Shown piece after piece: positions 1 to 36,044 of a stretch of 36,044 nucleotides of DNA. The DNA is from Meiothermus luteus (GTDB lineage Bacteria > Deinococcota > Deinococci > Deinococcales > Thermaceae). The notes beneath the pieces are model-generated. The model searched no databases, was not told where the DNA came from, and worked only from the letters and a program-made list of their open reading frames with translations. The translations under genes were made by a program, and so were the position numbers. Position 1 is the first letter of the stretch. Each line of letters opens with the position of its first letter. Where the stretch lies: the NCBI RefSeq assembly GCF_003574085.1, contig NZ_QWKZ01000019.1, positions 1-36,044 on the forward strand. The letters run 5' to 3'.

Positions 1-5
1 GGGCA

Positions 6-443
6 GTGAGGGGGCCTAAAGGCCTCAGCCTTTTGGAGCTGGTGGTGGTGGTAGCGGTGCTGGGGGTTCTCCTGGGGGTGGGGTTTGTCTCCCTCCAGAG
101 CTACCGGCAGAACCTGGCCATCCGGGAGGCCGCCCTTCAGGTGGCCACCGAGCTGATGAACATCCGCCAGCAGGCCCGCCGCCTTTCCCTCGACCATGTT
201 TTTGAGGCGCGCCAGGGTGGGTCCACTTACCAGGTGGGGCCCGCCGGTGCGCTGATGGAGCGGTCCCTCCCCGCGGGGGTGGTCTTCCAAAGGGTACCCG
301 CGGGCGGTAGGGTGACCTTCTATGCCCCCTACGGCCGGGTTAGCGCCGCCAACAGCACCTATGAGCTGCAGGGGCCAGGGGCGCGGGTCCTGCAGGTTAA
401 CATCGTGGGAAGCACGGGGAAGGTGGTGGTGCGTGCGCCGTAG
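6..443 (+). CDS. Type IV prepilin-like minor pilin (GspH/FimT type)
   Basis: A 145-residue protein with a class III prepilin signal: a short basic leader ending in Gly6, then LSLLE, so the conserved glutamate is at mature position 5 (residue 11). A hydrophobic helix of about 20 residues follows, then a globular C-terminal part rich in Gly and Val. Position +1 is Leu rather than the usual Phe, which is tolerated in minor pilins. It would be processed by a prepilin peptidase and join a type IV pilus or DNA-uptake pseudopilus. The GTG at 6 is the first usable start in view, but the frame is open to the window edge, so a start further upstream cannot be excluded. The stop overlaps the next prepilin gene by 11 bp, which suggests translational coupling. 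The family call is firm; the exact role (piliation or competence) is inferred. Confidence 0.85.
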   Translation: MRGPKGLSLLELVVVVAVLGVLLGVGFVSLQSYRQNLAIREAALQVATELMNIRQQARRLSLDHVFEARQGGSTYQVGPAGALMERSLPAGVVFQRVPAGGRVTFYAPYGRVSAANSTYELQGPGARVLQVNIVGSTGKVVVRAP

Positions 444-807
444 GGGTTTTTCCTTTGTGGAGGTGATGGTGGCCCTGGCCATTCTCTCCGTGGCCATCCT
501 GATGCTGACCTACCTGGGCTCGAGCTTCACCCTTACCCGCAACGCCCAGATAGACACCCAGGCCCAGGCCTATGCCCGAAGCTACTTTGACAGCCTGCGG
601 GCGGTCTGGGCCAACGAGGCTGCCTTTGAACGAGGGGTCCTGCCCAGCCTGCCCCTGCCCAGCGGCTTTTCCGGCCTCGAGCTGAACGTGGAGGAGGTGG
701 AGGCCCTGGGCCAGCGGGTGGTGTTGCGCCGGGTGAGCCTGAGCTTTTCCGGCCCCCAAGGCCGTGCCTACCGCTTCACCACCGAGGTGGTGCGGCCGCC
801 GCTGTAG
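433..807 (+). CDS. Type IV prepilin-like minor pilin (PilV/GspI type)
   Basis: A 124-residue protein beginning with GTG inside the end of the previous gene. The start was chosen because it gives a textbook prepilin leader, MRRRG, followed by FSFVE, with Phe at +1 and Glu at +5. A hydrophobic segment (roughly residues 9-28) forms the pilin N-terminal helix; the rest is a short globular domain. The 11-bp overlap upstream and 7-bp gap downstream place it in the middle of a three-gene pseudopilin operon. Three consecutive minor pilins resemble the pilA1-pilA2-pilA3 arrangement in Thermus thermophilus needed for natural transformation, but the comZ and pilA4 genes expected next are absent here. 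Function in pilus priming or DNA uptake is inferred from family and context. Confidence 0.85.
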   Translation: MRRRGFSFVEVMVALAILSVAILMLTYLGSSFTLTRNAQIDTQAQAYARSYFDSLRAVWANEAAFERGVLPSLPLPSGFSGLELNVEEVEALGQRVVLRRVSLSFSGPQGRAYRFTTEVVRPPL

Positions 808-814
808 AGGGTCT

Positions 815-1636
815 ATGCGTGCCACGGGCCTCACCCTTATTGAGATGCTCATCGCCGCTGCGGTTGGGGTGGCCATCCTGGCCTTGGTCGCAGCCGGACT
901 GCGCAGCGGCAGCGAAAGCCTGCGCTTTGTGCAGAACGCGCAGCTCCTCACAGAGGACCTGCGCACCGCGGGGAACCTGGTGAGCGACCTGGTGGCCACC
1001 GCGGCCTTCGTGTACCCTCCGGGGGTTACCCTTTCCATTGGTAGCCCGGGGGGCTACACGGTGCGCAACCCCAGCCGCGACGACAACGTCTGGCGGATTG
1101 GGCAGGACTCAGCCATCGCCCTGCTCCAGCCCCCCACCGAGGTAGCGGGAAGGGAGGTGGTGAAGTTCGTGATGGTCTACCCCCTAAGCCGCGGCTGGGT
1201 GGTGCGCAGGGCTTCAGGGGCCGAGAACCCCGGCCCCGACCCAGCCAACGACGACAAGTGGCTCCTTTACATCTACGAACAGAACCTGTCGGTGGGGGCC
1301 AGCCGCCTCCCCAACGGCCTGCCCGCGACCATTCCCACCGAGATTTCGGGCAGCAGCGGCAACCTTTTGGCCGACTACCTCCAGCCCGGGGGGTTCGTGG
1401 TGGCCTATTCGGACTGCTTGGCCTTTGACGAGGCGGGCTGGGCGGTTCAGGTCCCCTGTCCCCAGGCTCCGCCCAGGCCCCTCCGGGCCGAGCACAGCGC
1501 GGTTCGGGTGGCCTTCTCCCTGCAGGGCGAGATAAGCCAGGGCGAGCGGAACACCCGCATCCCGGCTCAGCCCCTGCGCTTTGAGGCTGCGCCGCGGAAC
1601 CTGCCCAAGCGGCAGGCCGAGGTGAGCCCCAACTAG
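815..1636 (+). CDS. Type IV prepilin-like minor pilin (PilW/GspJ type)
   Basis: A 273-residue protein starting with ATG at 815, three bases after a GAGGG ribosome-binding sequence. The leader MRATG is followed by LTLIE, placing Glu at mature position 5, then a hydrophobic Ala/Val-rich helix to about residue 28. The long extracytoplasmic domain, larger than in the two preceding pilins, fits the PilW/GspJ minor pseudopilin size class. It contains two cysteines about 15 residues apart (in SDCLAFD and VPCPQ), which could form a disulphide. It is the last pilin of the cluster: 21 nt later a P450 gene begins with its own putative promoter. The specific role at the pilus tip is inferred from the family. 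Confidence 0.83.
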   Translation: MRATGLTLIEMLIAAAVGVAILALVAAGLRSGSESLRFVQNAQLLTEDLRTAGNLVSDLVATAAFVYPPGVTLSIGSPGGYTVRNPSRDDNVWRIGQDSAIALLQPPTEVAGREVVKFVMVYPLSRGWVVRRASGAENPGPDPANDDKWLLYIYEQNLSVGASRLPNGLPATIPTEISGSSGNLLADYLQPGGFVVAYSDCLAFDEAGWAVQVPCPQAPPRPLRAEHSAVRVAFSLQGEISQGERNTRIPAQPLRFEAAPRNLPKRQAEVSPN

Positions 1637-1644
1637 CCGTCGGA

Positions 1645-1650
1645 TATCCT
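1645..1650 (+). promoter_or_regulatory. Putative -10 box for leaderless P450 mRNA
   Basis: TATCCT lies 7 nt before the ATG at 1658 and no Shine-Dalgarno sequence precedes that ATG. The spacing would put the transcription start at or next to the start codon. No convincing -35 element is visible. Confidence 0.5.
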
Positions 1651-1657
1651 TATACCT

Positions 1658-2971
1658 ATGACCTTTGACCCCACTGAGCTCGAGCTGCGTCAGGACCCGC
1701 TGGCCTTCTTCCTGCACCTCTCTCGCACCAGCCCCAACATCACCACCTTCCGCTTCGCCTCCGGTAGGGAGATCGTCCTGCTCAACCACCCCGACTTGAT
1801 CCGCGAGGTGCTGGTTGAGCGGGCCGATGAGTTCCACAAGTCCGACCTGACCCGGGCCTTTGCTGGGGGAATGGGCAACGGAATCCTGGTCTCGGAAGGG
1901 GAGTTCTGGAAGCAGCAGGTGCGCATCATGCGGCCGGCCTTCCACTACAAGCGCCTGCAGGGCTACGCCGAGGTGATGCGGCGGTTCGCCCTGGAGATGC
2001 TCGCCCACTGGCAAAACGGCGAGATTAGGCATCTCGAGGAGGATATGAACGCCCTCACCCTGCGGGTGGTGGCCAAGTGCATGTTTGATGTGGAGGCGGG
2101 GGAGGACCGGGAGATCATGCACCGAGCCATCATGCTAGGGCAGAAGGTGGTGGGTCAGATGGTCTACGGCTGGCTCAACCTACCGGACTGGCACCCGGGC
2201 CTAAACCGCGACGGCATCCGGGTGGTGCGGGCCCTAAACGAGATGGTGAGCCGCCACATCGCCTATCGCCGGGCCCGGGGCGACCTGGGGGACGACCTCC
2301 TCTCCATGCTCTTGGAAGCACAGCAGCAGCCCGGCGTGCAGCTCTCCGACCGGCAGGTGCGCGACGAGGTGCTCACGGTCATCACGGCCGGCCTCGAGAC
2401 CACCGCCAACGCGCTGGTCTGGACCTGGTACCTGCTTGACCGGCACCCCGAGGTGCGGGAGCGGCTCGAGGCCGAGGTGGACGCCTTGGAGGGCCCCCCG
2501 GGCTTTGAGGAGGTGCAGCGCCTGCCCTACCTGGACCAGGTCTTCAAGGAGAGCCTGCGGCTGTACCCGCCGGTCTGGATTATTGGCCGGGAGAACGTGC
2601 GCGAGCTGGAGCTGGGAGGAATGCGGCTGCCCCCTAGGACCCAGATTGTGATGTGCCAGTGGGCCACCCACCGCGACCCCCGCTTCTATGAGCAGCCCGA
2701 TGCCTTTATTCCCGAGCGCTGGACGCCGGAGTTTGAGCGGTCCTTGCCTAAAGGGGCCTACTTCCCCTTCAGCCTGGGCCCGCGGGTCTGCACCGGCCAG
2801 GGGTTTGCCACCATTGAGTACAAGATCATCGTGGCCACGGTGCTCCAGCGCTTCCGGCTCGAGCTGGCCCGGCCCGCCCCGGTGCGCCCCGAGCCCAACT
2901 TTACCCTCTGCGCCCACGGCGGGCTGCCCATGCGGGTCAAGGCCCGCCGGGCCCTACTGCCCCTGGACTGA
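1658..2971 (+). CDS. Cytochrome P450, CYP175-like candidate
   Basis: A 437-residue soluble cytochrome P450 with every class signature in order: the I-helix oxygen-activation motif AGLETT (residues 244-249), the K-helix ExxR (E298, R301), PERW (352-355) and the haem-binding loop FSLGPRVCTG with axial Cys378. There is no membrane anchor and no fused reductase, so a separate ferredoxin system is needed, and none is encoded nearby. In Thermus the comparable enzyme, CYP175A1, hydroxylates beta-carotene. A carotenoid substrate here is an inference from lineage and from the prenyl synthase at 11191, not from residues I can identify. The last 35 bp overlap the convergent folC gene. A leaderless start at 1658 fits the -10 box 7 nt upstream. 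Confidence 0.93.
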   Translation: MTFDPTELELRQDPLAFFLHLSRTSPNITTFRFASGREIVLLNHPDLIREVLVERADEFHKSDLTRAFAGGMGNGILVSEGEFWKQQVRIMRPAFHYKRLQGYAEVMRRFALEMLAHWQNGEIRHLEEDMNALTLRVVAKCMFDVEAGEDREIMHRAIMLGQKVVGQMVYGWLNLPDWHPGLNRDGIRVVRALNEMVSRHIAYRRARGDLGDDLLSMLLEAQQQPGVQLSDRQVRDEVLTVITAGLETTANALVWTWYLLDRHPEVRERLEAEVDALEGPPGFEEVQRLPYLDQVFKESLRLYPPVWIIGRENVRELELGGMRLPPRTQIVMCQWATHRDPRFYEQPDAFIPERWTPEFERSLPKGAYFPFSLGPRVCTGQGFATIEYKIIVATVLQRFRLELARPAPVRPEPNFTLCAHGGLPMRVKARRALLPLD

Positions 2972-4157
2972 TTTTCACTACCACCGCTTGGGCGGCCAGC
3001 TGCTTGAGCACCTCCCCCACCAGGTACAAAGAGCCGGTGACCAGAACCGTCGCCTCCTCCTTTCGGGCCGCCTCCACCGCGTCCTCCACCGCGGCCAGCG
3101 GCAGGTCAAAGTACGGGGCGGGAAAAAGCCCTTGGAGGGCCTGGGCCTGTAGGGCCCCCTGCCCGGCGCGGGTGTAGCGCAGGCTTAGGGCTTTGGGGAG
3201 GAGGGTTTGCAGGATGGTGGGGTAGTCCTTGCGGGGGAAGGCCCCAAAGACCAGGTGGAACCTTTCAAACTCCTCCGCTAGGGCCCGGGCGGCGGGGGGG
3301 TTGTGGGCCCCGTCCAGCACCACCGGCACCCCCTGGTAGCGTAGAAGCTGCATCCGTCCCGGGTGGTGGGCGGTGGACAGGCCTGCCGAGACCACCCCCT
3401 CGCCGTACCCCAGCAGCCGCAGGGCTGCCGCCGCCAGCCGGGCGTTCTGCCGCTGGAAGCGCCCTTGCAGGGAGGGTTCGGTGGGCAGGGCGAAGAGGGG
3501 GTTTCCCTCCGTCAGCACGTGCAAGGGCGCACCCTGTTCGGCGGCCACCGCCCGGATGACCTCCAGGCCCACCCCCTCGGCCCCGGTTACCACCGGCACA
3601 CCGGGGCGGATGGCCCCGGCCTTGTCCTGGGCCACGCCCAACAGCGAACCACCGAGGGTCTCCAGGTGGTCCTCCCCGATGTTGGTGATGATGGTGACCT
3701 CTACCCGGGGCAGCACGTTGGTCGCGTCCAGCGCCCCGCCGACCCCCGCCTCCACTGCGGCGATGCGCACCCCTAGGGAGGAGAAGTGCTGGAAGGCCAG
3801 GGCGGTGGTGAGGTCAAAAAAGGCCACCGGCTCCCGGAAGCGCTGCGAGCGGGCCCAGCGCACAAAGGCGCACACCTCGGCCTCCTCAATGGGCCCCAGG
3901 TGGGTACGGATGCGCTCGCGAAAGTCCACCAGGTGAGGGCTGGTGGTCGCCCCAAAGGCCTCCCTCGCGGTCCTGAAGGCCGCCTCGAGGTAGGCCACCA
4001 CACTGCCCTTGCCGTTGGTACCTACCACGTGCACCGCCGAGAAAGCCCTCTCGGGGTGGTCTAGGCGCTCCATTAGTTCCTGGATTCGGGAAAGCCCCCG
4101 CGGTGCGCCCCCGCGGGTCTGGGAAAAAAGCCACTCTACAGCCTCGGGATAGGTCAC
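2937..4157 (-). CDS. folC: Folylpolyglutamate synthase / dihydrofolate synthase
   Basis: A 406-residue Mur-ligase-family enzyme that adds glutamate to folates, and probably also to dihydropteroate, in the cytoplasm using ATP. The P-loop GTNGKGS is at residues 46-52. The family motifs TNIGEDH (central ATPase domain) and LDGAHNP (start of the C-terminal ligase domain) are present. Translation probably starts at a GTG 7 nt after a TAGACT -10 box, with no Shine-Dalgarno. The final 15 or so residues (Val, Pro and Gly rich) run into the antisense end of the P450 gene and look like a non-conserved tail. It lies 24 nt after a VWA-protein gene on the same strand, but the promoter between them suggests independent expression. 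Confidence 0.93.
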   Translation of the reverse strand: MTYPEAVEWLFSQTRGGAPRGLSRIQELMERLDHPERAFSAVHVVGTNGKGSVVAYLEAAFRTAREAFGATTSPHLVDFRERIRTHLGPIEEAEVCAFVRWARSQRFREPVAFFDLTTALAFQHFSSLGVRIAAVEAGVGGALDATNVLPRVEVTIITNIGEDHLETLGGSLLGVAQDKAGAIRPGVPVVTGAEGVGLEVIRAVAAEQGAPLHVLTEGNPLFALPTEPSLQGRFQRQNARLAAAALRLLGYGEGVVSAGLSTAHHPGRMQLLRYQGVPVVLDGAHNPPAARALAEEFERFHLVFGAFPRKDYPTILQTLLPKALSLRYTRAGQGALQAQALQGLFPAPYFDLPLAAVEDAVEAARKEEATVLVTGSLYLVGEVLKQLAAQAVVVKISPGAVGPGGP

Positions 4158-4164
4158 GGGCCCT

Positions 4165-4170
4165 AGTCTA
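4165..4170 (-). promoter_or_regulatory. Putative -10 box for leaderless folC mRNA
   Basis: On the minus strand TAGACT precedes the folC GTG by exactly 7 nt. It sits in the 24-nt gap after the VWA gene, so folC could be transcribed separately. No -35 is evident. Confidence 0.5.
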
Positions 4171-4181
4171 TCCGCTGCGAG

Positions 4182-5138
4182 CTAGAACACCCCTCGGCGC
4201 CACTGGGCCACCAGGAGGCTAGAGGCCAGCAGCAGCCCTGCGGCCAGGCCAAAAAGCCCGCTGACCTCGGTGCGCTGGGGCCGCCAGCCCACCACCCGAC
4301 TCAGGTTGCGGTAGGCCTGTCGGAGCGCCTCGGCCGACTCCGCCGCGTGGTACTGGCCGCCTGTGGACTGGGCAATGGCCCGTAGGGTTTCCTCGTCAAA
4401 CTGCATCCAGTACCCTCCCCATCCCCACCACTCGCCGCTGCTGGGGGGTGCGCTGGGTTCGCCCCGTCGACCCAGCCCAATGGTGTGCACCACTACCCCC
4501 ATCTCTTGAGCGAAGGCGGCGGCTTCCAGGGGTTCTATGCCGGTGTTGTTGCGGCCGTCGGAGAGGAGGACCACCGTGGAAGGCCCTAGAGGCTTTCCCC
4601 GCTCGTCCTTGGGAATGGCCCTCAGGCTCTCCAGAATCCCTTCCCCGATGGCGGTGCGGCGGGCCAGTTGCAGGAGCTCAATCTGCTCCACCACCCGTTC
4701 GTGGTCGGCGGTGGGCTCAGCCTCTATGGTGGCGTACCCGGCGAAGCTGACCAGGCCTACCTTAATGCCGTCGGGGAGGCTGCGCACGAAGTTTTGGGCT
4801 TCCCGCTTGGCTACGGTGATGCGGTCGGGGTGGATGTCCTGGGCCCGCATGGAGAGGCTCACGTCTATGGTGACGATCACCGTGGCCAGGCTGTCGGGGG
4901 CCGGAATTACCGCCTGCGGCCGGGCCAGGGCCAGAAGGGCCAAGAGCAAGGCCAGGCCGTATAGCCCCGCCCCCAGGTGGCGCTTCCAGCGGGGCTCGGC
5001 GGCTCGGACCAAGGGGCTTAGGCCGGGGTATAGGGCGTAAGCGCTGGCCTGTCCTTCCCTCACCCTGCGCCAATAGACCCAGACCAGCGCGGGGACGACC
5101 AGCAGCACCCAAAGCATCCAGGGTAGTTCAAAACTCAA
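4182..5138 (-). CDS. VWA-domain membrane protein, Bat (BatA) type
   Basis: A 318-residue membrane protein with a von Willebrand A domain. Membrane segments are at about residues 8-22, 56-72 and near the C terminus (about 292-312), and the VWA domain lies between the last two. The metal-ion-dependent adhesion site is complete: DVSLS at 92-96, Thr162 in TAIG, and Asp194 in SDGRNN. This fits the BatA/aerotolerance family, which normally works with a MoxR AAA+ ATPase; no moxR or batB is adjacent, which is unusual. I chose the TTG start because it follows AAGGGGG with 6-nt spacing and gives the family's typical F-x-x-PW N terminus; the internal ATG at residue 8 is the alternative. The gene is divergent from the UDG gene. 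Function in envelope stress or metal-linked protein maturation is only inferred. Confidence 0.85.
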   Translation of the reverse strand: MSFELPWMLWVLLVVPALVWVYWRRVREGQASAYALYPGLSPLVRAAEPRWKRHLGAGLYGLALLLALLALARPQAVIPAPDSLATVIVTIDVSLSMRAQDIHPDRITVAKREAQNFVRSLPDGIKVGLVSFAGYATIEAEPTADHERVVEQIELLQLARRTAIGEGILESLRAIPKDERGKPLGPSTVVLLSDGRNNTGIEPLEAAAFAQEMGVVVHTIGLGRRGEPSAPPSSGEWWGWGGYWMQFDEETLRAIAQSTGGQYHAAESAEALRQAYRNLSRVVGWRPQRTEVSGLFGLAAGLLLASSLLVAQWRRGVF

Positions 5139-5222
5139 GGCACACCCCCTTACCGCCGAGGTGGAACACCCTGAGTTTGAACCCGAACCCTACGGCCAAT
5201 GGTAGGCTCATTTACGGTTGGC

Positions 5223-5885
5223 ATGGACCCACAGGTTTTTTACACTGAGCTCACCGCCTGTAGGCGCTGCCCTCGGCTGGTGGCCTGGCGGGAGGAGGTG
5301 GGCCAGAAGAAGCGGGCCGCCTACCGCGAATGGACCTACTGGGCCCGGCCCGTGCCCGGCTTTGGCGACCTAGGGGCCCGGATTCTCATCTTTGGGCTGG
5401 CCCCGGGTGCGCACGGCTCCAACCGTACCGGGCGGCCCTTTACAGGCGATGCTTCGGGGGATTTCCTCTACCCCGCGCTTTACCGGGCGGGCCTGGCCAG
5501 CCAGCCCAGCTCTACCCACCGGGGCGACGGTCTGAGGCTAAAGGGGGTCTACATCACCGCGGCGGTGCGCTGTGTTCCGCCGGGCAACAAGCCTACCCCG
5601 GCCGAGCTTGCGGCCTGTGCGGGGTGGACGCGGGGGGAGCTGGCCTTCCTACCCCACCTACGGGTGTACCTGGCCCTGGGCCGGGTGGCCCACCAGGCCC
5701 TGTTGGACCTTTTTGGCCTCCGCCGTTCGGCCTACCCCTTTGCCCATGGGGCCGAGCACCCTCTGCCGGGCGGGGTGCTCCTGGACGCCTACCACGTGAG
5801 CCGCCAGAACACCCAGACCGGCAGGCTCACCGCAGCGATGCTGGATGCCGTGCTGCTTCGGGCCAAGGCCTTGGCGGGGTTGTAG
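5223..5885 (+). CDS. Uracil-DNA glycosylase, family 5 (UDGb)
   Basis: A 220-residue monofunctional DNA glycosylase that removes uracil (and in this family also hypoxanthine and other deaminated bases) in base-excision repair. Motif 1 is GLAPGAHG (58-65), the family-5 form that lacks the usual catalytic Asp or Asn. Motif 2 is HVSRQNTQTGR (191-201). Four cysteines (13, 16, 117 and 132) match the 4Fe-4S ligands of families 4 and 5. The start at 5223 was preferred over an in-frame ATG at 5199 because it gives the length and MD N terminus I recall for the Thermus thermophilus enzyme. The stop is 3 nt from the end of the convergent aquaporin gene. Identity is very secure for a thermophile facing cytosine deamination. 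Confidence 0.95.
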   Translation: MDPQVFYTELTACRRCPRLVAWREEVGQKKRAAYREWTYWARPVPGFGDLGARILIFGLAPGAHGSNRTGRPFTGDASGDFLYPALYRAGLASQPSSTHRGDGLRLKGVYITAAVRCVPPGNKPTPAELAACAGWTRGELAFLPHLRVYLALGRVAHQALLDLFGLRRSAYPFAHGAEHPLPGGVLLDAYHVSRQNTQTGRLTAAMLDAVLLRAKALAGL

Positions 5886-5888
5886 CCC

Positions 5889-6566
5889 CTACCCCTCCCC
5901 TTCAGCCGGGGCCGGTTGGGGCTGGCGGATTTCTTGGCTATAGAGATAGTCGTAGAGCAGCGCGGCCAGCCCAGCCCCCACCAAGGGGCCCACCCAGTAC
6001 ACCCAGTGGGCGGCCCACTCCCCTCCGATGAGGGCCGGGCCCAGTACCCGGGCAGGGTTCATGGCCGCGCCGGAGACCGGCCCTCCAATCAGGATGCCCA
6101 TCGTCACCGCCAGGCCAATGGCCAGTCCAGCGAAGCTAAAGCGGTTGTGGACGGCGGAGCCGAAGATTACGGCCACTAGAAAAAGGGTCAGGAACACCTC
6201 CATCATCAGGGCCTGTACCACGCTGTGGCCGCTCCCCGGGGCTGGGGTACCCTCGGCCACGGCGTTGCCTCCATAGAGCGCTCCGATGAAAAACGCCGCC
6301 ACAAGCCCCCCCAGGAGCTGGGCCACCGTGTAGCCGAGGGCCTCTAGGGGAGAGATGCGTCCGGTGATGAGCATGGCGAAGGTCACCGCGGGGTTGAAGT
6401 GGGCCCCCGAGATGGTTCCTAGGGCCAGCACCAGGAGGCCCACCGCCAGACCCGGGGCCAGGGCAACCGCCATCCCCTCGCCCTGGCTGGCGGCAATAGA
6501 GCCAATGGCCGCAAAGCACATGGTGAAGACGCCGAGGAACTCGGCTAGAAGGGCTTTTGGGGTCAT
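5889..6566 (-). CDS. Aquaporin / MIP-family channel
   Basis: A 225-residue integral membrane channel with six predicted helices and both NPA half-helices: SGAHFNPAV (NPA at 58-60) and SGAAMNPAR (NPA at 170-172). It starts at ATG 6566 after a strong GGAGGG ribosome-binding site. Aligning by eye to E. coli AqpZ from each NPA, the four selectivity-filter positions (AqpZ F43, H174, T183, R189) become Pro38, Ile158, Ala167 and Arg173. Lacking the filter His and Phe, the pore should be wider and more hydrophobic than a water-only channel. Ile and the Arg resemble archaeal AqpM. Glycerol, dissolved gases or small uncharged solutes are plausible substrates; I cannot say which. The gene is divergent from the HD protein and shares no operon. 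Confidence 0.92.
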   Translation of the reverse strand: MTPKALLAEFLGVFTMCFAAIGSIAASQGEGMAVALAPGLAVGLLVLALGTISGAHFNPAVTFAMLITGRISPLEALGYTVAQLLGGLVAAFFIGALYGGNAVAEGTPAPGSGHSVVQALMMEVFLTLFLVAVIFGSAVHNRFSFAGLAIGLAVTMGILIGGPVSGAAMNPARVLGPALIGGEWAAHWVYWVGPLVGAGLAALLYDYLYSQEIRQPQPAPAEGEG

Positions 6567-6629
6567 CTTTCCCTCCGGCCCTTACCTTACCCCAAGCGCC
6601 TACCCCAAGACCAGGGCGCTTTGAGGCGG

Positions 6630-6635
6630 TAGCAT
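6630..6635 (+). promoter_or_regulatory. Putative -10 box for leaderless HD-protein mRNA
   Basis: TAGCAT is followed 7 nt later by the GTG start at 6643. It lies in the 76-bp divergent region between the aquaporin and HD genes. No -35 is recognised. Confidence 0.4.
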
Positions 6636-6642
6636 AAGGGGC

Positions 6643-7104
6643 GTGTGGCGACGCTTGAGGCGGCTGTGGAGGGCTTTTTTTCCGGCTCGAGCCAACCCCG
6701 ACGACGCTTGGGCGCTGGGGGAGTTGCGGCTCGAGGAGGCCCACCTCTACAAGGCCATGGACTCCCGCGACCGGGAGCACGCGGTGTGGGTGGCCCGGCG
6801 CTTGCTGGAGCGTTACCCGGAGGCCCCTGGGTTTGTGGTACGGGCGGCTTTGCTCCACGACTGTGGCAAGGCCCTCAGGCCTTACCGCCCCTTGGAGCGG
6901 ATTTTGACCGGCCTCCTCAGGCTAGATGTGCCCATTGAGCCGTTGCAGAAGGGGCTTATAGGCGCTTGGCAAATTCGCCAGCACCACCCGGAGTACGGCG
7001 CGGCCCGCATTCTAGACCCCCAGGTGGCCCAGATCGTGCGGGAACACCACCGCCCAAGAAGCCTTTGGGCAAGCCGGCTTTGTGAGGTGGACGAGGAGTT
7101 TTAG
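6643..7104 (+). CDS. HD-domain phosphohydrolase-like protein
   Basis: A 153-residue protein with an HD metal-dependent phosphohydrolase fold. Metal-ligand candidates appear in the expected order: His46 (in DREH), His72-Asp73 (in LLHDCGK), His114/His115, His135/His136 and Asp150. This extra-histidine pattern is seen in di-metal HD enzymes such as YqeK-type diadenosine tetraphosphatases, but the protein is short and I cannot name the substrate. The N terminus (MWRRLRRLWRAFF) is strongly basic and amphipathic and could bind membrane or nucleic acid. The GTG start fits a leaderless transcript. The stop is 3 nt from the end of the convergent small ORF at 7108. Confidence 0.78.
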   Translation: MWRRLRRLWRAFFPARANPDDAWALGELRLEEAHLYKAMDSRDREHAVWVARRLLERYPEAPGFVVRAALLHDCGKALRPYRPLERILTGLLRLDVPIEPLQKGLIGAWQIRQHHPEYGAARILDPQVAQIVREHHRPRSLWASRLCEVDEEF

Positions 7105-7107
7105 GGC

Positions 7108-7239
7108 TCAGTCCAGCCACTTTAACAGCCGCCTGAGCCTGCTCTTCCTCGTCCGGCGGTAGAACAAGGAGCGGTTGAGGCGTTTAGCCACGAGCCTGTG
7201 GAGTGCCCACAACGCCAGCTTGAGAAGGAGCCTTTTCAT
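7108..7239 (-). CDS. Small basic 43-residue ORF (candidate gene)
   Basis: A 132-nt reading frame on the minus strand, starting ATG at 7239 with AGAGG seven bases upstream and stopping TGA at 7108. The product begins MKRLLLKLALWAL and is extremely rich in Arg, Lys and Leu, with about 14 basic residues in 43, mainly in the second half. It could be a membrane-active or nucleic-acid-binding micro-protein. Support for a real gene: it has a ribosome-binding site, it ends 3 nt from the convergent HD gene (the same tight packing seen at other junctions here), and it fills what would otherwise be a 190-bp hole after dxs. I do not recognise a family; a chance ORF remains possible. Confidence 0.5.
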   Translation of the reverse strand: MKRLLLKLALWALHRLVAKRLNRSLFYRRTRKSRLRRLLKWLD

Positions 7240-7296
7240 TCCTAAACCTCTGAAAAGCCAGGCCGGGCCTCGGATGGCCTTCGGCCAAACCTCAGC

Positions 7297-9180
7297 CTAG
7301 CGGGTCTGGGGCTTGGGGTGGTGAGCGGCCTCAGCCAGGGTGGGCGCTTCCACCCCCATCTCGGCCAGGGCAGCCCGGATGGCCTCGGCGTCAATTCTCG
7401 CCTCGTGGTGCATCCGGGGGATGGAGCCGTGCTCAAAAAAGCGGTCCGGCAGCCCCAGCACCCGGATGTCCGGTTTTAGGCCCATCTCGTTTAGGGCCTC
7501 CAGCACCGCGCTGCCGAAGCCGCCCATCCTCTGGTGGTCCTCGGTGGTCACCAGCTTGTGGCCCGCCAGGGCCAGCCGCTTTAGCAGCTCCTTGTCCAGC
7601 GGCTTGATGAAGCGGGCGTTGACCACGCCAACCTGGGGGTCGTCCCCAGCCGCCTCGAGGGCGTACTTGAGGGTTTTGCCGAAAGCCAGGATGTAAGCCC
7701 GGTGGCCCTCCTTGAGGACCTCCCAGCGTCCCCACTCAATTTCGGGCCAAGCCCCCTCAGGAGCCTTCTCCACGTTGTCGCGGGGGTAGCGAATGGCGAT
7801 GGGCCCGCCCAGCTCGAGGGCCTTCTTGAGCATAGCCCGCAGCTCCAGGGCATCTTTGGGTGCCGCAATTTGCACGTTGGGCACGGTGCGCAAGTAGGCG
7901 ATGTCAAACACCCCGTTGTGGGTGGCCCCATCGCCCCCCACGATGCCGGCTCGGTCCACCGCAAAGATCACCGGCAGGTTCTCAATGGCGATGTCGTGGA
8001 TGATCTGGTCGTAGGCCCGTTGCATGAAGGTGGAGTAGATGGCCAGCACTGGCTTGAGGCCCCGCAGGGCCATCCCGGCGGCGGTGGTGGCGGCCACGTC
8101 CTCGCAGATGCCGGTGTCCAGGTAGCGCTCGGGGTGGACCTGGGAGTAACGCACTAGCCCCGAGCCCTCGCGCATGGCCGGCGTAATCACAAAAAGCCGG
8201 GGCTCCTGGTGGGCCAGCTCGGTCACAGCGTCCCCAAAGGCCGCCGACCAGGTGTAGCCCTTGCTCACCTTGATGGGGTTCTGGGGGTTGAAGCCGGGGG
8301 GACCATGCCAGTAGATGGGGTCCTCCTCGGCCACCCCGTAGCCCTTGCCCTTGCGGGTAACCGCGTGCAGCAGGGTAGGGCCGTCCAGCTCCTTGATTTG
8401 CTCCAGGATGTGAATCAACCCCGGCAGGTCGTGGCCGTCCACCGGCCCCACGTAGCGGATGCCCCAGGCGTAGAAGGGGTTTTCCTGGTGCAGCATCAGC
8501 TTGGCGGCCTCCTTGGCCCGGTCTACCAGGCCAAAAAGCCGGGGCGAGATGCCCTCCAGCACCTGGCGGCCCCACTTTTGGGTTTCCTGCACCCACTTTT
8601 TGGTCTGGTACTCGCGAAAGTAGCGATTGAGCGCCCCCACGTTCTCGGAGATGCTCATCTCGTTGTCGTTGAGGATGATGATGAGCCTCGGCTTGCGCTC
8701 CCCGATCACGTTTAGGGCGGCCAGGGCCATTCCGCCGGTCAGGGCCCCGTCGCCGATGAGGGCCACGATGTGGTAGTCCTCCCCTAGGGTATCCCGGGCG
8801 ATGGCCATACCCAGCGCGTTGGCCAAGGAGGTGGAGGCGTGGCCGACGGTGATGGCGTCGTGCTCGCTTTCTGAAACTTTGGTGAAGCCCGAGATGCCCC
8901 CCTCCTGGCGGATGGTGTGGAAAACCTCCTTGCGCCCGGTGAGGATTTTGTGGGCGTAGGCCTGGTGGCCCACATCGAAGAGCAGCCGATCACGGGGCGA
9001 GTTGAAGACCCGGTGCAGGGCCACTATCAGCTCCACCGCGCCCAGCGAGGAGGCCAGGTGCCCGCCGTTTTGGGCGCACACTCGGATGATCTCGCTGCGC
9101 AGCTCCTCGGTGAGCTGCAGGAGTTCGCCCATGGAGAGGGGTTTCAGGTCTTGGGGTTGGTTGACCTTTTGTAGAACCAC
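7297..9180 (-). CDS. dxs: 1-deoxy-D-xylulose-5-phosphate synthase
   Basis: A 627-residue thiamine-diphosphate enzyme that condenses pyruvate and glyceraldehyde 3-phosphate, the first step of the MEP isoprenoid pathway. Visible landmarks: the SSLGAVEL and GHQAYAHK segments near the N terminus, the ThDP/Mg motif GDGALTGG, the transketolase pyrimidine-binding region around [13 protein letters not shown], and the C-terminal transketolase domain. The frame is open to 9249, but the GTG at 9180 is the better start: it is preceded by GGGAGG with 6-nt spacing and gives the family-typical N terminus ending in NQPQDLK. It lies 74 nt after the lipoprotein gene on the same strand. Its product feeds the prenyl synthase encoded at 11191 and, by inference, carotenoid and quinone synthesis. 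Confidence 0.97.
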
Positions 9181-9254
9181 GAGAAGCCTCCCGACGCTTT
9201 GGCCTAGCATGGGGGAACCGGGTCCAAAGCGCAGTGCTCCAGGCAACAAAGCGG

Positions 9255-9935
9255 CTAGCGGAAGTTTCGGTCCACCAGGGCAAGACCGCCTTGCTCGGCG
9301 AAATTCATGGAGGTGAAGACCTCCCCCACCCCGGGGAAGAACCAGACCTCAAAGTTTTCCCGCAGGCTGGGGTTTCTGGGGTCGCGGTACTCCACCCCGA
9401 TGCGGTAGACCTCAAAGTTGCCCGCCGGCACGCTCACGTTGGACCTGCCCAGCACCGTGTAGCTGTACTCCAGCAGCCGGTCGCTAACCCGGGTGGTTTG
9501 GTTGTTCAACCGCAGCTCAATGACCTCCCGGGTCTGGCCGCCCCAGCGGGCCCCTACGGCGAAGCTGGCCTCGGGGGGGTACTCCTGGATGGGGGGGGTG
9601 TAGCGGGCCACCTGGATTTTGTCGTAGTCCTCAATGCCCAAAAGCCGCACCCCCCCGGCGTCCACCTGGCGGTAGTAAGAGCGCTCGAGCCCCCGCCCGC
9701 TCAGGCGGTAGCGGATCGCCGGCTGGCCCTCAAAGCTGGCCGGGCCGATGACCGAGAGGCGCAGGGGGGGGTCGCTGGTGGAGGCCCGCAGGGGCAGGTA
9801 AATCCAGTCCAGGCCTGGCTGGGAGGGGTAGAAGCCCACCGGTCCTTGGATGATCGCAGTGTTGAGGGGAGGGCTGCTGCTGCGTGGGGCGCAGGAGACG
9901 AGCAGCAGTAGAAAGGCTATGAGCAGGCGTGGCAT
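9255..9935 (-). CDS. Predicted lipoprotein of unknown function
   Basis: A 226-residue protein with a lipoprotein signal peptide: a short basic start, a run of Leu, and the lipobox LVSC with the lipidated cysteine at residue 15. The remaining 210 or so residues look like a soluble beta-rich domain with no motif I recognise. Translation starts at ATG 9935, 7 nt after a TAAACT -10 box, so it may have its own leaderless transcript even though it follows the 162-residue membrane-anchored protein by only 10 nt. Its place between pspA and dxs suggests an envelope role, but this is inference only. Confidence 0.8.
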
Positions 9936-9945
9936 CACCCCAAGT

Positions 9946-10434
9946 TTACCCTTGGTGGATGGAGGGCGGGTGCAGGGCCTCCCGCAAGGCGATGAGGTGT
10001 TGGGGTAGATCGGCCAGGGCGGGGGGCTCGCCCTTCCCCTCAACCAGGGCCAGCTCGGCTCCGAGCCGCTCAATGTAGGCGATGCCCTGGTCTAGGGTTG
10101 TGTCCAGGCTGGTGTAGCGGGCGGAAACCTCGGTGCGGGTGTGGTAGTCCAGGCCTGGGGTGGTGCAAAGACGTTCGAGCTCGGTGAGCTTGGGAAAGAG
10201 TTTGTACAGGTTACGCCCGTACGCCCGCACCTGCTGGAGGGGTTCGCGCAGGTGGGGGTGCCTGCGGCTTTGGCGGCGAAGTTCGGCTAAAGCCCGGCCT
10301 AGACGCTCGTGCTGTTGTCGCAAGGGCAGTGAGAGCGGACGGCTGGCGTTAATGGCCCAGACCACGAACCCCACCAACCCCAGCAGCAAAAGCATCTCGA
10401 GCAAGGCGATTCCCATCTGCTTGAGTGCCTCCAT
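9946..10434 (-). CDS. Membrane-anchored protein of unknown function
   Basis: A 162-residue protein with a single N-terminal membrane segment (about residues 8-28, Leu-rich, flanked by Met and Asn) followed by a highly charged, probably helical cytoplasmic or extracytoplasmic domain with many Arg, Leu and Glu residues. No known motif is seen. The gene begins 15 nt after pspA ends and stops 10 nt before the lipoprotein start, so it likely belongs to a pspA operon. A membrane-stress partner of PspA is an attractive but unproven idea. Only a weak AGGG ribosome-binding sequence precedes the ATG. Confidence 0.72.
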   Translation of the reverse strand: MEALKQMGIALLEMLLLLGLVGFVVWAINASRPLSLPLRQQHERLGRALAELRRQSRRHPHLREPLQQVRAYGRNLYKLFPKLTELERLCTTPGLDYHTRTEVSARYTSLDTTLDQGIAYIERLGAELALVEGKGEPPALADLPQHLIALREALHPPSIHQG

Positions 10435-10449
10435 TCTTGCCCTAAGGTT

Positions 10450-11112
10450 CTATGCGATTCCCAGCTCGCGTTTCAGCCGGGCCAGGTCTTCCTCTACCTC
10501 GCGGTTGCTGCCCAGGCGCTCGAGCTCTTTTTCTATCTCGCTTTTGTCCATCTCCGATAGAGCGGCGTGCTTGTCCTCCATGGCCTGGATGCGCCGCTCC
10601 ATGTCCTCAAAAGCCTCTACGGCGCCATGCGCGTCTATCTTGGACTCAAACCGGCGCACCGCTTCGGCGGCCTCTACCCCCTTCTTGCGTGCGATGAGCA
10701 AGGCTTTCTTGGCCTCGGACTCCTGGATTTTGCTCTCCAGCGCCCTAAGCTGGGTGGTGAGCTGGCGGACCAGGTCTTGCTGCTGGGCCACCTGCTGGGC
10801 AAACCCTTCGGCCAGGGCCTGGGCCTGCTGCTTGCGCTTGAGGGCTTCCCGGGCCAGGTCTTCCCGTTCGGCCTTTAGGGCCTCGGCGGCTTTGCGCTCC
10901 CAAGCGGCGGCCTGCTCGGCGTAGCTTTGCTGCTCGCGCTCGAGCTTCTTGAGCTCGGCCATAGCTTCGGCCACCTCCATGCGGGCCTCGCGTAGGGTGG
11001 CCCGCATGTCCTCCAGGGCTTGCTCAATGATTTTTTCGGGGTCTTCGGCCCGGCGGATGAGGTCGTTAATGTTGGCCCGGATTAAGCGGGAGAGCCGTTC
11101 TAGAATACCCAT
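10450..11112 (-). CDS. pspA: PspA/IM30-family membrane-stress protein
   Basis: A 220-residue, almost entirely alpha-helical coiled-coil protein of the ESCRT-III-related PspA/Vipp1 family, which binds and stabilises stressed inner membrane. The N-terminal amphipathic stretch MGILERLSRLIRANI and the following segment ending in AEDPEKIIEQ are hallmark family features. Heptad-like Ala/Glu/Leu-rich helices run from about residue 25 to 190. The ATG at 11112 is preceded by GGAGG five bases upstream. A promoter TTGGTG-18-TAGACT lies just upstream and overlaps the divergent prenyl-synthase promoter. Two genes encoding a membrane-anchored protein and a lipoprotein follow closely and may be co-regulated. 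No PspF-like regulator is nearby. Confidence 0.93.
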   Translation of the reverse strand: MGILERLSRLIRANINDLIRRAEDPEKIIEQALEDMRATLREARMEVAEAMAELKKLEREQQSYAEQAAAWERKAAEALKAEREDLAREALKRKQQAQALAEGFAQQVAQQQDLVRQLTTQLRALESKIQESEAKKALLIARKKGVEAAEAVRRFESKIDAHGAVEAFEDMERRIQAMEDKHAALSEMDKSEIEKELERLGSNREVEEDLARLKRELGIA

Positions 11113-11131
11113 TGCCCCCTCCTTGGATTCC

Positions 11132-11161
11132 AGTCTAACCCAGCCTTTCGCTTTACACCAA
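11132..11161 (-). promoter_or_regulatory. Putative pspA promoter
   Basis: On the minus strand, TTGGTG (11161-11156) is separated by 18 bp from TAGACT (11137-11132), about 20 nt upstream of the pspA ATG, leaving a short leader that carries the GGAGG site. It overlaps the -35 region of the divergent gene at 11191. Confidence 0.55.
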
Positions 11162-11183
11162 GGCCGGGCGGATGGCGTAGTAT
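11152..11183 (+). promoter_or_regulatory. Putative promoter of the prenyl synthase gene
   Basis: TTTACA (11152-11157) and TAGTAT (11178-11183) lie 20 bp apart, a slightly long spacing. TAGTAT ends 7 nt before the ATG at 11191 and there is no Shine-Dalgarno, so a leaderless transcript is likely. The -35 overlaps that of divergent pspA. Confidence 0.45.
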
Positions 11184-11190
11184 CTACAAC

Positions 11191-12201
11191 ATGACCGCCC
11201 TTCCCTCCGCAGCGGAGGTGCGCCAGGCCATTCAGGGTTGCTTGCTCTCTGCCCTGCCCAGGCCTGAGACGGCTTCCCGTCCCGAGCTTGCCCAGTTCGC
11301 CCGGATGTTGCGGGACTATCCCGAGCGGGGGGGGAAGATGCTGCGGGGGGCCCTTTTGGTCTACACCGGGTTGGCCTACGGTGCAGCCCTGGAGCAGCTG
11401 CTGCCGGTAGCGGCAGCCCTCGAGCTCTTCCAGAACTGGGCCCTCATCCACGACGACATTGAGGACGGCTCCGACGAGCGGCGGGGAAAGCCGGCTTTAC
11501 ACCGGATTTACGGCGTTCCGCTGGCCCTAAACGCGGGGGATGCCCTGCACGCCCTACAGTGGGGCCTCCTGGTGCAAGCGGGGGTGCCCCAGGGGGTGCT
11601 CTTGGAGTTTGTGCGCTTGGTGGAGCGCACCGCTCAGGGGCAGCACCTGGAGATTGCCTGGATGGAAGGCCAGCGGCTTGACCTAACCGAGGCCGACTAC
11701 CTGGAGATGGTGGGCCTGAAGGCGGCCTACTACACCGCGGTAGCCCCCCTGCGGCTGGGGGTCTTGGTGGCCGGAGGGGAGCCGCCCCAGGCCTTTGAAG
11801 AGGCTGGAATGAAGCTGGGTACGGGCTTTCAAATCGTGGACGACGTGCTCAACCTGAAAGGCGATCCCGCCAAGTACGGCAAGGAGATAGGGGGCGACCT
11901 TTGGGAGGGAAAGCGTACCTTGGTCCTGCTCCACTTCCTGAGGAACGCGGGCCCCGAGGAACGGCAGCGGGCCGAGCGGTTGCTCTGCCTTCCCAGGCCG
12001 CAAAAACCCGCGGCCGAGGTGGCCTGGCTGCACCACCGGTTGATCTCCTCGGGGGCCTTGGCCTACGCCGAGCGGGTGGCCGAGGGGTTTCTGGAGGAAG
12101 GGCTTGGCAGGCTCAGGCCCCTTTTGCAAGAGGCGCCCCGGAGGGCCTTTGGCGCGCGGGTGGTGGAGCTTTTGGAGGGGTTGGTGCGGCGAGAGGCCTG
12201 A
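11191..12201 (+). CDS. Trans-polyprenyl diphosphate synthase, probably GGPP synthase
   Basis: A 336-residue prenyltransferase that joins isopentenyl diphosphate to allylic diphosphates in the cytoplasm. The first aspartate-rich motif is DDIED (88-92) without the two-residue insertion of bacterial farnesyl synthases. The second is DDVLN (217-221), with Asn in place of the last Asp, as in several eukaryotic GGPP synthases. GGKMLRG (47-53) binds the isopentenyl substrate. A bulky Trp lies five residues before the first motif, the position that limits chain length, which suits a C15-C20 product. In this lineage the likely role is GGPP for carotenoids (crtE). The stop codon lies within a hairpin that also contains the purD stop. 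Confidence 0.9.
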   Translation: MTALPSAAEVRQAIQGCLLSALPRPETASRPELAQFARMLRDYPERGGKMLRGALLVYTGLAYGAALEQLLPVAAALELFQNWALIHDDIEDGSDERRGKPALHRIYGVPLALNAGDALHALQWGLLVQAGVPQGVLLEFVRLVERTAQGQHLEIAWMEGQRLDLTEADYLEMVGLKAAYYTAVAPLRLGVLVAGGEPPQAFEEAGMKLGTGFQIVDDVLNLKGDPAKYGKEIGGDLWEGKRTLVLLHFLRNAGPEERQRAERLLCLPRPQKPAAEVAWLHHRLISSGALAYAERVAEGFLEEGLGRLRPLLQEAPRRAFGARVVELLEGLVRREA

Positions 12202-12208
12202 GGGCCTC
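12193..12208. repeat. Inverted repeat across the prenyl synthase / purD stop codons
   Basis: GAGGCC and GGCCTC form a perfect 6-bp stem around a 4-nt loop, TGAG. It covers the prenyl-synthase stop (12199-12201) and part of the convergent purD stop (12207-12209). No T-tract follows on either strand, so intrinsic termination is doubtful, but it may pause transcription or block RNA decay on both transcripts. Confidence 0.5.
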
Positions 12209-13451
12209 AGACCAGAGCCCTGCGACCAATGTCCCGCCGGTAGACCGCGCGCTCAAACTGGACCGCTTCTACTCCCGCGTAGGCCCGGCCAAGGGCCTCC
12301 CGAAGGTCTTTACCGAGGCCCACCACGTTGAGGACCCGGCCCCCCTGGGTCACCAGCCCATGCGGGGTGCGGCGGGTTCCGGCCTGGAAGTAGAGCACCC
12401 CTTGGGGGGGGCGGGGGGGCAGGTGGACGGGCAACCCCCGGTGGGGGTCTTCGGGATAGCCGGGGGCAGCCATCACCACGCAGGCCGAGGCCATGGGGTG
12501 CCAGGTGGGCTCGAGCTCGTGCAGCCGCCCTTCTACCACCGCCAACGCCAGCTCCACCAGGTCGGTCTGAAGCAGGGGTAGGATGGCTTGGCACTCGGGG
12601 TCCCCAAAGCGGGCGTTGAATTCCAGCACCTTGGGGCCGTCGTCGGTGAGCATCAGCCCGGCATAAATTACCCCCCTGTAAACGATGCCCTCGGCCCGCA
12701 GCCCGTCCACCAGTGGCCTGAGAATCCGCTCTTCCACCTCCTTCAAGACACCTGGGGCCAGGGGGTAGGGGCAGATGGCCCCCATGCCCCCAGTCATGGG
12801 GCCCAGGTCGCCGTCCAGCAGCCGCTTGTGGTCCTGGGAGGGGAGCAGCGGCCTCACACTGACCCCATCGGTCAGGGCCAGCACCGTTACCTCGGGGCCC
12901 TGCAGGTACTCCTCAATGACCACCTCGCTCCGCTCTGCCCCCGAGAGAATGTTCAGCACCGCCTGCCGGGCCTGGGAGAGCTCGCTGGCCACGGTGACCC
13001 CCTTGCCGGCGGCCAGACCCGAGTCCTTGACCACGATGGGGGCCCCCACTTGTTCCAGGTAAGACAAGGCCTGCAGCGGGTCGCTGAAGCTCCGGTAGCG
13101 GGCGGTGGGGATACCCAGCCGCTCCATCAGCCCCTTGGCGTAGGCTTTGGAGCCCTCGATCATGGCTGCTTTCTGGGTGGGGCCGAAAATTCGCAGGCCC
13201 CGGGCTTGAAAAGCGTCGGCGATGCCCTCCACCAAGGGGGCTTCCGGCCCGACCAGGGTGAGCTCTATCTCCTCAGCTGCGGCCCACTCGGCCAGCCGCT
13301 CCACATCGCCGTCCCAGGGGATGCACTCGGCCAGCTCGGCGATGCCGGGGTTCCCCGGAGCAGCGTAGAGCTGGGTGGTCAGGGGCGACTGGGCGGCTTT
13401 CCAGCAAAGGGCGTGTTCCCGCCCTCCAGAACCTACCACCAGGATTTTCAC
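12207..13451 (-). CDS. purD: Phosphoribosylamine-glycine ligase
   Basis: A 414-residue ATP-grasp enzyme (GAR synthetase) that joins glycine to phosphoribosylamine, the second step of purine synthesis. The N terminus KILVVGSGGREHAL is the family hallmark, followed by the ATP-grasp core including GLAAGKGV and the metal-binding EFNARFGDPE motif. The GTG at 13451 is the start because it gives the exact PurD N terminus and follows a TATCCT -10 box by 7 nt without a Shine-Dalgarno. It lies 43 nt after the histidine-phosphatase gene and in the same orientation as purM, so some purine genes are grouped here while purD seems to have its own promoter. Confidence 0.97.
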   Translation of the reverse strand: MKILVVGSGGREHALCWKAAQSPLTTQLYAAPGNPGIAELAECIPWDGDVERLAEWAAAEEIELTLVGPEAPLVEGIADAFQARGLRIFGPTQKAAMIEGSKAYAKGLMERLGIPTARYRSFSDPLQALSYLEQVGAPIVVKDSGLAAGKGVTVASELSQARQAVLNILSGAERSEVVIEEYLQGPEVTVLALTDGVSVRPLLPSQDHKRLLDGDLGPMTGGMGAICPYPLAPGVLKEVEERILRPLVDGLRAEGIVYRGVIYAGLMLTDDGPKVLEFNARFGDPECQAILPLLQTDLVELALAVVEGRLHELEPTWHPMASACVVMAAPGYPEDPHRGLPVHLPPRPPQGVLYFQAGTRRTPHGLVTQGGRVLNVVGLGKDLREALGRAYAGVEAVQFERAVYRRDIGRRALV

Positions 13452-13458
13452 GCAGCTA

Positions 13459-13464
13459 AGGATA
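13459..13464 (-). promoter_or_regulatory. Putative -10 box for leaderless purD mRNA
   Basis: On the minus strand TATCCT precedes the purD GTG by 7 nt within the 43-nt gap after the phosphatase gene. No -35 is evident. Confidence 0.5.
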
Positions 13465-13494
13465 GCAGATGGCAGGCTTTGTGGAGGATTTTTG

Positions 13495-14127
13495 TTAGGA
13501 GAGCACTGCCTCGTCGGCAAGGCCTTCTGCCCAGGCCTCCAGGTGGCCCACGTCGCCCACCGAAAGGGCCGTGCCCTCGGGGTAAAGAAGGCGGGTGATG
13601 GAGGTGTTCTGAATATGGAACCTGCGCCAGGACCCGTTGTCTAAATGGAGCACCAGCTTGAGGGCAGCCCGGATAACCCCCCCGTGGGTTACCACAAGGT
13701 GCCGCCCCTCTGGCAGCTCGTCCAGGAATTCCTGTACCCGCGCGGCTAGGTCGGCCATGCTCTCCCCGCCAGGGCGCTTGGTGTTCCACGGGTCAAGCTG
13801 CACCGCCCGGTGAAACTCGGGGTAGCGCAGCTCGCTTTCGCTGCGCAAGAGCCCTTGGAGCTCACCGGCGTAAATTTCGCGGATGCGGCGGTCGTAGATA
13901 GGGGTGAGCCCGAGGGCCTCGGCGATGGGCCGGGCGGTGAGGGCCGCCCGCTGCAGGTCGGAGCTGTAGAGGCCGTCAAAGCTATGGCGGTAAGCCGCCA
14001 GCCGCTCGGCCAGCCGGTAGGCCTGGCGCAGCCCTTCTGGGGAAAGCCCCACGTCGTAGTGGCCCTGAAAGCGCCCTTCGGCGTTCCAGGGGGTTTCGCC
14101 ATGGCGCAACAGCCAGAGTTCTTTCAT
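13495..14127 (-). CDS. Histidine phosphatase (phosphoglycerate mutase-like)
   Basis: A 210-residue member of the histidine phosphatase superfamily. LLRHGETPWN near the N terminus carries the catalytic His phosphorylated during turnover. A downstream VVTHGGVIR provides the second conserved His, and the pair SSDLQRA/TARPIAE completes the RHG-family core. Length and the RHGET/GHYD pattern match the alpha-ribazole phosphatase/CobC and broad-specificity phosphatase subgroup. It lies between purM (19 nt upstream) and purD. A cobalamin link is conceivable because a cobalamin adenosyltransferase is encoded at 16628, but the true substrate cannot be decided from sequence. Confidence 0.88.
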   Translation of the reverse strand: MKELWLLRHGETPWNAEGRFQGHYDVGLSPEGLRQAYRLAERLAAYRHSFDGLYSSDLQRAALTARPIAEALGLTPIYDRRIREIYAGELQGLLRSESELRYPEFHRAVQLDPWNTKRPGGESMADLAARVQEFLDELPEGRHLVVTHGGVIRAALKLVLHLDNGSWRRFHIQNTSITRLLYPEGTALSVGDVGHLEAWAEGLADEAVLS

Positions 14128-14146
14128 ACGGTAGGAGGGCAGGGTT

Positions 14147-15150
<1,004 letters not shown>

Positions 15151-15154
<4 letters not shown>

Positions 15155-16575
15155 AGTTCTACCCCCAGCATCTCGCCCAGCATCCGTTTGACCACATCGG
15201 CCTTGGCGGTGCCCCGGGTGGCCTTCATGATGGGCCCCACCAGGGCGTTGGCGGCCTTGAGGTTGCCCGCCCGCACCTGTTCCACCACCTTCGGGTTCTC
15301 GGCCACCACCCGTTCTACCAAGGGCCGCAGGGCCCCCTCATCGGCCACCGCGCGCAGGCCCCGTTCCTCCACCAGCCGCAGCGGGTCGGCGCCCGCCATC
15401 ACCTCGGGCAGGATGTCGGCCACCACCCGGTTGGTAATCTCCCGGCGCTCAAAAAGCCCCGCCAGCCGGGAGAGGTTCAAGGGGGTAAGGGCAGTTTGCT
15501 GAATCTCCAGGCCCCGCTCGTTCAGATACCCCGCCACTTCGGCGTTGAGCAGGTTGGCCAGGGTCTGGGGGTGGCCTTCGTACTGGGCCAGCGCCTGGTC
15601 AAAGAAGCGGGCCAGCGAGGCGTTGTAGGCCAGAATCTCGGCGTCGTAAGGGCGCACCCCCGCCTCCACGTAGCGGGCGTGTTTCTGAGCAGGCAGCTCC
15701 GGCATGGCCGCTTTGAGCCGGTTTAGCCAAGCCTCGTCCACCACGATGGGGGGCAGGTCGGGGTCGGGGAAGTAGCGGTAGTCGGCCTCCTCTTCCTTGA
15801 GGCGCATCACGTAGGTCTTTCCCGCCGCCTCGTCCCAACCCAAGGTGGCCTGGGCCACCGTCCGGCCGCTGCGAAGGATCTCCTGTTGGCGCTTGATCTC
15901 GTACTCGAGCGCCCGGGCCACGCTCTTGAAGGAGTTGAGGTTCTTTATCTCTACCTTGGTCCCCAAAGGCTCCCCCATCCGCCGTACCGAAACGTTTACG
16001 TCGGCCCGCATCTTGCCCTCCTCAGGGTTGGCGTCGGAGACCCCCAGCGTTTGGGCAATGGCCCGGATATGGGCGAGGAAGGTGCGGGCCTGTTCAGGGC
16101 TGTGGATGTCCGGCTCGGTGACCATCTCAATAAGGGGCGCGCCGGCCCGGTTGAGGTCTATTAGGGAGTAGGAGGCCCCCTCGGGGTGGGTGGACTTGGC
16201 CGCGTCCTCCTCTAGGTGGATGCGGCGGATGCGCACCCGCTGGCCCTCCACCTCCAAGTAACCCCCGGTGGCGATGGGCAGGTCGTACTGGGAGATTTGG
16301 TAGTTTTTGGGCATGTCTGGGTAGTAGTAGCTTTTGCGGTGAAACTGGGTCCATGGGGCGATCTGGCAGTGCAGGGCCAGCCCCAGGAGGATGCCGTACT
16401 CTACGGCCTGGGCGTTTACCACCGGCAGCACCCCCGGCAGACCCAAGCAGACCGGGCAGGTGTGGGTGTTGGGTAGAGCGCCGAAATAGTCGGCCGCGCA
16501 GCCGCAGAACATCTTGCTTTGAGTCTTGAGGTGCAGGTGAATCTCCAGCCCCACCACGGCTTCAAAAGCAGACAT
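15151..16575 (-). CDS. gatB: Aspartyl/glutamyl-tRNA(Asn/Gln) amidotransferase subunit B
   Basis: A 474-residue kinase and tRNA-binding subunit of the GatCAB amidotransferase, which converts Asp-tRNA(Asn) and/or Glu-tRNA(Gln) to the amidated forms. The N-terminal GLEIHLHLKT is characteristic. A four-cysteine zinc site (Cys24, 26, 40 and 43) precedes the conserved LGLPG. The C-terminal part is the helical YqeY-like tail domain that contacts tRNA. gatA and gatC are not in the window. The ATG at 16575 lies 9 nt after a perfect TATAAT on the minus strand. It is the first gene of a gatB-purM-phosphatase run. Confidence 0.97.
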
Positions 16576-16584
16576 ACCCCGAAC

Positions 16585-16590
16585 ATTATA
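16585..16590 (-). promoter_or_regulatory. Putative -10 box for gatB-purM
   Basis: On the minus strand a consensus TATAAT lies 9 nt before the gatB ATG. There is no Shine-Dalgarno, so the mRNA would be leaderless or nearly so. The 52-bp divergent region also holds TAGAGT (16616-16621) for the plus-strand gene. No good -35 is visible for either. Confidence 0.6.
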
Positions 16591-16615
16591 GGCGGGGCCT
16601 TTCCCGGGTAGAGGG

Positions 16616-16621
16616 TAGAGT
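16616..16621 (+). promoter_or_regulatory. Putative -10 box for the adenosyltransferase gene
   Basis: TAGAGT precedes the ATG at 16628 by 6 nt. This is the same leaderless geometry as at other genes in the window. Confidence 0.4.
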
Positions 16622-16627
16622 AAGGGT

Positions 16628-17191
16628 ATGAAGATTTACACCAAGACCGGTGACAAGGGGGAGACCGGACTATACGGGGCTGAGCGAGTGGGCAAGGAGC
16701 ACCCCCGGGTGGAGGCCTACGGCACCGTGGACGAGGCCAACAGCGCGATTGGCCTGGCCCGGGCCCTGCTGCCCGCGGCCCACAAGGATATTCACGCGGA
16801 CCTGGAGTACCTTCAAAACGCCCTTTTTGACCTGGGGGCCGACCTGGCTACCCGTATGGGGATCCCCTACGAGCGTAACCTGAGCCGGATTGAGGAGGCG
16901 GACGTGGAGCGGCTCGAGGCCCTCATAGACCGCTACCAGGAGGAGGCCCCGCAGTTTAGAGGCTTCATTCACCCGGGGGGGCACCCTGCGGCCGCGGCTT
17001 TGCACCTGGCCCGCGCCATCGTCCGCCGGGCCGAGCGGCGGGTGGTGGGGCTTATGCGCCATGAGGCGGTCAACCCAGAGGTGCTGCGCTACTTAAACCG
17101 GCTTTCTGACCTGCTTTTTACCCTGGCCCGGGTGCTCAACCAGCGGGAGGGCTTCGCCGAGGAAGGGTGGTTGGTGAAGGGGCGCCGCTAA
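16628..17191 (+). CDS. Cob(I)alamin adenosyltransferase, PduO type
   Basis: A 187-residue ATP:cob(I)alamin adenosyltransferase that makes adenosylcobalamin in the cytoplasm. The N-terminal signature TKTGDKGETGLYGAERVGK is the ATP-binding motif. AYGTVDEANSAIG and the RRAERRV segment near residue 140 are further PduO-family hallmarks, and the all-helical, trimer-forming size fits. The gene is divergent from gatB and lies 32 nt before the large peptidase/barrel gene. No other cobalamin genes are adjacent, apart from the CobC-like phosphatase that may or may not be related. Confidence 0.96.
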   Translation: MKIYTKTGDKGETGLYGAERVGKEHPRVEAYGTVDEANSAIGLARALLPAAHKDIHADLEYLQNALFDLGADLATRMGIPYERNLSRIEEADVERLEALIDRYQEEAPQFRGFIHPGGHPAAAALHLARAIVRRAERRVVGLMRHEAVNPEVLRYLNRLSDLLFTLARVLNQREGFAEEGWLVKGRR

Positions 17192-17211
17192 GCTTGGGAA
17201 GCGGCTTTGCC

Positions 17212-17217
17212 TATACT
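17212..17217 (+). promoter_or_regulatory. Putative -10 box for the peptidase/barrel gene
   Basis: TATACT ends 6 nt before the ATG at 17224, just past the adenosyltransferase stop. No Shine-Dalgarno precedes that ATG, which supports a leaderless start there. Confidence 0.5.
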
Positions 17218-17223
17218 GGGCCC

Positions 17224-19920
17224 ATGGCCCGCCTTTTGCCGCTTTTTTTGTGGCTCGCCTTGCTGGGCTGGGCCCAGTTTGACCCCACCCGGTCCTGGTT
17301 TACCCTGCGCACGGAGCACTTTGACGTCCACTACCACCCCGGGCTCGAGCGGGTGGCCGCCGAGGTCGCTCTCTACGCCGAGGAGGCCTACGCCCTCTTG
17401 AGCCAGGATTTTGAGCCTCCTCCCGGCCGGCTGAGCCTGGTGGTCGCTGATGTGGGGGATGTACTCAACGGGTTTGCCGACCCTACCCAGAACCGGGTGG
17501 GCATCTACACCACCCAGTTCCGTAGCGCCGACCTCTTCAACCCTCGGCTTTCCTCTTGGTGGCAGACCGTGGTCTTCCACGAGGTGACCCACCTTTTCGA
17601 CCTGACCCAGGTGCGGGGGCCCCTAAGAGAGGCCACCCGCATCTTTGGCCAGCTCCCGGCCCAAAGCGCTGTAAAACCCTTCCCGTTGGTGGAGGGGGCG
17701 GTGCTTTACCTCAAGTACAAGAAGCTGGGGGAGTCGCGCCTCAACGACGCCACCACCCGCATGATGCTGCGGCAGATGGTCCTCTCGGGCCACTTTCCCA
17801 GCTTAGATGAGGTTCGCCAGGCCTATACCAGAGCCACCTGGCCACCCTTGGGCCTTTTGGTCTACAACTACGGTGCTTGGCTGGTGCGGTACCTCGAGGA
17901 GCGCTTCGGGGAGGACGCCTACCGCCGCCTCACCGAGGCCAACGCGGGGATGCTAGCCTTCAAGGACTTCAACCAGCCCTTCCAGCAGGCTTTCGGCCTG
18001 TCCTTGGATGAGCTGTACGCTGAATTCGTGCGCTGGCTGCCCAACCAGTTTGAGGGGGAAATCGCCCGGATTCGCGCCCAGGGCCTTACCCCAACGGAGC
18101 GGCTAACCCACCTGGGGTTCTACAGCCAGGGGGCAACGGCCTCGGCCAGCGGTTTGGTCTATGCGCACGCCTCGCCCTTGCGCCAGGGGCTGCGCATCCT
18201 TGCAGGGGGGGAGGAGCGAGAGCTTCTGAGTGGGCCGGCCCAGCACCCCCAGTGGTCCCCGGATGGCCGTTACCTGATCTTTGTGCGCAGCCAGCGCGAG
18301 GGGCCCTACTTTGTGGGCAGCGACCTCTACCGCTACGACCGGCTGGAGGGGCGGCTCGAGCGGCTTACCCGCGGGGAGCGGGTCTACTATGCCCGCTACG
18401 CCCCCGACGGGCAAAGCGTCTTCCTGGCCAAGAACACCCCCGACGGCTCCACCGAGCTGGCCCGCTACTTTGTGGACCTAAAGCGGCTGCAACCCTTGCG
18501 CAGCTTCCCCCATCAAGACGGGGTGGTGCACTCTTTTGCGGTGGCCCCGGATGGGGGCTCGCTGGTGCTGGCCCTGTTGCGGCGGGGCGGGTTCCAGGAC
18601 CTCTACCGCTACACCCTGGCGAGCGGTGCGCTGGAAGCCCTTACCCAGGACAAGAACGTGGACAGCGACCCAGTCTTCAGCCCGGATGGGCGGTACGTGC
18701 TCTACAGCAGCGATGCGGATCGGGTCTACAACCTTTACGCCTACCGCCTGAGCGATGGGGCGGTCTTTCAGGTGACCAACCTGCTCACCGGAGCCTATCA
18801 GCCCACCTTCTCCCACGCGGGAGACCACATCGTTTTCACCGGCTACGACACAGGGGGTTACAACCTCTACCAGGTGTCCTACAACCCCGCCGCCTGGCGG
18901 CGGGTGGGGCTTCGGCGGGAGGCGCTCCCGGCCTTTCGGCCGCTCGAGCCGGCCCGCGGGGAGCCCTACGACCCCTTTCCCTACCTGCGCCCCCTTTACT
19001 GGCTGCCCCTGGTGGGGCCGAGCGGCCTGGGGCTGGGGGCCTCCTTTTCCGCTTCCGACCCGGTGGGGCTGCACGCCTACACCCTAAGCATGGGCCTGGA
19101 TGGCCTGCAGGGGGCCTTCTACGACCTGGCCTACCGGTTTACGGGGCTGGGCTTCCCGCTGGGGCTGCGCTTGGCAGGGTTGGGCGGGCAGAACGCCCAG
19201 GGGGTGGGGGCGTTTTTCCCCCTCGCGCAGGGCAGCCTGGGCCTCCAGTACCTGCGCACCGACCTCTTTGAGCCTGCCCTGAACCTCAACCAGAACACCG
19301 TGACCCACGCTGTTGCCCTGGATGTGTTCGGGCAGAGCAGCCAAGCGGAGGACCTCTTCCGCAGCAGCAGTCATTTGCGCCTCCAGGGGACCGCCTTTCT
19401 CAGGGAGGGCAGCCCTACCTGGCGCTTTGGCCTGCGGGGGGCTTTGGGGGTGAGCCTGAGGCTGCCCCTGGAGGCCTCCCACGTCTTCGCGCTGCGGCTG
19501 GCCGGCGGTCTGACCACCTCGCCCCTAGCCTACGATGCCTTTGACCTGGGGGCGCCGCCCTTGGCGGTGGGGGGGTGGCCGGTGCTCGCGGTGCGGGGTT
19601 ATGGGCCGGGCCAGCTTAGGGGGGCCCAGGCCCTGGCGGGTTCGCTGGAGTATCGCCTGCCCCCCTGGCCCATTGAGCGGGGGCTGGGCAACTGGCCGGT
19701 TTTTTTGGACGACCTGGGCCTCACCTTGTTTGCCGATGGGGGGGTGGCGGGGTCGCCGCTCGAGCTCTCCCAAGCCCGCTTTTCCCTGGGGGCCGAGCTG
19801 CGCCTTGGCCTCACCCTTTTCTACCTTGCGCCGGGCTCGAGCCTGGCCTTGGGGGGCGCCCAAGGGATTGGGGAGCCGGGACCCCGGTTCTACCTCAACC
19901 TGGTGCTGCCCGGACCCTAG
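17224..19920 (+). CDS. Secreted metallopeptidase-beta-propeller-Omp85 barrel fusion
   Basis: An 898-residue outer-membrane protein with four parts. (1) A signal peptide, residues 1-17. (2) A peptidase-MA-like gluzincin domain, about 20-300, with zinc motif HEVTH (His119, Glu120, His123) and the third-ligand candidate Glu157 in PLVEGAVLY. (3) A TolB/PD40-type beta-propeller, about 330-600, with at least five blades marked by repeats such as WSPDGRYL, APDGQSV and FSPDGRYV. (4) A C-terminal beta-barrel, about 615-898, carrying the Omp85/TpsB signature VRGY at 790-793, followed by a typical LEYRLP strand. No POTRA domain is seen. The ATG at 17224 was chosen over an upstream GTG because it begins the signal peptide and follows a -10 box. 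It precedes an acyltransferase by 22 nt. The fusion is intact and its active site looks complete; substrate and topology are unknown. Confidence 0.87.
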   Translation: MARLLPLFLWLALLGWAQFDPTRSWFTLRTEHFDVHYHPGLERVAAEVALYAEEAYALLSQDFEPPPGRLSLVVADVGDVLNGFADPTQNRVGIYTTQFRSADLFNPRLSSWWQTVVFHEVTHLFDLTQVRGPLREATRIFGQLPAQSAVKPFPLVEGAVLYLKYKKLGESRLNDATTRMMLRQMVLSGHFPSLDEVRQAYTRATWPPLGLLVYNYGAWLVRYLEERFGEDAYRRLTEANAGMLAFKDFNQPFQQAFGLSLDELYAEFVRWLPNQFEGEIARIRAQGLTPTERLTHLGFYSQGATASASGLVYAHASPLRQGLRILAGGEERELLSGPAQHPQWSPDGRYLIFVRSQREGPYFVGSDLYRYDRLEGRLERLTRGERVYYARYAPDGQSVFLAKNTPDGSTELARYFVDLKRLQPLRSFPHQDGVVHSFAVAPDGGSLVLALLRRGGFQDLYRYTLASGALEALTQDKNVDSDPVFSPDGRYVLYSSDADRVYNLYAYRLSDGAVFQVTNLLTGAYQPTFSHAGDHIVFTGYDTGGYNLYQVSYNPAAWRRVGLRREALPAFRPLEPARGEPYDPFPYLRPLYWLPLVGPSGLGLGASFSASDPVGLHAYTLSMGLDGLQGAFYDLAYRFTGLGFPLGLRLAGLGGQNAQGVGAFFPLAQGSLGLQYLRTDLFEPALNLNQNTVTHAVALDVFGQSSQAEDLFRSSSHLRLQGTAFLREGSPTWRFGLRGALGVSLRLPLEASHVFALRLAGGLTTSPLAYDAFDLGAPPLAVGGWPVLAVRGYGPGQLRGAQALAGSLEYRLPPWPIERGLGNWPVFLDDLGLTLFADGGVAGSPLELSQARFSLGAELRLGLTLFYLAPGSSLALGGAQGIGEPGPRFYLNLVLPGP

Positions 19921-19942
19921 GCGGCTGTGGTATACCTAGGGA

Positions 19943-20554
19943 ATGCCCCACGCCCCACAACCCCGCACCCTCCGGCAGCGCCTGGGGGTCTGGGCCCTGC
20001 AGATGCTAGGTTGGACCCCTGTGATGGCCCCACCTCCTGGGAAGAAGTTCGTTTTGGTGGGCTACCCCCATACCTCCAACTGGGACTTTCTCTACGCCCT
20101 CCTGTGGGGCCTGGCCTCGGGGACACACTTTCGCTGGGTGGGCAAAAAGGAGCTCTTCCCTCCGGTCCTGGGGGCGCTGATGCGGGGGCTTGGGGGAATA
20201 CCGGTGGACCGGCAGCGCGCCGGGGGGGCCTTCGTACAGCAGGTGGCCCAGCTTTTCCAGCGCTCCGAGGAGCTTTGGCTGGTAGTGGCGGCCGAGGGCA
20301 CCCGCAGCCAGGCCCCTCACTGGAGAACCGGCTTTTACTACATGGCCCTAGAGGCCGGGGTCCCCATCGCCTTAGCCTACCTGGACCGCACCAGAAAGGA
20401 GGTGGGCGTGGGGGGGTACCTGGTGCCAAGCGGCGACCTGGAAGCCGACTTTCAGCGGATTGCGGCCTTTTACCAGGACAAGGTGGGCCTAAAACCCCAA
20501 AGGCAGAGCCCCATCCGGCTCAAACCGAAGGGGCGGCCTGGGGATGACGGGTAG
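19943..20554 (+). CDS. PlsC-type 1-acyl-glycerophosphate acyltransferase-like protein
   Basis: A 203-residue member of the lysophospholipid acyltransferase superfamily. The catalytic HxxxxD is HTSNWD (His43, Asp48), the acceptor-binding motif is EGTR (118-121), and the intermediate GGIPVDR block (84-90) is also conserved. There is no clear transmembrane anchor. This compact form resembles acyltransferases that act on non-standard acceptors, so phosphatidic acid synthesis is possible but not certain. The ATG follows TATACC by 6 nt. The 3' end overlaps the convergent galE gene by 35 bp. Confidence 0.85.
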   Translation: MPHAPQPRTLRQRLGVWALQMLGWTPVMAPPPGKKFVLVGYPHTSNWDFLYALLWGLASGTHFRWVGKKELFPPVLGALMRGLGGIPVDRQRAGGAFVQQVAQLFQRSEELWLVVAAEGTRSQAPHWRTGFYYMALEAGVPIALAYLDRTRKEVGVGGYLVPSGDLEADFQRIAAFYQDKVGLKPQRQSPIRLKPKGRPGDDG

Positions 20555-21509
20555 CGAAGTTCCAGGCGGTGGCCACGATCTCCGAGATGTCCTGGTAGCG
20601 GGCCTCCCACCCCAGAACCTCCCGGGCCCGGCTGGGGTCGGCTACCAGCGCCGGGGGGTCGCCTGGGCGGCGGGGGGCTTTTTCCGCAGGGACCGGACGC
20701 CCGGCCACCTTCTCCACTGCCTGGACGACCTCCAGCACACTGGTTCCCCGGCCGGTGCCTAGGTTTAGCGCCATGGAGCTCCCGCCCTGGAGCAGGTGCT
20801 GCAGGGCCCGCACGTGGGCCTCGGCCAGGTCGGTGACGTGGATGTAGTCGCGGATGGCGGTGCCGTCGGGGGTGGGGTAGTCGGTGCCGAAGATGCGGAC
20901 CGGGGGGCGCCGGCCCAGCGCGGCGTCAATGACCAGGGGGATGAGGTGGGTCTCGGGGTCGTGTACCTCGCCCAGCTCCCCTTCCGGGTCAGCCCCGCTG
21001 GCGTTGAAGTAGCGCAGGGCCATCCAGCCCAGGCCGTAGGCGCCTCCGAACCACTTGAGCATCTTCTCGCCCACCAGCTTGGTCTCCCCATAAGGGTTGA
21101 TGGGGTTTTGGGGGAAGTCCTCGCGGATGGGCACCGATTGCGGAATCCCGTAGGTGGCGCAGGAGGAGGAAAAGACGATGTGGCGGACCCCGGTTTCCAC
21201 CAGGGCCTCGAGCAGGTTGAGCATGTTGGCCACGTTGTTGCGGAAGTATTTGGCCGGGTTTTCCATGGACTCGCCCACGTAGGCGTTGGCGGCGAAGTGG
21301 ATGACCGCCCCGATGCGGTGGCCCTGCAGGGCTTCCAAAATGGCGGCCTTGTCGGCCAGGTCGGCCTCTACCAAAGGGCCCCACCGCACCGCCCAGCGGT
21401 GGCCGTAGCTTAGGTTGTCAAAGACTACAGGGGTAAATCCGGCTCGGTGTAGGGCCTTCGCGGTATGGCTGCCGATGTAGCCGGCACCTCCAACGACCAG
21501 TACGTTCAT
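20520..21509 (-). CDS. galE: UDP-glucose 4-epimerase family enzyme
   Basis: A 329-residue extended short-chain dehydrogenase/reductase with the NAD-binding GGAGYIGSH (7-15), a Ser-rich FSSSCATYG stretch near 113-121 and the catalytic YxxxK (Tyr140, Lys144). It interconverts C4 epimers of UDP-sugars. It is the last gene of ugd-uxs-galE, 11 nt after uxs, with GCGAGG upstream of the ATG. Because the operon makes UDP-xylose, the epimerase may act on UDP-xylose to give UDP-arabinose, as well as on UDP-glucose. Near the C terminus PALVAD replaces E. coli PAYWAD, so the Tyr that restricts substrate size there is Leu. Exact substrate is inferred. Confidence 0.92.
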   Translation of the reverse strand: MNVLVVGGAGYIGSHTAKALHRAGFTPVVFDNLSYGHRWAVRWGPLVEADLADKAAILEALQGHRIGAVIHFAANAYVGESMENPAKYFRNNVANMLNLLEALVETGVRHIVFSSSCATYGIPQSVPIREDFPQNPINPYGETKLVGEKMLKWFGGAYGLGWMALRYFNASGADPEGELGEVHDPETHLIPLVIDAALGRRPPVRIFGTDYPTPDGTAIRDYIHVTDLAEAHVRALQHLLQGGSSMALNLGTGRGTSVLEVVQAVEKVAGRPVPAEKAPRRPGDPPALVADPSRAREVLGWEARYQDISEIVATAWNFATRHPQAAPSV

Positions 21510-21520
21510 AGAAAACCTCG

Positions 21521-22456
21521 CTAAGAAAAAAGTATCTCGCGGAAGTAGGCGATGGTGCGGGCCAGGCCTTCCCGCACCGGTACTTTGGGGCGCCAGCCCA
21601 GCAGGTTCTGGGCCCGGGCGATGTCGGGACGGCGCTGCTTGGGGTCGTCCTGGGGCAGGGGCTCGTAGACCAAAGGGGAGGAGCTGCCGGTCAGCTCCAG
21701 CACCAGCCGGGCCAGCTCGAGCATGGTGTACTCCTCGGGGTTGCCCAGGTTGACGGGCTCGGGGTAGTCCACCTCCATCAGGCGGCGGATGCCCTCAATT
21801 AGGTCGTCCACGTACTGAAAGCTCCGGGTCTGCTGCCCTTGACCGTAGATGGTAAGGGGCCTGCCCTGCAGGGCCTGGGTGATGAAGTTGGTGACCACCC
21901 GCCCGTCCTCGGGGTCCATGCGGGGCCCATAAGTGTTGAAGATGCGGATGATCCGCACCGGAATCCCCTTGGTCCGGTAGTAGGCCAGGGTTAGGGCCTC
22001 GGCGTAGCGCTTGGACTCGTCGTAGATGGAGCGGGGGCCGATGGGGTTGACGTGGCCCCAGTAGCTCTCAGGCTGGGGATGCACCTGGGGGTCGCCGTAG
22101 ACCTCGCTGGTGGAGGCCAGGAAGAACCGGGCCCCTTTGGCCAAGGCCAGCTCCAGGAGGTGCCGGGTCCCTTCGGCGTTGACCAGGAGGGTCTCAATGG
22201 GCAGCTTCAGGTAGCGCGGTGGGGAGGCTGGGGAGGCAAAGTGCATCACCCAGTCCAGCCGGCCTTCCACCTCCAGGGGCCGCGCCGCGTCGGCCTCCAG
22301 GAATTGAAAGCCGGGGAACGCTGACAGATAGGCGATGTTGCGGCGCTGGCCGCTCGCGAAGTTGTCCACCCCCACCACCTGGTGCCCCTCGCGCAGGAGC
22401 CGTTCGGCCAGGTGGCTGCCTAAAAAACCAGCGGCCCCGGTTAGAAGGATGCGCAT
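21521..22456 (-). CDS. uxs: UDP-glucuronate decarboxylase (UDP-xylose synthase)
   Basis: A 311-residue extended SDR that oxidises, decarboxylates and reduces UDP-glucuronate to UDP-xylose in the cytoplasm. Landmarks: NAD motif GAAGFLGSH (7-15), [11 protein letters not shown] (113-123) containing the catalytic Thr/Ser and Glu118 typical of Uxs, YxxxK with Tyr145 and Lys149, and the Uxs-specific block around [12 protein letters not shown] followed by [12 protein letters not shown]. Its ATG directly abuts the ugd stop (TGA then ATG) and is preceded by GGAGGG, so it is coupled to the enzyme that makes its substrate. dTDP-glucose dehydratases are relatives, but the signature set favours Uxs. Confidence 0.92.
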
Positions 22457-23872
22457 TCAACCCTCCGCTACCGGCTGGACCTCTGAGGCCTCTTGCTCGC
22501 CTACCCCCACCCCCACGTAGCGGAAGCCGGCCTGCAGGAGGGCGCGCCGGTCTAGGAAGTTGCGGCCGTCCACCAGCAGGGGGCGGCGCATAGCCTGGGC
22601 CATTGCCGGCCAGTCTAGCTTACGGTACTGGCTCCACTCGGTCACCAAGAGCAGGGCGTCGGCCTCTTCGGCCAGGGCCAAGGGGTCTTCGTAGTAGGTG
22701 ATGGGCAGGTCGGGGTAGCTTCGGCGGGCGTTGTCCAAGGCTACGGGGTCATGGGCCCGCACCCAGGCCCCCCGCTCTATGAGGCGGCGGGCGATGTCCA
22801 ACGCAGGAGCATCGCGCAGGTCATCGGTGTTGGGCTTGAAGGCCAGGCCCAGTAGGCCGATGGTCCGGCCCTTCAGGATTTTGAGCTCCCGTTGGAGCTT
22901 CTCCACCATCCGTTCACGCTGCCGGTAGTTGACCTCCCGCGCGGCCTGCACGATGGGCATGGCGAGGCCGTACTCCTGTCCGGTGGCGATGAGGGCCGCG
23001 GTGTCCTTGCCAAAGCAGCTTCCTCCCCAGCCCACCCCGGCCTGTAAAAAGCGGGTGCCGATGCGGTTGTCCAGTCCGATGCCTCTGGCCACCTGGCTGA
23101 TGTCGGCCCCCACCCGCTCTGCCAGGTTGGCGATCTCGTTGATGAAGCTGATCTTCACCGATAGGAAGGCGTTGGCTGCGTACTTGATGAGCTCGGCGGA
23201 GGCCAAATCGGCGGTGATGAGCGGCACCGCCTCCATCCGCTCGGGGCGCGGGGCGAAGGTGGGGGCGGGGAAGCTCTGTTCAATGAGAGGGCGGTAGAGG
23301 TTGTAAAGCACCTCCAAAGCTTTGGGGTCTTCTGCCCCTACCACGATGCGGTCGGGGTAGAGCGAGTCGTGGATGGCCGAGCCCTCCCGCAGGAACTCTG
23401 GGTTGGAGGCCACCGCGAATTGGCCGCGGCACTTCCTACCGTACCGCCCCTCGTAGGCCTCCCGCACCAGCGACTCCACCCAGTTGCCGCTGCCGATGGG
23501 GACGGTGGACTTGTTCACCACCACGCAGAAGCCATTGCCTAGGTGTTCTCCGATTCCCCGGGCTGCGGCCCGCACGTACTGCAGGTCGGGGCTGCCGTCC
23601 GGTAGGGAGGGGGTGCCCACTGCGATGAAGACCACCTCGGCTTCGGGGACTGCCTCGGCGTACTGGTCGGTGTAGCGGAGGTTGGCTCGAGCCAGTTCCA
23701 TGAGCTCTTCCAGACCGGGCTCGTAGATGGGGGCCTTGCCCTGCCGCAAGAGGGCCAGTTTGGCAGGGTCTACGTCCACACAGGTAACCTGGTGGCCAAG
23801 GTAGGCTAGGGTGACCCCGGTGGTGAGACCCACATAGCCCGTGCCGATTACGGCAACCTTCATGGATTTCAT
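22457..23872 (-). CDS. ugd: UDP-glucose 6-dehydrogenase
   Basis: A 471-residue NAD-dependent enzyme that oxidises UDP-glucose to UDP-glucuronate in two steps. The Rossmann motif GTGYVGL is near the N terminus, and the catalytic cysteine lies in GWGGSCFGKD, which is fully conserved. Residues after FLSVKISFINEI form the dimer core and the C-terminal domain binds the sugar nucleotide. I chose the ATG at 23872 because GGAGG lies 8 nt before it; a second ATG at 23863 is too far from that site. It is the first gene of the ugd-uxs-galE operon. A perfect 6-bp inverted repeat borders its ribosome-binding site and may influence expression. Confidence 0.96.
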   Translation of the reverse strand: MKSMKVAVIGTGYVGLTTGVTLAYLGHQVTCVDVDPAKLALLRQGKAPIYEPGLEELMELARANLRYTDQYAEAVPEAEVVFIAVGTPSLPDGSPDLQYVRAAARGIGEHLGNGFCVVVNKSTVPIGSGNWVESLVREAYEGRYGRKCRGQFAVASNPEFLREGSAIHDSLYPDRIVVGAEDPKALEVLYNLYRPLIEQSFPAPTFAPRPERMEAVPLITADLASAELIKYAANAFLSVKISFINEIANLAERVGADISQVARGIGLDNRIGTRFLQAGVGWGGSCFGKDTAALIATGQEYGLAMPIVQAAREVNYRQRERMVEKLQRELKILKGRTIGLLGLAFKPNTDDLRDAPALDIARRLIERGAWVRAHDPVALDNARRSYPDLPITYYEDPLALAEEADALLLVTEWSQYRKLDWPAMAQAMRRPLLVDGRNFLDRRALLQAGFRYVGVGVGEQEASEVQPVAEG

Positions 23873-23887
23873 GCAGATTTCCTCCAG

Positions 23888-23904
23888 AAGCGCCTATAGC
23901 GCTT
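23888..23904 (-). promoter_or_regulatory. Inverted repeat next to the ugd ribosome-binding site
   Basis: AAGCGC and GCGCTT form a perfect 6-bp stem around CTATA. It lies 2 nt upstream of the ugd GGAGG sequence (23885-23881). It could be a protein operator or a leader hairpin that exposes or hides the ribosome-binding site. Confidence 0.45.
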
Positions 23905-23921
23905 GTAGCCGTCGTTTAGTG

Positions 23922-23996
23922 TACAATCCCTTGCTTTTCCCAGCCGTCCAAACCTCACAGCAAAGGGGCGGGCTACCTGTTCCGCCCGTCTTTTTT
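23922..23996 (+). ncRNA. Candidate small RNA ending in an intrinsic terminator
   Basis: On the plus strand TACAAT (23922-23927) could serve as a -10 box and a GC stem with a T-tract ends at 23996, giving a transcript of about 60-65 nt. No plus-strand gene lies near enough to need this terminator: the upstream and downstream neighbours are both minus-strand. CCCTTGCT (23928-23935) can pair, with one bulge, with AGCAAAGGG (23959-23967), which would compete with the terminator stem. No -35 is convincing and I recognise no RNA family. Confidence 0.3.
23966..23996 (+). terminator. Intrinsic terminator in the ugd upstream region
   Basis: GGGCGG (23966-23971) pairs with CCGCCC (23982-23987), followed by GTCTTTTTT. 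It works on the plus strand only, although both flanking genes are on the minus strand. Confidence 0.6.
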
Positions 23997-24047
23997 ACGC
24001 CTGGGCGTTAAGAACCCCGGCAAGCGTAACGTCCGGTCGGGCCTTGC

Positions 24048-24890
24048 CTAGAGGAGGTCGCGGTAGCGCTCGCTCAGAGCCCGGGCCAGCACCGCTCCGG
24101 CTAAAAGAATCCACATGCTCAGGTAAAAGCCCACCATGCCCAGGAGGAACCCCGCCACCGGTCCGTAGAGCATCTCGTACTGGGTACGGGGCAGCAGAAG
24201 CGGCAGCCCAAGCCGCATCCCCTCCCAGGCCAGCGCTGCTGCCAGGGCCGCGCTAAAGGCAGCCATCAGGCGGGGCATGGGCCGGGGGAGGAGCCAGTAG
24301 GTGAGGAAGAAAAGCCCCCAGGCCCCCAGTAGGGGGAAGGCCCGCTCCCCGCTGCCGGCCAGCTCGAGAGGCAGGTAGCGCGCCAAGAAGCCCAAGGCCA
24401 GCCCCAGCAGGGCCAGCAGGATGAGGGCCAGCCCCAACAGCAAGGGGGCCAGCAGCCCGGCTAGCCGTCCCTGCAGGAGGGCCAGCCAGCCCACCTGCTT
24501 TTGTGGGAATGGCGGGGTGGTCCGAGGGGAGGGCTCGCCGAAGATGAGGCCCAGGGCATAGGCCAGGGCGGAGAAAAAGTTGCCGCTCACCCAAAGCAGC
24601 GCCAATAGGCTGGCGAAGGTGAGGGGGAAGGCCCCTCGAGCCAGGAAGCCGATTAAGGTCTGGGCCAGGTCCGGCTGGGTGGGGAAGAGGGCCACCACCA
24701 GGTCAACCAGCCTGAGCAAAACCGCCTCGCGCAGGCCCGGGTTGCTGGGGAGCAGCAGGCCGAAAAGCCCCACCATCAAAAAGAGCAGGGGCATCAGGCT
24801 GAAGAGGGCGTAGTAGGCCAGGGCCGCTGCGAAGAAGGGGATGTGGGCCCGGCTGTAGAGCCAGTAGAGCTGGCCAAGAAAAGCCCTCAT
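24048..24890 (-). CDS. YihY/UPF0761-family membrane protein
   Basis: A 280-residue polytopic inner-membrane protein with about six hydrophobic segments. The N-terminal block FFAAALAYYALFSLMPLL is the conserved family signature, and the final segment before the Arg-rich tail is also typical. The family was once called ribonuclease BN, but that assignment was withdrawn; transport or lipid-related roles have been suggested for it. It follows proA by 18 nt on the same strand with a weak AAGGG before the ATG. It has no known link to the proline genes or to the sugar operon downstream. Confidence 0.88.
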   Translation of the reverse strand: MRAFLGQLYWLYSRAHIPFFAAALAYYALFSLMPLLFLMVGLFGLLLPSNPGLREAVLLRLVDLVVALFPTQPDLAQTLIGFLARGAFPLTFASLLALLWVSGNFFSALAYALGLIFGEPSPRTTPPFPQKQVGWLALLQGRLAGLLAPLLLGLALILLALLGLALGFLARYLPLELAGSGERAFPLLGAWGLFFLTYWLLPRPMPRLMAAFSAALAAALAWEGMRLGLPLLLPRTQYEMLYGPVAGFLLGMVGFYLSMWILLAGAVLARALSERYRDLL

Positions 24891-24908
24891 GAACCCTTTT
24901 TTCTGGCC

Positions 24909-26162
24909 CTACCCTTCCCGCACCTGCCCCTGGCCCAGGGCCACGAACTTGGTGGTGGTGAGCTCCCGAACCCCCATCGGGCCGTAGGCGTGCAGCTTGC
25001 TGGTGGAGATGCCGATCTCTGCCCCCAGCCCAAGCTGAAACCCGTCGTTGAAGCGGGGCGAAGCGTTGACCAGCACCAGCGAAGCGTCCACCTCGCGCAA
25101 GAAGCGCAAGGCGTGGGCGTGGTGCTCCGTGCAGATGACCTCGGTGTGGCGGGAGCCGTAGCGGGCGATGTGTTCCAGGGCCTCCTCCAGGGAGTCCACC
25201 ACCTTTACGGCGAGGATTAGGTCCAGGTACTCTGTGCGCCAGTCCTGTTCCTGGGCAGGCTTGGCCGGGATGATGGCCCGGGTGCGCTCGTCGCCGCGGA
25301 GCTCCACCCCGGCCTCGGCCATGGCCTGGGCCAGCTTGGGCAGAAAGGTAGGGGCGATGGCCTGGTGAACCAGCACTTTTTCCAGGCTGTTGCAGGTGCT
25401 GGGGCGCTGGGTTTTTCCGTTCAGGGCGATGCGCACCGCTGCCTCGAGGTCGGCGCTCTCGTCCACGAAGAGGTGGTTCACGCCTTCGGCGTGGGCCAGC
25501 ACCGGCATCCGGGCCTCGCGCTGCACCAGCTCAATCAGCTCCTTGCCGCCTCGAGGGATGATGAGGTCAAGCAGGCCCGAGAGGTGGCACATCTCCAGGA
25601 TGGCCCTGCGGTCGGTGGTGGGCACGAGCTGGATGGCCTGATGGGGCAGATCGGCCTCCTGCAGGGCCTCCTGCATGAGCCGGACCAGGGCCTGGTTGGA
25701 GTGGAAGGCCTCCTTGCCTCCCCGGAGCAGGATGGCGTTTCCGGCCTTGAGCGAGAGGGCACTGGCCTCCACGGTGGCGTTGGGGCGCGACTCGTAGATG
25801 AAGCCGATGACCCCTAGGGGGATGCGCATCCGCCCTACCTGCAGGCCGTTGGGGCGAATCTGCAGCCCCTCGATTTCCCCTACCGGGTCGGGCATGGCGG
25901 CTATCTGCCGCAGGCCTTCCACCAGGTCGCCCAAAATTCGCTCATTCAGGCGTAGCCGGTCTAGCTTGGCCGGCGGGAGGCCTGCTGCCTGGGCGGCCTC
26001 CAGGTCTTTCTGGTTGGCAAGGAGGAGGGGTTCCCTTTGCGAGCGCAGGCGCTCGGCGATGCCTAAAAGGGCCTGGTTTTTAGCCGCTGGTGAGGCCGAG
26101 GCCAAAAGCCGGGCGGCCTCCCGGGCGGCCTGGGCCAGGGCGCTAAGCGCGGAGATGGTCAT
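24909..26162 (-). CDS. proA: Gamma-glutamyl phosphate reductase
   Basis: A 417-residue NADPH-dependent aldehyde-dehydrogenase-fold enzyme that reduces gamma-glutamyl phosphate to glutamate semialdehyde, the second step of proline synthesis. The catalytic cysteine is in RPSTCNSLE. Conserved ProA blocks IYESRPNATVEA and LKAGNAILLRGGKEA are present, and GLGAEIGIST with KLHAYGPMG closes the C terminus. The gene follows proB by 10 nt. A TAAACT -10 box lies 7 nt before the ATG and overlaps the proB stop codon, so proA may be transcribed separately without a leader, as well as in the operon. Confidence 0.97.
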   Translation of the reverse strand: MTISALSALAQAAREAARLLASASPAAKNQALLGIAERLRSQREPLLLANQKDLEAAQAAGLPPAKLDRLRLNERILGDLVEGLRQIAAMPDPVGEIEGLQIRPNGLQVGRMRIPLGVIGFIYESRPNATVEASALSLKAGNAILLRGGKEAFHSNQALVRLMQEALQEADLPHQAIQLVPTTDRRAILEMCHLSGLLDLIIPRGGKELIELVQREARMPVLAHAEGVNHLFVDESADLEAAVRIALNGKTQRPSTCNSLEKVLVHQAIAPTFLPKLAQAMAEAGVELRGDERTRAIIPAKPAQEQDWRTEYLDLILAVKVVDSLEEALEHIARYGSRHTEVICTEHHAHALRFLREVDASLVLVNASPRFNDGFQLGLGAEIGISTSKLHAYGPMGVRELTTTKFVALGQGQVREG

Positions 26163-26169
26163 GCCTTAG

Positions 26170-26175
26170 AGTTTA
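26170..26175 (-). promoter_or_regulatory. Putative -10 box of proA on the proB stop
   Basis: On the minus strand TAAACT ends 7 nt before the proA ATG. Its first three bases are the proB TAA stop. Confidence 0.45.
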
Positions 26176-27315
26176 CTTTCCCCCCAGCTCCGACACCAAG
26201 GCGAAGTAGTCGCGGTGGATGGCCTCGTCGGTGTTTTTGTAGCCGAGCAGGGCCTCAATGTCCTTGGTTTTTTTTCCCTTGATGCGGCGCAGCTCCGCCG
26301 CGCTGTAGTTGACCAGGCCTACCCCAATCAAGCTGCCCTCTGCATCCAAGCAGCGCACCGGTTCGCCGACCCCAAACTGCCCGCGCACCTCGAGGATACC
26401 CGCTGGCAGGAGGGAGGCCCCCTCCTGCTGCAGGGCCCGGGCAGCCCCCGCGTCCACCACCACCTCGCCCCGCGGCTTGGGGAGCTGGTAGAGCCATAGC
26501 TTGCGTCCGCTGTAGCGCCGCTGTCCGCCGGCGAAAAAGGTGCCCACCCCCTCCCCCCTAAGGGCCTGTGGGATGCTCTCGGGGCGCGTGCCTGGGAGGA
26601 GCAGGGTGGGAATTCCCGCGGCTTGGGCCTTCTGGGCGGCCAGCAGCTTGCTCCTCATTCCTCCGGTGCCCACCCGGTTGGGGCTTTCCCCTGCCATCCG
26701 CAGCACCTCCTGGTCCACCCGCTCCACATAGGGGATGGCCCGGGCCCCCGGATGCTGGCGGGGATCAGCCTCGTAGAGGGCCTCAATGTCCGAGAGCAGC
26801 ACCAGCAGGTCGGCCCCTACCAAGGTGGCGATGAGGGCGGAGAGCTGGTCGTTGTCGCCGAACTTGATCTCTTCCACCATCACCGTGTCGTTCTCGTTGA
26901 TGATGGGCAGGATACCCCAGGAGAGCAGGGTCTCTAGGGTCTGCCGGGCGTTCAGGTAGCGGTGGCGGTGGCCTAGGTCCTCGGCGGTCAGGAGCACCTG
27001 GGCCACCCTCAGGCCGTACCAGCTAAAGGCCTGCTCCCAAAGCTGCATCAAAGCGGGTTGGCCCACCGCGGCCAGGGCCTGCTTGCCGGGCATGGTCTTG
27101 GGCTTTTCCCGCAGCCCTAGCTTTTCCATGCCAACCGCTTGGGCCCCGGAGGAAACCAGCACCACCTCCCGGCCTTCCGCCCTCAGGGCCGAAACCTGGG
27201 CGGCGATCTCAAGCTGGTGCTTCCGGCCTTCTGGCCCACTCAGCACCGCGCTGCCCACCTTGACCACCAGCCGGCGGTACTGCGAAGGGGGTAGGGGAGT
27301 GCGGCTCGAGCTCAT
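26173..27315 (-). CDS. proB: Glutamate 5-kinase
   Basis: A 380-residue enzyme that phosphorylates glutamate to gamma-glutamyl phosphate, the committed step of proline synthesis and usually the target of proline feedback. The amino-acid-kinase domain begins VVKVGSAVLSG and includes VSSGAQAVGMEKLG, NENDTVM and the FGDNDQLSA substrate loop. A C-terminal PUA domain (roughly from residue 275) is present, as in most bacterial forms. A TAGGAT box lies 7 nt before the ATG and partly overlaps the pepF stop region, so the gene may have its own leaderless transcript even though pepF ends only 5 nt upstream. Confidence 0.97.
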   Translation of the reverse strand: MSSSRTPLPPSQYRRLVVKVGSAVLSGPEGRKHQLEIAAQVSALRAEGREVVLVSSGAQAVGMEKLGLREKPKTMPGKQALAAVGQPALMQLWEQAFSWYGLRVAQVLLTAEDLGHRHRYLNARQTLETLLSWGILPIINENDTVMVEEIKFGDNDQLSALIATLVGADLLVLLSDIEALYEADPRQHPGARAIPYVERVDQEVLRMAGESPNRVGTGGMRSKLLAAQKAQAAGIPTLLLPGTRPESIPQALRGEGVGTFFAGGQRRYSGRKLWLYQLPKPRGEVVVDAGAARALQQEGASLLPAGILEVRGQFGVGEPVRCLDAEGSLIGVGLVNYSAAELRRIKGKKTKDIEALLGYKNTDEAIHRDYFALVSELGGK

Positions 27316-27320
27316 CAGGG

Positions 27321-29141
27321 CTATCCTACTAGCTCCTCCAGCTCGTCCACCATCGCTTTTAGGGCTGCGAAGCCCTCCTCTATGGGCTCAGGGCGGGTCA
27401 TGTCTATCCCGGCGATCTGCAGCGCCTCCAGGGGGTAGACCGAGTCGCCAACCTTGAGGAACTGGAGGTAGCGCCTCGCTGCCGGCTCACCCTCCTGCAG
27501 CACCCTGCGGGCCAGGGCGTTGGCCGCGGCGATTCCGGTGGCATACTGGTAGACGTAAAAGGGGCTATACAGGTGGGCGAAGTGCATCCATCCGGCGCCC
27601 AGCCGCTCTCGGTCTAGCTCCACCTCGCCGCCGTAGCCCTCGGCGAGGAGCTCCACCAGGCGTTCGCTCAGGAAAGGCGCGGTGAGGGCGCCGCCTTGCT
27701 CTATGCGCTGGTAGAGCTCCAGCTCAAAGCGGGCCAGGGTGGGCATCACAAAGAGGTAGCGGTGGAAGTTGGCGAAGGCCTCCTCCAGCACGGCCAGCTT
27801 TTCCTCGCGGCCCTTGGCTTCCCTCAGCAGCCGTGCCCGTACCAGGGCTTGGTTGAAGTTGGAGGCCACCTCGGCGATGAAGAGGCTGTACTGGGCGTAG
27901 ACGATGGGCTGGCTTTGGCGGGCGAAGTAGCTGTGCATGGAGTGGCCCAGCTCGTGGGCCAGGGTGCTCAGCGAGAAGAGGTCGTCGGACCAGCTCATCA
28001 GGATATAGGGGTAGGTGCCCTTGAGCCCGGAAGAAAAGGCCCCCGGCCGCTTGCCCTGGTTCTGGCCCCAGTCCACCCAGCGCTCCTCAAACAGGCCCCG
28101 CCGCAGGGGCTGCACGTACTCCGGGCCCAGCGGCTCCATTCCCCGGCAGATGGTCTCGGCGGCCTCCCAAAAGGTAACTTTGGGGCTCGGCGCCAGGGGG
28201 GCGGGGGCATCGTAGATGGGCACGTCGTGGCTTTGCAGCCGCCCCCCCAGGGCTTTCTTACGGATGCGCCAGAAGCGGTGCCAGGTGGGGAGGTTTTCCT
28301 GAAAGATGGCCAGCAGGTTGTCGTAGACCACCCGGGGGATGTTTTCCCCGGAGGTGCGGCCCTCCGCCAGGGCCATCTCGAGGCTGCTCCCATAGCCCCG
28401 GGTGCGGGCCAGGAAGGCGTAGCTTTTGATGCTGCCCTGCAGGGTCTGGGCCAGGGTGTTCTTGAAGGCCAGGTGCCCGTCGGCGTAAGACTCCCAAGCG
28501 GCCTTGCGCACCTCGGGGCACTCGTGGACCAAGAGCTCCCCAATGCTGCTGTGGGAGACCGCGAGGCTCTGGCCCTGATACTCCACCGGCCTGAACTGCA
28601 TGTCGGCGTTGGTGGCGGCGTAGGCGGTGGCGCTGTGGCCCCTTAGGGGGTCGGAGGCCGCGGCCAGGACAGCCTCCACTTCGCGGCTCAGCACGTGGGG
28701 CCTGCGCCGCTCGAGGGCCTCAAAGTAGTGGCGGTAGACCCCCAGGGCTGGCTCCTCGCGGATGTACGCCTCTAGCTTTTCCCAGCCCAAGGAGAGCAGC
28801 TCGGGCTCGAGGTAGGCCCCCGCCGCGGCCAGCCGGGCCAGCATGCTTTGGGCCTCCCCCACCATCCGGCTGAAGGTGGGGTTGGTGCCGTCGGTGGCCC
28901 GCTGCAGCGAGGCGTACTGGAGGACCTTCATGGCAAAGAGCATCCGCTCGTGGTAGGTTTCCAGCGCCTCCAACAGGGTTTTTGCCGATTCACCGAGCCG
29001 TCCGGCAAAGCGGCCCACCTCCTCTGGGTAGCCCGTGGCCTCCTCCAGCGCCTTTTTCCATTCGGCTTCCGAGGGGAAGAGGGCTTCCAGGTTCCAGGTC
29101 TGCTCTTTGGGGAGTTCGGAGCGTTTGGGCAAAGGCTTCAC
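27321..29141 (-). CDS. pepF: Oligoendopeptidase F (M3 family)
   Basis: A 606-residue zinc metallopeptidase of the M3B family that degrades short peptides in the cytoplasm. The zinc motif HELGH (His396, Glu397, His400) and the third ligand Glu424 in FIAEVASNF are present in a region typical of PepF. The GTG at 29141 was chosen over an open frame reaching 29282 because it gives the family's usual start close to LPKEQTWNLEALF and follows TACAAT by 6 nt. Its promoter lies largely in the end of the beta-glycosidase gene and overlaps a palindrome. It ends 5 nt before proB begins. Confidence 0.96.
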   Translation of the reverse strand: MKPLPKRSELPKEQTWNLEALFPSEAEWKKALEEATGYPEEVGRFAGRLGESAKTLLEALETYHERMLFAMKVLQYASLQRATDGTNPTFSRMVGEAQSMLARLAAAGAYLEPELLSLGWEKLEAYIREEPALGVYRHYFEALERRRPHVLSREVEAVLAAASDPLRGHSATAYAATNADMQFRPVEYQGQSLAVSHSSIGELLVHECPEVRKAAWESYADGHLAFKNTLAQTLQGSIKSYAFLARTRGYGSSLEMALAEGRTSGENIPRVVYDNLLAIFQENLPTWHRFWRIRKKALGGRLQSHDVPIYDAPAPLAPSPKVTFWEAAETICRGMEPLGPEYVQPLRRGLFEERWVDWGQNQGKRPGAFSSGLKGTYPYILMSWSDDLFSLSTLAHELGHSMHSYFARQSQPIVYAQYSLFIAEVASNFNQALVRARLLREAKGREEKLAVLEEAFANFHRYLFVMPTLARFELELYQRIEQGGALTAPFLSERLVELLAEGYGGEVELDRERLGAGWMHFAHLYSPFYVYQYATGIAAANALARRVLQEGEPAARRYLQFLKVGDSVYPLEALQIAGIDMTRPEPIEEGFAALKAMVDELEELVG

Positions 29142-29147
29142 CCGCCC

Positions 29148-29177
29148 ATTGTACCGCCAAACTGACCTGCTGGTCAG
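29148..29177 (-). promoter_or_regulatory. pepF promoter overlapped by a palindromic operator candidate
   Basis: On the minus strand CTGACC (29177-29172) is 18 bp from TACAAT (29153-29148), which lies 6 nt before the pepF GTG. CTGACC and GGTCAG form a perfect 6-bp palindrome at 29162-29177 with a 4-nt centre, covering the -35 and the upstream gene's stop codon. TetR-type regulators often bind such sites; the regulator is unknown. Confidence 0.5.
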
Positions 29178-30508
29178 CCGAGGAAATCCCGGAACCAAAG
29201 GGCTGAGTCCTTCAGGATGCGCTGCTGGGTGGGGTAGTCCACATAGACCAGTCCGAACCGGGGCCGATACCCTTCGGCCCACTCAAAGTTGTCCATCAGG
29301 CTCCAGTAGAAGTAGCCCTCTACCGGGACCCCCTCCTGCTGAGCCCGCCTTACCTGGCGCAGGTGGGCTTGGATGAAAGCAATGCGCTTGGCGTCGTGCA
29401 CCTGCCCGTTCTCCAGGGCGTCCGGGTAGGCCACCCCATTCTCGGTGATGACGATGCGCCTTACCCCGGGGTAGGCCGCGAACTGCTTGAGCAGGTGGTA
29501 GAGGTTCTCGGGCCAGACCTCCCAGCCCATCGCGGTCAGCTCGCCCCCCCGCTCCTCGTGGGGCACCTCGCGGGCCCAGGTGGCCGGCGCGAGGGGGTCA
29601 AAGCGCACGAGCTGGCGGAAGTAGGTCTGCAGCCCGATGAAGTCAAAGTTGAAGGCCAGCTTCTCCAGGTCGCCGGACCTTATGTAGGGGCGCAGGAGAT
29701 GGAGAAAGGGGGCCCGCCGCCAAGGGTAGCCCAGCCCCAGGGCGGGCTCAATGAAGAGGCGGTTGGCGATGGCGTCGTACTGAATGGCGGCCATCCGGCT
29801 CAGCCAGGTGGGGCCTGCGGCCTGCACGTAGGAGGCCGAGAAGGTGGTGCCAATCTGGGCCTCCGGCAGGTTGGCCCGCAGGATGCGCCCTCCCTCGGCC
29901 TGGGCCAAAGCAGCGTGGTGCACGGCGGGCAGGAAGCTGGATAGGCCCTTGCGCCCCGGGGCGTGCCGGCCTTGCAGGTAGCCCAGCACGGTGAAGACGG
30001 TGGGCTCGTTGAGCACCATCCAGTGCCTAACCCGGTCGCCAAAAGCCTTGCTGCAAACCTCCACGTACTCGCCGAACCAGCCCACAATCTCCCGGTTGGT
30101 CCAGCCGCCCTGGTCCTCCAGGGCCTGGGGCAGATCCCAGTGGTAGAGCGTGACCCAGGGCTCCAGGCCCAGCTCGAGGGTACGGTCAATCACCCGCTGG
30201 TAGAAGTCCAGGCCTTTGGGGTTTACCCGACCCCGTCCCTCGGGCAAGATGCGGGGCCAGGACAAGGAGAAGCGATGGGCCTGGAAGTTCATCTCCCGGA
30301 TGAGGGCGAGGTCCTCGCGGTAGCGGTGGTAGAAGTCGCAGGCCACGTCGGCGTTCTCCCCGGTCTTAATCCGGCCAGGGGTATGGGCGAAGGTATCCCA
30401 GATGGAAGGCCCCCGCCCGTCCTCCTCCACCGCGCCCTCTATCTGGTAGGCCGCGGTGGCCACCCCCCAGCGGAACTGGGGGCCGAAGTCAGCCTTCCGA
30501 AGCTCCAC
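29174..30508 (-). CDS. GH1 beta-glycosidase
   Basis: A 444-residue family 1 glycoside hydrolase with retaining mechanism, acting on beta-glucosides and often beta-galactosides or fucosides. The acid/base is Glu168 in LNEP and the nucleophile is Glu356 in ITENG; FRWGVATAAYQIEGA and the aglycone-side FYWSLMDNFEWAEGY are classical family motifs. No signal peptide is present, so it is cytoplasmic and would act on imported oligosaccharides, but no sugar transporter is adjacent. The GTG start follows TAGATT by 6 nt, with a perfect TTGACA 19 bp further upstream overlapping the previous gene's stop. Confidence 0.96.
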   Translation of the reverse strand: MELRKADFGPQFRWGVATAAYQIEGAVEEDGRGPSIWDTFAHTPGRIKTGENADVACDFYHRYREDLALIREMNFQAHRFSLSWPRILPEGRGRVNPKGLDFYQRVIDRTLELGLEPWVTLYHWDLPQALEDQGGWTNREIVGWFGEYVEVCSKAFGDRVRHWMVLNEPTVFTVLGYLQGRHAPGRKGLSSFLPAVHHAALAQAEGGRILRANLPEAQIGTTFSASYVQAAGPTWLSRMAAIQYDAIANRLFIEPALGLGYPWRRAPFLHLLRPYIRSGDLEKLAFNFDFIGLQTYFRQLVRFDPLAPATWAREVPHEERGGELTAMGWEVWPENLYHLLKQFAAYPGVRRIVITENGVAYPDALENGQVHDAKRIAFIQAHLRQVRRAQQEGVPVEGYFYWSLMDNFEWAEGYRPRFGLVYVDYPTQQRILKDSALWFRDFLG

Positions 30509-30514
30509 GGGCCC

Positions 30515-30545
30515 AATCTAAGCCAACCAGGGGTGGGGCTGTCAA
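30515..30545 (-). promoter_or_regulatory. Putative promoter of the beta-glycosidase gene
   Basis: On the minus strand TTGACA (30545-30540) and TAGATT (30520-30515) are 19 bp apart. TAGATT lies 6 nt before the GTG start. The -35 overlaps the stop of the VOC gene. Confidence 0.55.
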
Positions 30546-31318
30546 AGGGGCTCGAGCCGCACCCAGGCGCCGTTGGGGTCCTGTAGGGTTTCAGGCCCCC
30601 GGCCCAGCAGGGCGATGCGGTAGCCCAGCAGGCCGGTGGCGTTGGCCGGGGCCAGGCGGTTTTGCGCCCATAGGTTCACCCCCACGTGGTGGTGGTACCC
30701 GTCGGCGGCAAAGAAGCGGGCCCCGGGGAAGTCGCGCTGGGTCACCTCCATCCCCAGGCCCGTGAAGAAGGCCTCTGCTTCGTCCAGGTCGGCGACGTGG
30801 AGGTGGATGTGGCCCAGCCGGGTGGTGGGGTCCAGGGGGCCTGGGGCCTTTACCTCGGAGAGAAGGCCAAAGAAGTCTAGGGGCTGGTTCCCCATGCTCA
30901 GCCGGTTTTCCCGGCGGGGCCACTCGGCCCTGGGGCGGTCGCGGTAGAGCTCAATGCCGTTGCCCTCGGGATCGGATAGGTAGACCGCTTCCGATACGCC
31001 GTGGTCCGAGGCGCCTTCGAAAGTGGGGTAACGGGCGTCCAGGAGGTGCTGTACTACCTCCCCTAGGGCCCGGCGGCTGGGCAGGAGCAGGGCGAAGTGG
31101 TAGAGGCCCAGGGTGGGGCGGGGGCGCAGAGGGGCGCTGGGCTCGTGCACCAGCTCGAGCCCAAACCCTCCCCCGGCTGGGGCCAGCTCCACCCGGTTCC
31201 CCTCCCGCCTTACCAGCTCCAGCCCCAGAAGCCCCTGGTAGAACCGAAGCTGTCGCTCCAGGTTTTGCACCCGGAGGGTGAGGCCCCTTAGCACAAGGGT
31301 AGGCCCTAGGTCTGGCAT
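30542..31318 (-). CDS. Two-domain VOC-family dioxygenase-like protein
   Basis: A 258-residue protein made of two glyoxalase/bleomycin-resistance/extradiol-dioxygenase (VOC) modules. The first module contains LYHFALLLP and GNGIELYRDRP; the second contains GHIHLHVADL, the histidine cluster YHHHVGVN and a final Glu near the C terminus, so most metal-binding positions are available. The overall plan resembles catechol-2,3-dioxygenase (CatE)-type proteins. The first domain has Thr where a metal-binding His often occurs, so activity probably rests in the second half. A substrate cannot be named. It is divergent from an RmlD-like gene, with a clear promoter between them. Confidence 0.82.
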   Translation of the reverse strand: MPDLGPTLVLRGLTLRVQNLERQLRFYQGLLGLELVRREGNRVELAPAGGGFGLELVHEPSAPLRPRPTLGLYHFALLLPSRRALGEVVQHLLDARYPTFEGASDHGVSEAVYLSDPEGNGIELYRDRPRAEWPRRENRLSMGNQPLDFFGLLSEVKAPGPLDPTTRLGHIHLHVADLDEAEAFFTGLGMEVTQRDFPGARFFAADGYHHHVGVNLWAQNRLAPANATGLLGYRIALLGRGPETLQDPNGAWVRLEPL

Positions 31319-31324
31319 GCTTCC

Positions 31325-31353
31325 AGGTTAGGTCCTCCGCTTTGAAGCGTAAA
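31325..31353 (-). promoter_or_regulatory. Promoter of the VOC gene
   Basis: On the minus strand TTTACG (31353-31348) is 17 bp from TAACCT (31330-31325), which lies 6 nt before the ATG at 31318. The -35 faces and overlaps that of the divergent gene. Confidence 0.6.
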
Positions 31354-31369
31354 GTGGTGGGCGTATCCT
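31342..31369 (+). promoter_or_regulatory. Promoter of the RmlD-like gene
   Basis: TTGAAG (31342-31347) is 16 bp from TATCCT (31364-31369). The distance to the GTG at 31377 is 7 nt, the leaderless spacing, while the nearby ATG at 31371 is only 1 nt away. Confidence 0.6.
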
Positions 31370-31376
31370 AATGGAC

Positions 31377-32210
31377 GTGCGGGTTTTCATCACCGGAGGA
31401 ACCGGTTACCTGGGCCGCGCCCTGTTGGGGCAGGCCCCAGCCTGGGCCACGGCGCTCGGGGCCAGCCACCTTGGCCAGGCCCCAGGGGAGGGCGGAGCAG
31501 ACTGGGTCCGGCTGGATATCCGCGACGAGGCGGCGGTTTTGATGGCACTGGGCTCCTTCAGGCCCCAGGTGGTGCTTCACACCGCCTACAGCAAGGCCGA
31601 CTTAGAGGGGGTGGTGGTGCGGGGCACCGTCCACGTGGCCCGGGCTTGCGCGCTCCTGGGGGCTCGGCTGGTCCACCTCTCCACCGACCAGGTTTTTGAC
31701 GGCCGGGAGGCCCCCTACGCCGAGCCGGCCAGGCCCAACCCCCTCACCCCTTATGGGCGGGCCAAGCTGGAGGCCGAGAGGGTAGTGGGGGAGATTCTTC
31801 CCCAGGCCGCGGTGGTTCGCTGCTCGCTGATATGGGGCCTAGACCCGCCGGACCCCACCACCCGGCTGGTCTTGGAGCTGGCCGATGGAAAGCGGGAGGG
31901 AGGGCTTTTTGAAGACGAGTACCGCTCCTTCGTCTTTGTGGAGGACCTGGCCCGGGCCCTGTGGGAGCTGGTGCGGCTGGAGTACCAAGGGGTGTTGCAC
32001 CTGGGAGGGGCTGAGGTGCTGAGCCGGCTCGAGTTCGGCCAGCTCATCGCCCCTTTCTACGGGCGCGACCCGGCCCGCCTACCCGCCTTGCGGCTGGCCG
32101 ACTTCCCAGAGCCTAGGCCCCAGAACTGCGCTTTGGACAGCTCTAGGGCCCGCGTTATGCTCAAGACCCGGCTGCGGGGGGTGAGGGAGGTCCTCGCCTC
32201 GCGGGTTTGA
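31377..32210 (+). CDS. RmlD-like NAD(P)-dependent sugar-nucleotide reductase
   Basis: A 277-residue extended short-chain dehydrogenase related to dTDP-4-dehydrorhamnose reductase. The cofactor motif GGTGYLG is near the N terminus, the region with HLSTDQVFDG precedes the catalytic YxxxK in TPYGRAK, and the later RSFVFVEDLARAL block is also family-like. I prefer the GTG at 31377 to the ATG two codons earlier because it gives the usual N terminus MRVFITGG and the correct distance from the -10 box. No rmlA, rmlB or rmlC gene is nearby, so rhamnose synthesis is uncertain; relatives include methionine adenosyltransferase-associated proteins. It ends 15 nt from a convergent membrane-protein gene. 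Confidence 0.82.
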   Translation: MRVFITGGTGYLGRALLGQAPAWATALGASHLGQAPGEGGADWVRLDIRDEAAVLMALGSFRPQVVLHTAYSKADLEGVVVRGTVHVARACALLGARLVHLSTDQVFDGREAPYAEPARPNPLTPYGRAKLEAERVVGEILPQAAVVRCSLIWGLDPPDPTTRLVLELADGKREGGLFEDEYRSFVFVEDLARALWELVRLEYQGVLHLGGAEVLSRLEFGQLIAPFYGRDPARLPALRLADFPEPRPQNCALDSSRARVMLKTRLRGVREVLASRV

Positions 32211-32225
32211 GCGGGTTTCTGCCTT

Positions 32226-32555
32226 CTACTTGAACAGGACCAGCCACAGCCACACCCCCACCGCAAAGAGCGCCGCCAGGGCCACGGCCCAGCGGGCCAG
32301 GGCTGCCAGATAGCCCGCCCCGAAAAACAGCACCGCGCCCACCCCTGCCGTCCAGGCCCCCGCGGTGGCCGTTCGGTGGGCCAGGATGTCCAAAAGCCCC
32401 GCCAGGTCTATCCGGACCCGCAGGAGGTTTCTTTCCAGGCTGGGGTCCACCGTCTGGGTGGCCAGGAAGTAGGAAAGAGCGGCCAGAAAAGCCCCCAGCA
32501 CCACCAAAAGACCCCCCAGGAGCTCGAGCCAAAGCGCTGCGCCGCTTCCTCTCAT
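32226..32555 (-). CDS. Small membrane protein of unknown function
   Basis: A 109-residue protein with about three hydrophobic segments (near residues 8-30, 60-80 and 85-107) separated by a charged stretch that includes ERNLLRVRID. I know no family for it. The ATG at 32555 is the start because it follows TATCCT by 6 nt; the open frame continues upstream only into the tRNA-Leu gene and so is not the real N terminus. It lies downstream of the tRNA-Leu terminator and converges on the RmlD-like gene. Confidence 0.7.
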   Translation of the reverse strand: MRGSGAALWLELLGGLLVVLGAFLAALSYFLATQTVDPSLERNLLRVRIDLAGLLDILAHRTATAGAWTAGVGAVLFFGAGYLAALARWAVALAALFAVGVWLWLVLFK

Positions 32556-32561
32556 TGGCCG

Positions 32562-32567
32562 AGGATA
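32562..32567 (-). promoter_or_regulatory. Putative -10 box of the small membrane protein gene
   Basis: On the minus strand TATCCT ends 6 nt before the ATG at 32555. It lies just past the tRNA-Leu terminator. Confidence 0.45.
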
Positions 32568-32580
32568 CCCCGAGTGAAGT

Positions 32581-32604
32581 ATAAAACCCCAGGCCAACCT
32601 GGGG
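32581..32604 (-). terminator. Intrinsic terminator of the tRNA-His/tRNA-Leu unit
   Basis: On the minus strand a perfect 7-bp stem CCCCAGG/CCTGGGG with loop TTGG is followed by TTTTAT. It begins 4 nt after the tRNA-Leu CCA. Confidence 0.85.
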
Positions 32605-32608
32605 CTGT

Positions 32609-32693
32609 TGGTGCGCGGAGGGGGACTTGAACCCCCACACCTTTCGGCACGAGATCCTAAGTCTCGCGTGTCTACCAGTTCCACCATCCGCGC
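32609..32693 (-). tRNA. tRNA-Leu (anticodon UAG)
   Basis: An 85-nt class II tRNA with encoded CCA. The acceptor stem pairs GCGCGGA with TCCGCGC. The anticodon loop CTTAGGA, closed by CGAGA/TCTCG, gives anticodon UAG, which reads CUN leucine codons. A long variable arm follows, and the T loop is TTCAAGT. It is the second tRNA of a two-gene transcript. Confidence 0.95.
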
Positions 32694-32717
32694 AAGCGAG
32701 GCCCTTGGGCCCCGTTT

Positions 32718-32795
32718 TGGGGTGAGCGATGGGACTTGAACCCACGACCCCCGGTTCCACAGACCGGTGCTCTAACCGGCTGAGCTACGCTCACC
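32718..32795 (-). tRNA. tRNA-His (anticodon GUG)
   Basis: A 78-nt tRNA with encoded CCA. The anticodon loop CTGTGGA, closed by CCGGT/ACCGG, gives anticodon GUG for histidine. The gene encodes the extra 5' G (G-1) paired with C73, the bacterial tRNA-His identity element. It precedes tRNA-Leu by 24 nt and shares its promoter and terminator. Confidence 0.95.
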
Positions 32796-32818
32796 GCGCC
32801 GCAAGAGCAGCACAGTGT

Positions 32819-32847
32819 ATTCTAGGCTCGAGCCCGCTGGGCGTCAA
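32819..32847 (-). promoter_or_regulatory. Promoter of the tRNA-His/tRNA-Leu unit
   Basis: On the minus strand TTGACG (32847-32842) and TAGAAT (32824-32819) are separated by an ideal 17 bp. The -10 ends 23 nt before tRNA-His. This is the closest match to the housekeeping consensus in the window. Confidence 0.8.
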
Positions 32848-32861
32848 GAACGGGGCCCTCG

Positions 32862-32867
32862 TAAACT
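32862..32867 (+). promoter_or_regulatory. Putative -10 box of the rRNA methyltransferase gene
   Basis: TAAACT ends 6 nt before the ATG at 32874, with no Shine-Dalgarno. It diverges from the tRNA promoter. Confidence 0.45.
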
Positions 32868-32873
32868 GGGGCT

Positions 32874-33599
32874 ATGCTTATCTACGGCCGCAATCCGGTG
32901 CTGGAGGCTGTACGCGAGGGCCAGGTAGGGCAGGTCTGGGTGGCCAGGGGTGTGGAGCGCTGGCTTTTGCAGGAGCTGGAGCGGTTGGGGGCAACCTACA
33001 AGGTGGTGCCCCGCATAGAGCTTGACCAGATGGTCAAGACCACCCAGCACCAGGGTTTGGTGGCCGAGCTGGAAAGCCTGGCCTACGCCGATGGCGAGGC
33101 TCCTTTCCGCCGGGCTGAGGCGCGGGGGGAGCTGCCCTTGCTGGTGTTGCTTGACGGCGTCACCGACCCCCGCAACTATGGGGCCCTAATCCGCAGCGCC
33201 TTTGCCCTGGGGGCCCACGGGGTGGTCACCGAGGCCCGCCGCAGCGCCCCGCTTTCCGCCCTGGTGCTCAAGGCCTCAGCGGGCGCTGCGCGGCGGATAC
33301 CCCTGGTTCAGGTCAAGAACCTGCCTCGCTACCTAGAGGAGCTCAAAGGGCGCGGCCTTTGGATCTACGGCACCAGCGGTAAGGCGGAGCACACCCTTGG
33401 GGAGCTTGACTATCGGCGGCCGCTGGCGGTGGTGGTGGGTTCTGAGGGAGAGGGGATGCGCCGTCTGGTGGCGGAACGCTGCGATGAACTCTTGCGCATC
33501 CCCTTGGTGGAGGGGGCCGAGAGCCTAAACGCGGCGGTGGCCCTGGGGGTGGTGCTCTACCAGGTGGGCCTGGCCCGCAGGATGCCGGGCCTGCGGTAG
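32874..33599 (+). CDS. rlmB: TrmH/RlmB-family rRNA 2'-O-methyltransferase
   Basis: A 241-residue SPOUT-class RNA methyltransferase, probably methylating the 2'-O of a guanosine in 23S rRNA. The N-terminal YGRNPVLEA is typical of the RlmB substrate-binding domain. The knotted SAM domain has DGVTDPRNYGALIRSA, GSEGEGM and the ESLNAAVALG helix in order. The start codon follows a -10 box at leaderless spacing. Its stop lies in a hairpin followed by TTTTT that terminates its transcript and also contains the stop of the convergent rhodanese gene. RlmB is the best match; a closely related tRNA methyltransferase is the alternative. Confidence 0.92.
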   Translation: MLIYGRNPVLEAVREGQVGQVWVARGVERWLLQELERLGATYKVVPRIELDQMVKTTQHQGLVAELESLAYADGEAPFRRAEARGELPLLVLLDGVTDPRNYGALIRSAFALGAHGVVTEARRSAPLSALVLKASAGAARRIPLVQVKNLPRYLEELKGRGLWIYGTSGKAEHTLGELDYRRPLAVVVGSEGEGMRRLVAERCDELLRIPLVEGAESLNAAVALGVVLYQVGLARRMPGLR

Positions 33600-33622
33600 G
33601 GGTTACTGCTCAGGGCCTTTTT
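33588..33622 (+). terminator. Intrinsic terminator shared by two convergent stops
   Basis: GGCCTGCGGTA (33588-33598) pairs with TACTGCTCAGGGCC (33604-33617), with small bulges and one G-U, followed by TTTTT. The rlmB stop (33597-33599) and the rhodanese stop (33603-33605) both fall inside the hairpin. Confidence 0.65.
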
Positions 33623-34463
33623 CAATCGGCAGGCCCACCGCGTTGCCCCATTCCGTCCAGCTCCCATCGTAGTTCTTGACGTTGGGGAAGCCCAGCAGGT
33701 GCTTGAGCACGAACCAGGTGTGGGAGGAGCGCTCGGCGATGCGGCAGTAAGTGATGACCTCTTTGTCGGGGGTGATGCCCTTGGCCTCGTAGAGGGCTCG
33801 CAGCTCCTCGGCGCTTTTGAAGGTGCCGTCGGGGTTTACCGTGGTGGCCCAGGGGACGCTCTTGGCCCCGGGGATATGCCCTCCGCGGAGCACGCCCTCT
33901 TGGGGGTACTCGGGCATGTGGGTCTTTTCGCCGGTGAACTCGGCGGGGCTGCGAACATCCACCAGGGCTCCTTTTCCGGCCTTGACCTTTTCTAGGTGGG
34001 CCAGCACCTCGTCGCGGAAGGCCCGCAGGTTGGGGTCGCGCTGGCCGGGGGTGTAGGTGCCCCGGGGGTAGCTGGGTACCTCGGTGGTGAGGGGTTTGTT
34101 CTCCTGCACCCACTTGATGCGCCCCCCGTTCATGAGCTTGAGATGCTTGTGGCCGTTGTAGCTGAAGAACCAAAAGGCGTAGGCCGCCCACCAGTTGTTC
34201 TTGTCCCCGTAGAGCACGATGGTGGTGTCGTTGGAGATGCCCAGCCGCTCAAACAGGGCGGCCAGCTCGTGGGGCTGGATGAACTCGCGAATGACCGGGT
34301 CCCAGAGGTCGGCCTGCCAGTCAATTTTTTGGGCACCCGGGATGTGGCCGGTGTCGTAGAGCAGGATGTCTTCGTTGACCTCTAGGATGCGGATGTTGGG
34401 GTTGTTCAGGTTTTCCAGCACCCAGTCGGTGGATACCAGGACATCGGGGTTGGCGTAGTTCAT
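33603..34463 (-). CDS. Two-domain rhodanese (thiosulfate/mercaptopyruvate sulfurtransferase)
   Basis: A 286-residue tandem rhodanese that transfers sulfane sulfur, in the cytoplasm since no signal peptide is present. The N-terminal domain is inactive: [10 protein letters not shown] has Asp where an active-site Cys would be. The C-terminal domain carries Cys240 in the loop CRIAER, which matches the thiosulfate type (C-R-x-x-x-R) rather than the CGSGVT loop of mercaptopyruvate enzymes. The two domains are joined around the segment [11 protein letters not shown]. The ATG has an excellent GAGGAGG site and a leader of about 40 nt, unlike the leaderless genes nearby. Its promoter is overlapped by a palindrome, so it may be under specific control. 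Confidence 0.94.
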
Positions 34464-34510
34464 GTCTTCCTCCTCAGCAGAAACACAGCATACGCAAAAA
34501 CCGCCCAGCT

Positions 34511-34539
34511 AGCCTAACACAGATTACAAAATGTGTAAA
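34511..34539 (-). promoter_or_regulatory. Rhodanese promoter with overlapping palindrome
   Basis: On the minus strand TTTACA (34539-34534) is 17 bp from TAGGCT (34516-34511). A perfect palindrome TTACA-n5-TGTAA at 34524-34538 covers part of the -35 and the spacer, a typical repressor position. The local base composition is unusually AT-rich. Confidence 0.65.
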
Positions 34540-34561
34540 CTTTTATCTTCAAACCCCCTCC

Positions 34562-36044
34562 CTAGTCCTCCAGCAGCCCTACAAAGCTCTGGGGGTCGGG
34601 GTCTATACGCAGCCGCGCCCCGCGCACGGGGGGCAGGTTGGCCATCAGGGTCTGGATGCGGCCCTCGGAGCTTTTGAGCAGGAGATGAAACACGTACTGG
34701 CCCCGCAGGCGGGCCACCGGGGCCGGGGCCGGGCCCAGCAGCTCGCCGGGTTCGGCCTGGGGTTTGAGGGCGGCGGCGAGCTGGAGGATGGCGTCGCGGG
34801 CTACAGGCTCCTTGGGGTGGGCGACCTCGAGCTTCACCATCCGGCTTGCAGGGGGGTAGCCCAAGGCCTGCCTTAGGGCCAGCTCCACCTCCATAAAGCC
34901 CCGGGGGTCGGCGGACTGGAGCGCCTTGTGGGCCGGATGGTGGGGTTCAAAGGTCTGCAGGGCCAGCAAGGGGCGGCGGTGGGGGTGAAGGTCGGCGAGC
35001 TGCCACAGCAGCCGGTGGTAGCGCTCGGCGGCCCGAAAGTCGGACTCGAGCACGAACCCATCGGCGTAGGGCAGGAGCACCAGGGCCAGCTCGGGCAGCA
35101 CCGGGGCCCGCAGGATGGCTGTGGTGCCCACCAGCACGCCCGGCTCCCCTGAGAGCAGCGGGCCCAGGTCGTCCTTGGCCTCGGCGGTGTAGCGGTAGCG
35201 GGGCAGGGCCGGGAGGTGCTGGGCCAGGGCCTCCAGGAGCCAGTCCACCCCCGGCCCTCTGGGGTCAAAGACATCCGAGCGGCAGCTCGGGCAGAGCGGA
35301 GGGGCCTTCGCCTCGTGGCCGCACTGGTGGCAGCGCAACAGGCCCAGCCGCCCGCTTTTGTGGTAGCGCAAGGGCAGGGCGCAGTTGGGGCACATGGCCT
35401 TCCAATCGCACTGCTTGCAGCGCAGCACCGCGCTGTAGCCCCGCCGGGCTGAGAGCACGATGGCCTGACGCTTTTTCTCCTGTACCTGCTGCAAGAGTGC
35501 AAGGGCCGCCCCCGAAAAGGGCCAGCCCCGTTCTTGGTGCATGTCCAGCAGGTGGAGCCGGGGCTCAGGCCAACGGAGGACCTGGGCTGGCTCCTTCCAG
35601 ACCTCGGCGCTGTTCACGCTCGAGCAGTAGTGGATGGGCACCCCCAGCCCCTGGGCCCGCAGCCGGGCCAGCCGGGGCACGAAGGCCCTCGAGCCCCCCG
35701 GCAGCTTGTAGGCCTCTGCGCCCTCCTCCACCACCACCACCCGGGCAAAGGAAAGGGGCAGCAGAAGGCCCTGGTAGGTAGCCAGCACAGGCCTGGCCCC
35801 TTCCCCCTCCCGGCAGAGGGCCGCCCATACCCGTCGCCGCTCCTCGGGTTGCATCTCGCCGTGGAGCACCCAGGCCTCCGGGAAAAAGGGCTGGAACCGG
35901 CGCAGGAGGGCCACCTCGGGGAAGAGCAGCAGCGTGCTGCCCTCCTGCAGGAGGCCAATCAGGACGCGGATGCGCTCTGAAAGCCGACCCCCTTCAATCC
36001 GAGTTGGGGTTTGGGCTAGTAAAAGCGGGGGAGGGGGCTCGGCT
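34562..36044 (-). CDS. priA: Primosomal protein PriA, C-terminal part (helicase motifs degenerate)
   Basis: The last 493 codons of priA; the frame stays open to the window edge, so the N terminus is missing. PriA recognises stalled forks and reloads DnaB. The eight zinc-site cysteines (in CKQC, CPNC, CHQC and CPSC, at 35282-35419) and the C-terminal domain are intact. The helicase core is not: where E. coli has GSGKT, this protein has EGGRLS (35978-35995); DEEH is VEEG (35720-35731); GSATP is CSSVN (35612-35626); and QVAGRAGR is QLADLHPHRR (34973-35002). So it is probably not an ATPase, as reported for Deinococcus radiodurans PriA. It lies about 100 nt upstream of the rhodanese gene on the same strand. 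Confidence 0.93.
   Translation of the reverse strand, partial: AEPPPPLLLAQTPTRIEGGRLSERIRVLIGLLQEGSTLLLFPEVALLRRFQPFFPEAWVLHGEMQPEERRRVWAALCREGEGARPVLATYQGLLLPLSFARVVVVEEGAEAYKLPGGSRAFVPRLARLRAQGLGVPIHYCSSVNSAEVWKEPAQVLRWPEPRLHLLDMHQERGWPFSGAALALLQQVQEKKRQAIVLSARRGYSAVLRCKQCDWKAMCPNCALPLRYHKSGRLGLLRCHQCGHEAKAPPLCPSCRSDVFDPRGPGVDWLLEALAQHLPALPRYRYTAEAKDDLGPLLSGEPGVLVGTTAILRAPVLPELALVLLPYADGFVLESDFRAAERYHRLLWQLADLHPHRRPLLALQTFEPHHPAHKALQSADPRGFMEVELALRQALGYPPASRMVKLEVAHPKEPVARDAILQLAAALKPQAEPGELLGPAPAPVARLRGQYVFHLLLKSSEGRIQTLMANLPPVRGARLRIDPDPQSFVGLLED

Follow-up and report, generated by a model that had tools for sequence, protein, structure and literature searches.

An 898-residue protein of Meiothermus luteus, in which a gluzincin-like peptidase domain, a TolB-like beta-propeller and an Omp85-type barrel follow a signal peptide in one frame, is on balance probably a periplasmic metallopeptidase anchored in the outer membrane, placement and enzyme being read together. 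The domains and their order are assigned with high confidence. The gene was found in a window of 36,044 nucleotides (the whole stretch of DNA that was analysed) of a 2.87 Mb genome, and its relatives were traced through Deinococcota and other phyla. The last third of the barrel is homologous to BamA, and the candidate catalytic site is invariant in the selected relatives from three phyla, including those in which the Omp85 hallmark of the barrel is missing. Searches of an open-licence PMC library turned up no paper that describes the architecture gluzincin-propeller-Omp85.

The gene and its start

The positions of the gene and of the features of its product are given in Table 1. The frame is open from a GTG at 17167, upstream of the ATG at 17224; relatives and the TATACT box favour the ATG and thus point to it as the start. 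In the whole window this is the single place at which TATACT stands 4-9 nt ahead of a start codon, and in nine of ten relatives (L031-L040, of which L037 is without the box) it recurs 5-8 nt ahead of the ATG. Judged from sequence, the box may act as the promoter of the gene; a sigma-70 scan of positions 16550-20700 returned no site. The putative signal peptide is modelled at pLDDT <50, and its residues A17 and Q18 are nearly invariant in an alignment of 20 rows.

Table 1. Features of the gene and its product (positions in the window)
Feature	Position	Strand	Basis or remark
Whole gene, 898 aa + stop	17224..19920	+	Translation uninterrupted; relatives agree
TATACT, -10-like box of a putative leaderless-type start	17212..17217	+	6 nt before ATG
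Predicted Sec-type signal peptide, residues ~1-18	17224..17277	+	Read by eye from sequence
Predicted gluzincin-fold peptidase domain, residues 19-290	17278..18093	+	Domain model, structural matches
HEVTH, predicted zinc-binding/catalytic motif, residues 119-123	17578..17592	+	Invariance in alignment
Glu157 (in LVEG), presumed third zinc ligand	17692..17694	+	Invariance in alignment
TolB-like beta-propeller, residues ~291-562	18094..18909	+	Pfam, PDB sequences, VIA
C-terminal Omp85-type barrel, residues 589-895, ~16 strands	18988..19908	+	Model, BamA match
VRGY, Omp85 loop-6 motif, residues 790-793	19591..19602	+	Loop 765-801, between strands 11 and 12

A fusion or assembly artefact was ruled out, since 17 other Meiothermus genomes carry a full-length, stop-free frame. 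An operon with the cobalamin adenosyltransferase gene upstream is unlikely because the 32-nt gap between the two genes contains the TATACT box, which is kept in relatives having other upstream genes. A plasmid origin was rejected as well: a protein search of PLSDB gave one match, to the propeller part only, and a DNA search (16628-20554) gave seven records, all of them matching the adenosyltransferase gene only.

Domain architecture

The whole-protein AlphaFold2 model, built from an alignment of 25 sequences (A3), reached pLDDT 86.9 and pTM 0.85; residues 19-290 are mainly helical in it, residues ~291-562 form the propeller and residues 592-894 the barrel, with 16 strands counted, or 17 if a short strand at 815-820 is included. 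Translation and models thus agree with the original prediction, made from the sequence of the window, which had placed signal peptide, gluzincin domain, propeller and Omp85 barrel in a single uninterrupted frame and expected a 16-stranded C-terminal fold. It had also proposed that protease and propeller stand in the place of POTRA domains, and no POTRA was detected in the protein by Pfam at E<=1. Profile searches bore it out in part: Pfam matched PD40 (E 3.3e-12) and DPPIV_N only, and at E<=1 detected neither peptidase nor barrel in the 898-residue protein, profiles for these two being matched weakly in relatives.

A search of PDB sequences likewise matched the propeller to TolB (E 5.4e-13), and TolB structures rank first in VIA, with Z ~23 over residues 308-557. 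It resembles TolB in fold and differs in being preceded by a peptidase domain and in lying far under the equivalog cut-off of the NCBIfam TolB model (E 9.3e-24, 84.1 bits, cut-off 343.15); no TolB above this cut-off was found in the whole genome.

Because VIA on the whole model covered chiefly the propeller, the peptidase domain was modelled separately (pLDDT 80.4, pTM 0.83). Foldseek matched this model to M9 collagenase G (E 2.7e-5, TM ~0.49) and also to M1 aminopeptidases and M61; VIA returned M30 lugdulysin at Z 14.8 and aminopeptidase N, of family M1, at Z 14.0. These scores are modest, and predominantly helical models can reach Z ~14 without a clear relative. The fold was assigned not from Z alone but because the top matches are uniform in kind and the motif is present, HEVTH lying within a model helix at 112-127 and E157 within one at 153-168. 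Residues 19-290 are therefore predicted to adopt the gluzincin (clan MA) fold with HExxH and a downstream Glu. Entries of the TFIID complex (7edx, 6mzc) were also among the top Foldseek matches, at TM ~0.5. In sequence searches, Pfam Peptidase_MA_2 matched seven of the 21 rows of a second alignment, A5 (best E 0.001), and one of the 25 rows of A3 (E 0.21); searched against PDB sequences, the peptidase-domain profile gave a sole match at E 1.8, to an unrelated-looking protein.

H119, E120, H123, E157 and G158 are invariant in all 21 selected rows of A5, which span three phyla. This alignment omits L022, whose barrel portion appears to be out of frame, and L050, L052 and the second copies at L042 and L044, which are degenerate or short Bipolaricaulota paralogues. 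HExxH is kept in 18 of the 22 A3 rows in which the domain is covered; the remaining four are these same Bipolaricaulota paralogues, in which the motif is degenerate. In the 20 rows of a third alignment (A1, 42-88% identity), H119, E120, H123 and E157 are invariant together with R791 and G792 of the loop-6 motif. This conservation sustains the earlier description of the domain as a potentially active protease, and the gluzincin domain would accordingly be a candidate for zinc binding and proteolytic activity.

The barrel and its relation to BamA

The loop-6 motif of Omp85 proteins, (V/I)RG(F/Y), is located between strands 11 and 12, and the VRGY of the Meiothermus protein occupies this place in the model. 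In VIA, residues 589-895 matched BamA of D. radiodurans (8xnb) at Z 19.7, with rmsd 4.2 and 17% identity over 287 aligned residues, followed by BAM or BamA entries of E. coli, Porphyromonas and Fusobacterium (Z 17.5-18.0). At the sequence level, a barrel profile of 12 rows was aligned by hhalign with the BamA of the same genome at probability 92.6, E 4.5e-7 and 31% identity, over the last 124 columns, which correspond to about the last third of the barrel and include the RGY loop. Among 60 shuffled versions of the BamA barrel, the highest probability was 1.7% (score 23.1, compared with 58-59); the reversed sequence gave 0.4%. The last third of the barrel is homologous to BamA, and with a predicted barrel, the loop-6 motif and this homology the protein shows the features of the Omp85 superfamily, as far as the model is followed. 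Family profiles hardly see it: Pfam PF01103 had no match on the 898-residue protein even at E<=10 and matched one of 25 rows of A3 (E 0.014), and the NCBI Deinococcus BamA model matched one of 21 rows of A5 (E 4.8e-5).

The genome has a single Pfam-visible Omp85, at C149, which carries the only POTRA detected in the genome and is the BamA gene. In each of 13 further genomes, 12 of which carry the family, one Omp85 above cut-off was found, away from the gene described here. Since a separate Pfam-visible Omp85 is present in each of these genomes, the 898-residue protein is not the BamA, and its barrel is an additional one of Omp85 type.

The loop-6 RG motif divides the family. It occurs in all 12 rows of A5 from Meiothermus, genus g2, Bipolaricaulota and the Bacillota-like phylum, and is absent from all nine rows of other Deinococcota (L021, from another genus of the same family as Meiothermus, and L023-L030), which keep the catalytic site. 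Of the 25 rows of A3, 19 have the motif; L049, L050, L052 and two short copies are without it and L047 ends before it. Against the Meiothermus BamA, the C-terminal profile of the loop-less relatives reached 0.3%, compared with 92.6% for the loop-bearing profile, and its first part can be aligned, across 67 columns, with the profile of Meiothermus-type barrels (97.9%). The retention of the catalytic site in loop-less relatives suggests that proteolysis would be the conserved job of the family and the barrel its anchor.

Distribution and gene neighbourhood

The family is present in all 18 listed Meiothermus genomes, with one match per genome across these rows, and in both listed genomes of g2. 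Ten relative loci share 61-88% identity with the gene (nine of Meiothermus, one of Thermaceae). At E<=1e-5, matches were obtained in 41 of 111 Deinococcota genomes, more distant ones included, and in none of the 20 listed genomes of genus g4, of the same family, so that the job of the protein is dispensable there. Matches were further found in 31 of 100 genomes of Bipolaricaulota (E<=1e-10), some through the propeller alone, and in 14 of 199 genomes of the Bacillota-like phylum that includes G211 (Bacillota UBA10085; E<=1e-15). Bipolaricaulota can carry multiple copies: the family occurs at six distinct sites in G172, and G159 has seven matches, of which two are adjoining fragments. Full-length relatives are present in both of these phyla, so the genomes listed place the family in three phyla; relatives beyond the phylum had been foreseen as possible in the original prediction, and proteins with a propeller before an Omp85 barrel were catalogued in 2014 (Heinz and Lithgow; PMC4104836).

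In a quick tree of 33 rows, calculated from peptidase and propeller, Meiothermus and g2 cluster with Bipolaricaulota (SH-aLRT 100), apart from the other Deinococcota. Forcing all 20 Deinococcota rows together was rejected (AU p 6.9e-6), and Bipolaricaulota as one clade was not (p 0.159). The split of the Deinococcota rows and the rejection of their joint grouping suggest that the gene may have been transferred between lineages.

In the window, the gene is flanked by the cobalamin adenosyltransferase gene upstream and an acyltransferase gene downstream. In 13 of the 17 Meiothermus genomes that could be assessed, the adjoining upstream gene encodes an HtrA-type protease, as recognised by Pfam in L032, by clustering with L032 in L035-L038 and L040, and by eye in L034, L003, L005, L006, L009, L011 and L012; L033 is not assessable, a contig end cutting its upstream side. 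The adenosyltransferase is upstream in three loci (the window, L031 and L008), a solute-binding-like gene adjoins upstream in L039 (by eye) and an amidase-like gene is upstream in both g2 genomes (by eye). The genome of the window has its HtrA orthologue on a separate contig (C112, 88%), not adjacent. A cluster of ABC solute-binding proteins lies within the flank, non-adjacent, in four of ten Meiothermus-type loci (recognised by Pfam for L034 only), a subtilase gene is near three loci and an outer-membrane-like partner near five. Gene order shared within one genus is weak evidence of function.

Comparison with known proteins

The WD40-Omp85 subfamily resembles the Meiothermus protein in that a TolB-like propeller replaces POTRA before the Omp85 barrel; its description in the catalogue (PMC4104836), on which alone the comparison is made, mentions no peptidase domain, which the Meiothermus protein has. 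The same source presents a 'Metallo' subfamily as a fusion of a metalloprotease with Omp85, the domain being PF00149, and this domain had no match in the 898-residue protein (Pfam, E<=1). PF00149 is named Metallophos in Pfam. Metallophos is a phosphoesterase family. According to the catalogue's remarks on early-branching phyla such as Deinococcus-Thermus, these frequently encode a single BamA as their only Omp85 member (PMC4104836), a picture from which Meiothermus departs in having this barrel beside a BamA.

A functional model is PlpD, in which an enzyme domain is N-terminal to an Omp85 barrel that anchors it in the periplasm, as its report describes (PMC11116518). PlpD differs in being a patatin-like lipase with one POTRA that forms a dimer; the Meiothermus protein combines gluzincin and propeller and has no POTRA. 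BepA and related M48 proteases, as portrayed in the account drawn on here (PMC13067283), are comparable in mode of action only, as zinc metallopeptidases at the outer membrane engaged in quality control. BepA is an M48 protein in its own right that works at BAM, whereas in the Meiothermus protein peptidase and barrel form one chain, and the modelled peptidase is similar to M1, M9, M30 and M61.

Proposed role and alternatives

The protein would be exported by Sec, after which the BAM machine would insert its C-terminal barrel into the outer membrane. The part of Omp85 proteins that precedes the barrel is periplasmic. For this reason, and because the enzyme domain of PlpD stays in the periplasm, peptidase and propeller are placed on that side, which we consider likely, and would hang below the barrel. 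Propellers select or feed substrate in other proteases, and the one found here would probably do the same. The HExxH+Glu zinc site may then act next to the outer membrane, on its inner face, and cleave proteins or peptides there, most likely envelope proteins that are spent or wrongly assembled. Quality control as the job of the enzyme is put forward tentatively, as a reading that could well prove wrong: the original prediction had offered it, and it fits the periplasmic placement and the adjoining HtrA gene. This adjacency is absent from the protein's own genome and from three other assessable genomes, which counts against it, and the multiple copies in Bipolaricaulota, some with a degenerate site, would fit substrate-specific roles equally well.

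The strongest rival to quality control is peptide processing or uptake, in which the barrel would pass peptides, the propeller would gate and the gluzincin domain would trim them in the periplasm. The several copies per Bipolaricaulota genome speak for such a channel, as do the degenerate-protease paralogues, which could serve as receptors, and, among the neighbours, the subtilase genes, the outer-membrane-like partners, the solute-binding-protein clusters and the solute-binding-like gene of L039. In Meiothermus, however, each genome row has one match and the commonest adjoining gene is HtrA, not a transporter; to our knowledge, moreover, no Omp85 barrel studied to date is a nutrient channel, and we regard this explanation as rather improbable. 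The absence of the loop-6 RG motif from the nine other Deinococcota rows and from L049, L050, L052 and the two short A3 paralogues bears on a different proposal, that of an accessory insertase in which a BamA is fused to a BamB- or TolB-like propeller with the peptidase as helper. This is how the 2014 catalogue reads WD40-Omp85 proteins in its passages on them (PMC4104836), and the 12 loop-bearing rows of A5 agree with it; with the motif missing from so many relatives and no POTRA found (Pfam, E<=1), it has, in our view, a very small chance of being right.

The nine loop-less relatives with an intact catalytic site also weigh against a surface protease exported through its own barrel in the manner of type V secretion, the other role that the original prediction had suggested. 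Barrel and soluble enzyme do share one chain, and PlpD was at first given the same interpretation, yet its report places the enzyme domain in the periplasm (PMC11116518). Here two folded domains of ~270 residues each precede the barrel, and surface display is, by analogy, unlikely; export of this kind is accorded very little probability. Of the two roles suggested originally, quality control thus holds up better than display, and a periplasmic peptidase held by its barrel is the reading that we retain.

Implications for the family

According to the report on PlpD (PMC11116518), every Omp85 protein studied before it serves the assembly or movement of proteins, and the subfamilies that bear an enzyme are barely characterised. 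The family described here is one of enzyme-bearing Omp85 proteins with a conserved catalytic site, and its barrel is a second one of Omp85 type, invisible to Pfam, in a phylum whose genomes are said often to encode BamA alone. A broader account, which we find rather doubtful, would be that of a family of self-anchored outer-membrane proteases, distributed over Deinococcota, Bipolaricaulota and the Bacillota-like phylum, whose barrel was taken from the BamA stock to anchor a propeller-fed gluzincin. Most other Deinococcota would later have lost the Omp85 hallmark and retained the protease, and the family would serve as an outer-membrane quality-control device of diderms outside Gracilicutes. 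The relatives with and without the Omp85 loop constitute a natural experiment on whether the barrel is a machine or an anchor.

Relationships and Domain Retention

Over the part coding for the signal peptide, peptidase domain and propeller (window 17224-18909), the Meiothermus copies are nearer to those of Bipolaricaulota (loci L041-L044) than to those of other Deinococcota, and a single Deinococcota clade was rejected by the AU test (p 6.9e-6), which suggests that the family gene was likely passed between phyla. In the other Deinococcota (L021, L023-L030) the peptidase site is retained and the Omp85 loop-6 motif is absent from the barrel region of alignment A5, the later barrel portion being unrecognisable as Omp85. 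The barrel part of a further homologue (L022:421-3435, genome G025) appears to be out of frame, either by frameshift or by sequencing error.

Genomic Context

In five Bipolaricaulota loci the family gene is directly preceded by related genes whose product, judged by eye, is secreted and outer-membrane-like; the two scanned gave no Pfam match. Four Bipolaricaulota paralogues with degenerate HExxH are possible pseudo-proteases; in the two with shortened barrels, the paralogue is two genes away from the main copy, on the far side of a subtilase-type gene.

In the window, a TATACT box (17212-17217), found 5-8 nt ahead of the start codon in nine of the ten named relatives, is a putative leaderless-type promoter. 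Two frames amid mostly housekeeping genes had no Pfam match at E<=1e-10.

Features of the Bipolaricaulota loci and the window
Feature	Location	Strand	Remark
Upstream gene	L042:3900-4931
Upstream gene	L043:3759-4787
Upstream gene	L044:3195-4151
Upstream gene	L047:2457-3479
Upstream gene	L052:3459-4748
Degenerate-HExxH paralogue	L050:819-3584
Degenerate-HExxH paralogue	L052:4872-7664
Degenerate-HExxH paralogue	L042:10042-12057		barrel shortened
Degenerate-HExxH paralogue	L044:9274-11376		barrel shortened
Frame	window 2937-4157	-	406 aa
Frame	window 9255-10073	-	272 aa

Subfamily Naming

In the account of the 'Metallo' Omp85 subfamily (PMC4104836), PF00149 is termed a metalloprotease domain; its Pfam name is Metallophos, so the subfamily as described there may leave out true metallopeptidase-Omp85 fusions.
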